Shown here: one piece after another, positions 1 through 64,000 of the stretch
Numbering within the stretch: the first letter of the stretch is position 1
Layout: every line of letters starts with the position of its first letter
Assembly: GCA_900318465.1 (NCBI GenBank)
Contig: ONKQ01000004.1
Location: 24,747 to 88,746, forward strand
Length of the DNA stretch: 64,000 bases
Direction: 5' to 3'
DNA from: an uncultured Bacteroidales bacterium
GTDB lineage: Bacteria > Bacteroidota > Bacteroidia > Bacteroidales > F082
The notes under the pieces: model-generated
Told to the model about the DNA's origin: nothing
Seen by the model: the letters and a program-made list of their open reading frames with translations, nothing else
The model's database searches: none
Program-made: the position numbers and the translations under genes

Positions 1-709
1 TGGCAAAAACCACCACGTAGGCCACCTGCCACAGCACCTTGCTTTCCATCTCGGCAAAGGGCAAGGTGAAGAAATGCCTCGCATTGAAGGGCAAGGCCAC
101 CAACATCGAAAACAGGAACATCCACTTCATGAAGGTGACCACGTTGTATTTCGAGATTAAGGGGCGGAAGATGCCAAGATACATGGCAAAGGTGAGGCCG
201 TTGGCCACGGCAAGCACAATGCCCATCGGCTTGGTTTCGGAAGCTCCGCCACCCAAACCCACCGAATTGAATATCAAGAACAAAACGCCCGCAAGACTCA
301 CCAAAACACCACCAATTTTCTTGAATGTGATAGGCTCCTTCAGGACAATGGCGGCCACAAACATAGTCATGATGGGCGTACAAGTGTTGGCAATGCTAAG
401 GTCGATGGAGGTCGTCATGGTGATGGCCTTCAGGAAACTCATCTGGGTCAGGAAGAGGCCGAGCATGGATGCCACGAAGATTTGCATCAAGTCATTCAGC
501 GGCACTTTTTCCTTGGGCATGAAAAGCGACAGCAGCCAAAACAAGAGGGTGGCTCCCGTCGCCCGCAGGCAAAACAAGTCCATGGGCGTCAACACGTTGG
601 CGTTGGAAATGTTCTTGCAACAAACGATGTTAAGCCCAAAGATGCAGTAGGCACCAAAACACGCGAGGTGTCCGACGAGGATGGAAGACTTATTCAATCC
701 AATAGACAT
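1..709 (-). CDS. EamA/DMT-family transporter, C-terminus beyond window
   Basis: An open frame of 236 codons starts with ATG at 709 and runs off the left edge without a stop. The protein begins MSIGLNKSSILVGHL and shows about seven hydrophobic segments. Segment ends such as VLKEPITFKKIGGVLVS are typical of the EamA repeat of drug/metabolite exporters, which usually has ten membrane helices and about 300 residues; roughly the last 60-70 residues are therefore missing here. The start lies 20 bp inside the end of the upstream nitroreductase gene, which suggests translational coupling. The substrate cannot be told. Confidence 0.85.
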   Translation of the reverse strand, partial: MSIGLNKSSILVGHLACFGAYCIFGLNIVCCKNISNANVLTPMDLFCLRATGATLLFWLLSLFMPKEKVPLNDLMQIFVASMLGLFLTQMSFLKAITMTTSIDLSIANTCTPIMTMFVAAIVLKEPITFKKIGGVLVSLAGVLFLIFNSVGLGGGASETKPMGIVLAVANGLTFAMYLGIFRPLISKYNVVTFMKWMFLFSMLVALPFNARHFFTLPFAEMESKVLWQVAYVVVFA

Positions 710-1325
710 AGTTCTCCTTGCGCGGCCTGGCTTCGGGATATTCGCCGTTCACGTAGCCGAGGATGCAGTTGCCAATGCCGACGTATTTGTCCGCATCGAT
801 GCCCAATTCTTTGAGGATGGCCTTGCCTTCCTCGGTCTCGAAGACCTCCTTGGCGCGGTGAATCCAGCACGAGCCGAGGCCTTTGGCGTGGGCGGCATTG
901 AGCAAGTTGCCCATGACGAGCGATCCGTCTTCCTTCCAGGTCATGGCAGCGGTGGTGTCGGCCAAGACCACCAGCACGACGGGCGCGCCATAGAACGGGT
1001 CGTTGTCGTTGTCGGGACCGAAGACGGCGGCGTTGAGCTTGCTCAATCTGTCGCGCACCTCGCGGTTGGTGACGGCAACGATGATGGGGGCTTGTCGGTT
1101 CATGCCCGTGGGGGCGTAAGTGCCTGCCTTGCAGATTTCTTCGATGACCTCCTTAGGCGGAATCTGGTCGGTGTAGCTGCGGATGCTGCGGCGTGTCAGC
1201 AGGTCTTGCATAGTTGTGTTCATAGTTGTTTCTTGTTTTGTGTTCTCGTTTGAACAGTTTTCCTTGTTGCAACAGCCACAAATGATTATGGCCAAAGCTG
1301 CGATGATGAGTGCGTACTTCTTCAT
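690..1325 (-). CDS. Nitroreductase family protein with lipoprotein signal
   Basis: The 211-residue protein carries a nitroreductase domain from about residue 38 to the end: the FMN-binding start TRRSIRSYTDQIPP, the APTGMNRQAP stretch, and GNLLNAAHAKGLGSCWI. Such proteins reduce nitro or quinone substrates with NAD(P)H and FMN. Unusually, an N-terminal segment ends in a lipobox-like IICGC (Cys18), predicting a lipoprotein outside the cytoplasm. Family members usually start near MNTTMQDLLTRRS (residue 35), so internal initiation giving a cytosolic enzyme is possible. I chose ATG 1325 because a TAnnTTTG promoter box lies 20 bp upstream. It overlaps the next gene by 20 bp. Confidence 0.88.
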   Translation of the reverse strand: MKKYALIIAALAIIICGCCNKENCSNENTKQETTMNTTMQDLLTRRSIRSYTDQIPPKEVIEEICKAGTYAPTGMNRQAPIIVAVTNREVRDRLSKLNAAVFGPDNDNDPFYGAPVVLVVLADTTAAMTWKEDGSLVMGNLLNAAHAKGLGSCWIHRAKEVFETEEGKAILKELGIDADKYVGIGNCILGYVNGEYPEARPRKENYVYWIE

Positions 1326-1345
1326 GTTTAATACGTTTAGAGCGG

Positions 1346-1353
1346 CAAAGTTA
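1346..1353 (-). promoter_or_regulatory. TAACTTTG -7 box for the nitroreductase operon
   Basis: It matches the Bacteroidota -7 consensus TAnnTTTG on the minus strand, 20 bp upstream of ATG 1325. A weaker plus-strand match, CATCTTTG at 1367-1374, could serve the divergent transporter gene. Confidence 0.6.
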
Positions 1354-1394
1354 CGCATTATTTTCGCATCTTTGCAGCCCCAAATTGGATTTGT

Positions 1395-2318
1395 ATGCAA
1401 AAAATCTATGTCATTGCGAACAAAATACGGCAATATGTTCTACCTATCGCCATCGTGCTTGGCCTGTTGTTGCACGAGTACTGTGCCGCCTTCAATGTCG
1501 TAGTGCCTTATATCATCTTCACCATCCTTCTGCTGACGTTCACTGCCGTCGACATCACAAAGCTGCGCTTCAAGCCTTTGTTCGTGTGGATTATTCTCTT
1601 TCAAGTTGTGGTAAGCCTTGGAAGTTATGCCTTGTTGAAGGCGTTGGGTGCCAATGAGATAATAGCCGAAGGCATCTTGGTAGGCATATTGTGTCCCGTG
1701 GCGGCATCGGTGGCGGTGGTGAGTACCATGCTGGGTGCCGACCGCGAGACGGTGACCTCCTACGCCATCATCGGCAACCTGATGGTTTCCATCGTGGCTC
1801 CCGTCTATTTTTCTTTCATCGGTGTCAACCAGGAGATGCCTTTTCTCGATTCTTTCTTGCAGATTTTGAGGCGCATCGGCACGGTCATCGGTCTGCCGTT
1901 CTTTTTGGCGTTGGGGTTACAGTTGCTTTGGCCCAAGGCCAACCGCGTCATCAGTCGCTACAAGGGCCTTGCGTTCTACCTATGGGCCGTGGCCTTGTTC
2001 CTCACTTTGGGCCAAACCATCCACTTCATTTTCCTTAACGGCAAGGGCAACTGGAGCAGCATCGGTTGGCTCGGTATTTCGGCATTGCTGTTCTGCATCG
2101 TCCAATTTGGGTTGGGCAAATGGATCGGGCACAAATACGGCGACACCATCGCAGGCGGCCAGCTGATGGGACAGAAAAACTCGGCTATGGGCATTTGGAT
2201 GGCCAATCATTATCTGCATCCCTTGGCCTCGGTTTATTTGGCTTTCTATTCCGTGCTCCAAAACCTCTTCAACAGCTGGCAGCTTTGGAGAAAAGACCAC
2301 AAAAAAGGCCGCCCGTAA
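1395..2318 (+). CDS. Bile acid:sodium symporter (BASS)-like transporter
   Basis: The 307-residue, very hydrophobic protein has about nine or ten membrane segments. Two conserved patches fit the BASS/SBF fold: ILCPVAASVAVVSTMLGAD (about 97-115), corresponding to the crossover region of the first repeat, and GQKNSAMGIWMANHYL (about 258-273), corresponding to the second. Family members import bile acids, pantothenate or other organic anions with Na+. It is transcribed divergently from the nitroreductase operon and stands alone. Substrate unknown. Confidence 0.8.
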   Translation: MQKIYVIANKIRQYVLPIAIVLGLLLHEYCAAFNVVVPYIIFTILLLTFTAVDITKLRFKPLFVWIILFQVVVSLGSYALLKALGANEIIAEGILVGILCPVAASVAVVSTMLGADRETVTSYAIIGNLMVSIVAPVYFSFIGVNQEMPFLDSFLQILRRIGTVIGLPFFLALGLQLLWPKANRVISRYKGLAFYLWAVALFLTLGQTIHFIFLNGKGNWSSIGWLGISALLFCIVQFGLGKWIGHKYGDTIAGGQLMGQKNSAMGIWMANHYLHPLASVYLAFYSVLQNLFNSWQLWRKDHKKGRP

Positions 2319-2423
2319 ATGAATTTTTCATGGGATGGGTTTTCAGGTTGATGGGGGCAAAGATCAGTAGATGAGCAAACAGTAGACTGCAAGGCATTGG
2401 CTTGTGACTATGACTTTGCAGAG

Positions 2424-2562
2424 CTGTTAGCTATTGGCAATTAGCTTTTAGCTGAGTGGCTACCAAGCTAATAGCTAACGGCTAAAAGCCAATCAAAGCG
2501 CTCATGGTCATTGGTCATGGTAAAAAGTTCCCGAAGTCCCTTGTCCCGAAGTCCCGAAGTCA
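2424..2562. repeat. Two 7-bp-period repeat arrays in a 380-bp gene-free gap
   Basis: The gap 2319-2699 holds no convincing gene. At 2424-2492, variants of TTAGCTA and AGCTAAT recur about every 7 bp and the two halves are inverted relative to each other, so the stretch can fold back. At 2528-2562, GTCCCGAA recurs about every 8 bp. Similar arrays occur elsewhere in this window. The rest of the gap carries only the promoter box of the next gene. Confidence 0.6.
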
Positions 2563-2649
2563 AAAAGTATTGCAGTGCAATTTTGAACACTTCCTAACAC
2601 ATATTTAATGGAATGTGAAGAAAGTTTGGGATGAAACGGATAATTGTTG

Positions 2650-2657
2650 TAATTTTG
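2650..2657 (+). promoter_or_regulatory. TAATTTTG -7 box
   Basis: It is an exact TAnnTTTG match 42 bp upstream of the ATG at 2700. Confidence 0.55.
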
Positions 2658-2699
2658 CGCAATCATTAATGAACATCTGTCTTAAACAAGATTTGAGTT

Positions 2700-3644
2700 A
2701 TGAGTATTGAAGCATGGGTAACAACTATTGTCGGCGCATTCATCGCTCTGTTGGTTTATTTTCTTCAGAAAAGGGATAATAAGAAAGAAAAAGAAGAGAA
2801 GAAGGAAGAGAAGCCTAAGGGAACGGAGGCGATAGATATTAATTCTCCAATTACAGTATCTGAAAAAGTAGATGAAAATCCAGAAAAGGAATTGCCTGTA
2901 GATAATAAGATGTCAGAAGATGATGTAACTCCACAAAAGGAGATGGCGACTGAAGAAGGGATTACTGTTGAAGAGAAAGAAAAAGACCAGCAGGTAAAAG
3001 GAAGCCAAGGACAACACTCTAATTTTATTACTATCCTGAGAGTTATTGGTAATAACACTTATGTTGTTGAGGTTAGGTATGATGGAGAGCGTCATATCAA
3101 TGTCGATATAGTTATGGAGGAGCAAGATATATGTTCTCTTCGTAATGACAAGACTCGGTATTCTTTATATAAAGGAAGTAGTTTTCTTGTCACACTTGAG
3201 AAAAAGATTTACAGCGAATTTGTAATATCCTGGTTTACTATAAATTGGAATGATTTTGGTGACCATTCTGAAATTGTAATAATAAATACTAATAGTAATA
3301 GCATAATACAAAAGGACAAGAATGAAAAACTAGTCCATAGAGAAGGATCTGTTTTTAATACCTTTTTGAGAATTTCTAACAATAACACTTATGTCGTCGA
3401 GGTTGTGTACGTTGGAGAGCGTCATATCAATGTCGATATAGTTATGGAGGAGCAAGATATATGTTCTCTTCGTAATGACAAGACTCGGTATTCTTTGTAT
3501 AAAGGAAGTAGTTTTCTTGTCACACTTGATAAAAAGATTTACAGCGAATTTGTAATATCATGGTTTACTATTAATTGGAGTGATTTTGGTGATCATTCTG
3601 AAATTGTAAAAATAGATACTATCAGAAATGTTTTAACTCTTTAA
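2700..3644 (+). CDS. Membrane-anchored protein of unknown function with duplicated domain
   Basis: The 314-residue protein has one N-terminal membrane segment (about 5-22), a charged Lys/Glu-rich linker (about 25-105), and two copies of a domain of about 90 residues, beginning near 116 and 226. The copies share GERHINVDIVMEEQ and FVISWFTINW nearly unchanged, and their DNA is almost identical at an offset of 330 bp. I do not recognise the domain. Base composition is more AT-rich than the neighbouring genes, hinting at a different origin. It converges on the DUF1016 remnant 10 bp downstream. Confidence 0.75.
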   Translation: MSIEAWVTTIVGAFIALLVYFLQKRDNKKEKEEKKEEKPKGTEAIDINSPITVSEKVDENPEKELPVDNKMSEDDVTPQKEMATEEGITVEEKEKDQQVKGSQGQHSNFITILRVIGNNTYVVEVRYDGERHINVDIVMEEQDICSLRNDKTRYSLYKGSSFLVTLEKKIYSEFVISWFTINWNDFGDHSEIVIINTNSNSIIQKDKNEKLVHREGSVFNTFLRISNNNTYVVEVVYVGERHINVDIVMEEQDICSLRNDKTRYSLYKGSSFLVTLDKKIYSEFVISWFTINWSDFGDHSEIVKIDTIRNVLTL

Positions 3645-3654
3645 AACCGCCTGC

Positions 3655-4701
3655 CTATTTGTTATTGTCGCCTTGCATCAACCGTTTCATTTCCTCCTCG
3701 GGCGGCAGCAGTTCGCGCAAGCGATTTTGCATCTGTTGATAGGTGGCCACTCCCATAGGTTTTATGTAGTCCTGCAACACATACTCCACATACGCCTTGT
3801 CTGCTTTCATGCAAAGGATGATACCCACAGAAGGATTCTCCCCAGGAAGCTTCTCGTCGTCGTCCAAAATGCGAAGATATGCGGCAAGTTGCCCCAAGTA
3901 GGATGTTTTGAATTCTCCTTTTTTCAATTCCACGACCACCAAAGCCTGTAGTTCGCGGTTGAAGAAAAGCAGGTCTATCCAATGGTCATGCCCAAGTTTG
4001 TCATAATGTACCTGATGCCCTTTGTAGGTGAACGAGCGTCCGAAGGTCATAATGAAATTTTTGATATTCATTACAATGCTCTGCTCTATCACTCTCTCGT
4101 CCACATCTATGGGGTCGGATGCATCTATATCCTCCACATTGATGTAGTCCAAAAGGTATGAATCCTTGAACATTTGCAGTGTGCGCAATGCTAAGGTTCG
4201 GTCGGGAATGGCTTTGAAAAAATTGTTCGGCAGCGCATTACGATGTTCATAAACATTTGCTTTGATAATGTCCTCCAAATCGTCTGCCTTCATTCGTTGC
4301 TGATAGGCCAGTTGGATATAGTATTTCCGTTCGTCATAGTCTTTCGCATAGCGGAAAATGGCAACATGATGCGTAAATGATAAGTTCAGGAAAGCCGTCA
4401 GCGGAAAATCTTCGTCATGGGTCAGACGCAAACCTCGTATTGTAAGTGGTTTTGTTACAGGTTTTTGCAATTCGGTAGTTTCAACTACCGAATTTGTCGG
4501 CAAGGCTCGAAGGCCAGAATTCTCCATTTCGGTAGTTTCGACTACCGGATTCACTTCAAGGTCTTTCCATGCTTCATAGAAACGACGCATCAGTTTGATG
4601 TTTTCGGCAGAGAAACCTCGCAAGCCTGGCAGTTCGGCTTTCAGCAGTCCATACGCATTGACATCGACAATGTCAAAAGTTGGATTTTGGAAGTTTTGAA
4701 A
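3655..4701 (-). pseudogene. DUF1016 (YhcG-like PD-(D/E)XK) gene lacking its 5' end
   Basis: The C-terminal nuclease-like half is intact: a WIDLLFFNRELQALVVVELK core (Asp, then E-L-K), then YLGQLAAYLRILDDDEK and a predicted ending. The N-terminal DUF1016_N region begins only at about ELPGLRGFSAENIKLMRRF. The residues that normally precede it, about 60, are absent, because the open frame begins directly after the TGA stop of the upstream PNGase-like gene, in the same frame. Possible starts are TTG 4623 or ATG 4590; no promoter or clear ribosome site is visible. I read it as a 5'-truncated remnant, though a shortened protein could still be made. An insert in the middle carries two palindromes. 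Confidence 0.7.
4471..4547. repeat. Pair of palindromic elements inside the DUF1016 frame
   Basis: The first palindrome (4471-4492) has perfect 10-bp arms TTCGGTAGTT/AACTACCGAA with a 2-nt centre. The second (4530-4547) has 7-bp arms CGGTAGT/ACTACCG with a 4-nt loop. On the minus strand both are read in frame as VVETTE, so they add a repeat to the protein without breaking the frame. Confidence 0.75.
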
Positions 4702-7245
4702 TCATTCCACCACCAATTTCCGCGTCACCAAGCTGCCGCCAAGCATCTGCAAGGTGTAAACCCCAGCAGGCAGACGGCTCACGTCGATGGTGCGCTGGCC
4801 TTCCACGGTGAAGAACATCACCATTTGCCCCTGCATATTGAGCATCATCACACTGACGGCCCCCTTGTCGTAGTCGGTGCGGAGGGTGAATTGTCCCTTG
4901 GCGGGATTGGGGAAGATGTCGGCGGTGAAGGCTGGCTCGGCGTGTGTTTCGTGGAGGCCCACCAAAAGGCCCTCGTCATTGCTGAAGGTGACCACCTTGC
5001 CCGCCACGCGCAACACCGGGTTGTCGGGGGCGGCACACTCGGTGCAGGTCACGCCGTCGATGCAGTCGGGGTGGTTGGGGTGGCAGAGGTCGAGATAGGT
5101 CGGGTCGAACTGGTAGAACAACTCGGCTTGTCCGGCGGCGAGGTATTCCGAAAGGTCGAAGTCCCACACGAGGCCGATGCTGCCTGGGCACCATCCGCTA
5201 CGGTCGTAAATCCAAGTGCCGTTTTGCGGTTGGCAGCCTGCCGGATTGGGGTTGCAGGTGCGCCACAGGTGCTGGTCGTACTTGTTCTGCCCGTTCACGA
5301 GAATGTGGTGCGTGGCCTCGTAGAACTCGGCGGCGTTGCCCGTGTTGTAGCAGTTGTTGGTGCCGCTGCTCCAGTTGTGGCCGGTCGTCGTGATTTTCAG
5401 TTTGGCGGATTGCGCCTTGTCGCTAAACTCATAGTTCACCACGGGCACGGGCTGCTGGTTGGCGTAGTCGCCGAAAGCATAGATGTCGAACCAAATCTCA
5501 TCCACATCGGCGTAGAGGTAGTTGGGCGTGCCTTTGGTGAAACTGAAAATCAGCGTGGGGTTGTAGCCGCTGCCGCCCCAACTTTCCATGTAGTATTCAA
5601 ACTCGACCAAGCCCTGTAATAAAGAGGTGTAATCGGTCATATCCAAATCGTCGTCGCACTGCACGCCGAAGGGGGTGGTGTAGCGGAACAGTTCCACCCA
5701 CTCACCGCGATAGTTGCGCACCTTCACACCGCCAACGCGGTCGTAGGGGTCGCAATTGTTGTTCACGCAAGTGTGGTCGTAGTGGGCCAAAATCTCGCTG
5801 AACGCGCCCACATGCGTAGGCATCACATATTCGCCTTTCGCGCTATGCACCGTCGGGGTGCAAACGAGGTCGCCGTTCATCGTTACGATGTCCAAATGGT
5901 TGTCAATCTGGTTGGTCACTTCAAAATTAGTGTGGTAGGTCGTCGTTTTCCCGCCGCTTTGGGTCACACTGACGCTCAAGCCATAGTTGGTGAAGCCCAA
6001 GGGGGTGAAGAAACCATAATAATAGCCGTTTTCAGGGTTGTCGGGATAGTCGGTCTTCAAAGGGATGTCCACTCCATCGACGCTCGCCGTGATTTCGGTG
6101 AATTTGATGACTTCGGGATGCTCAATGTAGGCCGAAACGACAATCATAACTGGTTGGATTTCATTCAAATAAACCTTCGTTCCCTCATACGGACGACGGA
6201 TCTTCACTTCAGGCTCGTAGGCATCGGGGTCGACCACTTCAAACGATTTCACCACATCAGGGGCGGGCAGCCAGTTGGCGTTGCCGGCTTGGGTGGCCTT
6301 TAGCTTCACGATGCCCGTTTCGCCCGTCAAGGTCAAGATGTTGCCATTAATCGTGGCGGGGCCTTCCATTAATTCAAAGGAAACGGGCAGTCCCGAAGAG
6401 GCCGTTGCCTGCAAGGTAATCGGATCGTTGAAAACCAATTGGTTCGGGATGTCGGCCATTTCGATGAGTTGGGCGTTGCCGTCGGGCTGCTGGCGTACAA
6501 GGAGGTTGTCGAAGCCGCCCGTGCCGCCTTGCGAGTGGAAGAAAATGCCGTCCCACACTTGGTAGTCGTTCTTGTCGCCGCTGCCGGGCGTGAGGTTCAT
6601 GCAGACGTTGGTGCAGCCCGCCATCTGTAGCCATTCGCCTTCGCAACCGGGTTTCACGAACACCGTCACCGCGCCTGCGCCGTCGTAAGCTGTGAAGTCA
6701 AACGACATCTTGTAGCGCGTCCACCCACCTTCCTCGTAGTCGAAGGGAATGGAAGTGCCGTCGGGCAGGTGTACGCGAGCGTGGCCGCTGTCGCCTTGGC
6801 TCTTGATGAAGAGGTAAACACCGCCGTCGGGGTCGGTCATGCCGGGAAGGATGTGGCCGTCGCCGTCGGCATCGAAGCCCACGCCGAAGAAACTGCCCCA
6901 CCATGTGCGGTTCATGTCGATTTCAAGGTCCATGATGCCGCCGTTCTGGAAGTTGAAGTTGAAATTGTCGGAAGCCTTGCGTGTGGCGGTGCGACCTACG
7001 CCCGAGCCGCCGTAAGGATACCAGATAGCCATAGTCTCGTCAGGGGCCATGTCGGAGCCGCAAACATACGAAACATCAAAGTCTTGCGATGAAGTCGCGG
7101 TCTGGTAATGTGTCTTCCAGCCGTCCTGACCGTTGAGGTTTTGCGAGCCTTCAGCGAGGCTGTTGAAGTCGTAAACGTATTCCACTTGGGCCGTTGCAGC
7201 GAAGGCCATGAGCATTAATGCTGCGAGTAAAGTGATTCTTTTCAT
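4702..7245 (-). CDS. Secreted PNGase F-like peptide-N-glycosidase with type IX sorting domain
   Basis: The 847-residue protein has a signal peptide (1-20, ending ATAQ), a jelly-roll/LamG-like region (about 20-250), an Ig-like stretch (about 255-330) and a PNGase F-like module (about 450-705). That module contains DPYDRVGGVKV, corresponding to the catalytic Asp-Arg region of PNGase F, the ELFRYTTPFG stretch, and the C-terminal subdomain motifs ATHHILVNGQNKYDQHLWR and NGTWIYDRSGWCPGS. Residues 770-847 are a type A type IX secretion sorting domain (FPNPAKGQFTL to KLVVE). Known PNGase F releases N-glycans from Asn by amide hydrolysis. The likely role is extracellular deglycosylation of host or dietary glycoproteins. 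ATG 7245 was chosen because it begins the signal peptide. Confidence 0.85.
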   Translation of the reverse strand: MKRITLLAALMLMAFAATAQVEYVYDFNSLAEGSQNLNGQDGWKTHYQTATSSQDFDVSYVCGSDMAPDETMAIWYPYGGSGVGRTATRKASDNFNFNFQNGGIMDLEIDMNRTWWGSFFGVGFDADGDGHILPGMTDPDGGVYLFIKSQGDSGHARVHLPDGTSIPFDYEEGGWTRYKMSFDFTAYDGAGAVTVFVKPGCEGEWLQMAGCTNVCMNLTPGSGDKNDYQVWDGIFFHSQGGTGGFDNLLVRQQPDGNAQLIEMADIPNQLVFNDPITLQATASSGLPVSFELMEGPATINGNILTLTGETGIVKLKATQAGNANWLPAPDVVKSFEVVDPDAYEPEVKIRRPYEGTKVYLNEIQPVMIVVSAYIEHPEVIKFTEITASVDGVDIPLKTDYPDNPENGYYYGFFTPLGFTNYGLSVSVTQSGGKTTTYHTNFEVTNQIDNHLDIVTMNGDLVCTPTVHSAKGEYVMPTHVGAFSEILAHYDHTCVNNNCDPYDRVGGVKVRNYRGEWVELFRYTTPFGVQCDDDLDMTDYTSLLQGLVEFEYYMESWGGSGYNPTLIFSFTKGTPNYLYADVDEIWFDIYAFGDYANQQPVPVVNYEFSDKAQSAKLKITTTGHNWSSGTNNCYNTGNAAEFYEATHHILVNGQNKYDQHLWRTCNPNPAGCQPQNGTWIYDRSGWCPGSIGLVWDFDLSEYLAAGQAELFYQFDPTYLDLCHPNHPDCIDGVTCTECAAPDNPVLRVAGKVVTFSNDEGLLVGLHETHAEPAFTADIFPNPAKGQFTLRTDYDKGAVSVMMLNMQGQMVMFFTVEGQRTIDVSRLPAGVYTLQMLGGSLVTRKLVVE

Positions 7246-7286
7246 AGTGTTGTTCTTTATAAGTGATTGTTCAAGATTATCTTTTT

Positions 7287-7447
7287 GACTTCGGGACGAG
7301 GGACGAGGGACTTCGGGACAAGGGACGAGGGACTTGGGACTTGGGACGAGGGACTTGGGGTATTTGTTTGACTCGTAGTCTCGCAGTCCCGCAGACTCGT
7401 GTCCAATTTGTTTGACTCGTAGTCCCGCAGTCCCGCAGACTTGTGTC
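7287..7447. repeat. Long array of 7-8 bp GGGACTTC/GTCCCGCA-type repeats
   Basis: Almost the whole gap between the divergent genes at 7245 and 7573 is built from near-tandem copies of GGGACGA, GGGACTT, then AGTCCCGC and GACTCGT variants. The arrays would be transcribed as the long 5' leader of the PNGase-like gene if the promoter at 7491 is used. Confidence 0.7.
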
Positions 7448-7490
7448 CATAATATGTAATTAAACATGCCCATCCGCGTAATTGAAAGGA

Positions 7491-7498
7491 CAAAAATA
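7491..7498 (-). promoter_or_regulatory. TATTTTTG -7 box for the PNGase-like gene
   Basis: It is an exact consensus match on the minus strand. It implies an unusually long leader of about 235 nt containing the repeat array. Confidence 0.45.
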
Positions 7499-7572
7499 GA
7501 AATAATTGCAAAATTATTTGCACGATAAGAAAAAAAATCCGACTTTTGCCCTGTCATTAAAAATTGCTCAAC

Positions 7573-8631
7573 ATGAAAAACGCATATTTTATACCTGTTT
7601 TATTGCTTTTCATTGCAATATTTTCCTCATGCAGCACCAAAGTGGATCTGTATGCCGACTATAAGGATGTAGCCATCGTTTATGCCATGCTCGACACCAA
7701 GGCCGACACCAATTTCGTCAAAATCATACGCGCCTACTGCGGCACCAACGACAACCCGATTGATGCCACCGAAGTGGCCTTGATTGCCGACTCGAACAAC
7801 TATCCCGGCAAATTGGATGCCCGCATCATTGAGCTGAAAAACTCGCACGGCGGTCCCTACGAACCCACCGGCCGCGTGATTCCGCTCGACACCATCACGA
7901 TTCACGACAAACAAGAAGGCACTTTTTATGCGCCCGACCAAAAGCTTTACTATACCACCGAACCACTCCTTTCGGGTTCGGCTGAAAGCAATTACAAATA
8001 CCGCCTCGTTGCAGTAAAACCAAACGGTGACTCGCTCACCGCCCTGACCAACACAGTCGGCAATGAGGAATTCGCCATCACCTCCAGTAGTATCGGCTTT
8101 CAACAGAAACCAAGCCAAGATATGTTGAGTATCTACTTTAGGGCCGACGGCATGGCATCGTTCTACGAAATCCAGATGCAGTTCAACTACCGTGAAAAGA
8201 TAGCCGGACAAGCAATGAAACACAAACACGTCAGCCGCAATTTCGGCACAAAGATGCTGAGTGAATACAAATTTCTTGAAGAGAGCGAAAACACTTATTA
8301 TCAAGAATATGGCGTGAATTGGCTGTTTAATGCCCTAAAGACGGCCATCGGAAGCGACACGGTGGTCAACCCGAATCATCCCAATGTGGTGCGCTACATC
8401 GACGACTTCGTCATCACCATCAGCGCGGCTGGCGACGAATTGGCCTTGTACTACACTGCACACCAAGCGCAATTGAACAGCGTGGCACCCGTAGTCATAC
8501 CCTATACCAACATTGTTGGCGGTTTCGGCCTTTTCTCATCGCGAACCACCATAGACAGAGTGGTCAAATTGTCAAGAGGCACCAAAATAGACCTTTTCGG
8601 CCAGACCTCTTGGGGCTTCAAGGAAGAATAA
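7573..8631 (+). CDS. Lipoprotein of unknown function, paralogue 1
   Basis: The 352-residue protein has a lipoprotein signal ending FSSC (Cys20). It is a clear paralogue of the next gene: both begin the mature part with KVDLYADYKD, share DATEVALIADS/NYPGKLDA, and end with a TNIVGGxGxFSSR stretch. I do not recognise a named domain. The protein is probably tethered to the outer membrane. ATG 7573 gives the canonical signal; the TTG nine bases earlier is unlikely. It is divergent from the PNGase-like gene. Confidence 0.8.
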   Translation: MKNAYFIPVLLLFIAIFSSCSTKVDLYADYKDVAIVYAMLDTKADTNFVKIIRAYCGTNDNPIDATEVALIADSNNYPGKLDARIIELKNSHGGPYEPTGRVIPLDTITIHDKQEGTFYAPDQKLYYTTEPLLSGSAESNYKYRLVAVKPNGDSLTALTNTVGNEEFAITSSSIGFQQKPSQDMLSIYFRADGMASFYEIQMQFNYREKIAGQAMKHKHVSRNFGTKMLSEYKFLEESENTYYQEYGVNWLFNALKTAIGSDTVVNPNHPNVVRYIDDFVITISAAGDELALYYTAHQAQLNSVAPVVIPYTNIVGGFGLFSSRTTIDRVVKLSRGTKIDLFGQTSWGFKEE

Positions 8632-8666
8632 TTTGACCAAATCTCTTCCGCTTCAGAAATAATTTC

Positions 8667-8674
8667 TATTTTTG
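8667..8674 (+). promoter_or_regulatory. TATTTTTG -7 box
   Basis: It is an exact match 26 bp upstream of the ATG at 8701, between the two paralogous lipoprotein genes, so the second can be transcribed separately. Confidence 0.6.
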
Positions 8675-8700
8675 CGGGTTCAAAATTAGAAGTCATAACC

Positions 8701-9726
8701 ATGAAAAAGATTCAGATCATCCTCTCCTTGACCTTGCTGTTAGGCATTTTCGCCTCGTGCAGCTCCAAGGTCGACCTTTACGCCGACTATAAAGACATCC
8801 CCGTGATTTACGGCCTGTTGGATGCCACATTAGACACCAACTATGTCAAGATTGTGCGCGCCTTCTCGGGCAGCGACGAAGCGACGGTTGATGCAACGCA
8901 GGTAGCCCTCATCGCCGACTCGTGCAACTATCCGGGCAAGCTCGATGCCAAGATTTACCGCTACAAGAGCCGTTACGGCGGTGAATACCAACTTGATGGC
9001 ATGATCGAGCTTGACACCATGACCATCAACGACAAGGAAGAAGGAACGTTCTATTTCCCCAATCAAAAGGTGTATTTCACCAAGGAAGGCATCCTGCCCA
9101 ACACCGCGTCCGAAACCTACAGCTATCGCCTCGAAATCATCAAAGGCAACGACACCGTTACCTCCGAGACGGGCATTGTGGGCGGCGAAACCTTCAAGAT
9201 TACCAACAGCAGCGTCAGCTTCGTCTCCGAGGAGACCGACAAGACCGAGAGAATAAAATTCATGCCCGCCGACAACGCCGCTGTCTACGACTTGGAGATA
9301 CATTTCCTCTACAAGGAAACCTTGCAAGGCGTAAGCACCTTCAAGACCGTGCACTATTCGTTTGGCATGAGAAACGTCGAAAGCCTGAACGAAGAAAACG
9401 GAGTCTTTTCCATCTCCTACAGCCAAAACCTGTTGTTCAACCTGCTCAGGACGGCCATGGCCAACAACCCCGAACAAACCCACTACACCTACGACCCCAG
9501 CCAATCCTTCACCGTCACCTTGGCCGCTGGCGGCGATGAGCTTTACAACTACATCCAAATCAACCAAAACGCCGGAGGCCTGTCGCAAAGCATCCCCGAC
9601 TACACCAACATCGTTGGCGGCTACGGTGTGTTCTCCTCAAGAATCAATATCGAGAAGACACTCCGACTCTCGGCCCGCACCCAAAGCGACATGACCTCGT
9701 TTGGTTTCACTCCTGAAGACTTTTAA
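8701..9726 (+). CDS. Lipoprotein of unknown function, paralogue 2
   Basis: The 341-residue protein has a lipoprotein signal ending FASC (Cys20) and shares the KVDLYADYKD start, the IADSCNYPGKLDAK stretch and the C-terminal TNIVGGYGVFSSR segment with the preceding protein. The two diverge most in the middle. Tandem duplication followed by divergence is the simplest explanation. Function unknown. It lies 15 bp before yicC and may be co-transcribed with it. Confidence 0.8.
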   Translation: MKKIQIILSLTLLLGIFASCSSKVDLYADYKDIPVIYGLLDATLDTNYVKIVRAFSGSDEATVDATQVALIADSCNYPGKLDAKIYRYKSRYGGEYQLDGMIELDTMTINDKEEGTFYFPNQKVYFTKEGILPNTASETYSYRLEIIKGNDTVTSETGIVGGETFKITNSSVSFVSEETDKTERIKFMPADNAAVYDLEIHFLYKETLQGVSTFKTVHYSFGMRNVESLNEENGVFSISYSQNLLFNLLRTAMANNPEQTHYTYDPSQSFTVTLAAGGDELYNYIQINQNAGGLSQSIPDYTNIVGGYGVFSSRINIEKTLRLSARTQSDMTSFGFTPEDF

Positions 9727-9741
9727 CCAATTGCCTTATCT

Positions 9742-10614
9742 ATGATTCGTTCCATGACCGGCTATGGCATAGCCGAACAAACCTATCTTTCAAAAAAAAT
9801 CACGGTCGAAATCAAGACCTTGAACAGCAAGCAACTCGACCTGCAAATTAAGTTGCCCAACGAACTGCGGGCTGCCGAACTCGACTTCCGCAACCAAATA
9901 GGCGCGAAGATGCTGCGCGGCAAAATCGACGTGGTCATCACCATCGCCGACACCGATTTGACCCAGACCTACCACATCGACCAAGACGTCGTGAAGGCCT
10001 ACAAGGAACAGATTGAAGCCGTTTCGATACAGTTGGGCATCGCCCCCGCCGACGACATGGCCTCCATCCTTTTCCGTATGCCCGGCATTTTCAACGTCCC
10101 GGTGGAGAACTACGACGAGGCTTTCGTCAACAAAGTCAGCGAAACCCTCGACCAAGCCCTCAACATCGTCGACGGCTTCCGCATCCAGGAAGGACAGACC
10201 CTGAAAAAGGACTTGCTGCACCGCGTGGAATTGATTCTCAGCCTCTTGGAACAGGTGGAGCCTTACGAGAAAAACCGCCACGAAGTCATCAAGCAACGCC
10301 TCACGAAGAACCTCGCCGAACTGACCACAGCAGGCCAATACGACGAGAACCGCTTCGAGCAGGAATTGATTTATTACCTTGAGAAATTGGACATTACCGA
10401 GGAGAAAGTGCGCCTGCGCCAACATTGCAACTACTTCAACGAGAGCTGCGACGAAGACCAAGCCGGCAAGAAGTTGGGCTTCATCACGCAAGAAATGGGC
10501 CGCGAAATCAACACTTTAGGCTCAAAGGCCAACGAGGTGAACATCCAGAAATTGGTCGTCATGATGAAGGACGAATTGGAGAAGATTAAGGAACAGGGGT
10601 GTAATATTCTATAG
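9742..10614 (+). CDS. yicC: YicC family endoribonuclease
   Basis: The 290-residue protein begins MIRSMTGYG, the hallmark of YicC/YloC proteins, and ends with the conserved LGFITQEMGREINTLGSKAN and ELEKIKEQGCNIL region. Length matches the family (about 290). YicC proteins are reported endoribonucleases acting on RNA. In many Bacteroidota the gene directly precedes gmk and nadD; here the same order holds but a four-helix-bundle gene and repeat arrays lie in between. Confidence 0.93.
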   Translation: MIRSMTGYGIAEQTYLSKKITVEIKTLNSKQLDLQIKLPNELRAAELDFRNQIGAKMLRGKIDVVITIADTDLTQTYHIDQDVVKAYKEQIEAVSIQLGIAPADDMASILFRMPGIFNVPVENYDEAFVNKVSETLDQALNIVDGFRIQEGQTLKKDLLHRVELILSLLEQVEPYEKNRHEVIKQRLTKNLAELTTAGQYDENRFEQELIYYLEKLDITEEKVRLRQHCNYFNESCDEDQAGKKLGFITQEMGREINTLGSKANEVNIQKLVVMMKDELEKIKEQGCNIL

Positions 10615-10675
10615 TTGAAAGTTGAAAGTTGAGAGTTGAGAGTTGAAAGTTGAAAGTTAAGAGTTGAAAGTTGGA
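10614..10675. repeat. 7-bp repeat array, GTTGAAA type
   Basis: About eight near-perfect copies of GTTGAAA/GTTGAGA begin at the stop codon of yicC and end at the ribosome-site region (GGAGG) of the next gene. The array is the reverse complement of the one found after that gene. Confidence 0.85.
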
Positions 10676-10679
10676 GGAA

Positions 10680-11033
10680 ATGGAAAATTTTGGAGATTTC
10701 TTGAGGCAAAAGTGCATGGATTTCGCTGTGGATATTGTAAATCTGTACAAATATCTTTGCGAAACCAAAAAGGAATATGTTTTGTCAAAACAAATGCTTA
10801 GAAGCGGAACTAGTATCGGGGCAAATTTGGTTGAAGCTCAAAACGGCATCAGTCGAAAGGATTTTGTGTCAAAAGTGTTTATCTCCTTGAAAGAATGTTC
10901 CGAAACAGACTTTTGGCTTGAACTGCTTTTTAGGACCAACTATTTGACTCAACAAGAATACGATGGAATTAATTACAAATGTAAGGAAATCACAAAAATC
11001 CTTACAAGTATAGCCAAAAACTCCCGCCAATAA
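10680..11033 (+). CDS. Four-helix-bundle protein (23S rRNA intervening-sequence protein family)
   Basis: The 117-residue helical protein matches the four-helix-bundle/S23-like family: KCMDFAVDIVNLYKYL at the start, then LRSGTSIGANLVEAQNG and a final SIAKNSR. Relatives are encoded in rRNA intervening sequences and also as free genes; the family includes the Avd accessory protein of diversity-generating retroelements. No such element is visible here. ATG 10680 has a GGAGG eight bases upstream. The gene sits between inverted copies of a 7-bp repeat array and interrupts yicC-gmk, which suggests insertion as a unit. Confidence 0.85.
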   Translation: MENFGDFLRQKCMDFAVDIVNLYKYLCETKKEYVLSKQMLRSGTSIGANLVEAQNGISRKDFVSKVFISLKECSETDFWLELLFRTNYLTQQEYDGINYKCKEITKILTSIAKNSRQ

Positions 11034-11077
11034 CTCCCAACTCTCAACTATCAACTATCAACTGTCAACTGTCAACT
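11032..11077. repeat. 7-bp repeat array, TCAACTA/TCAACTG type
   Basis: Copies of TCAACTA and TCAACTG recur every 7 bp from the stop of the four-helix-bundle gene to the ATG of gmk. It is the inverse complement of the array at 10614-10675, so the two could pair across the gene. Confidence 0.85.
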
Positions 11078-11650
11078 ATGAAAAAGGGTAAACTTCTAAT
11101 CTTCAGTGCCCCTTCAGGCTCAGGCAAGACCACCTTGCTCAATTATGTGATGAGCCAAATCCCTGAGATGGCCTTTTCGGTTTCGGCCACCACGCGCCCG
11201 CCACGCGGCGAGGAGGTGAACGGCAAGGAATACTATTTCCTGACGATGGACGACTTCAAACAGCGCGTCGCTAACGGCGAGTTCCTCGAATGGGAAGAGG
11301 TCTATCCGGGCCGCTGCTACGGCACCCTGCTCTCAGTGGTGGAGCAGATGCAACTCGACGGCAAGCATGTGGCCTTCGATGTGGATGTGTGCGGTGCCGT
11401 GAACATCAAGAAACACTACGGCGACCAAGCCCTTTCCATCTTCATCCAAGCGCCTTCAATTGAGGTGTTGCGCGAAAGATTAATCAACCGGCAGACCGAT
11501 TCGATGGAGGAAATCGAGAAGCGCATTGCCAAGGCCGCATGGGAAACCGAGTTCGCCCAAGGCAAGTTCGACCGCACCATCATCAACGACGACCTTGAGA
11601 CTGCCAAGCGCGAAATCCTCGAAGTGGTTAAAGCGTTTGTGGAGCTTTAA
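11078..11650 (+). CDS. gmk: Guanylate kinase
   Basis: The 190-residue protein has the P-loop FSAPSGSGKTTLL (about 8-20), the GMP-binding SATTRPPRGEEVNGKEYYF stretch and the EWEEVYPGRCYGT segment. Length is normal. It phosphorylates GMP to GDP with ATP in the cytoplasm. The ATG follows immediately on the repeat array, so no ordinary ribosome site is present; translation may depend on the A-rich start context usual in this phylum. Confidence 0.96.
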   Translation: MKKGKLLIFSAPSGSGKTTLLNYVMSQIPEMAFSVSATTRPPRGEEVNGKEYYFLTMDDFKQRVANGEFLEWEEVYPGRCYGTLLSVVEQMQLDGKHVAFDVDVCGAVNIKKHYGDQALSIFIQAPSIEVLRERLINRQTDSMEEIEKRIAKAAWETEFAQGKFDRTIINDDLETAKREILEVVKAFVEL

Positions 11651-11663
11651 GCTGTAAGCAATA

Positions 11664-11752
11664 AGCATTCAACATTCTGCATTCAATATTCCGCATTCAA
11701 CTGTCAACTCTCAACTGTCAACTTTCAACTCTCAACTGTCAACTCTCAACTC
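11664..11752. repeat. Two adjoining 7-bp repeat arrays between gmk and nadD
   Basis: The first part (11664-11700) repeats GCATTCA/GCATTCT/ATATTCC; the second (11697-11752) repeats TCAACTC/TCAACTG up to the ATG of nadD. They fill the whole intergenic gap. Confidence 0.85.
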
Positions 11753-12328
11753 ATGAAAAAACTCGGCATATACTCAGGCTCCTTCAATCCCATCCATCAC
11801 GGCCATGTGATGTTGGCCAACTATTTGGTTGAGTTTTCCGACTTGGATGAGTTGTGGTTTGTGGTCACACCGCAAAACCCGCTGAAGCAGAAAGCCGAGC
11901 TGCTTGACGATGCCGAGCGCCTGAAGATGGTGCAGTTGGCCGTGGCCGACGACCCGCGTTTCCGCGTCAGCGACATTGAGATGCACCTGCCCCGACCTTC
12001 CTACACCATTAATACATTGACTGCCCTTTCGGAACAACACCCTGACTGCCAGTTTGTTTTCATCTGCGGCATGGATAGCCTGCAAAACTTCAAGAACTGG
12101 CGCGAATACCAGAAAATCTTGGACAACTACAAGCTCCTCGTGTTTCCACGCGAGGGCTACGACGGCGGCGACTTGGCGCAACATCCTTCCGTGACCCTCC
12201 TGAAAACGCCTATCATAGAAATTTCGTCCACCTTCATCCGCCAAAGCATCAAGGAGGGGCGCGACGTGCGGCATTTTGTGCCAGAGAAAGTGTTTCGTTA
12301 CATGACCGAGAAGCGGTTTTTCGTCTAA
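11753..12328 (+). CDS. nadD: Nicotinate-nucleotide adenylyltransferase
   Basis: The 191-residue protein has the nucleotidyltransferase signature YSGSFNPIHHGHVMLA (7-22), FICGMDSLQNFKNW in the centre and the ISSTFIRQSIKEG motif near the end. It adenylates nicotinate mononucleotide in NAD synthesis. Length is normal. It follows gmk, the usual order in Bacteroidota. Confidence 0.95.
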   Translation: MKKLGIYSGSFNPIHHGHVMLANYLVEFSDLDELWFVVTPQNPLKQKAELLDDAERLKMVQLAVADDPRFRVSDIEMHLPRPSYTINTLTALSEQHPDCQFVFICGMDSLQNFKNWREYQKILDNYKLLVFPREGYDGGDLAQHPSVTLLKTPIIEISSTFIRQSIKEGRDVRHFVPEKVFRYMTEKRFFV

Positions 12329-12362
12329 TGACGGCGCGAAGCGACGCGGAAAGTGGGTCCAA

Positions 12363-12495
12363 CGTCCTGAAGGGACGACATCCTATTAACCGTAGGTCGT
12401 GACCTACGGGGGACGGCGCAAGGCGGCGCGGGGGAGTCAAAAGACCCTCAGTCCCATGTCCCGCAGTCCCACGTCCCACGACCCGAAGTCCGAAT
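12363..12495. repeat. REP-like palindromes followed by a GTCCC-type array
   Basis: Two hairpins are visible: CGTCC/GGACG around 12363-12377, and CCGTAGGTC/GACCTACGG (perfect 9-bp arms, 2-nt loop) at 12390-12409. A GC-rich stretch and then copies of the AGTCCCA/GTCCC-type repeat (12439-12495) follow. The gap between convergent genes carries no open frame. Confidence 0.65.
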
Positions 12496-12496
12496 C

Positions 12497-15400
12497 TCAG
12501 AAATCCAAACTAAACGAGAGATAGAACCGTGGCTTGTTGCTGATTCTACCTTCCTCGATGCCCCATGCCACGTCGCCACGCACGAAATAGCCCAAGAGCG
12601 TGGTACGCAAGCCCACCCCTATGCCGCCCACCAACGGCTCCTTCATCTCGGTGACGAGAATGTCCAAATTGCCATCGGTGATGTGGGAGTTGTAGAGCGA
12701 ATTGCTCGGTGCGTAAGGGTTCCAGCCCGTCCATGCGGTGCCAAGGTCGCCAAAAGCCACGATTTGGAAGTCGCGGATGAACTTGTAGTTGATGGGCTGG
12801 TTGATGAAATAGCTGAACAAGGGGAAACGCAACTCGCTGTTAATGACGATGAAATTGTTGCCGTTTCGGATGTTTTGATGGAAGCCGCGCATGTTGGTGG
12901 CCAAAGTCTGATAGGCATAATTCTGCGTGTAGTCAACCGGGGTGCCCGTGTCGAAAGAGGCCCAAATCCAATTGTCGACACCGCCCATGTAATACATCAA
13001 CTTTTGCTGCCCGAATGAGGAGCTGCCCGCGATGCGGTTGGCCCAGATGAAATTGCGGCTGATGCGGGTGTAGTGGCGGTAGTCGAAACCAACCACGACC
13101 ATGTTGGCCGTATTTTTCGCGATGCGTTGGAAATATTCCGCAAAGATTTTGCCCCTCGCCCCCACCAAAAGGTTGGTACCAATCTTTTTGGAATTGTCGT
13201 AAACCAGCTCGGCGCGCAGTCCGCCCCAATGTTCAAACACGTCGCGGTCGGCAAGGCTGTAGTCGTCGATGGCCAGATTCACCCTTTGGTCGTTGCGGTA
13301 GATGGCCGTGCCGCGCAAACTCAGTATCTCGCTGAAGGGATAGCTCAACATGTAGAAACCCTCGTTGGTGTAGGTGCGGTAATAATAACCTATGTAGTTC
13401 TCGGTCACGTAACGGTGCAAGGTGATCGACTTGTCCAACCGTTTGCTGAAGTCGCTGAACCGCAAAAGATACTCATTGTTGACGAGGGTCGTGTTGAGTT
13501 TCACGCCAATCTCAATCTTATAGTCTTCCATCAAGTCTTTCATCTTGGTACCGAGGAAGATGTTGATGCCCGAATTAAGGTAAATGGGAGAAACGCCGCC
13601 CGTGAAAGGTTGGTAGCTGTAGTTCATGCTTGAGAAATCGATTTGGCTCATCAGCTGGTCGGCGAAGAGTTCCACATAGTAGTTGTTGGGCCTTTCAATG
13701 GTGTCTTTTTGAGGCGGTTGGGGAGGTGGTGCATCTTGGGCAACGAATTGTGTAGTGTCGTCCAAGGCTCCGCCAACAGGTTTCTTCCGTCTGGCATACC
13801 GATAGCTGGCCTTGAAACGGTGGTTCGAGATAGGCTCTATTATGGTATCTTTCTCTTTCTGTATCAGCTCGTTATAGATGCGTTTTTGGGCGTAGGGATT
13901 CAGTTGGCTGATGTTTGTTTCGTGTCCGCGCAGGATGGGCGACATATAGAATTTTTCGCCGTTTTGGTCAGACATAAGCATGGCCACTTTGTGGTCGCGG
14001 GGCTGGTAGCTGTAGTCGATGATGTTGGTGGAATAGTCCGTAAGTTGCTCTTGCTTACTGAAATAGCGGTAATGCACAGTGGTATCGATATGGCTGATGG
14101 CACTGTCGAAACGGATTTGGAAAAGGTTGTAGTAGCCACTTGTATCGTTCAGGTAGAGCAGGCTGCCGTCTTTCAGGGGCTCGGGCAGAATGTTATTACT
14201 AATACGCTGATTGGTAAGGTTTTGCAACACTATACATTCTGCATTCCGCATTCTGTATTCCGCATTATAATTATAGGCATACAGATTGAATTGTTTGCCT
14301 TGGAAGCTGATTTCGGCGTCAGGCTTTAATGTGTCGTTGTTTCGGTTCGAGCTGAAAACGATTTGGCGGTCATCGAAGGTGAACACTGGGTTCAGGTCGG
14401 TGTGCCAGTCGTTGGTGATTTGCTCCAAAGTGTTGGAAAACAGGTTGTAAACATAAACATCGGGCTTGCCCATGCGCGTGGCAGCCAACACAATTTTGCG
14501 GCTCTTGTGGGCGTATGAGAACGAACTTACTTTCTGGAAATCAAAAAGATAAACGTTGGCTTTTTGGCCTGAATTAATGTCCAAATTGTAAAGTTGGATT
14601 TTGCCCTCTTCCTCAAGGATGAACGACAAGATCTCGCCATTGGGATGCCAAGCCAGAAGAGGAAACGAAGTGTCGATGTTTTCGTCGGAGTGATAGCCCG
14701 CGCTGAACAGCTGCTGACGCTTGCCAGTTTGCAAGTCCTCAAGCCAAAGGCGGATTTTGCCCTCGTCGTTGCTGACATAGGCGATATGCTTTCCATTGGG
14801 ACTGATGCTCGGCTGGGTGAAAGTGCGGTACTTCCTGTATTTCAGCTTCATCGGGTCAGTGGGGCGGTTGGTCACTAAGGTCTCGTAGCGAGCCTTGTAG
14901 AAAGCATACCATTCATCCACCAATTCCTTGTATTCCTTGCCCGTTACATAAAGCAGGGCCTTGCGGACGTTTTTGGAGCTTTCGGCCAAAGTCAGAATGT
15001 CGGTGAACGATTTGCTGCTATAACGCTCATCGATGAAGTTCCAAAACGAATAACCCGCAATCAAGGCATCATCATCGCGCAGATGGTTGATTTTCTTGTA
15101 GTTGCCCGACAAGATACCTTGTTGCAACTGGCTTTCCTTTTGACTGACCCAATTGCCTGCGATGTAGGCCACCAAACCATCTTGAAACCACAGCGGGATG
15201 TCGTAGCGGAAAGAACTGCGGATTTGGGAGCCAACCGAAACGCCGTTCATCACTTGGCTGAAGAGCAACTTTGTGATGCCCTCGCGAATCTGACCCTCAA
15301 AGTGGGTATAGTCGCCATCGAAGTAAAGGATGACTTTCGAACCGATGATTTTGGTGATGCCGCCCGTGTTGCCGTTTTCCTCCTCCTCAAGCCCGATGTT

Positions 15401-15724
15401 GCTCTGCTTGAAATCCCCTTTGCTGTTGAAGACGATGAACTGTATTTTCTTGCGGAAACGGCTGTTGAGGCGGGTTTCAAGGCGCGGAATCTGGTCTTTG
15501 GCGTAGGCTTGGGCATATTTGGCGAGGTCGTTGCCGCCTTGGTAGAAATACACGTCGAAATTGTCGTTCATGTAATACGACCAATGAAAATCCGTCCATT
15601 GCACACGGTTCTTCCCGAAAGGCATGTTCATGCCGTTGTAGAACTGGGCATGGGCTATTGGAATCACTGCCATGAACAGTACTAAAAGAAAAACTTTTAT
15701 TATCCGAAATGGATTTAACTTCAT
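12497..15724 (-). CDS. Outer-membrane protein: peptidase-like domain, TolB-like propeller and Omp85-like barrel
   Basis: The 1075-residue protein has a signal peptide (1-27), an N-terminal region resembling the peptidase MA fold (WFQDGLVAYIAGNW near 180, without an intact zinc motif), TolB/PD40 repeats (from about 295, SISPNGKHIAYVSNDEGKI), and a C-terminal barrel of about 400 residues. The barrel has an NMRGF motif like the RGF of BamA-type proteins and ends FYLSFSLDF with terminal Phe. Substrate and partner are unknown. A short repeat array at 14229-14276 adds the in-frame insert NAEYRMRNAEC. It follows the CotH gene by 25 bp. Confidence 0.8.
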   Translation of the reverse strand: MKLNPFRIIKVFLLVLFMAVIPIAHAQFYNGMNMPFGKNRVQWTDFHWSYYMNDNFDVYFYQGGNDLAKYAQAYAKDQIPRLETRLNSRFRKKIQFIVFNSKGDFKQSNIGLEEEENGNTGGITKIIGSKVILYFDGDYTHFEGQIREGITKLLFSQVMNGVSVGSQIRSSFRYDIPLWFQDGLVAYIAGNWVSQKESQLQQGILSGNYKKINHLRDDDALIAGYSFWNFIDERYSSKSFTDILTLAESSKNVRKALLYVTGKEYKELVDEWYAFYKARYETLVTNRPTDPMKLKYRKYRTFTQPSISPNGKHIAYVSNDEGKIRLWLEDLQTGKRQQLFSAGYHSDENIDTSFPLLAWHPNGEILSFILEEEGKIQLYNLDINSGQKANVYLFDFQKVSSFSYAHKSRKIVLAATRMGKPDVYVYNLFSNTLEQITNDWHTDLNPVFTFDDRQIVFSSNRNNDTLKPDAEISFQGKQFNLYAYNYNAEYRMRNAECIVLQNLTNQRISNNILPEPLKDGSLLYLNDTSGYYNLFQIRFDSAISHIDTTVHYRYFSKQEQLTDYSTNIIDYSYQPRDHKVAMLMSDQNGEKFYMSPILRGHETNISQLNPYAQKRIYNELIQKEKDTIIEPISNHRFKASYRYARRKKPVGGALDDTTQFVAQDAPPPQPPQKDTIERPNNYYVELFADQLMSQIDFSSMNYSYQPFTGGVSPIYLNSGINIFLGTKMKDLMEDYKIEIGVKLNTTLVNNEYLLRFSDFSKRLDKSITLHRYVTENYIGYYYRTYTNEGFYMLSYPFSEILSLRGTAIYRNDQRVNLAIDDYSLADRDVFEHWGGLRAELVYDNSKKIGTNLLVGARGKIFAEYFQRIAKNTANMVVVGFDYRHYTRISRNFIWANRIAGSSSFGQQKLMYYMGGVDNWIWASFDTGTPVDYTQNYAYQTLATNMRGFHQNIRNGNNFIVINSELRFPLFSYFINQPINYKFIRDFQIVAFGDLGTAWTGWNPYAPSNSLYNSHITDGNLDILVTEMKEPLVGGIGVGLRTTLLGYFVRGDVAWGIEEGRISNKPRFYLSFSLDF
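14229..14276. repeat. GCATTCT/GCATTCC 7-bp repeat array inside a coding sequence
   Basis: Seven or so near-copies of the GCATTCC heptamer, the same family as at 11664-11700, lie inside the Omp85-like gene. On the minus strand they keep the frame and encode a repetitive Asn-Ala-Glu stretch within the propeller region. Confidence 0.8.
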
Positions 15725-15749
15725 TTCTACTTATAAAATGGTGTTGATT

Positions 15750-17411
15750 TTAGTTTTTTATGACACCAATCTTCGTGAGTTTTTTACGAATACGTCGAAT
15801 CTGAACCTCGCGTTTGGTAGGTTCTCGTTTTCGAAGTTCTAACACTTGTGCCGAATGGAATACGGTTCCTTTAGGAACGATAGAATCTGTCCCAGCATAA
15901 TACAACTCATAAACAGGTGCTTTATTGTATAGCATTTTTGATTGCGGCGCATCAATAGTTTTTTCTATTGGATAATAAAACCTGCGGATTTCTCCATTGG
16001 ACATTTTATAAGTAACAAGCACTCGTTCTTCCTCAGTTGATGAATAGTACCAATCAAAAAAATCAATTCTTTCTCGCAAAAAATCTGTTGCTATAGAAGT
16101 GGCAGTTTTGTAGTCTTTGCTTTTACGTATATTGTATATACTATTATCTTTATCTGCTTCATGAAAAAGCAAAGTAACGAGGCTGTCGATAGTGTTTTCT
16201 GAAAGATAATTATGGCAAACAGAGCTTATTTCATTCAAATAGCAATTTCTAACTTCTTGCCTAAAATCCTCATGTTTGCATAAATGATAAAGCAAACCTC
16301 CCGAATGAGATACTCCTGGTTGTCCTTTTTTCTTATTTACATATAACTCGTTAAACATAATGATTTCGTTCCCTTGAAAATTAGGGTTATATAACGTCCT
16401 ATCAAAGTCCCAAGCCGGACCAGCATATATCTTAGAGTCTTTGGTATCAGTATCTTTATACATCATAAAACTCGACCATCCCCCATCCCAATTTAACAAC
16501 AACTCGTTTAATAAATAATAACGTGCAAACGATTTAACATCAATATAATGCGTATAATGCAAACCTGTTTCATGATTGATTCCGTCAGCAGCAAGAACGG
16601 CACTTTCCATTTCGTTGTAGCGTTTGGCAATATATTCTACCTCTTGAGGTGATGCGTATTTAGGTGACCGAATTCGTATATTGTCATTAGCATTCGAAGC
16701 AAAACCACTTATTTCCCTAGTGTAAGCTGGAATTGGTCCTGTATTATCAAGTAAATAACCACCTGTAATATCATCAGGATTTCGGTCAAGCAAAACACCT
16801 TTGCGTTGAATTACCTGCTTTTTTCTTCCATATCCAAACCACTCAAACTCCTCACACGGCTTCGAATTGGCTAACTCGTTTAGCTTTTCAAGATTGGTAA
16901 TACGCAAATAACCTCCAACATCTACTTTATTGGTCAACTGATACAGTCCTTTATAAGAATCGTTAATATATAGTGAAAAATAAGCATATCGAGAAGCCGG
17001 TATCCCAAAAGCACGGGCAAGATCCAAACCTATGGCATTGCGGATGTAACTCTCGTCACAGGCATTGGCTAACAAAATATAAGTCTTACTTCTTTCAAGT
17101 CCAAACAAATATTGTTTTTGAGGGAATTTTATCGCAAAGGGTTTTTTTGGCTCCTTAAAAGAAGTGTTGCCTCTAGTTTTTATATAAATTAGATTACCCT
17201 CATACAATGTATCACCATTGGAATCAATAATCAAAGCAAAAGCTGCCACCTTGTTGTCGCGATCTGCAAGAATAGAATCCAATTCTTTTGAAGTCATAGT
17301 AATATGCAACGAAGGCAACTTAGGATAATCTTGTTGCTGCTCTGTTTCACGACAACCAATGAATGCGAAAGCAAACAAGACCATTGCCATTAATAGTATT
17401 CGTTTTGACAT
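15750..17411 (-). CDS. CotH kinase family lipoprotein
   Basis: The 553-residue protein has a lipoprotein signal ending FIGC (Cys20) and a CotH-type kinase domain: RGNTSFKEPKKPFAIKF, then LANACDESYIRNAIGLDLAR, SLYINDSYKGLYQL and the AGPAWDFDRTLYN motif carrying the conserved Asp residues. CotH proteins are atypical protein kinases, known from spore coats and cell surfaces. Here the location is probably periplasmic or surface; the substrate is unknown. It is more AT-rich than the downstream gene but shares a promoter with it. Confidence 0.88.
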   Translation of the reverse strand: MSKRILLMAMVLFAFAFIGCRETEQQQDYPKLPSLHITMTSKELDSILADRDNKVAAFALIIDSNGDTLYEGNLIYIKTRGNTSFKEPKKPFAIKFPQKQYLFGLERSKTYILLANACDESYIRNAIGLDLARAFGIPASRYAYFSLYINDSYKGLYQLTNKVDVGGYLRITNLEKLNELANSKPCEEFEWFGYGRKKQVIQRKGVLLDRNPDDITGGYLLDNTGPIPAYTREISGFASNANDNIRIRSPKYASPQEVEYIAKRYNEMESAVLAADGINHETGLHYTHYIDVKSFARYYLLNELLLNWDGGWSSFMMYKDTDTKDSKIYAGPAWDFDRTLYNPNFQGNEIIMFNELYVNKKKGQPGVSHSGGLLYHLCKHEDFRQEVRNCYLNEISSVCHNYLSENTIDSLVTLLFHEADKDNSIYNIRKSKDYKTATSIATDFLRERIDFFDWYYSSTEEERVLVTYKMSNGEIRRFYYPIEKTIDAPQSKMLYNKAPVYELYYAGTDSIVPKGTVFHSAQVLELRKREPTKREVQIRRIRKKLTKIGVIKN

Positions 17412-17430
17412 TGTGTTTTGTTTTAGCGGA

Positions 17431-17438
17431 CAAAGATA
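17431..17438 (-). promoter_or_regulatory. TATCTTTG -7 box for the CotH operon
   Basis: An exact consensus match on the minus strand lies 19 bp upstream of ATG 17411. It is back-to-back with the plus-strand box at 17472. Confidence 0.65.
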
Positions 17439-17471
17439 GGCAAATTCTTGATAATGCTTTCAAAAAATCCT

Positions 17472-17479
17472 TACCTTTG
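17472..17479 (+). promoter_or_regulatory. TACCTTTG -7 box for the metallo-hydrolase operon
   Basis: An exact consensus match 58 bp upstream of ATG 17538. The leader between them holds a short GTCCCGC-type repeat array (17493-17527). Confidence 0.65.
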
Positions 17480-17537
17480 CCCCGAAATAGTGGGTAGGGC
17501 GTCCCGCGTCTCGCAGTCCCGCGTCAAAAAGAAAACT

Positions 17538-18176
17538 ATGCTCAAAATAGAATCCTTCGTCTTCAATCCTTTTTCGGAAAACACCTACGTCCTTTACGAC
17601 GACACCAAGGAATGCGTCATCATCGACCCTGGCTGCTCAACAACGGGTGAGGAAAACCAACTCTTCGGCTTCATCGACAGCCACAACCTCAAGCCATTAA
17701 TGGCCATCAACACGCATGGCCACGTGGATCATATCATCGGCAACGAGGCCGTGAAAAAACGCTATGGCATCCCATTGGCGGCACACCCCGACACAAATCC
17801 TGACTTCATTCAAGCCAAACACCACGGCGCGTGGCTCGGCCTTTCTCCTGATGGCGAGTTTCCGTTGCCCGACATTGACCTGAAAGACAACGAAATCATC
17901 AAAGTGGGAGAGAGCACTTTGGAGGTGATTTGCACGCCGGGCCATGCCCGAGGCAGCGTCAGTCTTTATGCCGAAATCGAGGGCTGGGTCTTCACTGGCG
18001 ACGCGCTTTTCAATCGCAGCATCGGGCGCACCGACCTCGCGGGCGGCGACTTCAAGCAACTTATCGAGAGCATAAAAGTGCGGCTTTTCCGCTTGCCCGA
18101 CGACACGGAGGTCTTCTCAGGCCACGGCGAAAGCACCACCATTTTCGACGAGCAACGCTACAACATGTTTCTTTGA
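17538..18176 (+). CDS. MBL-fold metallo-hydrolase (glyoxalase II-like)
   Basis: The 212-residue protein has the metal-binding motif NTHGHVDHIIGN (about 58-69), a further His in CTPGHARGSVSLY, the Asp of FTGDALFNRSIGRTDL and the final His in VFSGHGESTT. This set fits a binuclear metallo-beta-lactamase fold hydrolase of the glyoxalase II-like group. Small cytosolic members often hydrolyse thioesters or peptides; the exact substrate is not clear. ATG 17538 begins the conserved fold. The stop overlaps the next start (TGATG). Confidence 0.9.
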   Translation: MLKIESFVFNPFSENTYVLYDDTKECVIIDPGCSTTGEENQLFGFIDSHNLKPLMAINTHGHVDHIIGNEAVKKRYGIPLAAHPDTNPDFIQAKHHGAWLGLSPDGEFPLPDIDLKDNEIIKVGESTLEVICTPGHARGSVSLYAEIEGWVFTGDALFNRSIGRTDLAGGDFKQLIESIKVRLFRLPDDTEVFSGHGESTTIFDEQRYNMFL

Positions 18177-19606
18177 TGAAACGGCTGTTGATCATATTGG
18201 TTTTCTTTGGGTTGAGTGTCCCCGCTTTTGCTCAGGAGGAGACACGTATCATCGACAGCTTGCAAGATGTTCTGGCCACACAGGAGGGACGCGACAAAGT
18301 GCTTACCATGATTGAGCTGACATGGGATTTCCATGACTTTTCATACGACGACTGCCTCGACTGGGGTGAACGAGCCATAAAGGAAGCGCAGACCTTGGGC
18401 TATGCCGACTTGGAAGCAAAGGCGAACTATGTGCTTGGCATCCAATATGCTTATCACGGCGACTTGGACTTGGCAAAGGAGTATTTGCAAACGTCGTATG
18501 ACCAGTTCATAGAACTTGACGATTTGGGCAATGCCTTCGAAGCTTTGTGGAACATCGCCACATACGAACTCACCTTGGGAAGTATCGATACCGCCTATCA
18601 AGTGTATGAAAAGGCTGAGGTTGTGGCAGAGCAGTTGAACGACACTTCCGCTTGGGCTTTTGTCATCTCCAACAAGGCCATGATTTTGTATTATAAAGGT
18701 GAATTGGAGGAGGCATACGATGATTTCATTGAAGCTGAGCGTTTGTTTAGGTCTATCGGCGACGATTTGAGAACGGCACGTATGGAATCGAGTTTGGCCA
18801 CCTTACTTGTGGATAAGGGTCAGGTTGTCAAAGCAAAAAACCTGTTTCAGAAGGTTATCCCAGTATTTGAGGAGTTTGGCGACAATTATCATTTATTGGG
18901 TGTGTATAAGAATTTGGGTCATATCTTTGAATACGAGTTGGTTAATTACGATTCGGCATTGTATTTTTTGCAACAGGCCTTGGATTACTCCAGCATGACC
19001 GCGCTCAACAAAAGCAGTGAAGTGTTGGCCAACAACGAAAAGTCGAATGTGATTACCGAAATGGCCAACATCATGGTTTGCCAAGGTGATTTCAAAGGAG
19101 CCATTGAACGGTATGAGGAAGCCTTGAGCTTGGCCGAATCGAATGCCTATCTTCATGGTCAGCAAACGGCTTGCCAAGCCTTGGGAAAGGTCTATTCCCA
19201 ACTGGGTCAGGCCGCGAAGTCGCTTCAATATTTTCAGCGTTACCTGCAATTGGAGGAGGCTTCCGGCATCACCAATATGAGGTCGTTGATTCGTGTGCCG
19301 CTTATGATGGACTATGCCCGTCTGGGTAGGTTCGACGAAATGCGGAAAGAACTTGAAACCTTTGAGGAAGAGTATGCTGCCCTTATGCGCGAAAATGCGG
19401 ATATTTACGAACAAAACAGGAATTTGAAGTACGATGCTGAACAGCTTCTCCGCCAACATGAACTGCAAAACCGACAAATCACCGACCTCCAAACCCTGTG
19501 CAAACATTACCGTCTTGCCTTCTTCGGCATGTTAGCCATCATGTTCTTTGCGCTGGTTTTTTTCGTGTCCTACAAAATTGTTCGGAAAAATAAGGCCAAA
19601 AAGTGA
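18176..19606 (+). CDS. TPR protein with signal peptide and C-terminal membrane helix
   Basis: The 476-residue protein has a signal peptide (1-20, ending AFAQ), about eight tetratricopeptide repeats (roughly 50-380), a coiled coil (about 400-440) and one membrane helix near the end followed by a basic tail. This is the sensor architecture of Bacteroidota TPR histidine kinases or regulators, but it stops after the helix with no kinase or DNA-binding domain. ATG 18176 overlaps the preceding stop by one base, so the two are translationally coupled. Confidence 0.82.
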   Translation: MKRLLIILVFFGLSVPAFAQEETRIIDSLQDVLATQEGRDKVLTMIELTWDFHDFSYDDCLDWGERAIKEAQTLGYADLEAKANYVLGIQYAYHGDLDLAKEYLQTSYDQFIELDDLGNAFEALWNIATYELTLGSIDTAYQVYEKAEVVAEQLNDTSAWAFVISNKAMILYYKGELEEAYDDFIEAERLFRSIGDDLRTARMESSLATLLVDKGQVVKAKNLFQKVIPVFEEFGDNYHLLGVYKNLGHIFEYELVNYDSALYFLQQALDYSSMTALNKSSEVLANNEKSNVITEMANIMVCQGDFKGAIERYEEALSLAESNAYLHGQQTACQALGKVYSQLGQAAKSLQYFQRYLQLEEASGITNMRSLIRVPLMMDYARLGRFDEMRKELETFEEEYAALMRENADIYEQNRNLKYDAEQLLRQHELQNRQITDLQTLCKHYRLAFFGMLAIMFFALVFFVSYKIVRKNKAKK

Positions 19607-19625
19607 AATCTTGAAAATAAAACCC

Positions 19626-19633
19626 TACCTTTG
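19626..19633 (+). promoter_or_regulatory. TACCTTTG -7 box for rocD, with repeat-containing leader
   Basis: An exact match upstream of ATG 19688. The leader contains an AAATCTT-type near-tandem array (19647-19682) with roughly 7-bp period. Confidence 0.65.
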
Positions 19634-19687
19634 CAACCCGAATTTTGATTTTAAATCTTTAAATCTTAAATCCTTAAATAACTAATC

Positions 19688-20920
19688 ATGATCGAAAAAA
19701 TCACATCATCGCAACAAGCTATGGACCTCGAAGCCAAGTACGGGGCCCACAATTATCACCCGCTGCCGGTCGTCCTCGCCAAAGGTAAGGGCGCCAAAGT
19801 GTGGGACGTCGAAGGAAAAGAATATTTCGACTTCCTGTCGGCCTATTCCGCTGTCAACCAAGGCCATTGCCACCCGAAAATCCTGAAGGCCTTGACCGAC
19901 CAAGCCGAGCGCCTCACCCTCAGCAGCCGCGCTTTCTATAACGACGCACTCGGCGTGTGGGAAAAATATGTGACCGAATACTTCGGCTACGACAAGGTGC
20001 TGCCCATGAACTCGGGCGCCGAAGCCGACGAAACGGGCCTGAAGCTCGCCCGCCGTTGGGGTGTCGTCAAGAAGGGTATTCCGAACGACAAGGTGAAAAT
20101 CGTGTGCTGCGAAGGCAACTTCCACGGCCGCACCATCACCATCATCACCATGAGCAACGACCCCGAGAGCTATGCCAACTACGGCCCCATGACTCCCGGC
20201 TTCATCCGTATCCCTTACAACGACCCCGATGCTCTTGAGAAAGTGCTTGAGAAAGAAGGCAACGAAATCGCCGGTTTCCTGCTTGAACCCATCCAAGGCG
20301 AGGCTGGCGTTTACGTTCCCGATGAAGGCTACCTGAAGAAGTGCTACGACATCTGCAAGAAGCACAACGTGCTGTTTATGGCCGACGAGGTGCAGTGCGG
20401 TATCGCCCGTACGGGTAAGATGTTGGCTTGCGACCACGAAGGCGTGCGCCCCGACATCCTCATCTTGGGCAAGGCCCTCGGTGGCGGTGTGGTGCCGGTT
20501 TCCTGCGTCTTGGCCGACGACGACATCATGCTGAACATCAAGCCCGGTGAGCACGGCTCCACCTTCGGCGGCAACCCGATTGCAGCCCGCGTTTCCATCG
20601 CCGCCCTTGAGGTCATCAAGGAAGAGCATCTGATGGAGAACGCCGAGCGTCTTGGTAAGATTTTCCGCGAGGAAATCGGCAAGATCAAGAGCCCAATGAT
20701 TGAGAAAGTGCGTGGTAAAGGTTTGCTCAATGCCGTGATCATCAAACCTAAAGACGGCAAGGAAGCTTGGGATGTGTGCCTCAAGATGCGTGACCTCGGC
20801 CTGTTGGCCAAGCCCACCCACCAGCACATCATCCGCTTCGCTCCGCCCTTGGTCATCACCGAGGCCGAGCTCCGCGAAGCCATCGAAATCATCAAGAAGG
20901 CTATTGCCTCATTTGAATGA
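19688..20920 (+). CDS. rocD: Ornithine--oxo-acid transaminase
   Basis: The 410-residue protein is a class III aminotransferase: [14 protein letters not shown] and [19 protein letters not shown] near the start, [33 protein letters not shown], the [14 protein letters not shown] stretch and the PLP lysine in [10 protein letters not shown] (about residue 261). These match ornithine delta-aminotransferase, which converts ornithine and 2-oxoglutarate to glutamate semialdehyde and glutamate in arginine/proline metabolism. Length is normal. It is a single-gene unit with its own promoter and terminator. Confidence 0.95.
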
Positions 20921-20940
20921 TTTTGTCGGATGAATGAAAA

Positions 20941-20967
20941 AAAGCCTCTCGCAAGGGAGGCTTTTTT
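20941..20967 (+). terminator. Terminator of rocD
   Basis: A hairpin GCCTCTC/GGGAGGC with loop GCAA is followed by six T. An A run on the other side may allow use in both directions. Confidence 0.85.
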
Positions 20968-20978
20968 AGTGCATAAGA

Positions 20979-21178
20979 AAGGGCAACCCTGATGGATTGC
21001 CCTAAAAACATGGTTCTGCGTCAATGTCGGGTGGTAAAAATGACATGTAACCTTGCCTTCGTGATGCGTATCGGCGTAACGATGCATAAAAGTGCCTGCC
21101 TCGGCACGAACTCTACAATAAGTTGTGTGTGGCTTACTCCTCAGCCACAGAGCTGATCATTCGCCCGCAGAACACATG
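20979..21178 (-). ncRNA. Candidate structured RNA of about 190 nt
   Basis: On the minus strand the gap can close with CATG/CATG and GTTCTGCG/CGCAGAAC (21166-21178 with 21009-21020). Inside are a perfect 7-bp hairpin (21128-21149), GTGCC/GGCAC (21092-21107), a bulged hairpin (21064-21086) and ATGTC/GACAT (21024-21046). A terminator-like hairpin (20981-21002) then runs into TTTCTT; its one imperfect pair is G-U on the minus strand but A-C on the plus strand, which favours minus. No promoter box is visible, so it may be processed from the operon mRNA. A 6S-type RNA is possible but unproven. Confidence 0.4.
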
Positions 21179-21180
21179 CC

Positions 21181-21630
21181 TTATAATTCTGTCAACCAGT
21201 TGGTTTCCTGAATGGTGTTATCCACTTTGCGCAACTCTTTACTCAAGCGGTCGGCCTCCTTTTGCAAAACGGGCACGTCCACGGCACTTAAAATCTTGAT
21301 TTCGGTGCGAACGGCACGTTGCGCCAAACGGCTGGCGTTGTTGATTAGCTCGTGGTAGGCTTCGATTCGCAAGCTTAGACTATCGCGCTTGGCAAGCAAT
21401 TCAGTGAGTGTTAGTCCATTGACGACAGTTCGACTATTTACTAAGTTGATTTGCGCAATCAATTGCTCCTGCTGGTCGATGCAGAGGTTCAGTTCGGTCA
21501 GCAAGGCCGTTGGTTCCTCAGCGGTTTTTTCGCCTTCCTGCACTGTGGCGTTCATCGAAAGGCGTGAGCGTAGCTGTGCAATGCGTTGGCTTAGGTCGGA
21601 GCGTTCTTGTAATGCTTCTGCTAATTTCAT
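21181..21630 (-). CDS. DIP1984 family protein
   Basis: The 149-residue helical protein begins MKLAEALQERSDLSQRIAQL and contains VQEGE and NLVNSRT followed by GLTLTELLAKRDSL, the pattern of the DIP1984 (septicolysin-like) family. Function is unestablished. It is the third gene of the lnt-dus operon, three bases after the dus stop. Confidence 0.85.
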   Translation of the reverse strand: MKLAEALQERSDLSQRIAQLRSRLSMNATVQEGEKTAEEPTALLTELNLCIDQQEQLIAQINLVNSRTVVNGLTLTELLAKRDSLSLRIEAYHELINNASRLAQRAVRTEIKILSAVDVPVLQKEADRLSKELRKVDNTIQETNWLTEL

Positions 21631-21633
21631 GAT

Positions 21634-22593
21634 TTATTGGATTAATTTGTTGTTCATAAAAACATATTCTACTGCATCTTCGTATTCCTTCAAAGCATTA
21701 ATCTTCTTAATTTTCCGCCAAACCACCTGCGGCTCCTCAAAACTGTTCATCAGATACGACCACAATTCCTTCATTCGTCCCAAGACCTTTGGACTGCCTC
21801 CGGCATGGCGTAGCCTATCCTCATAAAGGTCAACGATGTATGCGTATAGCCGTGCGATCCGTTCCGGCGCATTCCATGCGCCCCCTCGAATCTCCTCCGC
21901 CAAAAACGGATTGGCCAAAATCCCTCGTCCCAGCATGAATTGGTTCACCGACTGAACCTGCTCCCTAATGTGCCCAAAACTTTCCCTCGAAAAAATATCT
22001 CCATTATAAACTAACGGCGCATTAATATAAGGTATTAATGCTTTGAACCGCTCCACATCGGCCTCTCCTTTGTATAATTGCTTCCCAATGCGGGGATGGA
22101 TGATTAATTCGCTCAACGGAAATCGGTTGAAAATTGGGATGATGGCCTCAATTTCTTCAGGGCTGAAATAACCCAAACGGCATTTCACGCTGAATTTTAT
22201 GTCAATTTCCTCGAAAACTCTTTCAAACATCGCTTCCACCATGTCAGGGTAAGGCAGGAGGCCACAGCCGCGTTTCTTGTTGGCCACTCTTGGGAACGGG
22301 CAACCCATGTTGAGGTTGATTTCCTTGTAGCCCAACTGTTTGCATTGCTTGGTGAAACGCAAAATTTCCTCTGCATCAGTGCTGAGAATTTGGGGCGTGA
22401 GGGTCTCCACATCATTGAATTTCGGGTCTATTTCCTCGCCTTGCAGGTTCTTGGCATGGTCTTCTTTGTGAATGCCCGTAAAAAAAGGCGTGTAAAACTT
22501 GTCGATGCCGCCGAAGTGCCGCTTGAACACGTTGCGGAATGGTGCGTCGGTGATGCCTTGGAAAGGACCCAAAGAAAGCAGAATGTCGCTCAT
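21634..22593 (-). CDS. tRNA-dihydrouridine synthase family protein
   Basis: The 319-residue protein has the Dus hallmarks: LGPFQGITDAPFRNVF near the start, then EINLNMGCPFPRV with the catalytic Cys, FSVKCRLGY, LIIHPRIGKQLYKG, VYNGDIFS and FMLGRGILANPFL. It reduces uridine in tRNA using FMN and NADPH. Subtype is not clear. Length is close to the family norm. Its ATG overlaps the stop of lnt by 4 bp (ATGA). Confidence 0.92.
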   Translation of the reverse strand: MSDILLSLGPFQGITDAPFRNVFKRHFGGIDKFYTPFFTGIHKEDHAKNLQGEEIDPKFNDVETLTPQILSTDAEEILRFTKQCKQLGYKEINLNMGCPFPRVANKKRGCGLLPYPDMVEAMFERVFEEIDIKFSVKCRLGYFSPEEIEAIIPIFNRFPLSELIIHPRIGKQLYKGEADVERFKALIPYINAPLVYNGDIFSRESFGHIREQVQSVNQFMLGRGILANPFLAEEIRGGAWNAPERIARLYAYIVDLYEDRLRHAGGSPKVLGRMKELWSYLMNSFEEPQVVWRKIKKINALKEYEDAVEYVFMNNKLIQ

Positions 22594-24242
22594 TTCTTCT
22601 TTTTCTTGTTGGCCTTCTTGACCGGTTTTTCTCCAGCTTGGTTCCATCGGATGATGCTCATGGCCATCCAAGAAATGAGCAACACTAAAGTGAGATAGAC
22701 TGCAATGCGGCTCAAATAGTCACCATGTTTAGCATAAAAGGTGACTTTAGTGTTGGCCTTCAGGGTCTCACGGATGGCATCAGGCACCCAATAATGGGTT
22801 TGTTGCAGCACATCACCGCGTTGATTAATAAAGCCTGAACGTCCCGTATTGGCCGATCGAGCCACACAACGACGGTTTTCGATGGCTCTTAATTTGGAGA
22901 ACTCGAAGTGCTGGCGGTATCCTGGCGTGTCTCCCCACCAACCATCATTGGTGATGACAAAAAGCAGGTCGGCACCTTTCTTGCAGAAATTGCTGACATA
23001 TTCGCCGAAAGCCGACTCATAACAGATAGGCACACCGACGAGATGCTTACCAAATCTCATCGTATAAGCTTCTGGGTCAGTCTTCAAAGTGCCACGCGCA
23101 ATGCCCATGGTGATGCTATAGTTCTTCAAAAAGCCCATCCATTCCGGGATGGCTTCCACCGCTGGCGTGAGTTGCGACTTGTTGCGGTGCTGCATATTAA
23201 TGGTGTCGATGAGCAGGGCGGAGTTATGGCAATAATAGTAGCGGTCGCTGTTGCCGACTTGCCTTGCTGGAAAGTCGTCTTCCATACCTTTTGGCACCCA
23301 TTCGTATGTAGTGCCGCCTATAACAAAAGCCATCTGAGGATGTTTCTGGATGTAATCATGCAAAGTCCGCAAAGCCCGAACTTTATCGGTTTCATGCAGC
23401 CAAATCCCTTCCTGAATGGCCGACTCTGAACTGACCACAAAGCGCGTTTTCTCAGTGACCAAAGGCAACGAGAGTGCCAAATTGTTTTGGATGACTTGGT
23501 CATAGAAATGCGCATCAAACTGTTCATTCCACGGGTCGCAATTCTGCTGCACTACAATGACTTCCGTGTCGGTGCCTTGGTCTTCATAATGCCGGTAGAT
23601 GCTCTTGCCAATTAAAATCGGGAAGATAAGCACCATCGTCGAGGCCCCTATATTAATAAAGGTGTATTTTGCCGCTTTTGCCTTGGCAAACAGGATAACA
23701 TTGGTTATCAGTATGTTGACCAAAAGCACCCAAAGCGTACCGCCTGCCACGCCTGTCACCTCGTACCATTGTATCCAGCTATGGCAAGTCGAAAACACAT
23801 TGCCCAAGTTGAGCCAAGGCCATTTGACCGACCAATGGTAGGTAAGCAGCTCAAAGGCCATCCAATAAGGGATAAGGAAGAAGTTGCCCCAAGGTTTGTT
23901 GCACACTTTTTTCTTGGTTTGATGAAACACATTGAAAACAATGGTCATGAAAAGCGCATTCAGAATCCAAGCCAATGTTGCAGCAGGCGTGGCGTTCCAT
24001 ACCCACCACGTCGTTACCACGTTCCAAACGAAAAAAGATAGGAACGAAAGCCAAAACAACCTGCCCTTTTCGCCTTGCGCAATGCGATCCTCCAGCAAAA
24101 GCAAGGGAACAAAACCCAAGAATACTAATGGCGCCAAGCCCCAAGTGGGCCAAGCCGCCGACAGCAGTCCCCCGCTCAATAAAGCCAATAGTATTCGGAA
24201 GCCTTTTCCGTCCCGCGTCGCACGTTTATGATTCTTTGCCAT
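22590..24242 (-). CDS. lnt: Apolipoprotein N-acyltransferase
   Basis: The 550-residue protein has about six N-terminal membrane segments (LLALLSGGLLSAAWPTWGLA at the start), a nitrilase-like periplasmic domain and a final membrane helix with a Lys-rich tail. Catalytic triad positions can be read: Glu in VVSSESAIQEG, Lys in NKSQLTPAVEAIPEW and Cys in GVPICYESAFGEYVS. It N-acylates the terminal Cys of lipoproteins, which are numerous in this window. First gene of the lnt-dus-DIP1984 operon. Confidence 0.94.
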   Translation of the reverse strand: MAKNHKRATRDGKGFRILLALLSGGLLSAAWPTWGLAPLVFLGFVPLLLLEDRIAQGEKGRLFWLSFLSFFVWNVVTTWWVWNATPAATLAWILNALFMTIVFNVFHQTKKKVCNKPWGNFFLIPYWMAFELLTYHWSVKWPWLNLGNVFSTCHSWIQWYEVTGVAGGTLWVLLVNILITNVILFAKAKAAKYTFINIGASTMVLIFPILIGKSIYRHYEDQGTDTEVIVVQQNCDPWNEQFDAHFYDQVIQNNLALSLPLVTEKTRFVVSSESAIQEGIWLHETDKVRALRTLHDYIQKHPQMAFVIGGTTYEWVPKGMEDDFPARQVGNSDRYYYCHNSALLIDTINMQHRNKSQLTPAVEAIPEWMGFLKNYSITMGIARGTLKTDPEAYTMRFGKHLVGVPICYESAFGEYVSNFCKKGADLLFVITNDGWWGDTPGYRQHFEFSKLRAIENRRCVARSANTGRSGFINQRGDVLQQTHYWVPDAIRETLKANTKVTFYAKHGDYLSRIAVYLTLVLLISWMAMSIIRWNQAGEKPVKKANKKKKK

Positions 24243-24261
24243 ACCTTTCGAATTTTCTGTG

Positions 24262-24269
24262 CAAAAGTA
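24262..24269 (-). promoter_or_regulatory. TACTTTTG -7 box for the lnt operon
   Basis: An exact consensus match on the minus strand, 19 bp upstream of ATG 24242. Confidence 0.65.
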
Positions 24270-24342
24270 CTGTTTTTTGGCATTTCAGCAGGAAAAGGAA
24301 ACCCTTTTTAACCAAAACAAACAGTCCTATCAATAAAAAACG

Positions 24343-24350
24343 TATTTTTG
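24343..24350 (+). promoter_or_regulatory. TATTTTTG -7 box for the peptide-modification-like operon
   Basis: An exact consensus match 17 bp upstream of ATG 24368, giving a leader of about 10 nt for the HPr-kinase-like gene. Confidence 0.65.
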
Positions 24351-24367
24351 CGCAAAATTTTTGTCAG

Positions 24368-25240
24368 ATGAAAAAGACTTACAAAGTAGCTGGACATAAG
24401 TTCAATGTTATAATGCCCGATAGACATTTGGCATGGCATGAGTTGCAGAATTACGAACCCTTTTTGGTCGAAGAGTCAGATGAATGCATTTTTACGGCCA
24501 GAATGCTGGATTTCCTGCCTGATACAACAACTAAGCAATTGGTGACGGTAAGTTGCCCAGGAGACGATTTCTCGAGAATTGAACTGTATAAATGGAACGA
24601 CAAGTGGATGATGAGTGTAGCCCCTGTAAAAGAGGCCCCTGCTGCTGTACATTTATTTGTCAACAAGAATTTTACGGATGTAGGCTTTTTTATCTCCGAC
24701 AGTTTGAAATTCTCTCTTAACACAGTTTTGATGCTGATGTTTGCCCTTTCCACAGCGTGTAAGAATACACTACTAATGCATGCTTCTGTGACAATGCATA
24801 ATGGCAAAGGCTATGTCTTCCTTGGCAAGAGCGGCACAGGCAAAAGCACGCACAGCCAACTATGGATTAATAATATAGAGAATTGCGAACTGCTCAACGA
24901 CGACAACCCAATATTGCGAGTTGAAGACAACGGCGAGGTTCGTGTCTATGGTTCGCCTTGGAGTGGCAAGACTCCTTGCTACCGCAACCTTGACGTCCCG
25001 GTAGGTGCCATTGTCGACTTACATCAGGCCAAAAAGAACGTGATTAAGCGACAGTCATTACCCAACGCATACGCTTCGATTTATGTTTCGTTCTCAGGTT
25101 ATCGATTCATCAAAGAGCAAGCCGACGGATTCCACGACACCAACGTAAAGATTGTCAGTACAGTACCTTGCTATTCTCTCGACTGCTTGCCCAATGCCGA
25201 TGCTGCCTTCCTTTGTCATCAAACCGTAACGCAACAATGA
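24368..25240 (+). CDS. HPr-kinase-like P-loop protein
   Basis: The 290-residue protein has the HPrK-type P-loop FLGKSGTGKSTHSQLW (about 153-168), a TLLMHASV segment just before it, an acidic LLNDDNPIL stretch and GSPWSGKTPCYRN. The N-terminal ~140 residues have no clear match. HPrK-like kinases of this short type occur in natural-product peptide loci; in paeninodin-type lasso peptides one phosphorylates the C-terminal Ser of the precursor. The real sugar-regulation HPr kinase is excluded by the different N-terminus and context. It overlaps the next gene by 4 bp (ATGA). Confidence 0.8.
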   Translation: MKKTYKVAGHKFNVIMPDRHLAWHELQNYEPFLVEESDECIFTARMLDFLPDTTTKQLVTVSCPGDDFSRIELYKWNDKWMMSVAPVKEAPAAVHLFVNKNFTDVGFFISDSLKFSLNTVLMLMFALSTACKNTLLMHASVTMHNGKGYVFLGKSGTGKSTHSQLWINNIENCELLNDDNPILRVEDNGEVRVYGSPWSGKTPCYRNLDVPVGAIVDLHQAKKNVIKRQSLPNAYASIYVSFSGYRFIKEQADGFHDTNVKIVSTVPCYSLDCLPNADAAFLCHQTVTQQ

Positions 25241-25671
25241 AAAAGGCAATACTTGACGAACAAACCCCTGCTGAATTGAAAAAATGGATTGAAGAGGGTT
25301 GCACCGTTATCATCAATCCAAAAGGCATCAGTATGCTACCGTTCATCCACGAGGGGAAAGACAAAGTCCTCTTAAGTATACCTAACACCCTTAAAACGGG
25401 CGACATTGTTTTGATAAGCCTCAACGGACGGTATCTCATGCACCGCATTTATGCCATTGATGGTGACAATCTCACTCTGATGGGCGACGGCAACCTTAAA
25501 GGCAACGAGTACTGCAAAAAGTCGGATGTGGTTGGTCTTGTATCTGAAATCATCGACGAGAAAGGCAACCACCGAAAACCTGGAAAAGCATGGCTGTGGC
25601 GACACACCGTAGGCCTTCGCAAATACCAATTGAAAGCCTATAGAAAGTGCAAAAAACTATTGAAATCATAA
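25237..25671 (+). CDS. S24/S26 (SipW-like) peptidase without membrane anchor
   Basis: The 144-residue protein has the Ser motif NPKGISMLPFI (catalytic Ser about 33) and the His-containing YLMHRIYAIDGDNLTLMGDGN, the Ser-His arrangement of SipW/S26B signal peptidases rather than the Ser-Lys type. No membrane helix is visible at either end and the C-terminus is basic, so it probably works in the cytoplasm. It might remove a leader peptide. The start overlaps the preceding stop; the PqqD-like gene follows 20 bp later. Confidence 0.8.
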   Translation: MKKAILDEQTPAELKKWIEEGCTVIINPKGISMLPFIHEGKDKVLLSIPNTLKTGDIVLISLNGRYLMHRIYAIDGDNLTLMGDGNLKGNEYCKKSDVVGLVSEIIDEKGNHRKPGKAWLWRHTVGLRKYQLKAYRKCKKLLKS

Positions 25672-25691
25672 TATCCTAAATACTTACACTC

Positions 25692-25961
25692 ATGAAAACA
25701 AAAAAAGGCTTTACGCTTCGTTCCTTGGGCAATGAACATCTTCTTGTGGCTGAAAGTGTGGAAATGACTAACTTCAACCGCATGATTTCGATGAACGAAA
25801 GTGCTGCCATGCTCTGGAAGGAGATTGATGGCAAAGACTTCGATGCCGAAACTTTGACCAATCTCCTTATGGAAAACTACGACATTAATCGCGATGTGGC
25901 TGAGCACGATGTGACAGCTTTGCTAAAGTCATGGAAAGAAGCGGGTATCATTGAGGATTAA
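25692..25961 (+). CDS. PqqD-like peptide-binding protein
   Basis: The 89-residue protein has the PqqD fold pattern: an N-terminal strand region, MNESAAMLWKEIDGKDFDAETL in the middle and a helical end DVTALLKSWKEAGIIED. PqqD domains (RREs) bind leader peptides of ribosomally made peptides and present them to modifying enzymes. Here it sits between a peptidase and a nucleotidyltransferase and upstream of a tiny peptide gene, its likely partner. Confidence 0.85.
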   Translation: MKTKKGFTLRSLGNEHLLVAESVEMTNFNRMISMNESAAMLWKEIDGKDFDAETLTNLLMENYDINRDVAEHDVTALLKSWKEAGIIED

Positions 25962-25964
25962 ACC

Positions 25965-27095
25965 ATGACCACCACCGAACAGCAATATTTTGCCCTCATG
26001 CGTGCCGCTCTATGGCAGCAACCCGTTGAATTTAATGGGGCTCCCGACTGGAAAGGCATCATGGGCATCGCACGTCATCATACCACTGAGGTATTAGTGG
26101 CCGATGTGGCCTCACGTCTTTCTGGAGATAACGCACCCTCTGATGCTTTGCTTCGTGAGATGAAAGCCTCCATGCGCGCGAATCTTATTAATCAATTGGA
26201 GCTGAAACAAATTCTCACCACAGCTATCACAGCCTTGAAAAACAAAGGCATCGAGCCGGTATTGCTTAAAGGTTTCGGTTTGGCTTTACTTTATCCCAAT
26301 CCCAACTTGCGGCAGTTTGGCGACATCGACCTTTTTGTGGGTTTGCAACAGTTCCACGAAGCCTGCAAAGTGTTGCGCACACTTCCTGGAGGCTACAATT
26401 GGGGCGACGAGGTAGATTCAGGACGGCACTACAATATTGAGTTCGGGCATCATCCTATGGAAGTGCATCGCGTAAGTGCCGACTTCGTTAATTCAAAAGA
26501 CTTGGCCGTCTATGCTAATATCGAACAAGACGGTTTGGTCAACAATAGGCAAACCTTCGATTTCGAGGGATTCCCTCTACCTGTGCCTTCCAATGAGTTC
26601 ACGGTATTCTTCACTTTCCTTCATGCATGGGAACATTTTACGTCCTCAGGCGTAGGTTGGCGACAAATCTCTGATGTGGCAATGGCTTTGCATACCTATT
26701 TGGGTACATCTGCGGATTCGCAAACAGCATCTTTCGACCTCAACAAACTACACACATGGATCACAGCCATGCATCTTATGAAACCCTGGCAAACCTTTGG
26801 GTGGCTGATGGTTGCCTATCTTGGTCTGCCCGAAGCGGAAATGCCATTCTACAATTCCTCATGCCGCCGAAAGGCGCAGAAGCTCTATGCCAGAGTGATG
26901 GCTGAGGGGAATTTCCGCCGTCCAAACCGCTACAAACACAACAAACCCAAAGGGCGCATTGCCAAGAAAGCCCATTCTTTTATTGGCATTTTCGTTGACT
27001 TTTTCCAATTGGCTAAAGTATTTCCAGCACAAGCATTCCGACAACTGAGTACCGCATTAAAAACAAGTTTTTCGAAAAATTTTCAAAAAAAATGA
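25965..27095 (+). CDS. Nucleotidyltransferase family protein (PF14907-like)
   Basis: The 376-residue protein has the nucleotidyltransferase core KNKGIEPVLLKGFGLALLY, then FGDIDLFVG (about 116-124) with the metal-binding DxD, and EFGHHPMEVHR downstream. Such proteins accompany lasso-peptide and related clusters, where they are proposed tailoring enzymes; the reaction here is unknown. The start follows the PqqD-like stop by 3 bp. The basic C-terminal third (from about 300) is not assigned. Confidence 0.82.
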   Translation: MTTTEQQYFALMRAALWQQPVEFNGAPDWKGIMGIARHHTTEVLVADVASRLSGDNAPSDALLREMKASMRANLINQLELKQILTTAITALKNKGIEPVLLKGFGLALLYPNPNLRQFGDIDLFVGLQQFHEACKVLRTLPGGYNWGDEVDSGRHYNIEFGHHPMEVHRVSADFVNSKDLAVYANIEQDGLVNNRQTFDFEGFPLPVPSNEFTVFFTFLHAWEHFTSSGVGWRQISDVAMALHTYLGTSADSQTASFDLNKLHTWITAMHLMKPWQTFGWLMVAYLGLPEAEMPFYNSSCRRKAQKLYARVMAEGNFRRPNRYKHNKPKGRIAKKAHSFIGIFVDFFQLAKVFPAQAFRQLSTALKTSFSKNFQKK

Positions 27096-27125
27096 TTTTT
27101 TTTCGCAGCGTATGAATTAATTGTC

Positions 27126-27133
27126 TATTTTTG
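27126..27133 (+). promoter_or_regulatory. TATTTTTG -7 box for the small-peptide gene
   Basis: An exact consensus match 85 bp upstream of the small ATG at 27219, so the peptide and the following lipoprotein can be made in excess of the enzymes, as usual for precursor peptides. Confidence 0.6.
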
Positions 27134-27218
27134 CAGCGAAAAAGACGTGAATAGGAAACACGACAACACAACTAACTAAATAACAAACTTAAAGTCTAAC
27201 AATTAAAACTTAAACAAA

Positions 27219-27335
27219 ATGAAGACAATGAACAACAACTACGAAGCCCCTATGGCTGAAATGATTGAGCTGACTGCACAAGCTGTCTTAACCGCATCCA
27301 ATGACTGGGGTATTACTCCCGTTATTAGCGAGTAA
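27219..27335 (+). CDS. Candidate precursor peptide, 38 residues
   Basis: ATG 27219 begins a 38-codon frame ending at TAA 27333. The N-terminal part, MKTMNNNYEAPMAEMIEL, resembles short Bacteroidota leader-like peptides in which YEAP/EMIEL is common; the C-terminal half is TAQAVLTASNDWGITPVISE, with Thr and Ser residues, one Trp and a penultimate Ser. It has its own promoter and a purine/A-rich start region. Its position just after kinase, PqqD-like, peptidase and nucleotidyltransferase genes makes it a likely substrate. A penultimate Ser would suit an HPrK-like kinase, but that is inference. Confidence 0.65.
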   Translation: MKTMNNNYEAPMAEMIELTAQAVLTASNDWGITPVISE

Positions 27336-27388
27336 AAAAAGCTAACAACCAGTAACAGAAAACAAAACTGAACAAAAAAAAAAGCGAA

Positions 27389-28462
27389 ATGAAAGTAATT
27401 AGATTAGCATGTATGGTATGTGCGTTAGGAGCAATGTTCCTGACGGTTTCCTCTTGCAAAAAGCAAAATGACCAAACCACATTCAATCTCGGTATCAGCG
27501 AATGGCAAAGCGAAGACGATGAAAGAATGTACATCGATTTCCAAACCCATAAACCAAAATGGAATGGTTTGGATGAAGTAATGGTCTACAACCTCGATTT
27601 TGAGGATGGAGAAAATTCGGTGTTTGATGTGTACAGAACTAATGCGGCTGCCGAAGGCCAAGATAGAGCTTCCTTCGTCGGATCAGTTGGTCCGGTGAAA
27701 GACGGTTATTTCACTTTCTATCCTGCCCAGATTACTGGCAGCTACGATGGTGATGCTATGAATGTAGACAACAGAGAATCATTCCACGTCGATCCTGTTC
27801 AACATCTCACAATCTTCAAAAAGGGTAATAATTGGCTGAACACCATCGATCCTCTTGGATTTGCTGTTGCCCACAATCCTACAAACTTGACAAGCTTCGA
27901 TTTCAGGCATATCTTTGGTATGCTTAGATTAGCTTTCCGTGGAGAGGATAATTTGATAATTGATCATGTCGAACTTATTGACAATCGCCACAATTTGTCA
28001 GGTGATGTCTCTCTCAAGTTGCCCAGAGTGGACACCGAAAAGCTTACCAATTTAATCAATTATCTTAAGAATAGCCAGCTGGAAGATTTTGCCAATCTTT
28101 ATCAAAGCTACGCCATCGAAGATCTTGGATTCGAAGTTACTCAAAATCAGTACTTGGGCAGAATGCTTACGCTCGACTGCTCATCTCATCCTGAACAATG
28201 CACGTTCCAAGATGGTTTCGCCAGAGATATGTATCTTGGCATTCGTCCTGGTGCATTGACTGATGGTTTCAAATTGAAAGTTTATTTCCAGGGTGACAGA
28301 GCTGTATACGTTAAGCAATTCCTTGCGCCAAATTATGCCAAATGCTCCAAGCCTGGTGTGATTAGAACTATTAGTCCTACTTTCTTCTCCGAAGAGTTGT
28401 ATGATGGTTCAGAAAATGCTCCTGGTGTATTTGGAAGTTGGGCTGAAGTTGAAGCTATGTAA
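27389..28462 (+). CDS. Lipoprotein of unknown function, possibly fimbrillin-like
   Basis: The 357-residue protein has a lipoprotein signal ending VSSC (Cys23). The body is beta-rich; the HNPTNLTSFDFRHIFGMLRL region resembles the middle of Mfa/fimbrillin-type proteins, where a first and second sandwich domain meet. It follows the small peptide gene by 53 bp and ends at a strong terminator, so both probably share one transcript. A role as anchor or receptor for the peptide is conceivable but unsupported by sequence alone. Confidence 0.6.
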   Translation: MKVIRLACMVCALGAMFLTVSSCKKQNDQTTFNLGISEWQSEDDERMYIDFQTHKPKWNGLDEVMVYNLDFEDGENSVFDVYRTNAAAEGQDRASFVGSVGPVKDGYFTFYPAQITGSYDGDAMNVDNRESFHVDPVQHLTIFKKGNNWLNTIDPLGFAVAHNPTNLTSFDFRHIFGMLRLAFRGEDNLIIDHVELIDNRHNLSGDVSLKLPRVDTEKLTNLINYLKNSQLEDFANLYQSYAIEDLGFEVTQNQYLGRMLTLDCSSHPEQCTFQDGFARDMYLGIRPGALTDGFKLKVYFQGDRAVYVKQFLAPNYAKCSKPGVIRTISPTFFSEELYDGSENAPGVFGSWAEVEAM

Positions 28463-28481
28463 TCAACTAAGTTTCCAAAAC

Positions 28482-28513
28482 AAAAAGCGCTTTCCTTTCG
28501 GGAGGCGCTTTTT
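28482..28513 (+). terminator. Terminator after the lipoprotein gene
   Basis: Nine-base arms AAAAAGCGC/GCGCTTTTT with a further paired core and a T run. The A/T symmetry allows function in both directions. Confidence 0.88.
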
Positions 28514-28553
28514 TTATTTGAATTTTGTGACGTAGATTTGAAATCATGTCGTA

Positions 28554-28637
28554 TTGCGTCAATGCGAGGCATGAAGCAGTCCAAGCGATGACTATCTAAA
28601 GAAAAGGTCTTGGATTGCTTCGTCGTACCTTACGCAA
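28554..28637. repeat. REP/MITE-like inverted repeat
   Basis: GAAGCAGTCCAAG (28573-28585) pairs with CTTGGATTGCTTC (28609-28621) with one wobble, inside outer arms TTGCGT/ACGCAA. It resembles the widespread small repeat containing CATTGCGAGG and GAAGCAATCCA known from several phyla. The gap 28463-28882 has no gene. Confidence 0.65.
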
Positions 28638-28762
28638 AGACTCAAAGCGGCTCAATAATTGCACGACCGATTATGTCAATTGGTTTTGAATGATTACTTG
28701 ATACAAAAGGATAGTCAAAGTCAAAGAGTAATAAAAAGATGAGCATATTTTGTTTACATAAA

Positions 28763-28845
28763 AGACGCGAGACTACGAGACTGCGAGACTATTAGACATT
28801 GGCTTGTCTCGAAGTCCCGAAGTCCCGTGTCCCAAAGTCAAATAA
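28763..28845. repeat. GAGACTAC/GTCCCGAA 7-8 bp repeat array
   Basis: Near-tandem GCGAGACT variants turn into GAAGTCCC variants half way, so the two halves are partly inverted. Same family as at 2528, 7287 and 12439. Confidence 0.6.
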
Positions 28846-28882
28846 TGTAGTATTTTGATTTTGAACTGTTACTTAGAATACT

Positions 28883-30166
28883 TTAAAGTATATTCAACCG
28901 GTTGGCGTCTTGCTTGACGAAGATGGCCAACATGACTGTAAAGGCCAACATACTTGAACCACCATAGCTCAGGAAAGGCAACGGAATGCCGATGACGGGC
29001 ATCAGGCCAATGGTCATGCCGATATTAATGGCCACATGAACAAAGAAGATGCCTGCAATGCCGTAGCCATACACACGGCTGAAAGTTGAACGCTGCCGCT
29101 CGGCAAGCATGATGATACGCAAAAGCAAAGCCACATAAAGAATCATCACAGCCGCAGTGCCAAGAAAACCGCCCTCCTCTCCTATCGTACAGAAAATGAA
29201 GTCGGTATGCTGCTCAGGCACAAAGTCGTATTTGGTTTGCGTGCCTTGCAGAAAACCTTTTCCTGAAAAACCTCCCGAACCGATGGCTATCTTCGACTGA
29301 TAGACATTGTAGCCCACACCTTTAGGGTCGTCGAGCTGACCAAGCAGCACCAAGACACGGTTCTGCTGATGTTCCTGCAACACATGATTGAAAGCATAAT
29401 CCACCGAGAACACCATGCCAAAACCCATCCCAAACACGAGAATGACAGGAACGATGGCATCGCGTTTTTTGTTGAGGAATAAGTAAAGCAAAGTGAGCAG
29501 CAACAGCGAGCCAAGGATGAAATACATCACCTTCTGCGACCACACGAGGGTGAAGATGAACAGCAAAGCCGCCACCACGCCGATAACCATCAGCCAGCCC
29601 GCACCCGGCATTCCCTCGCGGTATAGCACAAAGATGAACGATACGAATACGATGGCCGACCCTGTATCGTTTTGCAACAATACAAGTGCCATGGGAACCA
29701 GAATAAGTGCGAAACTCACAATCTGCTCCTTGCGTTTCCGCAGATCCACATCGAGGCGACCAAGGTAACCTGCGAGGGCCAAGGCCGTACCCATTTTGGC
29801 AAACTCAGAAGGCTGAAACTTGACGGGACCAAACTCAATCCACGACATGGCACCTTTGGTAGCCTTGCCGTACACCAATACCGCCACCAACGAAGCCAGG
29901 AAAAAGAAATAAATCCAGAGCGAAAAAGCATTGAAAAACTTCGCATCGATGAGCAAAATAATAAAACCGGCAAGCAAGGCAATGCCAATCCAAATAAGCT
30001 GTTTGCCGTATTCCATAGAAAAGTCGAAGATGCTGGGGTGCAACTCGTTGTACTTGGCAGAAAATATGCTAAACCAACCTATGAGCACCAGAGTAAAATA
30101 AATCAGCAACGTCACCCAGTCGAGACGGCCTATGATTCGGTTTCTATTGTCGTTGTCGTCGATCAT
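28883..30166 (-). CDS. rodA: Rod shape-determining protein RodA (SEDS glycosyltransferase)
   Basis: The 427-residue protein has about ten membrane segments and the SEDS signatures WIEFGPVKFQPSEFAKMGTALALA and LPFLSYGGSSMLAF near the end. RodA polymerises lipid II glycan strands for lateral wall growth with PBP2. Length is normal. Its ATG overlaps the mrdA stop by 4 bp. Confidence 0.95.
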   Translation of the reverse strand: MIDDNDNRNRIIGRLDWVTLLIYFTLVLIGWFSIFSAKYNELHPSIFDFSMEYGKQLIWIGIALLAGFIILLIDAKFFNAFSLWIYFFFLASLVAVLVYGKATKGAMSWIEFGPVKFQPSEFAKMGTALALAGYLGRLDVDLRKRKEQIVSFALILVPMALVLLQNDTGSAIVFVSFIFVLYREGMPGAGWLMVIGVVAALLFIFTLVWSQKVMYFILGSLLLLTLLYLFLNKKRDAIVPVILVFGMGFGMVFSVDYAFNHVLQEHQQNRVLVLLGQLDDPKGVGYNVYQSKIAIGSGGFSGKGFLQGTQTKYDFVPEQHTDFIFCTIGEEGGFLGTAAVMILYVALLLRIIMLAERQRSTFSRVYGYGIAGIFFVHVAINIGMTIGLMPVIGIPLPFLSYGGSSMLAFTVMLAIFVKQDANRLNIL

Positions 30167-32016
30167 CTTTCGTTCTTATAAGTGATGCGGCCTTCCATCA
30201 TGCGCTCCTCAAGTTCCTCGCGCACAGTGTAGCCACGTATGTATTTCTCTATCATCAAACTGGCAATGGGAGCTGCCCATGTGGCGCCGTAGCCACCATT
30301 CTCAATGATGACAGCCAAGGCAATCTTGGGGTCGTCAGCAGGAGCAAAGGCAATAAAGTTGGAGTGGTGGTTGCCATGAGGATTCTGAGCCGTGCCAGTC
30401 TTGCCGCATTGGGGAATGTCCTTCATCTCATATCGCCGAGCAGTGCCTGCCGGACCGCTGAACACGGTACGCAAACCTTGTTTCATCACACGCACATACC
30501 TACGGTCGATGCCCGACTCTACTCGAGTAGTCATCACCTCGGGGATAGCGGTGGTGTCGCCAAAGCATTTGATAAGATGAGGAGGATAATAATAGCCCTC
30601 GTTGGCAATGAGAGCCGCAATGTTGGCCAACTGCAAAGGCGTCACCAACACCTCACCCTGACCGATGCCCAACGAGCGGATAGTCACTGAGTTCCATTGG
30701 CCTTTGTACATCTTGTCGTAATACTCTCGCGAAGGGATGTTGCCTGAACGCTCGTATGGAATGTCGGTGCCAAAAGTATGGCCGAGACCCATTTTGGAGG
30801 TCATCCCTTTCCAATACTCGTAACCTTTCTTGATGTTTCCGAACTTGGGATTATTAATCGTAGCCTTAAATGCCTCATAGAAGTAAGGATTGCACGAATT
30901 CATGATGGCGTTGGCGAAGTCGGGGCTGGGACCATGAGAGTGAGTACATTTGATAGGCAACGATGCGGCACCACTGCAATGAAACACAGTGGCCGGCGTG
31001 ATGGTGCCGCTCTGCATGGCAATCATGCCCACCACGGTCTTGAAGGTAGATCCAGGAGGATAAGTGCCGCTGATGGCACGATTAATCAAAGGCTTCATCG
31101 GGTCTTTTTGTAATTCCTGATAGTTTTTGCCACGTTCACGGCCCACAAGTAAGTTAGGGTCGTAGGAAGGACTGGAAACGAAAGCGAGAATTTGCCCCGT
31201 CTTCGGCTCGATGGCAACAATAGAGCCAATTTTGCCCACCATCAGCCGCTCTCCATAAGCTTGAAGGTCGGCATCCATGCCAAGATAGATGTCCTTGCCC
31301 GCCACAGGGTCGCGGTCGAGGGCTCCATCATCAAAACTACCCATCTCGCGATTATGCACGTCAACCATCATCACCCGTAGACCCTTCACGCCACGCAACT
31401 CTTTCTCATAAGACCGCTCAATGCCTGACTTGCCAATATAGTCGCCCTGACGATAATAGCCTTCCTGGTCTTTCTCCAACTCATTAGGACTGATTTCACC
31501 GATGTCGCCAAGCGTGTGGGCCGCGATGGCATTGGGATAGTGACGCACGGTACGCGTCTGGAAATAGAAGCCTGGGTAACGATACAACACCTCCGCAATA
31601 TGGGCATAATTCTCCTTTGAAACAGCCGACAAGAAAGTCGAAGGCTTCAGATATGACTCTTTTTTGGCCTTGTTCATTCGCTCTATAAACGAAGCTTTGT
31701 CGATGTCCAAAAGGCGGCAGAAGTTGAGCGTGTCGAAAGGGCGCAACGTGTCGCGCTTCATGGCTTGCTTGGGAATGACCATAAGGTCGTAAACGGCCTC
31801 GTTGAAAACCAAAAGTTTGCCGTTACGGTCGTAAATCTTACCACGAGCAGGATATTGGGTAACAAAGCGCAAGGCATTGTTGTCGGCCAACTGCTTGTAA
31901 TCCTTGTCAATAACTTGAAGCAAGAAAAGCCTGATAAGATACACGACTCCCACGGCGACGAACACAGTCATCACCAATAACTTCCTGTTTGACAAATTGT
32001 TGTATCTTCTGCTCAT
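30163..32016 (-). CDS. mrdA: Penicillin-binding protein 2
   Basis: The 617-residue class B PBP has one N-terminal membrane helix, a dimerisation domain, and a transpeptidase domain with SxxK in YPPGSTFKTVVGM (about 323-335), SxN in MNSCNPYFYEA and KTG in CGKTGTAQNPHG. It cross-links peptidoglycan with RodA in elongation. In many Bacteroidota mreB-mreC-mreD lie just upstream; here the upstream neighbour is divergent gldH and no mre gene is present. Confidence 0.95.
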   Translation of the reverse strand: MSRRYNNLSNRKLLVMTVFVAVGVVYLIRLFLLQVIDKDYKQLADNNALRFVTQYPARGKIYDRNGKLLVFNEAVYDLMVIPKQAMKRDTLRPFDTLNFCRLLDIDKASFIERMNKAKKESYLKPSTFLSAVSKENYAHIAEVLYRYPGFYFQTRTVRHYPNAIAAHTLGDIGEISPNELEKDQEGYYRQGDYIGKSGIERSYEKELRGVKGLRVMMVDVHNREMGSFDDGALDRDPVAGKDIYLGMDADLQAYGERLMVGKIGSIVAIEPKTGQILAFVSSPSYDPNLLVGRERGKNYQELQKDPMKPLINRAISGTYPPGSTFKTVVGMIAMQSGTITPATVFHCSGAASLPIKCTHSHGPSPDFANAIMNSCNPYFYEAFKATINNPKFGNIKKGYEYWKGMTSKMGLGHTFGTDIPYERSGNIPSREYYDKMYKGQWNSVTIRSLGIGQGEVLVTPLQLANIAALIANEGYYYPPHLIKCFGDTTAIPEVMTTRVESGIDRRYVRVMKQGLRTVFSGPAGTARRYEMKDIPQCGKTGTAQNPHGNHHSNFIAFAPADDPKIALAVIIENGGYGATWAAPIASLMIEKYIRGYTVREELEERMMEGRITYKNER

Positions 32017-32033
32017 TTTAGAATTGTGGATTA

Positions 32034-32041
32034 CAAAGGTA
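32034..32041 (-). promoter_or_regulatory. TACCTTTG -7 box for mrdA-rodA
   Basis: An exact consensus match on the minus strand, 17 bp upstream of ATG 32016. Confidence 0.65.
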
Positions 32042-32146
32042 CATGATTTTCTCCGTATGCCCGCAAGGGTTTGGCCGAAATATTTTCAAAAAAATATCTT
32101 TTCTATGAAATTGGGGCTAATATGGAAGAATTTAAAGGTTTTTTCA

Positions 32147-32154
32147 TACCTTTG
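32147..32154 (+). promoter_or_regulatory. TACCTTTG -7 box for the gldH operon
   Basis: An exact match 24 bp upstream of ATG 32179, placing all five genes to 37493 under one likely promoter. Confidence 0.65.
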
Positions 32155-32178
32155 CACGGTTTTATGGACTCATCAGAA

Positions 32179-32643
32179 ATGAAAAGACCTATCATTATCG
32201 CATTTGCATTGTGCCTCCTCTGCATTGGCTGCCAAAACCAAAAGGACAACGGAGACATACTGCACCGTAAGTTTTACCAGACTGTTTGGGAGCGTTTCGA
32301 CTTTGTCAGCAACAACATTGAAATCGAAGAACCTACCACTTTCAATCTTGGAATGCGCATCAGTTTCACAGATGAATATTCCTATGAGTACATCTCTTTG
32401 GTTTTCACCGTGTTCACTTCAGATAACACGCCTTACCGCAGCAAAGGCTACAAGTTTCGTCTAAAAGACAAACAAGGCAACTGGAACTCTGAACTCGTCA
32501 ACGGATGCTATACTTTTGAGTTACCAATCAACAAGGCCCTGCAACTTACCGAATCAGGCATTTATCGTTTCCAAATTGAGCAAACCATGCCCGTCACTCC
32601 AATAGTGGGCGTTAAGGAATTGACATTATTCGATAACAAATAA
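32179..32643 (+). CDS. gldH: Gliding-motility lipoprotein GldH
   Basis: The 154-residue protein has a lipoprotein signal ending CIGC (Cys18) and the GldH pattern: HRKFYQTVWERFDFV near the start, then YEYISLVFTVFTSDNTPYRSKGYKFRLKD split by short variation, and a final IEQTMPVTPIVGVKEL. GldH is needed for gliding in Flavobacterium; in non-gliding Bacteroidales homologues are retained with unclear role. First gene of an operon with polysaccharide export genes, spacing 7 bp to the next. Confidence 0.82.
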   Translation: MKRPIIIAFALCLLCIGCQNQKDNGDILHRKFYQTVWERFDFVSNNIEIEEPTTFNLGMRISFTDEYSYEYISLVFTVFTSDNTPYRSKGYKFRLKDKQGNWNSELVNGCYTFELPINKALQLTESGIYRFQIEQTMPVTPIVGVKELTLFDNK

Positions 32644-32650
32644 TAAATCT

Positions 32651-33454
32651 ATGAAGAACAATTTCAATAAAATCGCCATTCTCATCATCATTTTCTCTGT
32701 CGGTTTAGCCTCGTGCGTACCGCAGAAAAAGATGCTTTATCTGAAAGAAGCCCAGATGGCAGCCGAGAACATCTCGAAGGAATACGTCAACGACCGCAGC
32801 GTCACCTACCGTCTTCAACCTGGAGACAATCTTTACATTCGTGCCATCAATACTATTGACGAGCGTGGTGCTGCTGCCATTAATGGTGAAACCTCAATGC
32901 GCACCACACAGTTAAGCAGTGATGGTGGAATCTACCTCCAGTCACATACTGTAGCTGAAGATGGTTGCATTGAATTACCTCTTGTGGGTCGTGTGGAAGT
33001 GCGTAATCTCACCGTCGAGGAAGCTAAAGAAAGACTACAGACAGAGCTCAACAAGTATGTCAACCAAACCATGCTCATCGTCAAGCTGTCGAACTTCAAC
33101 TTGACTGTACTTGGCGAAGTGACCCGTCCTGGTATGTATAAAGTCTATCAATCACAAATCAATCTTTTTGAGGCCATCTCTATGGCAGGCAACATGACCA
33201 GTTTTGCCAAAAACGACGAGGTTAGAATCATCCGCCAAACTGACAATGGCTCCGAAATCGTAACTGTCAATATGGGTCAGGCCGATATCCTCGCATCGCC
33301 GTATTACTACCTGAAACCCAACGACATCATTTATGTGGAGCCGCTTAAAATCAAACAATGGGGCTTCACTACATTCCCGTATTCCACTGTATTGTCGGTC
33401 GTCACTCTCGCCCTTACTATGCTTAGCCTTTACTTAAACAACAGAAACAAGTAA
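32651..33454 (+). CDS. Outer-membrane polysaccharide export protein (Wza-like lipoprotein)
   Basis: The 267-residue protein has a lipoprotein signal ending LASC (Cys22), a Poly_export domain (YRLQPGDNLYIRAINTID, then GCIELPLVGRVEVRNLTVEEA) and an SLBB segment (LTVLGEVTRPGMYKVYQ). A C-terminal hydrophobic helix replaces the amphipathic one of Wza. It should form the outer-membrane channel partner of the tyrosine kinase encoded 12 bp downstream. Confidence 0.92.
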   Translation: MKNNFNKIAILIIIFSVGLASCVPQKKMLYLKEAQMAAENISKEYVNDRSVTYRLQPGDNLYIRAINTIDERGAAAINGETSMRTTQLSSDGGIYLQSHTVAEDGCIELPLVGRVEVRNLTVEEAKERLQTELNKYVNQTMLIVKLSNFNLTVLGEVTRPGMYKVYQSQINLFEAISMAGNMTSFAKNDEVRIIRQTDNGSEIVTVNMGQADILASPYYYLKPNDIIYVEPLKIKQWGFTTFPYSTVLSVVTLALTMLSLYLNNRNK

Positions 33455-33466
33455 ACACAACTCACC

Positions 33467-35947
33467 ATGGCAAACGAAAAAACACGCATCCCACAACAAA
33501 CCAACGAAGAGCAAAGTGTTGATATTAAACAATTGGTCTTCATAGCTTTGGATCATTGGTATTTATTCGTCATTTTTGTAATGGCAGCTTTAGCCTGTGG
33601 TTTCATTATCAACCGTTATTCGACCAAGGTCTACCAAACAACGGGTACTGTCCTCATCAATGAAGGAGGTAAAAATTCATACGATCCAACGGCCATTATG
33701 ACCTCTATGAACTTCGGTAGTTTCCAGAACATCGACAATGAGATAGCCATTCTCCAATCGTATACCCTCCGCGAGCGTGTCATCAAAAAGATGGGCATTG
33801 AAGTGACTTACCTTGAAAAAGGCCGCATTGCTTCCACTGAATTATACAAATGCGCACCTTTCCATGTAGAGTTTGAGCGCAGTGTGCCTCAGGCCGTAGG
33901 ATTATCGTATGAGATAAGCTTCCTCGATAATGGCAACATCCAACTCCATGCCATAGGCGAAGGCCTCTACAAATATGACTACATCCTCTGTCAATCAGCA
34001 GGGAGTGACCCCTTCGCTAAAATCGACACTATCGGAGAATACAAACAAGGTGAATGGATTGACAATGGTTACAATCGCATCCGTATTACACAAATCGAGA
34101 ATTTCAATCCTGAAATGATCAGGGGAAAAAGATTGGTGTTTTGGCTTAACAGCTATCCGTCACTTGTCTCGCAGTTAAGTAATTTCTCCGTAAGTCCTAT
34201 CTCCAAACAGGCTTCGGTGGCCTCTGTAATGGTGAAAGGCAACGACAAACGTAAAATTGTCGAGTTTGCCAATCTGCTTATGAACGAATATGTGAATCGT
34301 GGTTTGGAGAAAAAGAATCTTGTGTCGGAAAACACTATCGAGTTTATCGACAACGAGTTAACTGGCATCCAAGAATCATTAGGCCAGGCTGAGACCGAAC
34401 TGAAAGAATTCCGTCAGCAAAACGACTTGATGAACCTTGACTTACAAGCTAACCAAGTTTACACCAACCTGCAAGCTTTGGAAAAGGAGAGAGCCGAGAA
34501 GTCTGTCAACCTGAAGATTTACCAGCGAATGCAGGATTATATCCAAGTACAAATTAACGACCCTGAAAATCTGGCATCTCCCAGCACAATGGGTATTAAT
34601 GACCCGTTGCTTAACCAGTTAGCTCGCGACCTTGTCACTCTGTCACAAACCAAGGCCACTCAACTGCTTACCCAAACCGAGCAACACCCTCAAATTCAAA
34701 AGCTTAACGAACAAATCATCACTACGAAAAAGGCCTTATTGGAAACCATCAACAATCTCGTCGACAACGCTCAAATGAGCCTTAATGAGATTTATGGCCG
34801 CATCGCCCGACTTGAAAATGAGTCGAAAAAACTGCCAGGCAAACAACAACAACTTATCAATTACCAACGTAATTACCAATTCACTGATGATACATACAAG
34901 TATTTGATGCAGCGTCGTGCCGAGGCCCAGATTTTGCGCGCCTCCAACACACCCGACAACGAAATTCTCGATGAAGCACGACTTGAGCGCACCTATCTTA
35001 TCTCTCCTCGCACTTCGATGAATTATCTCATCGCCATTATTATCGGTCTGCTCATCCCGTCCGTGTTTCTCTTCTTGAAGAACTTCTTCAACAACACTAT
35101 TACCGACCGCAAGGACGTGGAAAAGCTGACCCGTTTCCCCATTGTTGGAATGGTGGCACAAAACAATTCGAAAAATCCTCTCCTTGTCATCAACAACCCC
35201 AAATCACCAGTATCGGAGGCTTTCCGCTCCATACGTACCAATGTCGAATACCTCTCCCAAAGCAAGACACCTTGCACCGTCCTTGTCACAGGCGATACCC
35301 AAAGCATTGGCAAGACCTTCAACAGTATCAACATTGCTTCGATTTATGCTCTTTACGGCAAGAAGACAATTTTGCTCGGTTTCGACATGAGAAAACCCAA
35401 GCTCTTCCAAGAATTTGACCTTAACAATAATATTGGCCTGAGCAGTTACCTCTCCAATAAGGAATCTCTTGACAGCATCATACAAACCTCAAACAAGATA
35501 CCCACTCTCGATATTATCACCTCCGGTCCCATCCCGCCCAACCCAGCTGAGCTGATTGCTTCTGACAAGTGCAACGAATTGTTCACCGAGTTGAAGAAAC
35601 GTTATGACTATATTGTCATCGACACGCCGCCCATCGCCCTTGTCACCGACGCTTTGTTGCTCATGCGCTATTCCGATGCCAATCTGTTCGTTGTGCGTCA
35701 AGGCGTGACTAACAAAAACGCTTTCGGCAGCATTATCAAAGACCTTGAGGAACGCGATATGCAGTTTGCCATTGTCCTCAACGGCCTTAAAGTCGAAAAG
35801 GGTTATGGCTATCGCTACGGTGGCGAGAAGTATGGCTATGGTTACGGCTACGGCTATGGTTATGGCTACGGAAGTGACTACTACGGCGAGATTGAAGATG
35901 ACGACAAGAAAAAGAAACATCGCAAAAACCATAAAAGCAACAAGTAA
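33467..35947 (+). CDS. Polysaccharide co-polymerase with tyrosine autokinase (Wzc-like)
   Basis: The 826-residue protein has membrane helices near 30-50 and 515-540 flanking a large coiled-coil Wzz domain, then a BY-kinase domain: Walker A in VTGDTQSIGKTFNSIN, Walker A' in ILLGFDMRKPK and Walker B in YDYIVIDTPPIALV. The P-loop lacks the usual PGEGKS form but keeps GKT. The C-terminus (about 781-808) is a Tyr-Gly alternating stretch with many Tyr, the expected autophosphorylation tail. It controls chain length and export of a surface polysaccharide with the neighbouring channel. Confidence 0.93.
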   Translation: MANEKTRIPQQTNEEQSVDIKQLVFIALDHWYLFVIFVMAALACGFIINRYSTKVYQTTGTVLINEGGKNSYDPTAIMTSMNFGSFQNIDNEIAILQSYTLRERVIKKMGIEVTYLEKGRIASTELYKCAPFHVEFERSVPQAVGLSYEISFLDNGNIQLHAIGEGLYKYDYILCQSAGSDPFAKIDTIGEYKQGEWIDNGYNRIRITQIENFNPEMIRGKRLVFWLNSYPSLVSQLSNFSVSPISKQASVASVMVKGNDKRKIVEFANLLMNEYVNRGLEKKNLVSENTIEFIDNELTGIQESLGQAETELKEFRQQNDLMNLDLQANQVYTNLQALEKERAEKSVNLKIYQRMQDYIQVQINDPENLASPSTMGINDPLLNQLARDLVTLSQTKATQLLTQTEQHPQIQKLNEQIITTKKALLETINNLVDNAQMSLNEIYGRIARLENESKKLPGKQQQLINYQRNYQFTDDTYKYLMQRRAEAQILRASNTPDNEILDEARLERTYLISPRTSMNYLIAIIIGLLIPSVFLFLKNFFNNTITDRKDVEKLTRFPIVGMVAQNNSKNPLLVINNPKSPVSEAFRSIRTNVEYLSQSKTPCTVLVTGDTQSIGKTFNSINIASIYALYGKKTILLGFDMRKPKLFQEFDLNNNIGLSSYLSNKESLDSIIQTSNKIPTLDIITSGPIPPNPAELIASDKCNELFTELKKRYDYIVIDTPPIALVTDALLLMRYSDANLFVVRQGVTNKNAFGSIIKDLEERDMQFAIVLNGLKVEKGYGYRYGGEKYGYGYGYGYGYGYGSDYYGEIEDDDKKKKHRKNHKSNK

Positions 35948-35956
35948 CAAACCTTT

Positions 35957-36529
35957 TTGATGAACCAAAACAACGAGAATAAGAGCATTGATGAAAAATA
36001 TTGGCATGCGCTTTATGTCAGGTCAAGGGCTGAAAAGAAAGTATTCGACCAGCTCCAAGATAAAGGCATTGAGTCGTATCTGCCCATGTTGACTCGTATC
36101 AAGCAGTGGAGCGACCGCAAGAAAAAGGTGGAAGAGCCATTGTTTCGCTCGTATGTGTTTGTCCGCAACAATGAAAGACAGCATTACGTTGTCCTCGGTG
36201 TTTATGGTGTGGTGCGTTTCGTCACTTTTGAGCATAAGCCAGTCATCGTGCCCGACAAGCAAATCATTGCCATCAAGAAATACCTCGATAATCCCGTTGA
36301 GGATGAAGACGATCTGAAAAACATTGATCTGAAGGAAGGCCAATTGGTTAGGATTACCAACGGCTCGATGCAAGGACTTACTGGACGATTGGTTTCGGTG
36401 AAAAGCAAACGGCGCCTCTTGGTCAATATAGATGTGGTGGGGCAGTCAATTCCCGTCAGCATCCCCCGCACCAAGGTGGAGCCGATCCAAGAAAAACAAG
36501 AAGTTTCCATCACATACGACAATAATTAA
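35957..36529 (+). CDS. UpxY-like NusG-family antiterminator
   Basis: The 190-residue protein has a NusG N-terminal domain (YWHALYVRSRAEKKVFDQL, PLFRSYVFVRN) and a KOW region (EGQLVRITNGSMQGLTGRLV). It matches UpxY/LoaP-type specialised NusG proteins that let RNA polymerase read through long polysaccharide operons in Bacteroides. Those genes usually come first in the operon; here it comes fourth, after the export genes, and no glycosyltransferase genes follow, so its target may be elsewhere in the genome. Confidence 0.88.
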   Translation: MMNQNNENKSIDEKYWHALYVRSRAEKKVFDQLQDKGIESYLPMLTRIKQWSDRKKKVEEPLFRSYVFVRNNERQHYVVLGVYGVVRFVTFEHKPVIVPDKQIIAIKKYLDNPVEDEDDLKNIDLKEGQLVRITNGSMQGLTGRLVSVKSKRRLLVNIDVVGQSIPVSIPRTKVEPIQEKQEVSITYDNN

Positions 36530-36560
36530 TGTTTCTCTGCAACATCAAAAATCACATACT

Positions 36561-37493
36561 ATGGATTTAGAAGAAAGAATGAAAAAGAAAGCCATCCGCA
36601 ATAAGAACTTGCTATTTGCAGCCTTGGCTGCCCTATTGTTGGCTTTGGTGTTTGTCATCATTTTGGCGGTCAAGAATTCGGCTATCAAGGATGACCTGCA
36701 AACACTTGAGGCTGAGAAAGAAATGCAACGCCGCGACTTCCAAGCCGAGGTCGACAGCCTGATGAAAGTTCACAACGAACTGAAAGAAAGTTACGGTGAA
36801 CTGAGCCAAGAATTGGCCGAGAAAGACAGCATCATCCAAGCCGATGCCGTTGAAATCAAGCGGCTTCTCGATTCACAATGGGACTACTACCGTATCAAGA
36901 AGAAATTAGCTTCGTTGCAAGAGATTTCGCAGAAATACGTGCGTCAAATGGACTCGCTCTATACCGTCAACCGCGAATTGGTGGCTGAAAACGAGCGCAT
37001 CCGTGAGGAATACCAAGCCGAAAAACGCGTGAACACCAATCTCACCCGCCGCAACGACGAACTGACCGGTAAGGTGAACCTCGCCGCTACGATGAAAATC
37101 CACAACCTGACTGCCAACGCCGTACGCTTCAAGGGTAACTCGAAAGAGGCCACCACCGACCGCGCCAATCGCGCCGAACGCATCATGGTCGACTTCACCG
37201 TGGCACAAAACGACCTCGTCGAAGCTGGCACAAAAGTCTTCTACCTCCGCATCGCCGACCCCACCAAGGTCGTCATCAGCAAAGGAAGTGGCGACGAGTA
37301 TTCGTTCAAATCCAATGGCGAGTCGCTGCAATATACCGAGCAGGTGCGCTTCAATTATGATGGCAAGGATGCCGCAGTGCGCGCCTACTACATCAAGCCT
37401 TCTGGCATTGAGTTCATGCCTGGCCGCTACTACATCGATGTGTATGAGCAAGGGGGAAAACTCATCGGACAGACTTCGCTTGAATTGCGATAA
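36561..37493 (+). CDS. Membrane-anchored coiled-coil protein
   Basis: The 310-residue protein has one membrane helix (about 20-38), a long coiled coil (about 45-175) rich in Glu, Lys and Leu, and a beta-rich C-terminal domain (about 180-310) including VDFTVAQNDLVEAG and MPGRYYIDVYEQGGKL. I recognise it only as a conserved type of Bacteroidota protein without assigned role. It is the last gene of the gldH-export operon, 31 bp after the antiterminator gene. Confidence 0.75.
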   Translation: MDLEERMKKKAIRNKNLLFAALAALLLALVFVIILAVKNSAIKDDLQTLEAEKEMQRRDFQAEVDSLMKVHNELKESYGELSQELAEKDSIIQADAVEIKRLLDSQWDYYRIKKKLASLQEISQKYVRQMDSLYTVNRELVAENERIREEYQAEKRVNTNLTRRNDELTGKVNLAATMKIHNLTANAVRFKGNSKEATTDRANRAERIMVDFTVAQNDLVEAGTKVFYLRIADPTKVVISKGSGDEYSFKSNGESLQYTEQVRFNYDGKDAAVRAYYIKPSGIEFMPGRYYIDVYEQGGKLIGQTSLELR

Positions 37494-37539
37494 TACTAAG
37501 ACTTACCGCTCCTTGCAGTAACGCGAAGCGACTTACAAA

Positions 37540-38265
37540 TTACTCCAATACAGACCGTAATACTTCATGCGACTTGAAGCCCTTCATCACGGGGGCATGA
37601 AGTCGCATGAAAGTTATTATGCCGTCAAGCATCTCGCGGCGACGACGGGCATTGAGTGAAATGCGACAAGCCTCGTCAATACTGTTGTCAAGCAAACGTG
37701 AAAGCAAGGCCGCATTTTCAGCATCAAAATAATAAGGATGCACTGGATAATCGTGGGCGAAATGCCCTTCCATCATGTCAAAACAAAAGCCTTGCGTGTA
37801 GTTGGTTTTGGGATAAAACCCGAGATGTCGTGTCAGCTCAAGGGTGAAATACAAAGGGAAATTGGCATAGTCAGCTTCCACCAGATCAAGCCAAAGAATG
37901 CTTTGCTCGATGAAGTCGTACAATGATGGGTTAGCTTCGGGTTCCGTCAAGGTTTTTGAAAGCAACTCGCTGACATACATCATAATGGCACTTTTATTCA
38001 TCACATAAGGCAGGCTGTGGTAGACGGTTTTCAATTGCACGTCCTTCATATAACCCAAAGAAGACTGACGCATGTTGCCGACCTCCACATAATTAATAAG
38101 GTGTAGATTTTGGAACAAGGCCACTCGGTTTTTGGCGTTGCGGTTGAACGCGCCTTTCACCATATAAGATTTTAGACCTGATTCGCGTGTGTATACCTTG
38201 ACAATCAGGCTTGTGTCGCCGTAGCGCAACGATTGTAGGACGATGCCTTGGGTTTTGTCATCCAT
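37540..38265 (-). CDS. recO: DNA repair protein RecO
   Basis: The 241-residue protein has the RecO OB-fold start KTQGIVLQSLRYGDTSLIVKVYT, SYMVKGAF and a helical C-terminal domain ending HEVLRSVL. The zinc-binding Cys residues of some RecO proteins are not present, as in other Bacteroidota. It loads RecA onto SSB-coated DNA with RecR. It starts five bases after porZ; this pairing is common in the phylum. Confidence 0.92.
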   Translation of the reverse strand: MDDKTQGIVLQSLRYGDTSLIVKVYTRESGLKSYMVKGAFNRNAKNRVALFQNLHLINYVEVGNMRQSSLGYMKDVQLKTVYHSLPYVMNKSAIMMYVSELLSKTLTEPEANPSLYDFIEQSILWLDLVEADYANFPLYFTLELTRHLGFYPKTNYTQGFCFDMMEGHFAHDYPVHPYYFDAENAALLSRLLDNSIDEACRISLNARRRREMLDGIITFMRLHAPVMKGFKSHEVLRSVLE

Positions 38266-38270
38266 CGCCT

Positions 38271-40583
38271 TTATTGAACCAAAATCTTGGTAGCGAAGCG
38301 GTTCTTGCCGAATTTGTCGCTGGTGAAAATGAAATAGACACCAGGCGTGACGCGCTGACCATCAATGTTATTGAGATCCCAAACTGCCTGACCGCCTTCC
38401 GACATCAGTTGGGTGACAAAACTGCCATCGACGGTGGTGATGCGCACCAATGAATTGGCTACCAAGCCCTTGATGCCCACATAGCCTGTATAACCTTGCC
38501 TTACGGGATTGGGATAAGCCACCACATCGCTGACTTGCGGATCAGGCTCCGACGACTCGCCTTTGTAAGAAATTACACCGTTAGCCGTGCCAAAAAACAC
38601 CTCACCGTCGGCGGAGATGGCCATAGTGGTGACAGAGTTTTCGAACAAGGGACTATTGTCGGTAGTGAAATAATGGATTTCCTGCAGCTTATTGGCAAAC
38701 GACATGAGGCATACCCCTGACTCAAGGCCAAACCAAATCTGATTGGCACCGTCGACGGCCATTGAAAGCACACTGGAACCTTTAAAGAGCGCGTCCCATT
38801 GGTCGGTGCCGTCATTGCGAGGCACCTGTTTCACACTTGCGGTGTAGTTGCTTTCCGTGAAAATCTTGCGCGAGTCGGCGAAATAGCAAGGACCGTCGGT
38901 AGTACCTACCCATACCACGCCATCCTTATCGACAACAAGGCAGTTGGCCGTACCTAACAATCCGCCCGAGGTGCTACCTGTATTCAGGAAAGCCACTTGG
39001 TCGTCAGAGGTATCGTCGAGGGTACCGCCGTCGTTGAAGACCATCAACTCGCCATTGCGTTTCAAAATCCATTTATAGTCATTGTCGTCGACAATCATCA
39101 CGCCAATGTCGTTACCGCTGGTGTTTCCGCCGAGGCTGAACGAGTGCCAAGTGCCGTCAGGCTCCATCGCCGACAGCAAATGATTGGCACCCGAGTTGGC
39201 CACCCAAAGGTTGTGATGGCTATCGAAACCGAGACCGCTGATATTAATCAAGTTGGGGTCAGAAATCCAATAATCCAAGGTGCTATTTTCGGCGTTATAA
39301 ATCTCCACGAGTTCGTCTCCCTTTATCTTCAACACGCCATTTCCCCAAGTGCCGACATAAGTAACGGTGGGGTCTCTCGGGTCGGTAAGGGTGCAGACAT
39401 AATCTGAAAAACCGCTCAATTCGTTCATGGTCTCATTGCTGAAGATGGTCCAAAAACCGTCGAAGCGAGCCACGCCTTCCTTCATGTAACGCTTGCCCCA
39501 GTTGGCCGCATGACCACCGGTGGCAATCCACACTTGGTCGCCGCAGGCCTGCAACTCAAAGACGTTCTTCGAAGCCGTTCCATTGGGCATCACATCCATA
39601 AAATTCCAGCCATTGTCGGTCTTGATAAGACCTCGCTTAGCGTCGCCAATCCAATAATCGCGGTTGCTGTCGATGGCCGCCGAGCGTGGCTCGATGCTAC
39701 CGCCAGGCGAGTAAATGTTCAAGATTTCAGTGAGGCTGACATCGTACACCTTTACACTATAATAATTGGTAATGAGCAACTTATTATCATCAGCACGTAG
39801 TTCATGTTTTTGGGACGCATTGTCTTTCTCGAAATAGCTCCAATGATTGCCATCGTTCATAAAGAGCGTATCGGCATTGAAGCCACCGTCGTAATTCAGG
39901 AAAAGCCTGTCGGCAAAAACTTCCATCTCGCTATACGCCAAATGAGGATGAATCAATGATGTATCGAAATTCCAAGCGGCATAATTGGCAAGGTTTTGGC
40001 CGTTTTGCAAAGCATAATACACGCCATCGTCGGTGGAGGCATAAATCCTGCCATTGAAGATGGCTACATCGGTCACATTCATCATATCACCTTGATTACC
40101 AATATAATAAGTATCCTTAACCTCCTCACGAGCCAAGTCGAAAACAACTATGCCAAATCCGCAGGCAACGTAGGCAAGGTCTCCGTCGAAAAAGACATTG
40201 TTGATGCTTTTGTTGCCCACGATATTTTTTTTCTTGATGTCGCTCATGTTACTGATGTTGCCCTCGCGGTCGATGAGGTCGACATTGGCGTTGGTATAGG
40301 CCACAAAGAGCTTGCGCTGACTCTCGCAATAACCCATCGTGCTAATGCCAACATCCGACAATCCATTGATTTTATTGAGAATACGAACCGAATTGTCATC
40401 CTTGTCGTAATAAAACAGCTCGTATTCCGTGGCCGCATAAATCAGGTTTCCAACGGGTTCCACGGCAATGACTTTATGATAGGGCAAATGGGTGCGCCAA
40501 TTGCCGATGGAGACTTCGTTTTGAGCGAAAGCACACGCCGCGAGGAAACATGATAATAATAAGGTATAAATCTTCTTGTTCAT
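38271..40583 (-). CDS. porZ: Type IX secretion system protein PorZ
   Basis: The 770-residue protein has a signal peptide (1-21), two beta-propellers built from two-component-regulator-propeller-like repeats (GNWRTHLPYHKVIAVEPVGN at the start; VWVGTTDGPCYFA and IWFGLESGVCLMS later) and a C-terminal sorting-domain-like end (AYPNPVRQGYTG to FATKILVQ). This architecture and the recO neighbour fit PorZ, part of the outer-surface attachment complex that anchors type IX cargo to lipopolysaccharide. ATG 40583 was chosen at the signal peptide; the open frame further upstream is repeat sequence. Confidence 0.9.
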   Translation of the reverse strand: MNKKIYTLLLSCFLAACAFAQNEVSIGNWRTHLPYHKVIAVEPVGNLIYAATEYELFYYDKDDNSVRILNKINGLSDVGISTMGYCESQRKLFVAYTNANVDLIDREGNISNMSDIKKKNIVGNKSINNVFFDGDLAYVACGFGIVVFDLAREEVKDTYYIGNQGDMMNVTDVAIFNGRIYASTDDGVYYALQNGQNLANYAAWNFDTSLIHPHLAYSEMEVFADRLFLNYDGGFNADTLFMNDGNHWSYFEKDNASQKHELRADDNKLLITNYYSVKVYDVSLTEILNIYSPGGSIEPRSAAIDSNRDYWIGDAKRGLIKTDNGWNFMDVMPNGTASKNVFELQACGDQVWIATGGHAANWGKRYMKEGVARFDGFWTIFSNETMNELSGFSDYVCTLTDPRDPTVTYVGTWGNGVLKIKGDELVEIYNAENSTLDYWISDPNLINISGLGFDSHHNLWVANSGANHLLSAMEPDGTWHSFSLGGNTSGNDIGVMIVDDNDYKWILKRNGELMVFNDGGTLDDTSDDQVAFLNTGSTSGGLLGTANCLVVDKDGVVWVGTTDGPCYFADSRKIFTESNYTASVKQVPRNDGTDQWDALFKGSSVLSMAVDGANQIWFGLESGVCLMSFANKLQEIHYFTTDNSPLFENSVTTMAISADGEVFFGTANGVISYKGESSEPDPQVSDVVAYPNPVRQGYTGYVGIKGLVANSLVRITTVDGSFVTQLMSEGGQAVWDLNNIDGQRVTPGVYFIFTSDKFGKNRFATKILVQ

Positions 40584-40657
40584 AACGATATGATTTAGGC
40601 GGTAAAAGTACGAAATTTTGAGATAAACGAGATTTTGGGGTGAATTATTATTAAATC

Positions 40658-40736
40658 TACGCTTTTCCAAGAAAAAACACCCAAAAATCATACGCTTTTC
40701 CAAGGTTTTCTGGGTGAAAAAACTACGCTTTTCCAA
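40658..40736. repeat. Three direct repeats of TACGCTTTTCCAA at exactly 33-bp spacing
   Basis: Copies start at 40658, 40691 and 40724. The 20 bp between copies is not conserved apart from being A/T-rich with a CCCA/TGGG motif. The array lies about 75-150 bp upstream of the porZ start. Confidence 0.85.
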
Positions 40737-40746
40737 ATTGTAACCA

Positions 40747-40769
40747 ATCCGTTTACATTTTCGACAACC
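40747..40769 (+). repeat. 23-bp direct repeat, left copy beside the YoeB module
   Basis: It matches 41556-41578 at 22 of 23 positions in the same orientation (core CCGTTTACATTT). The toxin-antitoxin pair lies between the two copies. Confidence 0.85.
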
Positions 40770-40838
40770 CAACATTCTCTGTTTCCGAATCATATCCCTA
40801 TCGAGATGGAGCGGTTTGTCGAGGAGAAGTGTTTTGAG

Positions 40839-41114
40839 TTATTTGTCGCCATAGTGACCGTAGGCAGACACCACCTCCACAATGACCACATCATGGTAAA
40901 TCTTGTAAACAAGTCTGTGTTTCTGCGTTATTCGCCTTGACCAAACACCACGTTTGTCGTACTTTAGGTATTCGGGCTTGCCCGTTCCTGTTGTTGGATG
41001 TTCCTTCAACTCATCCACCATTTTCATTAATTTGGTAAACGATTTTGGCTCTTCATGCCTGAGTTTCAGGGCATCTCTTGAAGCAGTATCCAGGAACTTA
41101 ACCTTGTAGCTCAT
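40839..41114 (-). CDS. Txe/YoeB-family toxin
   Basis: The 91-residue protein matches YoeB-type mRNA interferases: YKVKFLDTASRDALKL at the start, the PTTGTGKPEYLKYD stretch, WSRRITQKHRLVYKI with the catalytic Glu replaced by the RITQ/H arrangement typical of the family, and the end SAYGHYGDK. It cleaves mRNA on the ribosome and is neutralised by the upstream antitoxin, whose gene it overlaps by 17 bp. Confidence 0.9.
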   Translation of the reverse strand: MSYKVKFLDTASRDALKLRHEEPKSFTKLMKMVDELKEHPTTGTGKPEYLKYDKRGVWSRRITQKHRLVYKIYHDVVIVEVVSAYGHYGDK

Positions 41115-41445
41115 GCTCGATTCTGGTTAAGAATTCGTCCAACGATTCATTTGGGAGCATCTCGTGGGAAGTAGCCTCGCCGCTTTCTGCTTCTTTCAGC
41201 CTCTTTTCTATCATGTCGATATTCCTTTGGTCGGCGAAGAATGGGTCGCCACTTGGACTGATTTCGTAGGGGTCGCGACGGAATTCTGGCGGAATGCTCA
41301 GTATGGCATCCTCTCTCTTCACCGGCTTGATGCTGACCTTGAACGATCCGTGGTCGCGGGTCTTGACGATGAAATCGTCGCCGTTTGATTCCGTGAAATA
41401 GCTCATCATATTCGTCCTGAAATCTCTGCTGCTGACTACTATCAT
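41098..41445 (-). CDS. YefM/Phd-like antitoxin
   Basis: The 115-residue protein begins MIVVSSRDFRTNMMSYF, the DNA-binding start of Phd/YefM antitoxins, followed by a variable acidic C-terminal part that should bind the YoeB toxin. It precedes and overlaps the toxin gene, the usual order. A perfect 18-bp palindrome upstream is its probable operator. Confidence 0.85.
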   Translation of the reverse strand: MIVVSSRDFRTNMMSYFTESNGDDFIVKTRDHGSFKVSIKPVKREDAILSIPPEFRRDPYEISPSGDPFFADQRNIDMIEKRLKEAESGEATSHEMLPNESLDEFLTRIEHELQG

Positions 41446-41473
41446 ATTATTCCTTTATTTAATAATTGTGCCG

Positions 41474-41520
41474 CAAAGATACACACTTTTTCGATTTCTT
41501 ACCATTTTGGTACCAAAATG
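41474..41520 (-). promoter_or_regulatory. Promoter and palindromic operator of the YoeB module
   Basis: TATCTTTG at 41474-41481 (minus) is an exact -7 box. The palindrome CATTTTGGTACCAAAATG at 41503-41520 falls about where the -33 region should be, so antitoxin binding there would block polymerase. A half-copy, ATACCATTTTTG, follows. Confidence 0.7.
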
Positions 41521-41555
41521 ATACCATTTTTGTTACTTTCAATTATGTGTCACCC

Positions 41556-41578
41556 ATCCGTTTACATTTCCGACAACC
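41556..41578 (+). repeat. 23-bp direct repeat, right copy beside the YoeB module
   Basis: This is the partner of 40747-40769; the two copies lie 809 bp apart and bracket the toxin-antitoxin genes and their operator. Confidence 0.85.
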
Positions 41579-41643
41579 AAAAAGGACAATTATTTGCGCC
41601 AACTGGTTGACGCTGGGAATGAACGTTATATAACGCTTGTTTC

Positions 41644-41651
41644 TACCTTTG
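41644..41651 (+). promoter_or_regulatory. TACCTTTG -7 box for the fibronectin-type lipoprotein
   Basis: An exact match 63 bp upstream of ATG 41715. Confidence 0.6.
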
Positions 41652-41714
41652 CTCGGTAAAACACTAACTTTAAAACCGATGCGCCCGATGGGATAGAACT
41701 GGGCAACCCAGAAA

Positions 41715-43091
41715 ATGAAGAAAAAGATTTGGATAAGATTGAGTTTTGTGTTGATAGTTTCTCTATTATTGATTGAGGCTTGTAATAAAGAGCATAATTC
41801 CGATTTATTTAGTGGTAGCCAATCTGTACCACCGGCCCCAACAGGTGTTTCAGCCACAATAGATGGATTGAATATTTATGTTTCTTGGAATAGAGTTTCA
41901 AATGCTAATTATTATGAATTGTATTATTCAGAAAGTAGTTCTGGACCATACGAATATCTTGAAGGAGATATTTATGATACAAATATTGGTCTCTATCTCG
42001 AAGGAGCATGGGAAGAAGATGCAGACTTATATTTCAAGGTCAAAGCTTTAAATGAATCGGGAAGTAGCCCTATGAGTAGTTATGCGCATTGCCATTATTC
42101 TTCTAATAGTGGTGGCGGAGGTGGTGGAAGCTCTATTTCTGCTCCAACAGGTGTATCCGCTGAAGTTTCTGGAACAAGAGTTTGTATCACTTGGAATAGC
42201 GTTTCCAATGCTTCTTATTATCGAGTGTATCGTGCCTCAAGTAGCAACGGTTCGTATTCAATAATTGCATCCTCTACTAGTAATACGTATTATTATGACG
42301 CATCACCTAACACATATAACTATTATAAGGTGACCGCTTTAAATTCCAGTGGCATTGAAAGTGAAAAGAGTGATTATGCTTATTGCTATTATTCTAGTGG
42401 CGGCGGAGGTGGCACCACCACTGTTCCTGATGCTCCAACTGGAGTGACAGCTGAAAATACTGGCCCAGTCCAATATCCTTACATCATCATTTCATGGAAT
42501 TCGGTTTCCAATGCCACTAGTTACAAAGTGTACAGAAGCAGTTCGGCAAATGGCAACTATTCCCAAATTGGATCTGAAACATCCTATACTTCACTTTATG
42601 ATGATAATCCGAGACAAGGTAAAAACTATTATAAAGTTAAAGCTTTTAACAGCGCAGGAGGTAGTTCGTATAGTTCATATGCAATGTACGATCATGATCC
42701 AAGCAGTCAATTAAGTCCTTGCCCAGTTCATTATACGAGTCATACGGCAACAAGTACCAAAATAACTCTAAGATGGACTAATCCGACCTCATCCGGTTGT
42801 GGTACACCAACAACAGCATATTTGAAAGTGAAAGATCCTGACACCGATGAATATGTTGTTATAGAAACCATGCCTGGTACTGATACATGGGCTTCTTTTA
42901 GTTATCTCCCGTGGATTGATGTATTCCAAGGACAAAGATGGGTTTATTGTGGAATAATCACAGAAAACTCTGCTGGCATTTCGGGAGGTCTTGCCTTAGC
43001 ATATAATGTCGATACAAATACTTGGTATGGTGGCAATGGACTCGAATTGACAGAGGAATTGAAAAAGGAATTGGAAAAGATAGAAAATTGA
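41715..43091 (+). CDS. Lipoprotein with fibronectin type III repeats
   Basis: The 458-residue protein has a lipoprotein signal ending IEAC (Cys23) and three fibronectin type III domains (about 37-130, 140-228 and 235-330), each starting PxAPTGVSA and containing SWNSVSNAxxYxVYR and YYKVxALNSxG. Gly/Ser-rich linkers join them. The last part (340-440) is less regular. It is probably a surface adhesin or binding protein. Codon use is more AT-rich than the housekeeping neighbours. Confidence 0.85.
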   Translation: MKKKIWIRLSFVLIVSLLLIEACNKEHNSDLFSGSQSVPPAPTGVSATIDGLNIYVSWNRVSNANYYELYYSESSSGPYEYLEGDIYDTNIGLYLEGAWEEDADLYFKVKALNESGSSPMSSYAHCHYSSNSGGGGGGSSISAPTGVSAEVSGTRVCITWNSVSNASYYRVYRASSSNGSYSIIASSTSNTYYYDASPNTYNYYKVTALNSSGIESEKSDYAYCYYSSGGGGGTTTVPDAPTGVTAENTGPVQYPYIIISWNSVSNATSYKVYRSSSANGNYSQIGSETSYTSLYDDNPRQGKNYYKVKAFNSAGGSSYSSYAMYDHDPSSQLSPCPVHYTSHTATSTKITLRWTNPTSSGCGTPTTAYLKVKDPDTDEYVVIETMPGTDTWASFSYLPWIDVFQGQRWVYCGIITENSAGISGGLALAYNVDTNTWYGGNGLELTEELKKELEKIEN

Positions 43092-43119
43092 TTGTTAAGT
43101 AAAACCATAATACTATACT

Positions 43120-43359
43120 ATGAGAAAAGTACTAATCCTTGCAGCAGTATTATTTAGCCTAATGCTCTTTACTCAATGCAACAAAAGTTCTTCTTGCAAG
43201 TGCGAAGAATATGACGCAACCGATAATTACTATTACGGTAGTACAACTATGGATCCTGAATCATGGGGAGCAAAAAACTGCAATGATTTGGAAATCAAAT
43301 TGCGAATGCAAGCATTGCAGTCGGGCTATGACGAATACTTCAAATGTTATAAGCAGTAA
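43120..43359 (+). CDS. Small Cys-containing lipoprotein
   Basis: The 79-residue protein has a lipoprotein signal ending FTQC (Cys20), then several Cys and Tyr residues (SSSCKCEEYDATDNYYYG, KNCNDLE, FKCYKQ). I do not recognise it. It follows the fibronectin-type gene by 28 bp, is read in the same direction and ends before a terminator, so the two form an operon. Confidence 0.72.
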   Translation: MRKVLILAAVLFSLMLFTQCNKSSSCKCEEYDATDNYYYGSTTMDPESWGAKNCNDLEIKLRMQALQSGYDEYFKCYKQ

Positions 43360-43385
43360 GGTTATAACATTTGAGTCTAAGTTGG

Positions 43386-43419
43386 AAGGAAGTGCCGCAA
43401 AGACACTTCCTTTCTTTTT
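43386..43419 (+). terminator. Terminator of the fibronectin-type operon
   Basis: Nine-base arms AAGGAAGTG/CACTTCCTT with a 9-nt loop, followed by TTCTTTTT. Confidence 0.85.
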
Positions 43420-43466
43420 GAAGCAAAATATAAATCGAAAAAATGAAAACCAATCCAAATTATCCC

Positions 43467-43474
43467 TACCTTTG
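43467..43474 (+). promoter_or_regulatory. TACCTTTG -7 box for the HTH gene
   Basis: An exact match far upstream of ATG 43746, predicting a leader of about 265 nt that contains strong secondary structure. Confidence 0.55.
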
Positions 43475-43546
43475 TCCCCAAACTAATACAAAAAGAACTA
43501 TAGACAGGAATTAGAACACAGACATAACCACTCCGGGCTTTACGCT

Positions 43547-43648
43547 CTTATTCTTTGTAATCGAAAATCTGGTACATTTTGGAGTAAGAATAAGGTTGCG
43601 AAAAGTTCATGTCCGTTGGGCGTGAACTGTTTCGTGCTTATTTACTCC
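43547..43648 (+). promoter_or_regulatory. Structured leader with mutually exclusive stems
   Basis: Stem A: a long hairpin 43581-43648 with paired blocks GGAGTAA/TTACTCC, TAAG/CTTA, CGAAA/TTTCG and AGTTCATG/CGTGAACT, 24 pairs in all, one of them a T-G wobble that suits the plus-strand RNA. Stem B: CTTATTCTT (43547-43555) pairs perfectly with AAGAATAAG (43586-43594). The two stems use the same bases and cannot form together, as in attenuators and riboswitches. I recognise no known riboswitch class. Confidence 0.5.
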
Positions 43649-43745
43649 AACGGTTTACCAGAGCCGCGATTATAGGATAAGCAATCAAAACGGTTTCCGC
43701 CCGTTTTGTATGCCCACCGCGCAAGGCTCCCGCAAAGGCAAACCG

Positions 43746-43985
43746 ATGAACGAAGAACCGCACATAGGGAAACTCATCAAGGCAGAACTGGCACGACAGG
43801 GGCGCAGCATCACATGGCTTGCCACGCAATTGGGCTACTCGCGGCAATATGTCTACAAACTCTTCCGCCGCAAATGGATCTACACGGATTTACTGCTCAA
43901 AATCAGCGATTTATTGGATTATGATTTTTTCAAATGCTTTTCGGAATGGCGGGAACAGAGGGATAAAACAACTACCAAATCATAA
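43746..43985 (+). CDS. Small helix-turn-helix DNA-binding protein
   Basis: The 79-residue protein has an XRE-like HTH: IGKLIKAELARQGRSITWLA, then QLGYSRQYVYKLF as recognition helix region, and LLLKISDLLDYDFF. I start it at ATG 43746 (MNEEPHIG); an upstream in-frame ATG is less likely. It ends 14 bp inside the convergent ParE-like toxin gene. It might regulate that module or the neighbouring lipoproteins. Confidence 0.75.
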   Translation: MNEEPHIGKLIKAELARQGRSITWLATQLGYSRQYVYKLFRRKWIYTDLLLKISDLLDYDFFKCFSEWREQRDKTTTKS

Positions 43986-44280
43986 TCTTGGAAGAAATAA
44001 TCTTATGCACAAAGACATATCTTTCAGTTTTGTGGAAAATAATACTCCATTTTCGATTGTTGGTCAACATTCTTTGTGCAAGAGGATGGTATAATGCCAA
44101 AGTTTTGGATGGAAGCACTGCCATCGCATCGGCCAGATAAGACAATTGATTGATTTCAGTAATGAGGTCGTCGGCATAACGCAACGCATTCTCCTCCGAA
44201 GTATTAAAGGTGACAAACTCGATAATTTCCGTGAGGTCATCCTTGACTTGAGGCAGAATGATTACTTCTCTGATTTTCAT
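43972..44280 (-). CDS. RelE/ParE-family toxin
   Basis: The 102-residue protein matches ParE-type toxins: IILPQVKDDLTEIIEFV at the start, then NALRYADDLITEINQLSYLADAM and RKWSIIFHKTERYVFVHKIIS near the end. ParE toxins usually poison gyrase; RelE relatives cut mRNA, and the sequence does not decide. The gene overlaps its antitoxin by 44 bp, longer than usual. Confidence 0.82.
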   Translation of the reverse strand: MKIREVIILPQVKDDLTEIIEFVTFNTSEENALRYADDLITEINQLSYLADAMAVLPSKTLALYHPLAQRMLTNNRKWSIIFHKTERYVFVHKIISSKIMIW

Positions 44281-44446
44281 AATGTTTTCTAATTCCGTTT
44301 TTCAGTAAAGCACCAAATTGCGAAACCGTCATACTGCCTTCAGGGATGGTTTCGTCAACGGTCGCCAAACCCGAATTAATCAGATTCCCGATGGTGTCAA
44401 TTACAGCTTGATTGCTCTCATCGTATCTCAAAGTTATCGTGGTCAT
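44237..44446 (-). CDS. Putative antitoxin of the ParE-like module
   Basis: The 69-residue protein begins MTTITLRYDESNQAVIDTIG, a ribbon-helix-helix-like strand and helix, with LINSGLATVDETIPEG and a basic C-terminus. Position directly upstream of and overlapping the toxin gene supports an antitoxin role. ATG 44446 lies 26 bp after a good promoter box. Confidence 0.68.
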   Translation of the reverse strand: MTTITLRYDESNQAVIDTIGNLINSGLATVDETIPEGSMTVSQFGALLKNGIRKHYENQRSNHSASSQG

Positions 44447-44472
44447 CCTTTTTTTGTTAGTTGTTTCTGCTG

Positions 44473-44480
44473 CAAAAGTA
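44473..44480 (-). promoter_or_regulatory. TACTTTTG -7 box for the ParE-like module
   Basis: An exact consensus match on the minus strand, back-to-back with the box at 44522. Confidence 0.6.
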
Positions 44481-44521
44481 ACAAATTTCCTTAAATCACA
44501 TGAAGTTTCCCAAATTATTCC

Positions 44522-44529
44522 TACCTTTG
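44522..44529 (+). promoter_or_regulatory. TACCTTTG -7 box for the pseudouridine synthase operon
   Basis: An exact match 34 bp upstream of ATG 44564. Confidence 0.65.
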
Positions 44530-44563
44530 CCGCCCAATTTCCAACTATCAATACTTAAACTAA

Positions 44564-46111
44564 ATGACTGACAACGAAAGATCTGGCAAGCGTCCGCGCA
44601 CCAGAAGAGAGGAACCGGAAGAGTTCCAACAGAGAAGGTCCTTCAAGTTTTATCACCGCGACGGTGACGAAGAGGGACAAGAAAGAGAGTTTGGCGACGA
44701 GCCGAGAGGTGAACGCCGCCGCTTCAGCGACCGTGGCGACCGCAAGTTTGGCGACCGCCGCTTCCATGACGACGACAGACCGCGTCGCCGTTTTAATGAC
44801 GATGATGAACGTCCAAGACGCAGATTTGATGATGACGAGCGTCCAAGACGTAGATTTGATGATGACGAGCGTCCGAGACGTAGATTCAATGACGACGACA
44901 GACCGAGAGGCGAGCGTCGTTTCCATGACGACGACAGACCGAGACGCAGATTTGACGACGATGAGCGTCCACGCCGCAGATTCAACGATGACGACAAACC
45001 GAGAGAACGTCGTTTCCATGACGACGACCGCCCACGCCGCAGATTTGACGACGATGAGCGTCCACGCCGCAGATTCAACGATGACGACAAACCAAGAGAG
45101 CGTCGTTTCCGTGACGACGACCGCCCACGCCGCAGATTTGACGATGATGAGCGTCCACGCCGCAGATTCAACGATGACGACAAACCGAGAGAGCGTCGTT
45201 TCCGTGACGACGACCGTCCGCGCCGCAGGTTTGACGACGATGAGCGTCCACGCCGCCGTTTCGACGACGAAAGACCACGTGGCGACCGCAAGTTTGGCGA
45301 CCGTCCGCGCCGCAATTTCGATGATGACCAAGAGCAACGCCATGGTCGCAAGGGCTATGTCCGCGAAAAGAATCCAGAGTACGACCGCCCGAAAGCAACT
45401 GGCGAAATCCGCCTGAACAAATATTTGGCCGACTGTGGTATCTGCTCGCGCCGCGAGGCAGACGACCTCATCAAAGCCGGCTGTGTGTCTGTCAACGGCG
45501 AGGTCATCACTACAATGGGATACAAAGTGAAGACGGATGACAAAGTGGTTTATGGCGGACAGACCCTCAACCGCGAGAAGCTCCGTTACATCCTGCTCAA
45601 CAAGCCCAAAGGCTACATCACCACGTCGGACGACCCGTATGAGCGCGACACTGTGATGGAATTGGTGAAAGACGCCTGCCCCGAGCGCATCTTCCCTGTC
45701 GGTCGCTTAGACAAAGGCACCACAGGCCTGCTGCTCTTCACCAACGACGGCGACCTGACCAAGAAACTCACCCACCCAAGCAGCGAGGTGCCGAAGCTTT
45801 ACCACGTCACCTTAAACAAGCCTTTGACCAAGAACGATATGCTACGCATCGCCGAAGGCATTGAGCTTGACGACGGCCCTATTGCCGCCGACAGCATTGC
45901 CTACGACCAAGACGACGACAGCAAGACAAGCATCGGCATCGAACTCCATTCAGGCCGCAACCGCATTGTGCGCCGCATATTCGAACACCTTGGTTATGAA
46001 GTTGTTAAGCTTGACCGCGTAATGTTCGCCGGTTTGGATAAATATCGCCTGCCCCGTGGCGAGTGGCGTTTCCTCACCGATCTTGAGGTGATGAACCTGA
46101 AGCAACTTTGA
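44564..46111 (+). CDS. RsuA/RluB-type pseudouridine synthase with Arg/Asp repeat extension
   Basis: The 515-residue protein has a catalytic C-terminal half of normal size: an S4 domain (IRLNKYLADCGICSRREADD, about 280-345) and the synthase core with VGRLDKGTTGLLLFTNDGDL carrying the catalytic Asp, then GRNRIVRRIFEHLGYEV. It isomerises a uridine in rRNA (16S or 23S not decided). The first 270 residues are a disordered extension of repeated DDDRPRRRF and DDDERPRRRF units, probably an RNA-binding tail, built from near-identical DNA repeats of about 30 bp. Confidence 0.9.
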   Translation: MTDNERSGKRPRTRREEPEEFQQRRSFKFYHRDGDEEGQEREFGDEPRGERRRFSDRGDRKFGDRRFHDDDRPRRRFNDDDERPRRRFDDDERPRRRFDDDERPRRRFNDDDRPRGERRFHDDDRPRRRFDDDERPRRRFNDDDKPRERRFHDDDRPRRRFDDDERPRRRFNDDDKPRERRFRDDDRPRRRFDDDERPRRRFNDDDKPRERRFRDDDRPRRRFDDDERPRRRFDDERPRGDRKFGDRPRRNFDDDQEQRHGRKGYVREKNPEYDRPKATGEIRLNKYLADCGICSRREADDLIKAGCVSVNGEVITTMGYKVKTDDKVVYGGQTLNREKLRYILLNKPKGYITTSDDPYERDTVMELVKDACPERIFPVGRLDKGTTGLLLFTNDGDLTKKLTHPSSEVPKLYHVTLNKPLTKNDMLRIAEGIELDDGPIAADSIAYDQDDDSKTSIGIELHSGRNRIVRRIFEHLGYEVVKLDRVMFAGLDKYRLPRGEWRFLTDLEVMNLKQL

Positions 46112-47286
46112 CCTTGAACGAAATCACACGACAATTCATCAGGGACAACCTGAACACCGACGTGCCGACGCTCGCCTTACGCAAGGCGCCCGTCGGCACC
46201 GACGTTTCATTGGCACTGCGACAAATCGAGGCACGACAACTCTTGCAAAAGAAAGTGCCTGAATGGAGCACTAACGAAGACTTGCTCTTCCCCGCTCATC
46301 TTTCCATCGAGCAATGCTCGTCGGAAGCCACTGCCCGATACAAATCCAACCTATTGAAAAGCAACACCTTCGCCGACCTCACTGGAGGATTGGGCATCGA
46401 TACTTATTACCTTTCACAGCGATTCCAAGAGACCGATTATGTGGAACGTCAACCTGAACTTTGCGCATTGGCGAGACATAATTTCGACATCTTACAAACT
46501 AACATCAAGGTTTATAACGAATCGGCTGAGGAATATCTAAAACATTGCGAACCAAAAGATTGCATCTATATTGACCCTGCCCGCCGCGACAGCCTCGGAC
46601 GCAAAACCGTCAGCATCGCTGATTGCACACCCGATGTCGTGACATTGCAAGATCTGCTTCTGCAAAAAGCCGAGACCGTCATGGTCAAACTTTCGCCTAT
46701 GCTTGATATCAGCAAGGCTTTGGAAGAACTGAAATGCGTGAAAGAGATTCATGTTTTGGCTGTCGGCAATGAATGTAAAGAGTTGGTTTTCATAATGAAA
46801 GTTGGTTTTTCAGGCCAACCGATACTGTATGCCGCCAACCTGATGACCCAACAACCTATTGTCAGTTTTACGCTTGAAGAAGAACACGACTGTCCCTTGC
46901 GCCTTGCCGAAAGCATGGGACGCTATCTTTACGAACCAAACGCCGCTTTGATGAAAGCAGGTTGCTACAAACTGCTCGCCCACCGTTTTGATGTACTTAA
47001 ACTACACAAAAACAGCCATTTATATACGTCTGATACTTTGTTTCCCGACTTCGCTGGGCGTGTTTTTGAAATTGAAGGTTATGCACCTTATCACAAAAAG
47101 GTGAAGCAAACCCTTTTGGCCGATGTCGACAAAGCCAACCTCGCCGTGCGCAATTTTCCCCTTGGCGTTGACGAGCTTCGCAAAACCCTGAAAATCAAGG
47201 AAGGCGGAGAAATCTATCTTTTTGCCACCACCTTGCGCGATGGGGAAAAAGTCATCATCAGAACGAAAAAATCCGCCTCTGAATGA
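46108..47286 (+). CDS. THUMP-like SAM-dependent methyltransferase
   Basis: The 392-residue protein has motif I in FADLTGGLGIDTYYLSQ (about 94-110), an acidic EYL region, and motif IV DPARRDSLGRKTVS. The C-terminal part (YAPYHKKVKQTLL onward, then GGEIYLFATTLRDGEK) matches the THUMP-like domain of a Bacteroidota methyltransferase group, probably acting on RNA. The likely start is TTG 46108, overlapping the preceding TGA by 4 bp (TTGA); a second TTG follows six bases later. Confidence 0.82.
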   Translation: MTLNEITRQFIRDNLNTDVPTLALRKAPVGTDVSLALRQIEARQLLQKKVPEWSTNEDLLFPAHLSIEQCSSEATARYKSNLLKSNTFADLTGGLGIDTYYLSQRFQETDYVERQPELCALARHNFDILQTNIKVYNESAEEYLKHCEPKDCIYIDPARRDSLGRKTVSIADCTPDVVTLQDLLLQKAETVMVKLSPMLDISKALEELKCVKEIHVLAVGNECKELVFIMKVGFSGQPILYAANLMTQQPIVSFTLEEEHDCPLRLAESMGRYLYEPNAALMKAGCYKLLAHRFDVLKLHKNSHLYTSDTLFPDFAGRVFEIEGYAPYHKKVKQTLLADVDKANLAVRNFPLGVDELRKTLKIKEGGEIYLFATTLRDGEKVIIRTKKSASE

Positions 47287-47295
47287 AGCGGATTT
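47269..47295 (+). terminator. Terminator overlapping the methyltransferase stop
   Basis: Eight-base arms AAATCCGC/GCGGATTT around the TGA. Symmetric A/T flanks allow use by the convergent gene too. Confidence 0.65.
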
Positions 47296-47318
47296 ACTTG
47301 TTAATCAATCTTTTGAGT

Positions 47319-47630
47319 TCATCTCTTGTCGGGAATACCGAATTTGATCCACCATGTTTGGTCGTATTTCAACTTCACGGCACGTTTCACCTCTTTGGTA
47401 TCCTGTTTCAGCTCGTCAAGCACGCCATGGGCTTTGTCGCTTTTTTTGCGGTATTCTTCCTGCATACGGTCCAATTCAGCCGACATGGCCTCCAACCGTT
47501 TGCAGTCGTCTTCCATTTTTTGCAGCATGGCATCGTCGACACCGGCATCGCGACCCATGCGTTGATTGCGTTTGATTCCCGAAATAATGAGCTTTGATTT
47601 CTCAAGCTGGTCTTTAAAAATTTGATACAT
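47319..47630 (-). CDS. Small coiled-coil protein of unknown function
   Basis: The 103-residue protein is mostly helical, with heptad-like spacing through about 5-75 (MLQKMEDDCKRLEAMSAEL) and a C-terminal KLKYDQTWWIKFGIPDKR. No known domain is recognised. It is a single gene with its own promoter, converging on the methyltransferase. Confidence 0.7.
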   Translation of the reverse strand: MYQIFKDQLEKSKLIISGIKRNQRMGRDAGVDDAMLQKMEDDCKRLEAMSAELDRMQEEYRKKSDKAHGVLDELKQDTKEVKRAVKLKYDQTWWIKFGIPDKR

Positions 47631-47682
47631 AATGACTTATTCTTTCTTTGTGTTGGTTCTTTAGATTATGCTTTTGCGGCTG

Positions 47683-47690
47683 CAAAATTA
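47683..47690 (-). promoter_or_regulatory. TAATTTTG -7 box for the coiled-coil gene
   Basis: An exact consensus match on the minus strand, 52 bp upstream of ATG 47630 and just after the GH28 stop. Confidence 0.6.
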
Positions 47691-47697
47691 GCAAATT

Positions 47698-49173
47698 TTA
47701 TTTCCTTTCAAAAACATTCTGCTTCTTTTCCTTTTCAGGCTCCTCAACCGTCAATGCTTCAATCTGATGATTGCTGACATCGTCCATCACGATGGCGGTG
47801 CGATAGTCTTTTTTCAAAGCAGTCAGTTTGATGTTTTTCATGGTCAGACCGTCGACATGGCGAATGAAGAAACCCCATGCGGGCAGTTCCTCGTGTTGCG
47901 AGAACTCGGGATAGGCTTTCGGCATTTCGGGCACTTTGTCCAATTCGTCGAGGCCCACATAGGCATAATGCGGGTCGCCACCACCCGGGAAAACAATGTC
48001 GATATTCTCTAAAGTAACGTTCTTTATCTTACTGTCTTTCAATCCGATGATACCACAAGGTGAAATATTGCGCGGCAAGTCTTCGATGGGGCCTTCGTAC
48101 TCGTAGCCCGCATCGGGCTTGGTGGTGGCCACTTCGCAAGTCAGGTTGCGGATGGTGATGCCGTCCATGAAGCTTTGTTTGTCGCGACGTGCGCCGATGT
48201 TCAGGTAGATGGCGTTGCCGACATTGGTGCCATAAAGCGAGTCAACTAGGATGTTCTCACAAATGCCGCCGTCCACACTTTGGATGGTAATGGCACTGCG
48301 ATAAGTATCGTAAACGGTGTTGTTGATGATTTTCACGTTCTTGAAACCGCCCGCCCCCATCGTACCGAACTTGATGCCACTCGCGCTACTGCGGGCGGTG
48401 CAATTGCGCACTTCCACGTTTTGGCACAACTTCTTGGCACTGTGCGACTTGAGGCAGATGGCATCGTCGCTTGCATTGATGTAACTGTTGGTGAGGAGGA
48501 AGCCATTGCAATCCACAATGTCGATGCCGTCGTTGTTCCAAAAGGCCGTGCTTTGGATGCGCACGTTGTTCACCTTGACGTTCTCGCATTGGTCGTACAT
48601 CGTCACCCAATTGGCGGCATTGCGGAAAGTCACATTGTCGACCTCAACATTTTTGCACTCCCTGAAAATCAGCAACCTGGGACGAAAGCCCTCGCCTACA
48701 CGGTCGTTGCTTAGTTTGTCTTTCATGAGACCTTTGTGCACCAAATCCGTGCAGTTGTTGCCCAACTCGCGTCCTTGTCCCTCGATGACGCCACCACTGT
48801 TGTAATAACCGATGAGGCGGATGTTTTCCACACCTTCTGCTAAGATGAGGGCATGGTCGTTAGTGGCGTTAAGTCGGTCATAATCAAAAGGATTTGTGCT
48901 ACCGACCAGCACGGCACCTTCAACGAGTTCTATGGTGACGTTGGATTTGAGATGGATGCTTCCCGTCAGGTAGCGACCCACCCAAAAGCGGAGCGTACCA
49001 CCGCCTTGTTCCGCAATCCAGTCGATGGCGTACTGGATGCTGCGGGTGTTCATGGTGACGCCATCGCTGCGGATGCCGAATTTCGAGGCGTTGTAAATAG
49101 GTTTTTGCTCCTGCGCGAGGGCTTGAGTGCCCATCAGCAGGAAGAGACAGAGGGTTAGGAGATGCTTTTTCAT
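47698..49173 (-). CDS. Glycoside hydrolase family 28 (polygalacturonase-like)
   Basis: The 491-residue protein has a signal peptide (1-21, ending ALAQ) and a right-handed parallel beta-helix. GH28 catalytic landmarks are present: WNNDGIDIVDCNGF, then INASDDAICLKS with the paired Asp, and SSASGIKFGTMGAGGF. GH28 enzymes hydrolyse galacturonan or rhamnogalacturonan linkages in pectin. Its ATG overlaps the stop of the GH106 gene by 4 bp. There is no type IX sorting domain, so a periplasmic location is likely. Confidence 0.92.
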   Translation of the reverse strand: MKKHLLTLCLFLLMGTQALAQEQKPIYNASKFGIRSDGVTMNTRSIQYAIDWIAEQGGGTLRFWVGRYLTGSIHLKSNVTIELVEGAVLVGSTNPFDYDRLNATNDHALILAEGVENIRLIGYYNSGGVIEGQGRELGNNCTDLVHKGLMKDKLSNDRVGEGFRPRLLIFRECKNVEVDNVTFRNAANWVTMYDQCENVKVNNVRIQSTAFWNNDGIDIVDCNGFLLTNSYINASDDAICLKSHSAKKLCQNVEVRNCTARSSASGIKFGTMGAGGFKNVKIINNTVYDTYRSAITIQSVDGGICENILVDSLYGTNVGNAIYLNIGARRDKQSFMDGITIRNLTCEVATTKPDAGYEYEGPIEDLPRNISPCGIIGLKDSKIKNVTLENIDIVFPGGGDPHYAYVGLDELDKVPEMPKAYPEFSQHEELPAWGFFIRHVDGLTMKNIKLTALKKDYRTAIVMDDVSNHQIEALTVEEPEKEKKQNVFERK

Positions 49174-52121
49174 TTTGTTGAGTTGTTTGGCCCGACGCTG
49201 CGCTGCGCTTGCATCGGGTTAATGTGGTTGCGCCCTTTCAGGGCTGTGGTTTGATATAGGTTGACTGGTCCGAGCAAGCCCATCGACTGCAAGGGTTGAT
49301 CGCGTTTGGGATGGTTGACATAAATCCACGTGGTCGGATTTTCTTCGCGGCTGTAGGTTTTCAAGTAATTGCCCATCGTGGTCGTGATGCGGATTTCTAT
49401 GTCGTTTTCACCGTCTTGGAGGTAATCGTTGATGTCGTAAATGCGTCTTCCAAAATATTGGACTCCAGCAGATTGTCCGTTGACAAACACTTCAGAAACG
49501 CCTTCCACAAGACCTAAATCCAGAATTGTAGAGACGGTGTGCACACCGTCTGTATCAAAATGGATGATTTTTCGGTAAACAATGGTGCCACAGAAATGTT
49601 GGTACGCCTCGTTGTCCTTCAGGTCAAACAAAGTATCGAAATGGGTACTTATGGTATCGTGCAAAAGGCTGTGGCACAAGCTTATATCCCAATCTTTTGA
49701 ATGGTCTGTGGCTGGCATTTCTTTAATTTTTGAATGAAGAGGTTGCCAAATTGGGAGATTTTGAGGTTTTGATTTCTCAAACACAATGAGCACCGATTCC
49801 ACTGGACTGAAGTCAAAGGTATAACTGCCGTTTTCATCCAAAGGCAAGGCGAAACGCTCTCCCGTCTGCAAGTCCCAGATTTGGGCTTGTCGTTTGTGAG
49901 TCAAGGCTTTGCTGAAGGTGATTTTGGTTTGGTGGGCATTGTAACGGTGACTATTGCAGAGCAGAATCATCTCACTACCGTCATCGGTGGTGTAGCGGTT
50001 TTGCATCACGAATGGGTTGGGACTCTCAATGTCAAGGTAATGCGGCAGGTTTTCAGCATACATGAGGCTGTCGTACCATCCGAGAAAGCCCTCTTGCGGC
50101 GGCTCGACAAAAACGAAACGGTCATGATGCTGCATCGCTTTTTCCATGGTGGCTTTCACTATAGAATCGCGCTCGGCATAGTTTTTCCGCAAACCCAAGG
50201 ACTGGTAAGGTATCGTATCAATGCAAACGATTTTTCCGCCCGTTTCCACAAATTTCAACAATTGTTCGGCGGTTTCAGGGTGCAGACTTTCCACATCAAT
50301 CAGCATCAAAGTGTTGTATTTCCGCTTGTTGAAACAAATGTTGCCTTTCTTGATTTCTGACCGGTTGATGATGTTTTCGCTTACATAATCCATGCCACCC
50401 CCGCACCTGTTGATGGACTCCCAAATCAAGGTCTTGTATTTGGCGCGGGTGGTGTTCGGGAAAGGCTCGTTCTGCATCCCGATGGTGCTCCACATGTCGT
50501 TTTCGGGGTTGAGAATGGCGATTTCAGCATAATAGGTGCCGTGTTGCAAAGCGTAGGAAAGCCGCGCCTTGTAGTCGTTATAATGCTTGAAATAAGGCCA
50601 CCAATTGTTGCGCTCGCTGTAGAAGGCACCGTAACGCACCCATCCTGGAAACTTCGCCTCAAAGTTGGGCGAGTAGTTGAACCCGTGGAAAACGCTGTGC
50701 GTCACGCCCGACATGGCCGATTGGTCGCCGCCGAGTTTCAGTTGCTCAAGGCTCATGTTGAACACGGTGTAGGTGTTGGTCATTTCCTCACAGCTGATGG
50801 TGCGATTATCGGCCAAATGCGCCGCCGATGACACGAACTTGTTGACCATCGTGTAGGCGCGACCACGGCGGTAGTCGGTTTCCGACATTTCCTCTCCGGG
50901 CTTGTGCCTCAGCCAGTTGGTCGTCCACGACTCGCCTTCGGGGATGTCGTAGCCCATAGCATTCTCCAAAGGATAGAATCCACGACCGTAAGCTTGTGCA
51001 CGGGCTTTCACGCCGAGTTGGTGGCACCAATTAATATAGGTGTTGGTGAAGCGTTCCGTCATCAGTTGGGCTTTGAAGTCCTCAAAATCGTAGCGGGCGC
51101 GTTGGATTTCCTTTTGGAAGTCGTCGGTCACGGGGACGATAGGATCATAATTGAGTGCGCTACCCATCGAGCCGATTTTGAAAAGTATAAAGGGCAGATA
51201 ATCAGTAATATCATAGTCGTAGCGCTTTTGGAACTCTTCAGCCATGTCGGAAGTCCAGTTGGCGCCTTCAAGTTCCATGCTGTCGGTGAACAAGGCGCGG
51301 ACGTTGCCCTTCAGCGGCCCGATTTGTGCCTCAATCTTGTCGGACATGTTGTAAAGGTACTTGTTGACGGCCTCCGTATTGAAGTGGTTAAGCACAGGTC
51401 CCGCAGCTCCTGGAGCACCATTAATGACTTCGAGAAAACCATTGATTTTCACCAAAGCTGCCAAGGTGTATTCCCCTTTTGGGACTTCGACGGTGAAAAC
51501 GCTGTCAGTCTGCCAAACATCGATGCCGTCATTGACTGATGAAGCGGGATTGGGATATAACTTCAACAGCATCAATTCCTTAGTATTGCCCTTGCATGGC
51601 GAGCTCACCTTGGGCATGGCCTTTGCGCAAAGGCTGTCGCGGATGATAGTCAAAGTGGTTGGACCAGTCACCGTTTCCGCATAGTTGACCACGATTTGCG
51701 CCCGCTCGTTTTCATTCAAAAACTCGGCACCAAAAGGCCATCCCGAGCCTACGAGTAGGTCGCAGGTCATGTCAAGAGAATCGGCCTCGTCGAAGCAAAC
51801 TTTCAGCATATTAATCCATTCAGGACTAAGCCATTGCAACGAAATTTTCCCGATGCTGTCGCAATATGTCGGAAAGGCTATGGGATTGATTTCCACACCA
51901 CCGATACCGGCTTCCTTGAGGAGGTGCATCTCACGGACGAGTTCAGCCGAATCCACTTTGTCGCCGTTCCACCACCAGCGCACGAAGGGACGGTATTGTG
52001 AGGCAGGCTGCTGAAATTCTTGGTATAATTGCTCAGAGGTCAGGCCATTAGGTTTCGGCTGACACGTGCAAAGGGCAATCGCAATGCCCAATAACAACAG
52101 GAATGTTTTCAGCGGTTTCAT
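49170..52121 (-). CDS. Glycoside hydrolase family 106 alpha-L-rhamnosidase-like lipoprotein
   Basis: The 983-residue protein has a lipoprotein-like signal (LCTC, about residue 20) and the GH106 start RPFVRWWWNGDKVDSAELVR and AGIGGVEINPIAF. Further matches include LLVGSGWPFGAEFLNENERA and the C-terminal beta-sandwich. GH106 removes terminal rhamnose from rhamnogalacturonan side chains, which fits the coupled GH28 gene. The last ~20 residues (LKGRNHINPMQAQRSVG) are encoded by an intergenic-type repeat rather than by family sequence. Confidence 0.9.
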   Translation of the reverse strand: MKPLKTFLLLLGIAIALCTCQPKPNGLTSEQLYQEFQQPASQYRPFVRWWWNGDKVDSAELVREMHLLKEAGIGGVEINPIAFPTYCDSIGKISLQWLSPEWINMLKVCFDEADSLDMTCDLLVGSGWPFGAEFLNENERAQIVVNYAETVTGPTTLTIIRDSLCAKAMPKVSSPCKGNTKELMLLKLYPNPASSVNDGIDVWQTDSVFTVEVPKGEYTLAALVKINGFLEVINGAPGAAGPVLNHFNTEAVNKYLYNMSDKIEAQIGPLKGNVRALFTDSMELEGANWTSDMAEEFQKRYDYDITDYLPFILFKIGSMGSALNYDPIVPVTDDFQKEIQRARYDFEDFKAQLMTERFTNTYINWCHQLGVKARAQAYGRGFYPLENAMGYDIPEGESWTTNWLRHKPGEEMSETDYRRGRAYTMVNKFVSSAAHLADNRTISCEEMTNTYTVFNMSLEQLKLGGDQSAMSGVTHSVFHGFNYSPNFEAKFPGWVRYGAFYSERNNWWPYFKHYNDYKARLSYALQHGTYYAEIAILNPENDMWSTIGMQNEPFPNTTRAKYKTLIWESINRCGGGMDYVSENIINRSEIKKGNICFNKRKYNTLMLIDVESLHPETAEQLLKFVETGGKIVCIDTIPYQSLGLRKNYAERDSIVKATMEKAMQHHDRFVFVEPPQEGFLGWYDSLMYAENLPHYLDIESPNPFVMQNRYTTDDGSEMILLCNSHRYNAHQTKITFSKALTHKRQAQIWDLQTGERFALPLDENGSYTFDFSPVESVLIVFEKSKPQNLPIWQPLHSKIKEMPATDHSKDWDISLCHSLLHDTISTHFDTLFDLKDNEAYQHFCGTIVYRKIIHFDTDGVHTVSTILDLGLVEGVSEVFVNGQSAGVQYFGRRIYDINDYLQDGENDIEIRITTTMGNYLKTYSREENPTTWIYVNHPKRDQPLQSMGLLGPVNLYQTTALKGRNHINPMQAQRSVGPNNSTK
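49189..49245. repeat. GC-rich palindromic repeat at the GH106/GH28 junction
   Basis: CCCGA (49191-49195) can pair with TCGGG (49214-49218), and GCCC with GGGC around 49232-49244, separated by TTAATGTGGTTGC. It resembles a small interspersed repeat I associate with Bacteroidales intergenic DNA. Here it is translated as the GH106 C-terminus. Confidence 0.6.
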
Positions 52122-52126
52122 GGAGG

Positions 52127-53551
52127 TTAATTAAACAAGTCATCCAATGTCACTTGGCTCTGAATCATCTCGGAATACATCCCCTTGGCCAAGCCCTCGG
52201 TGGTAATCATCGTGAGCCAAGAGGCATGGCGAAGGCCTGTTTCTTTAATGAAAGTGCTCCTTCTTCGGTTGATTTTCTCGTATTCTTCTTTGTCGAGTTC
52301 GTACTTGACCTGACTGTATTTGACCTCGCAAACATTGACGATTTTGTCGGCTCGTTCAATGATGATGTCGATTTGGACTGCTGGTTTTGAGGTCTTGCTT
52401 CGCCATGAGTAGTTGAGTGTTGAAATGCCGTCGATTCGGAGTGCCCGCTTGATTTGCGGGATGTGGGCCATGCATATCCGCTCGTAGACCAGTCCCATCC
52501 AAGTGTTCACTTCGGGCGTGTTGATGTGGTGCGACCAATATTCCGTCTCAATCTCAGCCCTGTCAACGAAAGTCAGATAAAACAGACTGAAGAAATCGCA
52601 AAGTTGATAAATGGCATCCTTGCCCTTGATTTCTTTTTCGCGGACGATGTTTTTTCGAATTAGGTCGCATTGGACGAGATCCTCCAGTTTGTTGCCAAGA
52701 TGCCCGTTGTTGGCGCATTTCAGTTCCTTGGCCAATTGCTCCCGTGTCATACCTTGGCGGCTTTTACTCAGTGACTTGACAATCTCAATGTATCTTTCGG
52801 GGTGTTTGTAGAGCGTATTGAACAACCGTCTGAATTCCCGTCGCATTTTTGTGTCCCTACTGAAGAAAAGTCGGTCGATATTTTGTATCAGGCTTTCCCT
52901 GTTGTCCAATAAACTGAGATAGTAAGGAATGCCTCCGAAAATCATGTAGGATTGGAGCATCATTTGCCTGTTCCAAACGAATTGATGCTCGTTGAGGTAT
53001 GCTTCCACTTCGTGCAAAGTAAAAGGATGGATGGGCATCTCTTCCGTGAGGCGGTCGTGCAGGCCGCCTTTGCTGTCGATGACATGGGTAATCATCCAAC
53101 TTGTCGCGCTGCCGCAGATGATGAGGACGACTTGGTCCTGAAGCGAAGCCCAACTGTTCCAAAAATAACCTATTGCTCCGGCCACATTCGAGTTTTCGGC
53201 ATCCATAGCAGGCAACTCATCGATGAAGATGATGCAGCGTTCCGATTTCTTCATTTTTTCCTTTAATGCGTTTTTCAGCATGACAAAGGCCGACATCCAG
53301 TCTTGGGGTGTTTCGGAGAGGCCATAGCCAAATTCCTCCATGGCATCGGAAAAGGCGGTGAACTGGTCCTTCAACGAGCCTTCTATGACCCCTGTCATCT
53401 TGAAGGCAAATTGGTCTTTGAAGACTTGGTTGACGAGAAAGGTCTTGCCTACACGCCGCCGCCCGAACAATGCAAGAAATTCCGAACGGTTACTTGTCGC
53501 GATGGCTTTTAACTTGCTGATTTCAGCATCTCTTCCGATAATTCTTTCCAT
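52127..53551 (-). CDS. AAA-type ATP-binding protein with C-terminal nuclease-like domain
   Basis: The 474-residue protein has Walker A LFGRRRVGKTFLVNQ (about 28-42), Walker B CIIFIDELPAMD, sensor ICGSATSWM, then a winged-helix region (SRQGMTREQLAKELK) and a DUF234-like C-terminal part with VQIDIIIERADKIVNVCEVKYS, where D, E and K fit a PD-(D/E)XK core. Such proteins are abundant in Bacteroidota, with unknown role. It lies 5 bp upstream of the GH106 gene but is unlikely to share its function. Confidence 0.88.
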   Translation of the reverse strand: MERIIGRDAEISKLKAIATSNRSEFLALFGRRRVGKTFLVNQVFKDQFAFKMTGVIEGSLKDQFTAFSDAMEEFGYGLSETPQDWMSAFVMLKNALKEKMKKSERCIIFIDELPAMDAENSNVAGAIGYFWNSWASLQDQVVLIICGSATSWMITHVIDSKGGLHDRLTEEMPIHPFTLHEVEAYLNEHQFVWNRQMMLQSYMIFGGIPYYLSLLDNRESLIQNIDRLFFSRDTKMRREFRRLFNTLYKHPERYIEIVKSLSKSRQGMTREQLAKELKCANNGHLGNKLEDLVQCDLIRKNIVREKEIKGKDAIYQLCDFFSLFYLTFVDRAEIETEYWSHHINTPEVNTWMGLVYERICMAHIPQIKRALRIDGISTLNYSWRSKTSKPAVQIDIIIERADKIVNVCEVKYSQVKYELDKEEYEKINRRRSTFIKETGLRHASWLTMITTEGLAKGMYSEMIQSQVTLDDLFN

Positions 53552-53573
53552 GGTGGTACTTAATGAGATGCTG

Positions 53574-53581
53574 CAAAATTA
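53574..53581 (-). promoter_or_regulatory. TAATTTTG -7 box for the ATPase gene
   Basis: An exact consensus match on the minus strand, 22 bp upstream of ATG 53551; the large hairpins begin about 25 bp further upstream. Confidence 0.6.
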
Positions 53582-53605
53582 CGGTATTTGTATATATCTA
53601 CCAAA

Positions 53606-53704
53606 CTTTTTGGGCGAAATCTACCCAAATTTTAATAGATTTCGCCCAAAAAGTAGATATTTCGGGCGAAATCTCACTAAAAATACATAGATTTCGCCCG
53701 AAAT
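53606..53704. repeat. Two large tandem inverted repeats upstream of the ATPase gene
   Basis: Hairpin 1: CTTTTTGGGCGAAATCTA (53606-53623) and its perfect complement (53636-53653), 12-nt loop. Hairpin 2: ATTTCGGGCGAAATCT (53659-53674) and its perfect complement (53689-53704), 14-nt loop. The inner arms can also pair with each other over 11 bp. They fill most of the gap between divergent genes. Confidence 0.9.
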
Positions 53705-53774
53705 TCCATGATGCATCGGTATGGATTTTTTTCTGGCAAAAAGTGTCTGTAGTGCAACGTACCGACATTTTTCC

Positions 53775-53782
53775 TATTTTTG
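53775..53782 (+). promoter_or_regulatory. TATTTTTG -7 box for gldF
   Basis: An exact match 21 bp upstream of ATG 53804. Confidence 0.65.
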
Positions 53783-53803
53783 CAACCCTAAACTTTTTCG
53801 CGC

Positions 53804-54535
53804 ATGTACGCACTATATAAGAAAGAAATCAGCAACTTCCTTAGCTCACTCATCGGCATTATGGTGATTGTGGTGTTTTTGCTCATCACGGGCCTGTTTC
53901 TTTGGGTGTTCCAAAGCGACTTCAACGTGCTGAACAACGAGTACGCCAACCTCGACAGCCTCTTCATCATCGCGCCATGGGTGTTCCTTTTCCTCGTGCC
54001 CGCCGTGACAATGCGCAGCTTTGCCGAGGAAAACCGCACCGGCACCATCGAGATGCTGCTCACCAAGCCCTTGTCAGACTGGCAAATCATTTGGGCGAAG
54101 TTCCTCGCTGGCGTGACCCTCGTCGTGCTGGCCCTGATACCCACTTTCATCTACTATTTCTCGGTCTACAGCCTCGGCCTGCCCAAAGGCAACCTCGACA
54201 GCGGCGGCATCTGGGGTTCCTACATCGGATTGTTCCTGTTGAGTTCGAGCTTCGTCAGCATTGGCGTGTTTTGCAGCTCATTGACCAACAACCAGATACT
54301 GGCTTTCATCATCTCGGTTTTCCTCTGTGGATTCCTGTTGATGGGCTTCGAGTTCATCTACTCGCTCTCGCTTTTCGGCAAAGTCGACCTGTTCATCCAA
54401 CAGCTTGGCATGAGTGCGCACTACAGCTCCTTGAGCCGTGGCGTCGTCGATACGCGCGATGTGCTGTATTTCCTGAGTGTCATCGCCCTGTTTTTAAGTG
54501 CAACGAAACTGGTTCTCGCGAGCCGCAAATGGTAA
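53804..54535 (+). CDS. gldF: Gliding motility ABC transporter permease GldF
   Basis: The 243-residue protein has six membrane segments and the ABC-2 pattern MYALYKKEISNFLSSLIG, then AEENRTGTIEMLLTKPLSDWQIIWAKF. It matches GldF, the permease partner of GldG and ATPase GldA. The gldA gene is not in this window. It is the first gene of gldF-gldG-DUF4340. Confidence 0.92.
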   Translation: MYALYKKEISNFLSSLIGIMVIVVFLLITGLFLWVFQSDFNVLNNEYANLDSLFIIAPWVFLFLVPAVTMRSFAEENRTGTIEMLLTKPLSDWQIIWAKFLAGVTLVVLALIPTFIYYFSVYSLGLPKGNLDSGGIWGSYIGLFLLSSSFVSIGVFCSSLTNNQILAFIISVFLCGFLLMGFEFIYSLSLFGKVDLFIQQLGMSAHYSSLSRGVVDTRDVLYFLSVIALFLSATKLVLASRKW

Positions 54536-54547
54536 GGAGGGATAGAG

Positions 54548-56296
54548 ATGGAAAACAAACGCAAGAATCTGAAAAAGAACCAAATAGTGGCTTTCATCGT
54601 GACGGTGGCCATCGTGGTTTTGGTCAACGTGATTGGCTCGTATGTGTTCACCCGCTTCGACCTGACGAGCGAAAAACGCTACACCCTCTCCCCTACCACC
54701 AAGGAAATCCTCAACAACTTGGACGACTATGTGTATTTCAAGGTGTATCTCGAAGGCGACTTCCCGGCAGGTTTCAAGAAACTGCGCCGCGAGACCAAGG
54801 AAATGCTTGACGAATTCCGAGCCTACTCGAAATACATTGATTATGATTTTATTAACCCATCGGAAAGCGAAGATGCCGACGAGCGGCAAGAGAACTACAA
54901 ACTCCTCTACCAATCGGGTCTCAATCCGACCAACACCATCATTCGAAACGCCGACGGCTCGTCGCAACAGATGATTATTTGGCCAGGAGCCTTGGTGAGC
55001 TACCGCAACGACACCGAGATTGCTATCGACCTGTTGGAGAACCAAATCGGGCAGTCGTCGGAAGAGGCCTTGAACGCCTCCATGCAGAACCTTGAATTCC
55101 GCCTCATCGACGCGGTGAAAAAGGTGACCCGCCTCAAGAAGCCCAACATCGCCTTCATTGAAGGACATGGCGAATTAGGACCGATGGACGTGTACGACAT
55201 CACCCAAAGCCTTTCGCAACATTACAACGTGGGCCGGATTGAGATTGACGGCCGGATTGATGCGCTGATGCACCGCACACAAGACACCACTCGCGACGTC
55301 AGTGTTTTCACCTCCTTCAACGCCATCATCATCGCCAAGCCGACGCAACCCTTCAGCGAGAAAGATAAGTTCCTCATCGACCAATACATTATGCATGGCG
55401 GCAAGGTGTTGTGGCTCGTCGAACCCGTCTACGCCACCATGGACAGCCTGCAAAGCCAAGAGTCGACCATCGGCATCGAGCAAGACCTCAATTTGGACGA
55501 CATGCTGTTCAAATACGGTGTGCGCCTCAACCGCGACCTGCTCCTCGACCTCACCTGCGCCGCATTGCCCGTGCGCACGGGACAAGTGGCCGGACAAGCC
55601 CAATTGGAGTTTTTCCGTTGGTTCTACTTCCCCTTGCTGCAAGCCGCCAGCGACCATCCCATGGTGCGCAATATGAACGCCATCCGCGCCGACTTCGTCA
55701 GTTCGATGGATGCCACCACCTCGGCCAACGGCATCAACCAAATCCCGCTGCTCAAGACCTCCGACTATACTAAGGTTTCGGGCACGCCGGTCTTCATCAG
55801 CCTCGCCATGTTGCGCCAAACCCCCGACCGCCGCATGTTCAACTCGAAAGGTAAAAACGTGGCCTATCTATTGAAGGGTAGCTTCCCCTCACTTTATGCC
55901 AATCGCATCCCGCAGGAACTTGTTGACAGCCAAGAGCTTCAATATATGGACCAAAGCGAACCGACCGCCATGATTGTCGTTGCCGACGGCGATATTATCC
56001 GCAACCAAATCGACATCAAGCGCAAGATGCCGCTCGCCTTGGGCTTCGACCAATACACAGGCAACACCTACGCCAACAAGGAATTCATCGAAAACTGCAT
56101 CAGCTACCTTGTCGATGGCGAAGGCTTGATTGACATTCGTTCAAGAGAACTGAAAATCAGACTGTTGGATACTACAAAGATTGCCAAGGAAAGAATGAAG
56201 TGGCAACTCATCAATACTGTGATACCCATTGCCTTAATCATTGCCTTGGGTTTCGTGATGGCTGTAGTCAGAAAGAGAAAATATAGCAAAAAATAA
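54548..56296 (+). CDS. gldG: Gliding motility ABC transporter substrate-binding-like protein GldG
   Basis: The 582-residue protein has an N-terminal membrane helix (about 13-32), the FDLTSEKRYTLSPTTKEIL start of the extracytoplasmic domain, IAFIEGHGELGPMDVYDI in the centre and a C-terminal membrane helix with basic tail. This is the GldG architecture (ABC_transp_aux). It starts 12 bp after gldF. Confidence 0.92.
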   Translation: MENKRKNLKKNQIVAFIVTVAIVVLVNVIGSYVFTRFDLTSEKRYTLSPTTKEILNNLDDYVYFKVYLEGDFPAGFKKLRRETKEMLDEFRAYSKYIDYDFINPSESEDADERQENYKLLYQSGLNPTNTIIRNADGSSQQMIIWPGALVSYRNDTEIAIDLLENQIGQSSEEALNASMQNLEFRLIDAVKKVTRLKKPNIAFIEGHGELGPMDVYDITQSLSQHYNVGRIEIDGRIDALMHRTQDTTRDVSVFTSFNAIIIAKPTQPFSEKDKFLIDQYIMHGGKVLWLVEPVYATMDSLQSQESTIGIEQDLNLDDMLFKYGVRLNRDLLLDLTCAALPVRTGQVAGQAQLEFFRWFYFPLLQAASDHPMVRNMNAIRADFVSSMDATTSANGINQIPLLKTSDYTKVSGTPVFISLAMLRQTPDRRMFNSKGKNVAYLLKGSFPSLYANRIPQELVDSQELQYMDQSEPTAMIVVADGDIIRNQIDIKRKMPLALGFDQYTGNTYANKEFIENCISYLVDGEGLIDIRSRELKIRLLDTTKIAKERMKWQLINTVIPIALIIALGFVMAVVRKRKYSKK

Positions 56297-56304
56297 TTCG
56301 TAAG

Positions 56305-57432
56305 ATGAAGAAAAACAATAAATTAACGATTATCATAGCGGCTGTACTCGTCGTTATCGCCGCCGTTTTGATTTGGAATAACCGCTATCTGACCACCATC
56401 CGCGGCGAGGCCGCCGATTTTCAGGTGTGGGACACCAGCACTGTCACCAAACTCTATTTAGCCGACCGTTTTGAACACGAGTCGCTTTTGGAACGCCAGC
56501 CCGACAACACTTGGACGCTCAATGGCGAATACAAGGCCCACTCCAAGCAGATTCAGTTCCTGCTGACCACCTTGTACAAGATACGTATCAAGATGCCCGT
56601 TTCGCGCGCCAGCCACGACAACATCGTCAAACAGTTGGCCGTGAACAGCACTAAAGTGGAAGTGTATCAGATAGTTCCGCGCATCAATTTGTTCAACCGT
56701 ATCAAACTCTTCCCGCACGAGAAACGCACCAAAGTGTTCTATGTGGGCGATGCCACCAAGGACAGCAGCGGCACGTTCATGCTGCGCGAGGGTGCCAACC
56801 AAGCCTATATCGTCTACATCCCTGGTTTCAGAGGATTCATCACCACGCGTTTCACGGCACTGCCTGACGACTGGCGCGACCATGGTATTTTCAATGCGAG
56901 TTTGGCTGACATTCAGTCGGTTAGTGTAGAGTTCAACCGCGAGCCGATGTCAAGCTTCAAGGTGGAAAACACAGGCCGTCACCAATACGCCATGACGCGC
57001 CTTGCCGACAACAGCCCTATCGCCTTCGACACGATGAAGGTCATTAACCTGATGTCATCCTTTGGCGACCTACGTTTTGAGGCTTTGCTTAACAACCTCA
57101 TCCCAAAGGAGCGCATCGATTCCGTCACGCAATCACCTTATTTGCATAGAGTTACGTTGACCACCAAAGATGGTAAAACCACGCAGATGACCACCTTCGA
57201 GAAGTTCGTGACCAACACGACCATTCTTGAGATTGAAGGCCTTGTCGATGAGGAAGGCAAGCCCCTCGACCCCATCGACCACGACCGTGTGTATGGCTGG
57301 ATCAACGATGGAAAAGACCTCGTTTTGGTGCAGTACTACGTCTTCGACAAGGTACTGAAACCTGCTGAATACTACGAAGCCGGCCATCCCATCTACTCTG
57401 ATGGGCCGTTGTTTTACGAGGTGAAAGAATAA
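56305..57432 (+). CDS. DUF4340 domain protein
   Basis: The 375-residue protein has an N-terminal membrane helix (about 7-25) followed by the DUF4340 pattern: DTSTVTKLYLADR, LNGEYKAHSKQIQFLLTTL, FYVGDATKDSSGTFMLREG and FITTRFTALPDDWRDHGIF. DUF4340 proteins commonly follow GldG-type genes and probably form a complex with the transporter. It starts 8 bp after gldG and is the last gene of the operon. Confidence 0.88.
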   Translation: MKKNNKLTIIIAAVLVVIAAVLIWNNRYLTTIRGEAADFQVWDTSTVTKLYLADRFEHESLLERQPDNTWTLNGEYKAHSKQIQFLLTTLYKIRIKMPVSRASHDNIVKQLAVNSTKVEVYQIVPRINLFNRIKLFPHEKRTKVFYVGDATKDSSGTFMLREGANQAYIVYIPGFRGFITTRFTALPDDWRDHGIFNASLADIQSVSVEFNREPMSSFKVENTGRHQYAMTRLADNSPIAFDTMKVINLMSSFGDLRFEALLNNLIPKERIDSVTQSPYLHRVTLTTKDGKTTQMTTFEKFVTNTTILEIEGLVDEEGKPLDPIDHDRVYGWINDGKDLVLVQYYVFDKVLKPAEYYEAGHPIYSDGPLFYEVKE

Positions 57433-57435
57433 GAC

Positions 57436-57894
57436 TCAATCCCGATTTATAAGGAATTCCAACAAGCCTTTACACCCTTCTGAGACATCTTGCCATGTTG
57501 CCTCAAAATCACCTGTATACCACGGGTCGGCCACATCGCTCGGGCGGTGGGTGTAGTCCATCAAAAGGCTGATTTTGTGGTCGGTATCCTCTCCGAACAT
57601 CCGTTTCAGGTTGCGGAGGTTGTTGCGGTCCATGGCAACGATATAATCATAATAGGAGTAGTCTTGCCGTGTCATTTGGCGGGCGGTCTTGCCCTCGCAG
57701 CCGATGCCGTGTTCGGCCAATTTGCGCCGCGCCGGAGGATAGACCGGATTGCCGATTTCTTCGGTCGAGGTGGCTGCCGAGGCGATTTCAAACTGCTCGC
57801 TTAAACCTGCGTCGGCGACAAGTTTTTTCATTACAAACTCCGCCATGGGGCTGCGGCAGATGTTGCCGTGGCAGATGAAGAGGACTTTTATCAT
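57436..57894 (-). CDS. Low-molecular-weight protein-tyrosine phosphatase
   Basis: The 152-residue protein has the P-loop FICHGNICRSPMAEF (about 6-20) with catalytic Cys and Arg, and the general acid in VADPWYTGDFEATW. It dephosphorylates phosphotyrosine; the tyrosine kinase of the export operon at 33467 is a possible substrate, though the genes are 20 kb apart. Length is normal. It converges on the DUF4340 gene 3 bp away. Confidence 0.94.
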   Translation of the reverse strand: MIKVLFICHGNICRSPMAEFVMKKLVADAGLSEQFEIASAATSTEEIGNPVYPPARRKLAEHGIGCEGKTARQMTRQDYSYYDYIVAMDRNNLRNLKRMFGEDTDHKISLLMDYTHRPSDVADPWYTGDFEATWQDVSEGCKGLLEFLINRD

Positions 57895-57896
57895 GT

Positions 57897-57925
57897 TGAA
57901 TTATTGATTGTTGAAATGTTGAATT
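57897..57925. repeat. Short TGTTGAAT-type near-tandem repeat
   Basis: Variants of GTTGAAT/GTTGAAA recur about every 8-10 bp between the phosphatase and tcdA genes. Relation to the 7-bp families is suggestive only. Confidence 0.4.
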
Positions 57926-57926
57926 G

Positions 57927-58646
57927 TTATTTTCCAAGCAAGTCATTAATCACCACCGAAGCACAAAAGATACCGAAGGCGGCGGGAAGGTAGGAAATCG
58001 TGCCGACATTGGAAACCTTGTTTTGCTCATCAACGCCCTCTGTGATGATGGCTGACGCATCGACTGGCTCAGGCGAAAAGACGACCTTGATGCCGTCGAA
58101 GATGCCCAAACGATGCAGTCTTTTTCGGATATAAAACGCTAATCTGCAATGGTTTGACTTCGAAATGTCGCAAATCTCAACCTTTTCGGGATGGAACTTT
58201 CCACCTGCGCCCATGCTGCTCACGATGCGCTGGTTGTTTTGCTTGGCATAATAGAGCAGAAACACCTTGGGTGCCACAGTGTCAATGGCATCCACCACAT
58301 AATCAAAGGGTTGCGCCATAAGGTCGATGATGGCTTGGTCTTTCAGGTATTGGTTGAGGACGGTCAATTCGATTTCGGGGTTGATGTCGCGGAGGCGGTC
58401 GGCCATCACCTCAGCTTTGGGGCGGCCAAGGGTGCTTCCCAAAGCCAAAAGTTGGCGGTTGCGGTTGGTATCGTTCACCACATCGCCGTCCACGAGGGTC
58501 ATTCGTCCGATGCCCGTGCGGGCCAATTGCTCGGCGGCATACGCCCCCACTCCACCCAAGCCGACCACAAGCACATGCTTGGATTTCAATATGTTGATAC
58601 CTTCGTCGCCGATTAATAGGCGGGTTCTGTCTTGCCAGTGTTCCAT
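57927..58646 (-). CDS. tcdA: tRNA threonylcarbamoyladenosine dehydratase
   Basis: The 239-residue protein is an E1-like enzyme: RTRLLIGDEGINILKSKHVL, the nucleotide-binding GLGGVGAYAAEQLARTGIG, LVDGDVVNDTNRNRQ and DYVVDAIDTVAPK. These match TcdA (CsdL), which cyclises t6A in tRNA using ATP. Length is normal. It forms a head-to-tail run with the TatD gene upstream and the phosphatase downstream. Confidence 0.92.
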   Translation of the reverse strand: MEHWQDRTRLLIGDEGINILKSKHVLVVGLGGVGAYAAEQLARTGIGRMTLVDGDVVNDTNRNRQLLALGSTLGRPKAEVMADRLRDINPEIELTVLNQYLKDQAIIDLMAQPFDYVVDAIDTVAPKVFLLYYAKQNNQRIVSSMGAGGKFHPEKVEICDISKSNHCRLAFYIRKRLHRLGIFDGIKVVFSPEPVDASAIITEGVDEQNKVSNVGTISYLPAAFGIFCASVVINDLLGK

Positions 58647-58756
58647 ACTATTCTATTTTGTCACAAAACTTGCAAAACCCACAAAACCTTTTTTCATTGG
58701 AAAGTCGCCAACCGGCTCCTTTCCAGCGACGACACGGTTGTGGAGTCGCTATTCGA

Positions 58757-59455
58757 TTAATTGTCGGGTTTTGCATTGTTTTGAAGGTTTTGTGATGAAT
58801 AAAAAACTCGCGCAAAGTTAGTAAAGATTTGTTTTTGTAAAGTAACAATGTCGGTTTCCAGAAGTTTTGACGCAGCCTCATACACCTTTTCAATGCCGAT
58901 TTCAGCCATGTCGGTTTCAAAGAAGACATAATCTATATCGATGGTTTTTAGCGAGTTGTAAATTTTCCTGTCGGGATAAAGCAGGCTCTCGCCGACGGAG
59001 AGAAAAATCCCCTGTCGGGTGAGTTGGGCGGCATCTTGCGCCGTGCCGTTGAAGCCATGCACAATCCAAGGCTGCTTCGCGCGGTGTTTTTTTCGCAAAG
59101 CGATGATTTCGTTGTGACTTTTCACGTCGTGCAGAATCATCGGCTTTTTCAGGTTCTCCGACAAAACAATCTGTCGCTCGAAAAGCCTGATTTGCTGCTC
59201 AATGTCAGCATGGAACTTGTCCAAACCTGCCTCGCCAAGGGCAATGACTTGAGGTTGTTGCAAGTTCTCTTTCAGTTTGTTCAAGGCTTCATCAACTTGA
59301 AAATCAGCATTATCCAATGCCCACGGATGAATGCCGTAACTGAAATAGCCTTGCTTAGGACAAGGCTGGTTCAAGTTCAGATTGACAATTTGGATAAGGT
59401 TACTATCAGTATGGACAGTATGCGTGTGAATGTCGATGAAAGAGGATACCAACAT
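58757..59455 (-). CDS. TatD family hydrolase
   Basis: The 232-residue protein has the metal-binding start FIDIHTHTV, GIHPWALDN, ALGEAGLDK with Glu and Asp, MILHDVKSHNEII, IVHGFNGTAQ and a final FETDMAEIG. These match TatD-type metal-dependent deoxyribonucleases, though it is shorter (about 260 usual) and the second His of PVVIHCR is written LHD. The start has no clear promoter. The gap to tcdA (58647-58756) carries only a short imperfect hairpin. Confidence 0.85.
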   Translation of the reverse strand: MLVSSFIDIHTHTVHTDSNLIQIVNLNLNQPCPKQGYFSYGIHPWALDNADFQVDEALNKLKENLQQPQVIALGEAGLDKFHADIEQQIRLFERQIVLSENLKKPMILHDVKSHNEIIALRKKHRAKQPWIVHGFNGTAQDAAQLTRQGIFLSVGESLLYPDRKIYNSLKTIDIDYVFFETDMAEIGIEKVYEAASKLLETDIVTLQKQIFTNFARVFYSSQNLQNNAKPDN

Positions 59456-59470
59456 TGGAATAGTCGTTTT

Positions 59471-60166
59471 TTATCTGTTTCTTGCTGGGCCTTTCACATC
59501 CGGAAGTTGTTCTACATACTTGTCAAATTCATTGATTATAGAAAACAACATGCTCTTAAACTCCTCAAACTTTGGATTGAAAACCAATTCATAATATCCA
59601 TCTTCCAAAGGTGTATTTGAGAGTAATACTTGTTTCCCATTTTTATAACAACTAATAGTGAAAGTTGGAATATCGTATTCAACATGTTCGTCACTGTCAT
59701 ACTTTGTTTTTTTATCTATAATTGAAACTGTCTTTTTCAAATAGAAATCATCAATAGAAGCAAGAAACAAATTAATATGTTCTATGGAGTCGATATAATA
59801 CACTGGATGATTCTTCAAGTATTCTACAAAGACAGCCATTTTTTTCGACACAAATGAATATGAAATGTTATAGGAATCATAATCAGAATCCACGGCATTC
59901 CAGTAATTAACAATTATACTGTCAATGTTATTCTCTATTTGATAGAAAGGAGCGTTTTCAGGTTGAATTTGGTCTTCATTCTGTACTTCATTACCATTCT
60001 CTATTTGATTGGATTGAATAGTATAAGATTCGGCTTTTGCCGTATCGTTATGGGACGATGAATTATCTGACCAGCAATTGTTTAACGAGAATAACATAAC
60101 GAAAACAAAACCAACCATCTTGAGAAGCCCCATCCCATCTAATTTGCAATTGTTCTGTGTTTTCAT
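59471..60166 (-). CDS. Putative lipoprotein of unknown function
   Basis: The 231-residue protein has a hydrophobic stretch followed by LFSLNNC (Cys31), a plausible lipobox, then a polar Asn/Gln/Glu-rich linker and a C-terminal domain rich in Asp and Tyr (VDSDYDSYNISYSFV; ISIIDKK-like strands). No family recognised. ATG at residue 12 would give a more typical signal length. It is AT-rich compared with the neighbours. It stops 15 bp before the TatD start. Confidence 0.65.
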   Translation of the reverse strand: MKTQNNCKLDGMGLLKMVGFVFVMLFSLNNCWSDNSSSHNDTAKAESYTIQSNQIENGNEVQNEDQIQPENAPFYQIENNIDSIIVNYWNAVDSDYDSYNISYSFVSKKMAVFVEYLKNHPVYYIDSIEHINLFLASIDDFYLKKTVSIIDKKTKYDSDEHVEYDIPTFTISCYKNGKQVLLSNTPLEDGYYELVFNPKFEEFKSMLFSIINEFDKYVEQLPDVKGPARNR

Positions 60167-60285
60167 AGTAATAGGTGTTTTTGTTTCAACGGCGATAATA
60201 GATATATATTATGAATTGAGTTAAGGAATCGTCATCCTTAGCGTTGTGGGTGTGTATATTGATGAAAGGCGTTTCCATGAAAGTT

Positions 60286-60711
60286 TTACTTTACCCAGGG
60301 ATTACCAAATATCCCCATCAAGATAAACATGGAAAAGAGTATCACTATGGTAAATATTATGCACCACAATGACCTTTTGAATCTCCTGTCATAATCCTCT
60401 TGACCAAACAATTCCTTTATCTTCAAATAGCGTTTTTTGGAAAAGAACAGAAAAGCATTAAAGCCAACATCAACAATGGCAAATAGTATGAAAAATGTGC
60501 TAGTAGGAAGTGGTATAGGTGTGATAAATCGGGCTATTAGGTAAAGCAAAATAAAAAAGTCGCTATAGCACAAAAGGCTCATTGGTAATAGTGCTACTAC
60601 TGTAGCAAATCTATCGGTTTCCTCTCCTCCTTGATTGTCTCTTTTTTCTATTCTAAAAAAGAAATAGAACAACCGATAATAAGCGTTTTTTAGGTAACAT
60701 AATAACTTCAT
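60286..60711 (-). CDS. Small multi-pass membrane protein of unknown function
   Basis: The 141-residue protein has three or four membrane segments (around 36-60, 62-88 and 112-135) separated by a basic loop with KKRYLKIKELFGQEDYDRRFK. I do not recognise the family. It has its own promoter box and is AT-rich. The 119-bp gap to the next gene holds nothing evident. Confidence 0.68.
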   Translation of the reverse strand: MKLLCYLKNAYYRLFYFFFRIEKRDNQGGEETDRFATVVALLPMSLLCYSDFFILLYLIARFITPIPLPTSTFFILFAIVDVGFNAFLFFSKKRYLKIKELFGQEDYDRRFKRSLWCIIFTIVILFSMFILMGIFGNPWVK

Positions 60712-60741
60712 GACTTAACTTGTTTGCATTGGTTTCGTCGG

Positions 60742-60749
60742 CAAAGTTA
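60742..60749 (-). promoter_or_regulatory. TAACTTTG -7 box for the membrane-protein gene
   Basis: An exact consensus match on the minus strand, 30 bp upstream of ATG 60711. Confidence 0.6.
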
Positions 60750-60768
60750 GCTATTTCTCATGAATTGC

Positions 60769-60796
60769 AAACGGGAAGCGGAAAGATTTATTACTT
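60769..60796 (+). repeat. 28-bp direct repeat, left copy
   Basis: It matches 61513-61540 at 27 of 28 positions in the same orientation (core GCGGAAAGATTTATTACTT). The pair brackets the outer-membrane protein gene. Confidence 0.92.
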
Positions 60797-60836
60797 CATA
60801 TATTCAACGTGTTTTGGCTCTATGGCAGACCGTTTT

Positions 60837-61472
60837 TCAAAACCTGTATCCAATACCAGCCATTATCAGATATCCAAATTCATTGACTAACCAAGGAAAC
60901 TTTTGAAAAGGATCCGGCATTAGTTTGTCATCTTTTCCTATGATTTGGGTGGCGTTAAAACCTATCTTCTCGAAAAGATAGAACGATTTCCAAATTTCGA
61001 CCTTGAAGCCTACTCCTATGGTGTTTTGTAACCAAAGAAAAGGCCCAAAAGATTCAGTATATTCTTCAATAGAATAACTCCCGTCATTGAGGTTATAGGT
61101 AGGTGCAAAACCATGGTTTCTTGTGGTCGAATAAGCGGCCTGAAGCTCATAAAACACAAAGGGTTGCAAATGCTCAAGCTGGGGAAGGAAATACCAATTA
61201 TAGCCCAATTGTAGCCCAAAGTGTTGTGCAAAACTTGAGGCGTACATTCGCCTATAATATATGCTCTCTTGGTCATCGGGCATGACGAGACTGTTGATAT
61301 GGAATCGCAAACCAACTTCAATTTCATGGTTTTGATGGAATGTCCTTGAATAGCCAACGATTATACTCTCCCTAAGTGTTGAGGTGTTGAAGTTGATTTT
61401 GGCCGCATTTTGGGCAAACGAACAACAAGCCGTCAACAAGAATACGAACAATGCAATTGCTTTTTTTGACAT
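60837..61472 (-). CDS. Outer-membrane beta-barrel protein
   Basis: The 211-residue protein has a signal peptide (1-21, ending SFAQ) and alternating beta strands: IIVGYSRTFHQNHEIEVGLR, HFGLQLGYNWYFLP, NTIGVGFKVEIWKSFYLFEK and a final LIMAGIGYRF with terminal Phe. It looks like an eight-stranded barrel of the OmpA/OmpX size; function unknown. No consensus promoter box is visible upstream. The gene lies between 28-bp direct repeats. Confidence 0.75.
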   Translation of the reverse strand: MSKKAIALFVFLLTACCSFAQNAAKINFNTSTLRESIIVGYSRTFHQNHEIEVGLRFHINSLVMPDDQESIYYRRMYASSFAQHFGLQLGYNWYFLPQLEHLQPFVFYELQAAYSTTRNHGFAPTYNLNDGSYSIEEYTESFGPFLWLQNTIGVGFKVEIWKSFYLFEKIGFNATQIIGKDDKLMPDPFQKFPWLVNEFGYLIMAGIGYRF

Positions 61473-61512
61473 GGTATTAAAGATTCGTTCAAGTACTTTT
61501 CTTTGGATTAAT

Positions 61513-61540
61513 AAACGCGAAGCGGAAAGATTTATTACTT
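61513..61540 (+). repeat. 28-bp direct repeat, right copy, containing part of the recG promoter
   Basis: This is the partner of 60769-60796, 744 bp away. Its last bases are the first five of the recG -7 box. Confidence 0.92.
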
Positions 61541-61543
61541 TTG
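61536..61543 (+). promoter_or_regulatory. TACTTTTG -7 box directly in front of recG
   Basis: An exact match ending 4 bp before ATG 61548. Transcription should start at or within a few bases of the ATG, so the recG mRNA is probably leaderless or nearly so. Confidence 0.6.
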
Positions 61544-61547
61544 TGGC

Positions 61548-63653
61548 ATGGAACAGAACCTCCTGCAAACGAATATCGCTTATCTGAAGGGCGTCGGGCC
61601 GAAGAAGGCCGAAGTCCTGAAGAAGGAGTTGGGCGTGTTCACTTATCAGGATATGCTCAACCAGTTTCCGTTCCGCTACATCGACCGGAGCCAAATCCAA
61701 AAGGCGGCCTATATCAACGATGAAAGCGTTTATTATCAGTTGGTTGGAACGATTTCCAACATCAAGATGATTGGTGCACCGAGAGCCACACGCGCCACAG
61801 GCGTTTTCACCGACGAAACAGGAAGCATCGAATTAGTGTGGTTCCGCGGACTGAAATGGCTCAAAAACCGCTTCAAGCCTGGCGTGAAATACGTGCTTTT
61901 TGGCAAGGCCAGCGAGTTCAACCACAACTTCAACTTCGTCCACCCCGAAATCGAGGAGTACGACCCCAAGGACCCGCTCATCGGCGAGGGCTTGCAAGGC
62001 GTTTACAACACTACGGAGCGCTTGAAAGACAACGGCTTGGGCACACGCACCATTGCCAAATTGCAGAAACTGATTTTACAACAGGTGTTTGAATACATTC
62101 CTGAAACGCTTCCGAGAGAACTTATTGAAAAAGAGCAGCTTATTCCGCGCCGTTACGCCTATTACCAAATCCACCTGCCCGCAAGCAACATCGAAATCCA
62201 GCAGGCCACGCGCCGACTGAAATACGAGGAGCATTTCTTCTTCCAACTCAAATTGTTGCGCAATAAAATGCACCGCGAACAAGCGGTCAAAGGTCACGTT
62301 TTCAGCGTGGTAGGTGACTATTTCAACGACTTTTACAACAACCACCTGCCTTTTCCGCTGACCAATGCCCAAAAGCGCGTCATCAAGGAAATTCGCAAGG
62401 ATTTGGGTTCGGGCCATCAGATGAACCGCCTGCTGCAAGGCGATGTTGGTAGCGGCAAGACCATCGTCGCGCTGATGGTGATGCTCCTCGCCTTGGACAA
62501 CGGCTTCCAAGCCTGCCTGATGGCACCCACGGAAATCCTTGCCACACAGCATTTTGCCACGCTTCAGGAGCAACTGAAGGACATGGACATTAATTTCGCC
62601 TTGCTGACGGGTTCCACCAAAATCGGGGAGCGAAGGAAGATTTACGCGGGCTTGGCCGACGGCACCATGCAAATCGTTGTGGGCACCCACGCGCTGATTG
62701 AAAGCAAGGTGGTTTTCAAGAACTTAGGCTTGGCCATTATCGACGAGCAACACCGCTTTGGCGTGGAGCAAAGGGCGAAGTTTTATGAAAAGACCGAGAT
62801 TCCGCCCCACACCCTCGTGATGACCGCCACGCCCATCCCGCGCACCCTTGCCATGACGCAATACGGCGACCTCGACGTCTCCAAAATAGACGAGTTGCCG
62901 CCCGGAAGAAAGCCCGTGCAGACCCATCATGTTTACAGCGACGACCGCTACCGCATTATGATGTTTATGAAACAACAAATCGCGCTTGGGCGGCAGATTT
63001 ATGTGGTTTATCCCTGCATCAAGGAGTCGGAAAACACGGATATGATTGCATTGCAAGAGGGTTATGAGGCCCTGCTGCACGACTTCCCTGAGCCGCAGTA
63101 CAAACTTTGCGTCTGCCACGGTCGGCTGAGTGCCGAGGACAAGGACTTTGAGATGCAGCGCTTTATTAATAGGAATGCGCAAATCATGGTGGCCACGACG
63201 GTTATTGAAGTGGGCGTCAACATCCCCAACGCCACGGTGATGATTATTGAGAACGCCAACCGTTTTGGGTTGTCGCAATTGCACCAATTGAGAGGTCGCG
63301 TGGGTCGCGGCGCAGACCAATCCTATTGCATCCTCGTCACCGACCACAAGCTGACCAATGACGGCAAGACCCGCATGAAAACCATGTGCAGCACCAACGA
63401 CGGCTTCGAAATCGCCGAAGTCGATTTGGAACTGCGCGGTCCCGGAGAAACGGGCGGCACGCGCCAATCCGGACAAATCGAAATGCTCATCGGAGACCTG
63501 CAGAAAGACGGTGCATTAATCCCGCAAGTCCGCGAGGCCGCCATCCGCCTTTTGGCCGACGACCCAAAACTCATCAAACCCGAAAACCGTATGCTGCGCG
63601 AGCATTACAAGGAGTTGCTTGCACAGACGTTTGATTGGAGCCAGATTGGGTAA
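61548..63653 (+). CDS. recG: ATP-dependent DNA helicase RecG
   Basis: The 701-residue protein has the wedge domain start (TNIAYLKGVGPKKAEVLKK, QDMLNQFPFRYIDRS), helicase motif I LLQGDVGSGKTIVALM (about 298-313), DEQH box AIIDEQHRFGVEQR, MTATPIPRTLAMTQYGDLDVS and motif VI LHQLRGRVGRG. It unwinds stalled forks and branched DNA. Length is normal. It is a single gene, divergent from the outer-membrane gene. Confidence 0.96.
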   Translation: MEQNLLQTNIAYLKGVGPKKAEVLKKELGVFTYQDMLNQFPFRYIDRSQIQKAAYINDESVYYQLVGTISNIKMIGAPRATRATGVFTDETGSIELVWFRGLKWLKNRFKPGVKYVLFGKASEFNHNFNFVHPEIEEYDPKDPLIGEGLQGVYNTTERLKDNGLGTRTIAKLQKLILQQVFEYIPETLPRELIEKEQLIPRRYAYYQIHLPASNIEIQQATRRLKYEEHFFFQLKLLRNKMHREQAVKGHVFSVVGDYFNDFYNNHLPFPLTNAQKRVIKEIRKDLGSGHQMNRLLQGDVGSGKTIVALMVMLLALDNGFQACLMAPTEILATQHFATLQEQLKDMDINFALLTGSTKIGERRKIYAGLADGTMQIVVGTHALIESKVVFKNLGLAIIDEQHRFGVEQRAKFYEKTEIPPHTLVMTATPIPRTLAMTQYGDLDVSKIDELPPGRKPVQTHHVYSDDRYRIMMFMKQQIALGRQIYVVYPCIKESENTDMIALQEGYEALLHDFPEPQYKLCVCHGRLSAEDKDFEMQRFINRNAQIMVATTVIEVGVNIPNATVMIIENANRFGLSQLHQLRGRVGRGADQSYCILVTDHKLTNDGKTRMKTMCSTNDGFEIAEVDLELRGPGETGGTRQSGQIEMLIGDLQKDGALIPQVREAAIRLLADDPKLIKPENRMLREHYKELLAQTFDWSQIG

Positions 63654-63743
63654 ATTGTTTCTGATGAAATAATTGATTTTCAAAAGAATTGATAAATCAT
63701 CAACATAGCAAGGTTGTCAATTCACGTCGGTCGTCGACAAATA

Positions 63744-63783
63744 AAAAAATCCCCCAAACACGAAGGTTAAGGGGATGGTTTTT
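63744..63783. terminator. Bidirectional terminator after recG
   Basis: ATCCCC/GGGGAT arms with an internal AACACGAAGGTT loop are flanked by seven A on one side and TTTTT on the other. It can serve recG and the remnant on the minus strand. Confidence 0.75.
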
Positions 63784-63797
63784 CCTTGTTATCGAAA

Positions 63798-63920
63798 TCA
63801 CTTGTTCTTTTTGCCTAATTGTATATTATAGGCGAAGTGTAACGCCAAAATCCATTCACCGTATCCACCGTATCCATAATCCCAATATTTTATTGAAGCA
63901 CCCTTAGTACATGACAATTT
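63798..63920 (-). pseudogene. C-terminal remnant of a small outer-membrane-type protein
   Basis: On the minus strand a 40-codon frame without a start ends LALHFAYNIQLGKKNK, followed by TGA and the terminator above. The preceding YWDYGYGGYGEW is Tyr/Gly-rich. It is closed upstream by an in-frame TAA. The beta-strand-like ending suggests the tail of a barrel gene disrupted by a frameshift or stop. The gap 63654-63743 and the bases beyond 63920 show nothing else I can support. Confidence 0.35.
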
Positions 63921-64000
63921 TTATAAGCAACAGAAAAAGTTCAAATTTGGCCGAATAATTTGGTGGAAAAACTTGTATAATGTCTTGAAAATCAGTAACT

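Follow-up and report, generated by a model that had tools for sequence, protein, structure and literature searches.

A probable Bacteroidales version of the LPP-type peptide phosphorylation system, with precursor genes and lipoprotein partners dispersed around the genome

The locus described here raises the question of what a tightly packed set of peptide-modifying enzymes does for its bacterium when no cyclase is found among them. It lies in a window of 64,000 nucleotides (the whole stretch of DNA that was analysed) from an uncultured Bacteroidales bacterium, which is a gut-type bacterium. On the + strand, between 24368 and 28462, genes for a kinase, an S26-type peptidase, a PqqD protein, a nucleotidyltransferase, a 38-aa peptide and a lipoprotein follow each other closely, all parts being present as the earlier note had listed them. 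This gene order was retained in 17 of the 19 distinct related loci, the duplicates L029 (=L020) and L037 (=L026) being counted once; among the loci read, L023 stops before the peptide and L040 is without a peptide at the cassette. In May 2026, Popov et al. reported that the same enzyme types in Paenibacillus phosphorylate and trim a linear peptide without a cyclase; the accessible part of that paper calls the system, LPP (lppA/K/B/S/N/D), restricted to Bacillota and leaves the role of the family open (PMC13381572). Based on gene content, order, conservation, motif positions and co-occurrence, we consider it rather probable that the window locus is the Bacteroidales version of an LPP-type RiPP system, in which one enzyme set serves further precursors in trans. 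Its enzymes probably phosphorylate short peptides before trimming them. The earlier note had inferred a compact, minimal system that phosphorylates and/or nucleotidylates a linear peptide and then trims it; because the enzyme set matches the cyclase-free LPP set, this is partly supported, but "minimal" and "compact" were not borne out because of the constant lipoprotein, the peptide's own promoter-like box and the peptide genes found elsewhere.

The first gene (24368..25240, +) encodes a 290-aa LppK-like kinase with the P-loop GKSGTGKST at residue 153, in which G153, S155, G156, G158 and K159, together with N177-D179, are invariant in 15/15 aligned sequences. Its AF2 model (pLDDT 92.4) matched PEPCK (E 3.5e-7) and HprK/P 1knx (E 1.9e-5) in Foldseek, and no Pfam or NCBIfam model passed its cut-off; the HprK/PEPCK type is thus assigned from the predicted fold, because the sequence models fail. 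The HPr-kinase-like protein of the earlier note holds for P-loop and fold, but not at the level of sequence models. Overlapping the kinase gene by ATGA is the gene of a 144-aa S24/S26 peptidase of the SipW/SEC11 type (LppS-like; 25237..25671, +; PF00717 above cut-off), whose Ser32, His69 and Asp84 are invariant in 11/11 sequences and make up a Ser-His-Asp triad. The best solved relative in a profile search was SEC11A (E 3.5e-4), and no membrane helix was seen on inspection by eye. The 89-aa PqqD-type protein (25692..25961, +; PF05402, E 5.7e-16) is a discrete, LppB-like RRE with Asn35 and Asp73 invariant in 12/12; its profile matched the lasso B1 proteins TfuB1 (E 3.4e-6), TbiB1 (0.0012) and PbaB1 (0.038), and LppB (9x8z) was not among these three matches at E<=0.1. 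The fourth enzyme (25965..27095, +; 376 aa; PF14907, E 1.9e-35) is an NTP_transf_5 nucleotidyltransferase of the LppN/PsmN-like kind, with the GDxD motif (Asp120, Asp122) invariant in 9/9. The best-scoring ABC match to an LppD-like exporter in the window genome was 29% identical, and when 36 same-genus genomes were searched with the LppD-like ABC gene of genome G012 (locus L090), close relatives (E<=1e-40) were confined to G012 itself, G019 and G014, and the window genome had none.

By homology, the PqqD-like RRE would bind the YxxP leader of the precursor, and the HprK-fold kinase would place at least one phosphate on a Ser/Thr 18-20 residues past the leader Tyr, which in the window peptide would be Ser27. 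Presented by the RRE, the peptide would be cut by the S26 peptidase just before the Ser, near the short hydrophobic run VLT, and the PF14907 enzyme may decorate the phosphate with a group derived from a nucleotide or a sugar. An alternative is that the principal modification comes from the PF14907 enzyme, which would put a nucleotide or sugar on the peptide with phosphorylation as a mere intermediate, as its intact GDxD motif would allow and as PsmN, which puts a hexose onto the phosphorylated Ser of pseudomycoidin, would suggest (PMC9266682, in the part available). But such an enzyme lay within 6 kb of the kinase in 22 of the 45 loci read and was not found in the other 23, and deletion of lppN brought no change according to the accessible text on LPP (PMC13381572), so we regard this alternative as unlikely.

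The kinase was matched in 59/393 Bacteroidales genomes, and carriers of LPP-like machinery include Prevotella sp. oral taxon 299, which is human-derived, and Phocaeicola massiliensis. Loci were read in 40 of the 54 kinase-matched genomes that were new at the order level, and L040 and L042 among the 45 loci come from same-genus genomes outside the 59. Both S26 and PqqD genes were located within 6 kb of the kinase in 38/45 loci, and an MsbA-like exporter in 32/45. LPP-like cassettes therefore appear to be common in Bacteroidales, which looks new: no description of such sets in Bacteroidota was found in the open-licence literature, a scope outside which preprints lie. In the accessible text of a Bacteroidales RiPP survey (PMC10352776), "PqqD" occurs once, in a reference, and "HPr" does not occur; the available part of a rumen lasso paper (PMC7533575) mentions Bacteroidetes a single time, as a group little explored for lasso peptides.

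The putative substrate is the 38-aa peptide (27219..27335, +), with Y8xxP11 in its leader and Ser27 (Tyr+19) as the predicted phosphosite. This frame is no chance ORF, being present in 17 related loci with a leader pN/pS of 0.18 (calculated over codons 2-17 for 15 of the 18 genes, the three gapped genes excluded). The 18 aligned peptides have the common leader MKKMNKxYEAPKAEVIE, and the sequence behind it varies. The earlier note had made its reading depend on small peptides near homologous gene sets and on codon-level conservation of the frame; small leader peptides do accompany the homologous sets, and with the pN/pS value both objections fail. YxxP was present in 35/35 peptides compared, and a Ser/Thr was found at Tyr+18..20 in 13/18, 17/17 and 12/12 peptides of three sets (shuffled means 5.7, 7.4 and 5.3), five of the 18 cassette peptides being without one. 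The set of 17 came from 20 regions minus the near copies L079 and L088 and minus L094, and the 12 order-level peptides were chosen by eye from a list of small YxxP frames, the others being dropped as unlike the leader. In other clusters, the peptide was positioned between PqqD and kinase in 7/8 loci. A Butyrivibrio peptide carries YVKP, but it has neither Ser nor Thr at Tyr+18..20, and the profile did not match it.

Peptide genes distant from the cassette carry this leader as well, two in the window genome and up to 15 matches in another genome, which looks new. With a profile built from the cassette peptides alone, 17 remote copies were still detected at E<=1e-3, and each of them belonged to a genome with a cassette. 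Within the genus, peptide matches at E<=1e-3 occurred in 14/14 genomes whose kinase match was full-length and in 0/22 others, one of which (G025) has a divergent kinase-S26-PqqD set. Across the order, 44/59 kinase-positive and 6/334 kinase-negative genomes had peptide matches (Fisher 1e-38, a P value that overstates independence because genomes share ancestry), which leaves 15 kinase-positive genomes without a peptide match and six peptide-positive genomes without a kinase match. After exclusion of 14 genomes contributing profile rows and two with long-frame matches only, the association was 28/45 versus 6/334. From this distribution, one enzyme set may serve, in trans, precursors encoded elsewhere in the genome, and many remote precursor genes would be paired with a lipoprotein gene in a unit of two. 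Cluster searches would overlook these likely substrates, because the remote peptide genes are far from the enzymes; these observations also hint at the class of function of one group of small Bacteroidales peptide genes.

The 357-aa lipoprotein (27389..28462, +), with a signal peptide ending SSC-K, is the constant partner in the clade of the window. Its AF2 model (pLDDT 83.6, the window protein being the one folded) had as best Foldseek matches the Bacteroides fimbrial/cell-adhesion proteins BF1858 (3t2l, E 4.5e-8), BF1861 (3sy6) and BACOVA_04980 (3ufi), with E up to 1.9e-6. The Foldseek probability for BF1858 and BF1861 was 1.00 at a low TM-score, and against all three the TM-score was just 0.36-0.40 by query length and the identity 10-13%, without a Pfam match. 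The predicted fold is of the fimbrial adhesin type, and the fimbrillin-type features are the FimA/Mfa-type fold at low TM-score and the SSC-K lipobox. A lipoprotein started directly after the remote peptide in 18/19 and 11/11 cases in two families and in 1/9 in a third (f111), and this pairing appears to be new. The count of 19 is 20 regions minus L094 (G054), which is followed by a 1310-aa secreted PKD protein; for the order-level count, 20 regions were fetched, covering 8/15 peptides of G090, 3/6 of G361, 8/13 of G146 and 1/5 of G328, and the peptides of G120 and G254, with no lipoprotein listed after them, stand outside it. Most of ten partner proteins searched with Pfam had no match above cut-off, and beta-helix or InlB-like repeats occur in some partners, which are large proteins. 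The pairing in two families is a concrete clue to function. We tentatively suggest that one LPP-type cassette might modify a genome-wide family of phospho-peptides, each acting on or carried by its own co-made fimbrillin-type surface lipoprotein, in up to about fifteen pairs; if true, this would be a RiPP system dedicated to the surface of the bacterium. A bacteriocin/immunity function, in which the lipoprotein would shield the producer from a modified peptide that poisons its neighbours, would suit the scattered pairs and the fast variation of peptide C-termini and lipoproteins, but the adhesin fold, the large repeat-bearing partners, the f111 peptides without a lipoprotein and the lack of an exporter in the window cassette make it quite improbable.

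Pattern matches place the promoter-like box TATTTTTG, which we take to be the Bacteroidota -7 box, upstream of the enzyme operon (24343..24350, +) and of the peptide-lipoprotein unit (27126..27133, +), with a third TA..TTTG match at 27910 within the lipoprotein gene. TA..TTTG was present in the 250 bp upstream of 18/18 cassette peptides and in none of the 14 scannable peptide-lipoprotein gaps (43-68 bp). An intrinsic-terminator-like stem-loop (28482..28513, +) has a 14-pair stem with two G-T pairs and a T-rich tail. Terminator and sigma-70 scans overall gave no more sites than shuffled sequence. No RNA families or tRNAs were found in the window. The short frame comes first in its two-gene unit and might be an attenuation-type leader ORF regulating the lipoprotein gene, with the target of the enzymes elsewhere; amino-acid-level conservation of the leader, the YxxP in all 35 peptides, the peptide-kinase association across genomes, the peptides between PqqD and kinase, and f111 (8/9 without a detected lipoprotein) argue against this, and we hold it to be very unlikely. 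A paeninodin-type lasso locus whose cyclase and leader protease were lost or displaced would explain the shared kinase, RRE and nucleotidyltransferase, but it is highly improbable: a serine peptidase occupies the place of the leader protease, the RRE has Asn35/Asp73 instead of the Gly/Gln of PbaB1, and the identical layout in 17 loci rules against decay of a lasso locus. As the earlier note had remarked, cyclase and transglutaminase-like protease are missing: the operon encodes no asparagine-synthase-like macrolactam synthetase, and Transglut_core3 (PF13471) matched neither the window genome nor the other 14 listed same-genus genomes and was above cut-off in 3/58 genomes, never at a cassette; a lasso peptide locus was rejected on this search.

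Among known systems, the prochlorosins, in which one synthetase serves many remote precursors, have one enzyme set and many dispersed leader peptides in common with the preferred LPP-type reading, although chemistry and enzymes differ. The lasso peptides paeninodin and pseudomycoidin share the kinase, the PqqD-type B1 protein, the nucleotidyltransferase and phosphorylation of a precursor Ser (PMC9266682, available part), whereas the window operon is without a macrolactam synthetase, its genome without a Transglut_core3 B2 match and its RRE without WxxP-type recognition residues. Closest is LPP, which, as far as the accessible text goes (PMC13381572), shares the HprK-like kinase, the discrete RRE, the SipW-like Ser-His-Asp peptidase, the NTP transferase, the absence of a cyclase, the YxxP leader and a Ser about 18-20 residues past the Tyr; S3 of LppA, by the numbering of the paper, is phosphorylated at Tyr+18. 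LppB carries N33/D70, the pair favouring Tyr leaders, where PbaB1 has G42/Q79, and Asn35/Asp73 of the window RRE align with N33/D70 via the weak PbaB1 alignment (E 0.038), not via LppB itself. Compared with the LPP leader YxxPxVLxHQxIxFETxxS, leaders of the window type have YxxP and, in most peptides, a Ser/Thr at the matching distance, without VLxHQxIxFET. Bacteroidales, in Bacteroidota, belong to another phylum than the Bacillota hosts of LPP, and the machinery so far called Bacillota-restricted would be widespread among them; in contrast to LPP, the window cassette has no exporter, its clade keeps a constant lipoprotein partner, and precursors are also scattered round the genome.

The cassette at window 24368-28462 is composed of six genes in one direction, in the order HprK/PEPCK-fold kinase, S26 peptidase, PqqD-type RRE protein, NTP_transf_5 nucleotidyltransferase (NTP5), 38-residue peptide and lipoprotein, followed by a terminator-like stem; the earlier note had described this compact locus correctly. 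Its Pfam-assigned neighbours are lnt on the left (22590-24242, minus strand) and rodA on the right (28883-30166, minus strand). The window is part of contig C60, in a genome of 3.67 Mb. The six-gene order is common to 17 of the 19 distinct related cassette loci; the other two are L023, truncated at a contig end, and L040, which is differently ordered and without the peptide. The lnt gene adjoins the cassette in 18/19 loci (the exception being L040), and the cassette has therefore been vertically kept in place within the window's clade. The named relatives are assemblies of uncultured Bacteroidales or Bacteroidia; four bear RUG codes, which we take to mean rumen. About 4 kb past the cassette, a Poly_export/SLBB polysaccharide export protein and a Wzz/AAA_31 protein are encoded (32651-35947, plus strand); rodA and the export gene were absent from the fetched 3' flank of the relatives' loci. 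Tandem runs of the GGGACGAGGGACTT / AGTCCCG type occupy 7287-7449, and a run resembling them by eye lies just past the cassette terminator (about 28770-28842). Elsewhere in the window, a 93-bp unit is repeated 4.7 times with 89% match (44829-45267) in the front portion of an S4/pseudouridine-synthase gene (frame 44564-46111, plus strand).

Among 18 aligned cassette peptides, two of which (L032 and L034) were missed by BLAST and picked out by eye from the listing, the leader is almost constant, with M1, K2, N5, Y8, A10, P11, A13 and E14 invariant, and the second half is variable. Over leader codons 2-17 of 15 genes pS was 0.60, close to saturation, and pN was 0.11. In the accessible text on linear polyphosphorylated peptides (LPP; Popov et al. 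2026, PMC13381572), the phosphosite is Tyr+18 in the paper's numbering, counted here from the Tyr of the YxxP leader motif. Ser or Thr occurs at Tyr+18..20 in 13/18 cassette peptides (absent in the other five), 17/17 remote peptides, encoded away from the cassette, and 12/12 order-level peptides selected by eye, exceeding composition shuffles in all three sets. Ser27 is thus the predicted phosphosite of the window peptide, and the short hydrophobic run immediately upstream of it (VLT in the window; VLM, VLC or LIM in others) is a plausible cleavage site.

The kinase model (pLDDT 92.4) matched PEPCK best in the PDB (E 3.5e-7) and HPr kinase/phosphatase 1knx at 1.9e-5, two proteins that share a fold. 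Ser32, His69 and Asp84 of the peptidase are conserved in 11/11 relatives, the top match of its profile is SEC11A, of the Ser-His type, and no membrane helix was seen by eye. The PqqD profile matched the lasso B1 proteins TfuB1, TbiB1 and, weakly, PbaB1 (E 0.038); LppB, the LPP RRE protein, was not among the matches at E<=0.1. By our reading of that weak PbaB1 alignment, aided by the paper's numbering of PbaB1, Asn35 and Asp73, both invariant, sit on G42/Q79, which the accessible text equates with LppB N33/D70 (PMC13381572). In the nucleotidyltransferase the GDxD motif is intact in 9/9, and no solved relative was found at E<=1.

A -7-type box stands ahead of the window kinase and an identical one ahead of the peptide, so the peptide-lipoprotein pair may be a unit of its own. 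In the cassettes of relatives, TA..TTTG was found <=250 bp upstream of the peptide in 18/18 and in 0/14 testable peptide-lipoprotein gaps (43-68 bp). Upstream of remote peptides it was found in 13/19 from the window's genus, 1/11 from family f56 and 1/9 from family f111. By a single automatic lipobox test within 160 bp after the peptide, a lipoprotein start follows 16/18 cassette peptides (by BLAST, homologues of the window lipoprotein accompany the remaining two) and 18/19 remote peptides of the window's genus; the figures were 11/11 tested in f56 versus 1/9 in f111. Applied to 336 large frames of these loci, the test was positive for 43. The f111 genomes (L264-L269, L274) carry many unpaired peptides, several with tails like RNSLWGDDE; these are a different peptide class sharing the leader logic. 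The window lipoprotein, the sole partner folded, gave a model resembling Bacteroides fimbrial/cell-adhesion proteins at low TM-score. Repeats of the beta-helix or InlB-like kind scored above cut-off in two of the ten partners scanned; matches to Lcl_C and Fib_succ_major fell below it.

Precursors are also scattered outside the cassettes. When a profile was built from the 18 cassette peptides alone, it gave 17 extra matches at E<=1e-3, confined to 8 cassette-bearing genomes. A wider, 35-peptide profile gave 46 matches at E<=1e-3 among 60 genomes; cassettes account for 13 of these, and the other 33 are spread over 9 genomes, with two in the window's own. Within the genus, this profile was positive in 14/14 genomes with a full-length kinase match versus 0/22 others (including G025, which has a divergent kinase set), an association that is partly circular because profile rows derive from cassette genomes. 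In G012 (L090:4927-8050, minus strand), a second NTP5 gene and an exporter like LppD of LPP loci adjoin a remote peptide with its lipoprotein; relatives of both genes are adjacent to each other in G019 (C48:3136-5831).

At the order level, the kinase profile matched 59/393 genomes (E<=1e-15). Of the 45 loci read (40 new ones plus L040-L044), 43 have S26 no more than 6 kb from the kinase; for PqqD the count is 39, for an ABC exporter 32 and for NTP5 22. Kinase, S26 and PqqD occur together in 38/45, and the LPP core is therefore common in Bacteroidales. In L044, L198, L199, L200 and L202, S26 and ABC exporter profiles both match a single reading frame, and the two may be fused. A 31-row peptide profile was positive in 50/393 genomes at E<=0.01: 44/59 kinase-positive versus 6/334 kinase-negative (G158, G198, G271, G326, G328, G335). 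Excluding 14 profile-row donors and 2 genomes with only long-frame matches left 28/45 versus 6/334; the P values, 1e-38 and 6e-25, are too small because genomes share ancestry. Genomes positive for both belong to many families, and matches per genome numbered 15 in G090 and 13 in G146, some weak. A YxxP peptide adjoins the kinase in eight loci (L201, L204-L207, L210, L211, L214), in seven of them as PqqD-peptide-kinase, and lies directly upstream of the kinase in L041. Phocaeicola massiliensis TSDC17.2-1.1 carries the order PqqD-NTP5-ABC-kinase-S26, and a YEAP peptide (E 7e-9) lies about 4 kb off. Prevotella sp. oral taxon 299 F0039 has kinase-S26-PqqD and a remote YLAP peptide (E 0.0024); about 44 bp past this peptide comes a frame with a lipobox, just 64 codons long. 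Butyrivibrio fibrisolvens D1 (Bacillota) encodes a kinase, a 57-residue peptide, PqqD and an S24/S26 peptidase adjoining capsule genes; its peptide has YVKP, without profile match or Ser/Thr at Tyr+18..20.

The earlier note had proposed a minimal system that phosphorylates and/or nucleotidylates a linear peptide and then trims it, which was right in kind; the published counterpart, LPP, it did not name. As the accessible text of Popov et al. (PMC13381572) has it, LPP loci encode a SpI-type peptidase, an RRE, an HprK-like kinase, an NTP transferase and an MsbA-like exporter, and are said to be near capsule genes. The kinase phosphorylates core Ser3 (1-4 phosphates detected), the peptidase depends on the RRE, and removing the NTP transferase gene changed nothing in the authors' host. 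That text states LPPs to be restricted to Bacillota and most, not all, peptidase homologues to be Bacillota, and the stem "bacteroid" has 0 occurrences in its main text. Unlike LPP loci, the window cassette is without an exporter, and its type of leader differs downstream of YxxP; the window system is classed as a variant of the LPP type and, given these two differences, not as a proven member. Its phylum, its scattered precursors and its pairing with lipoproteins are what the published family does not cover.
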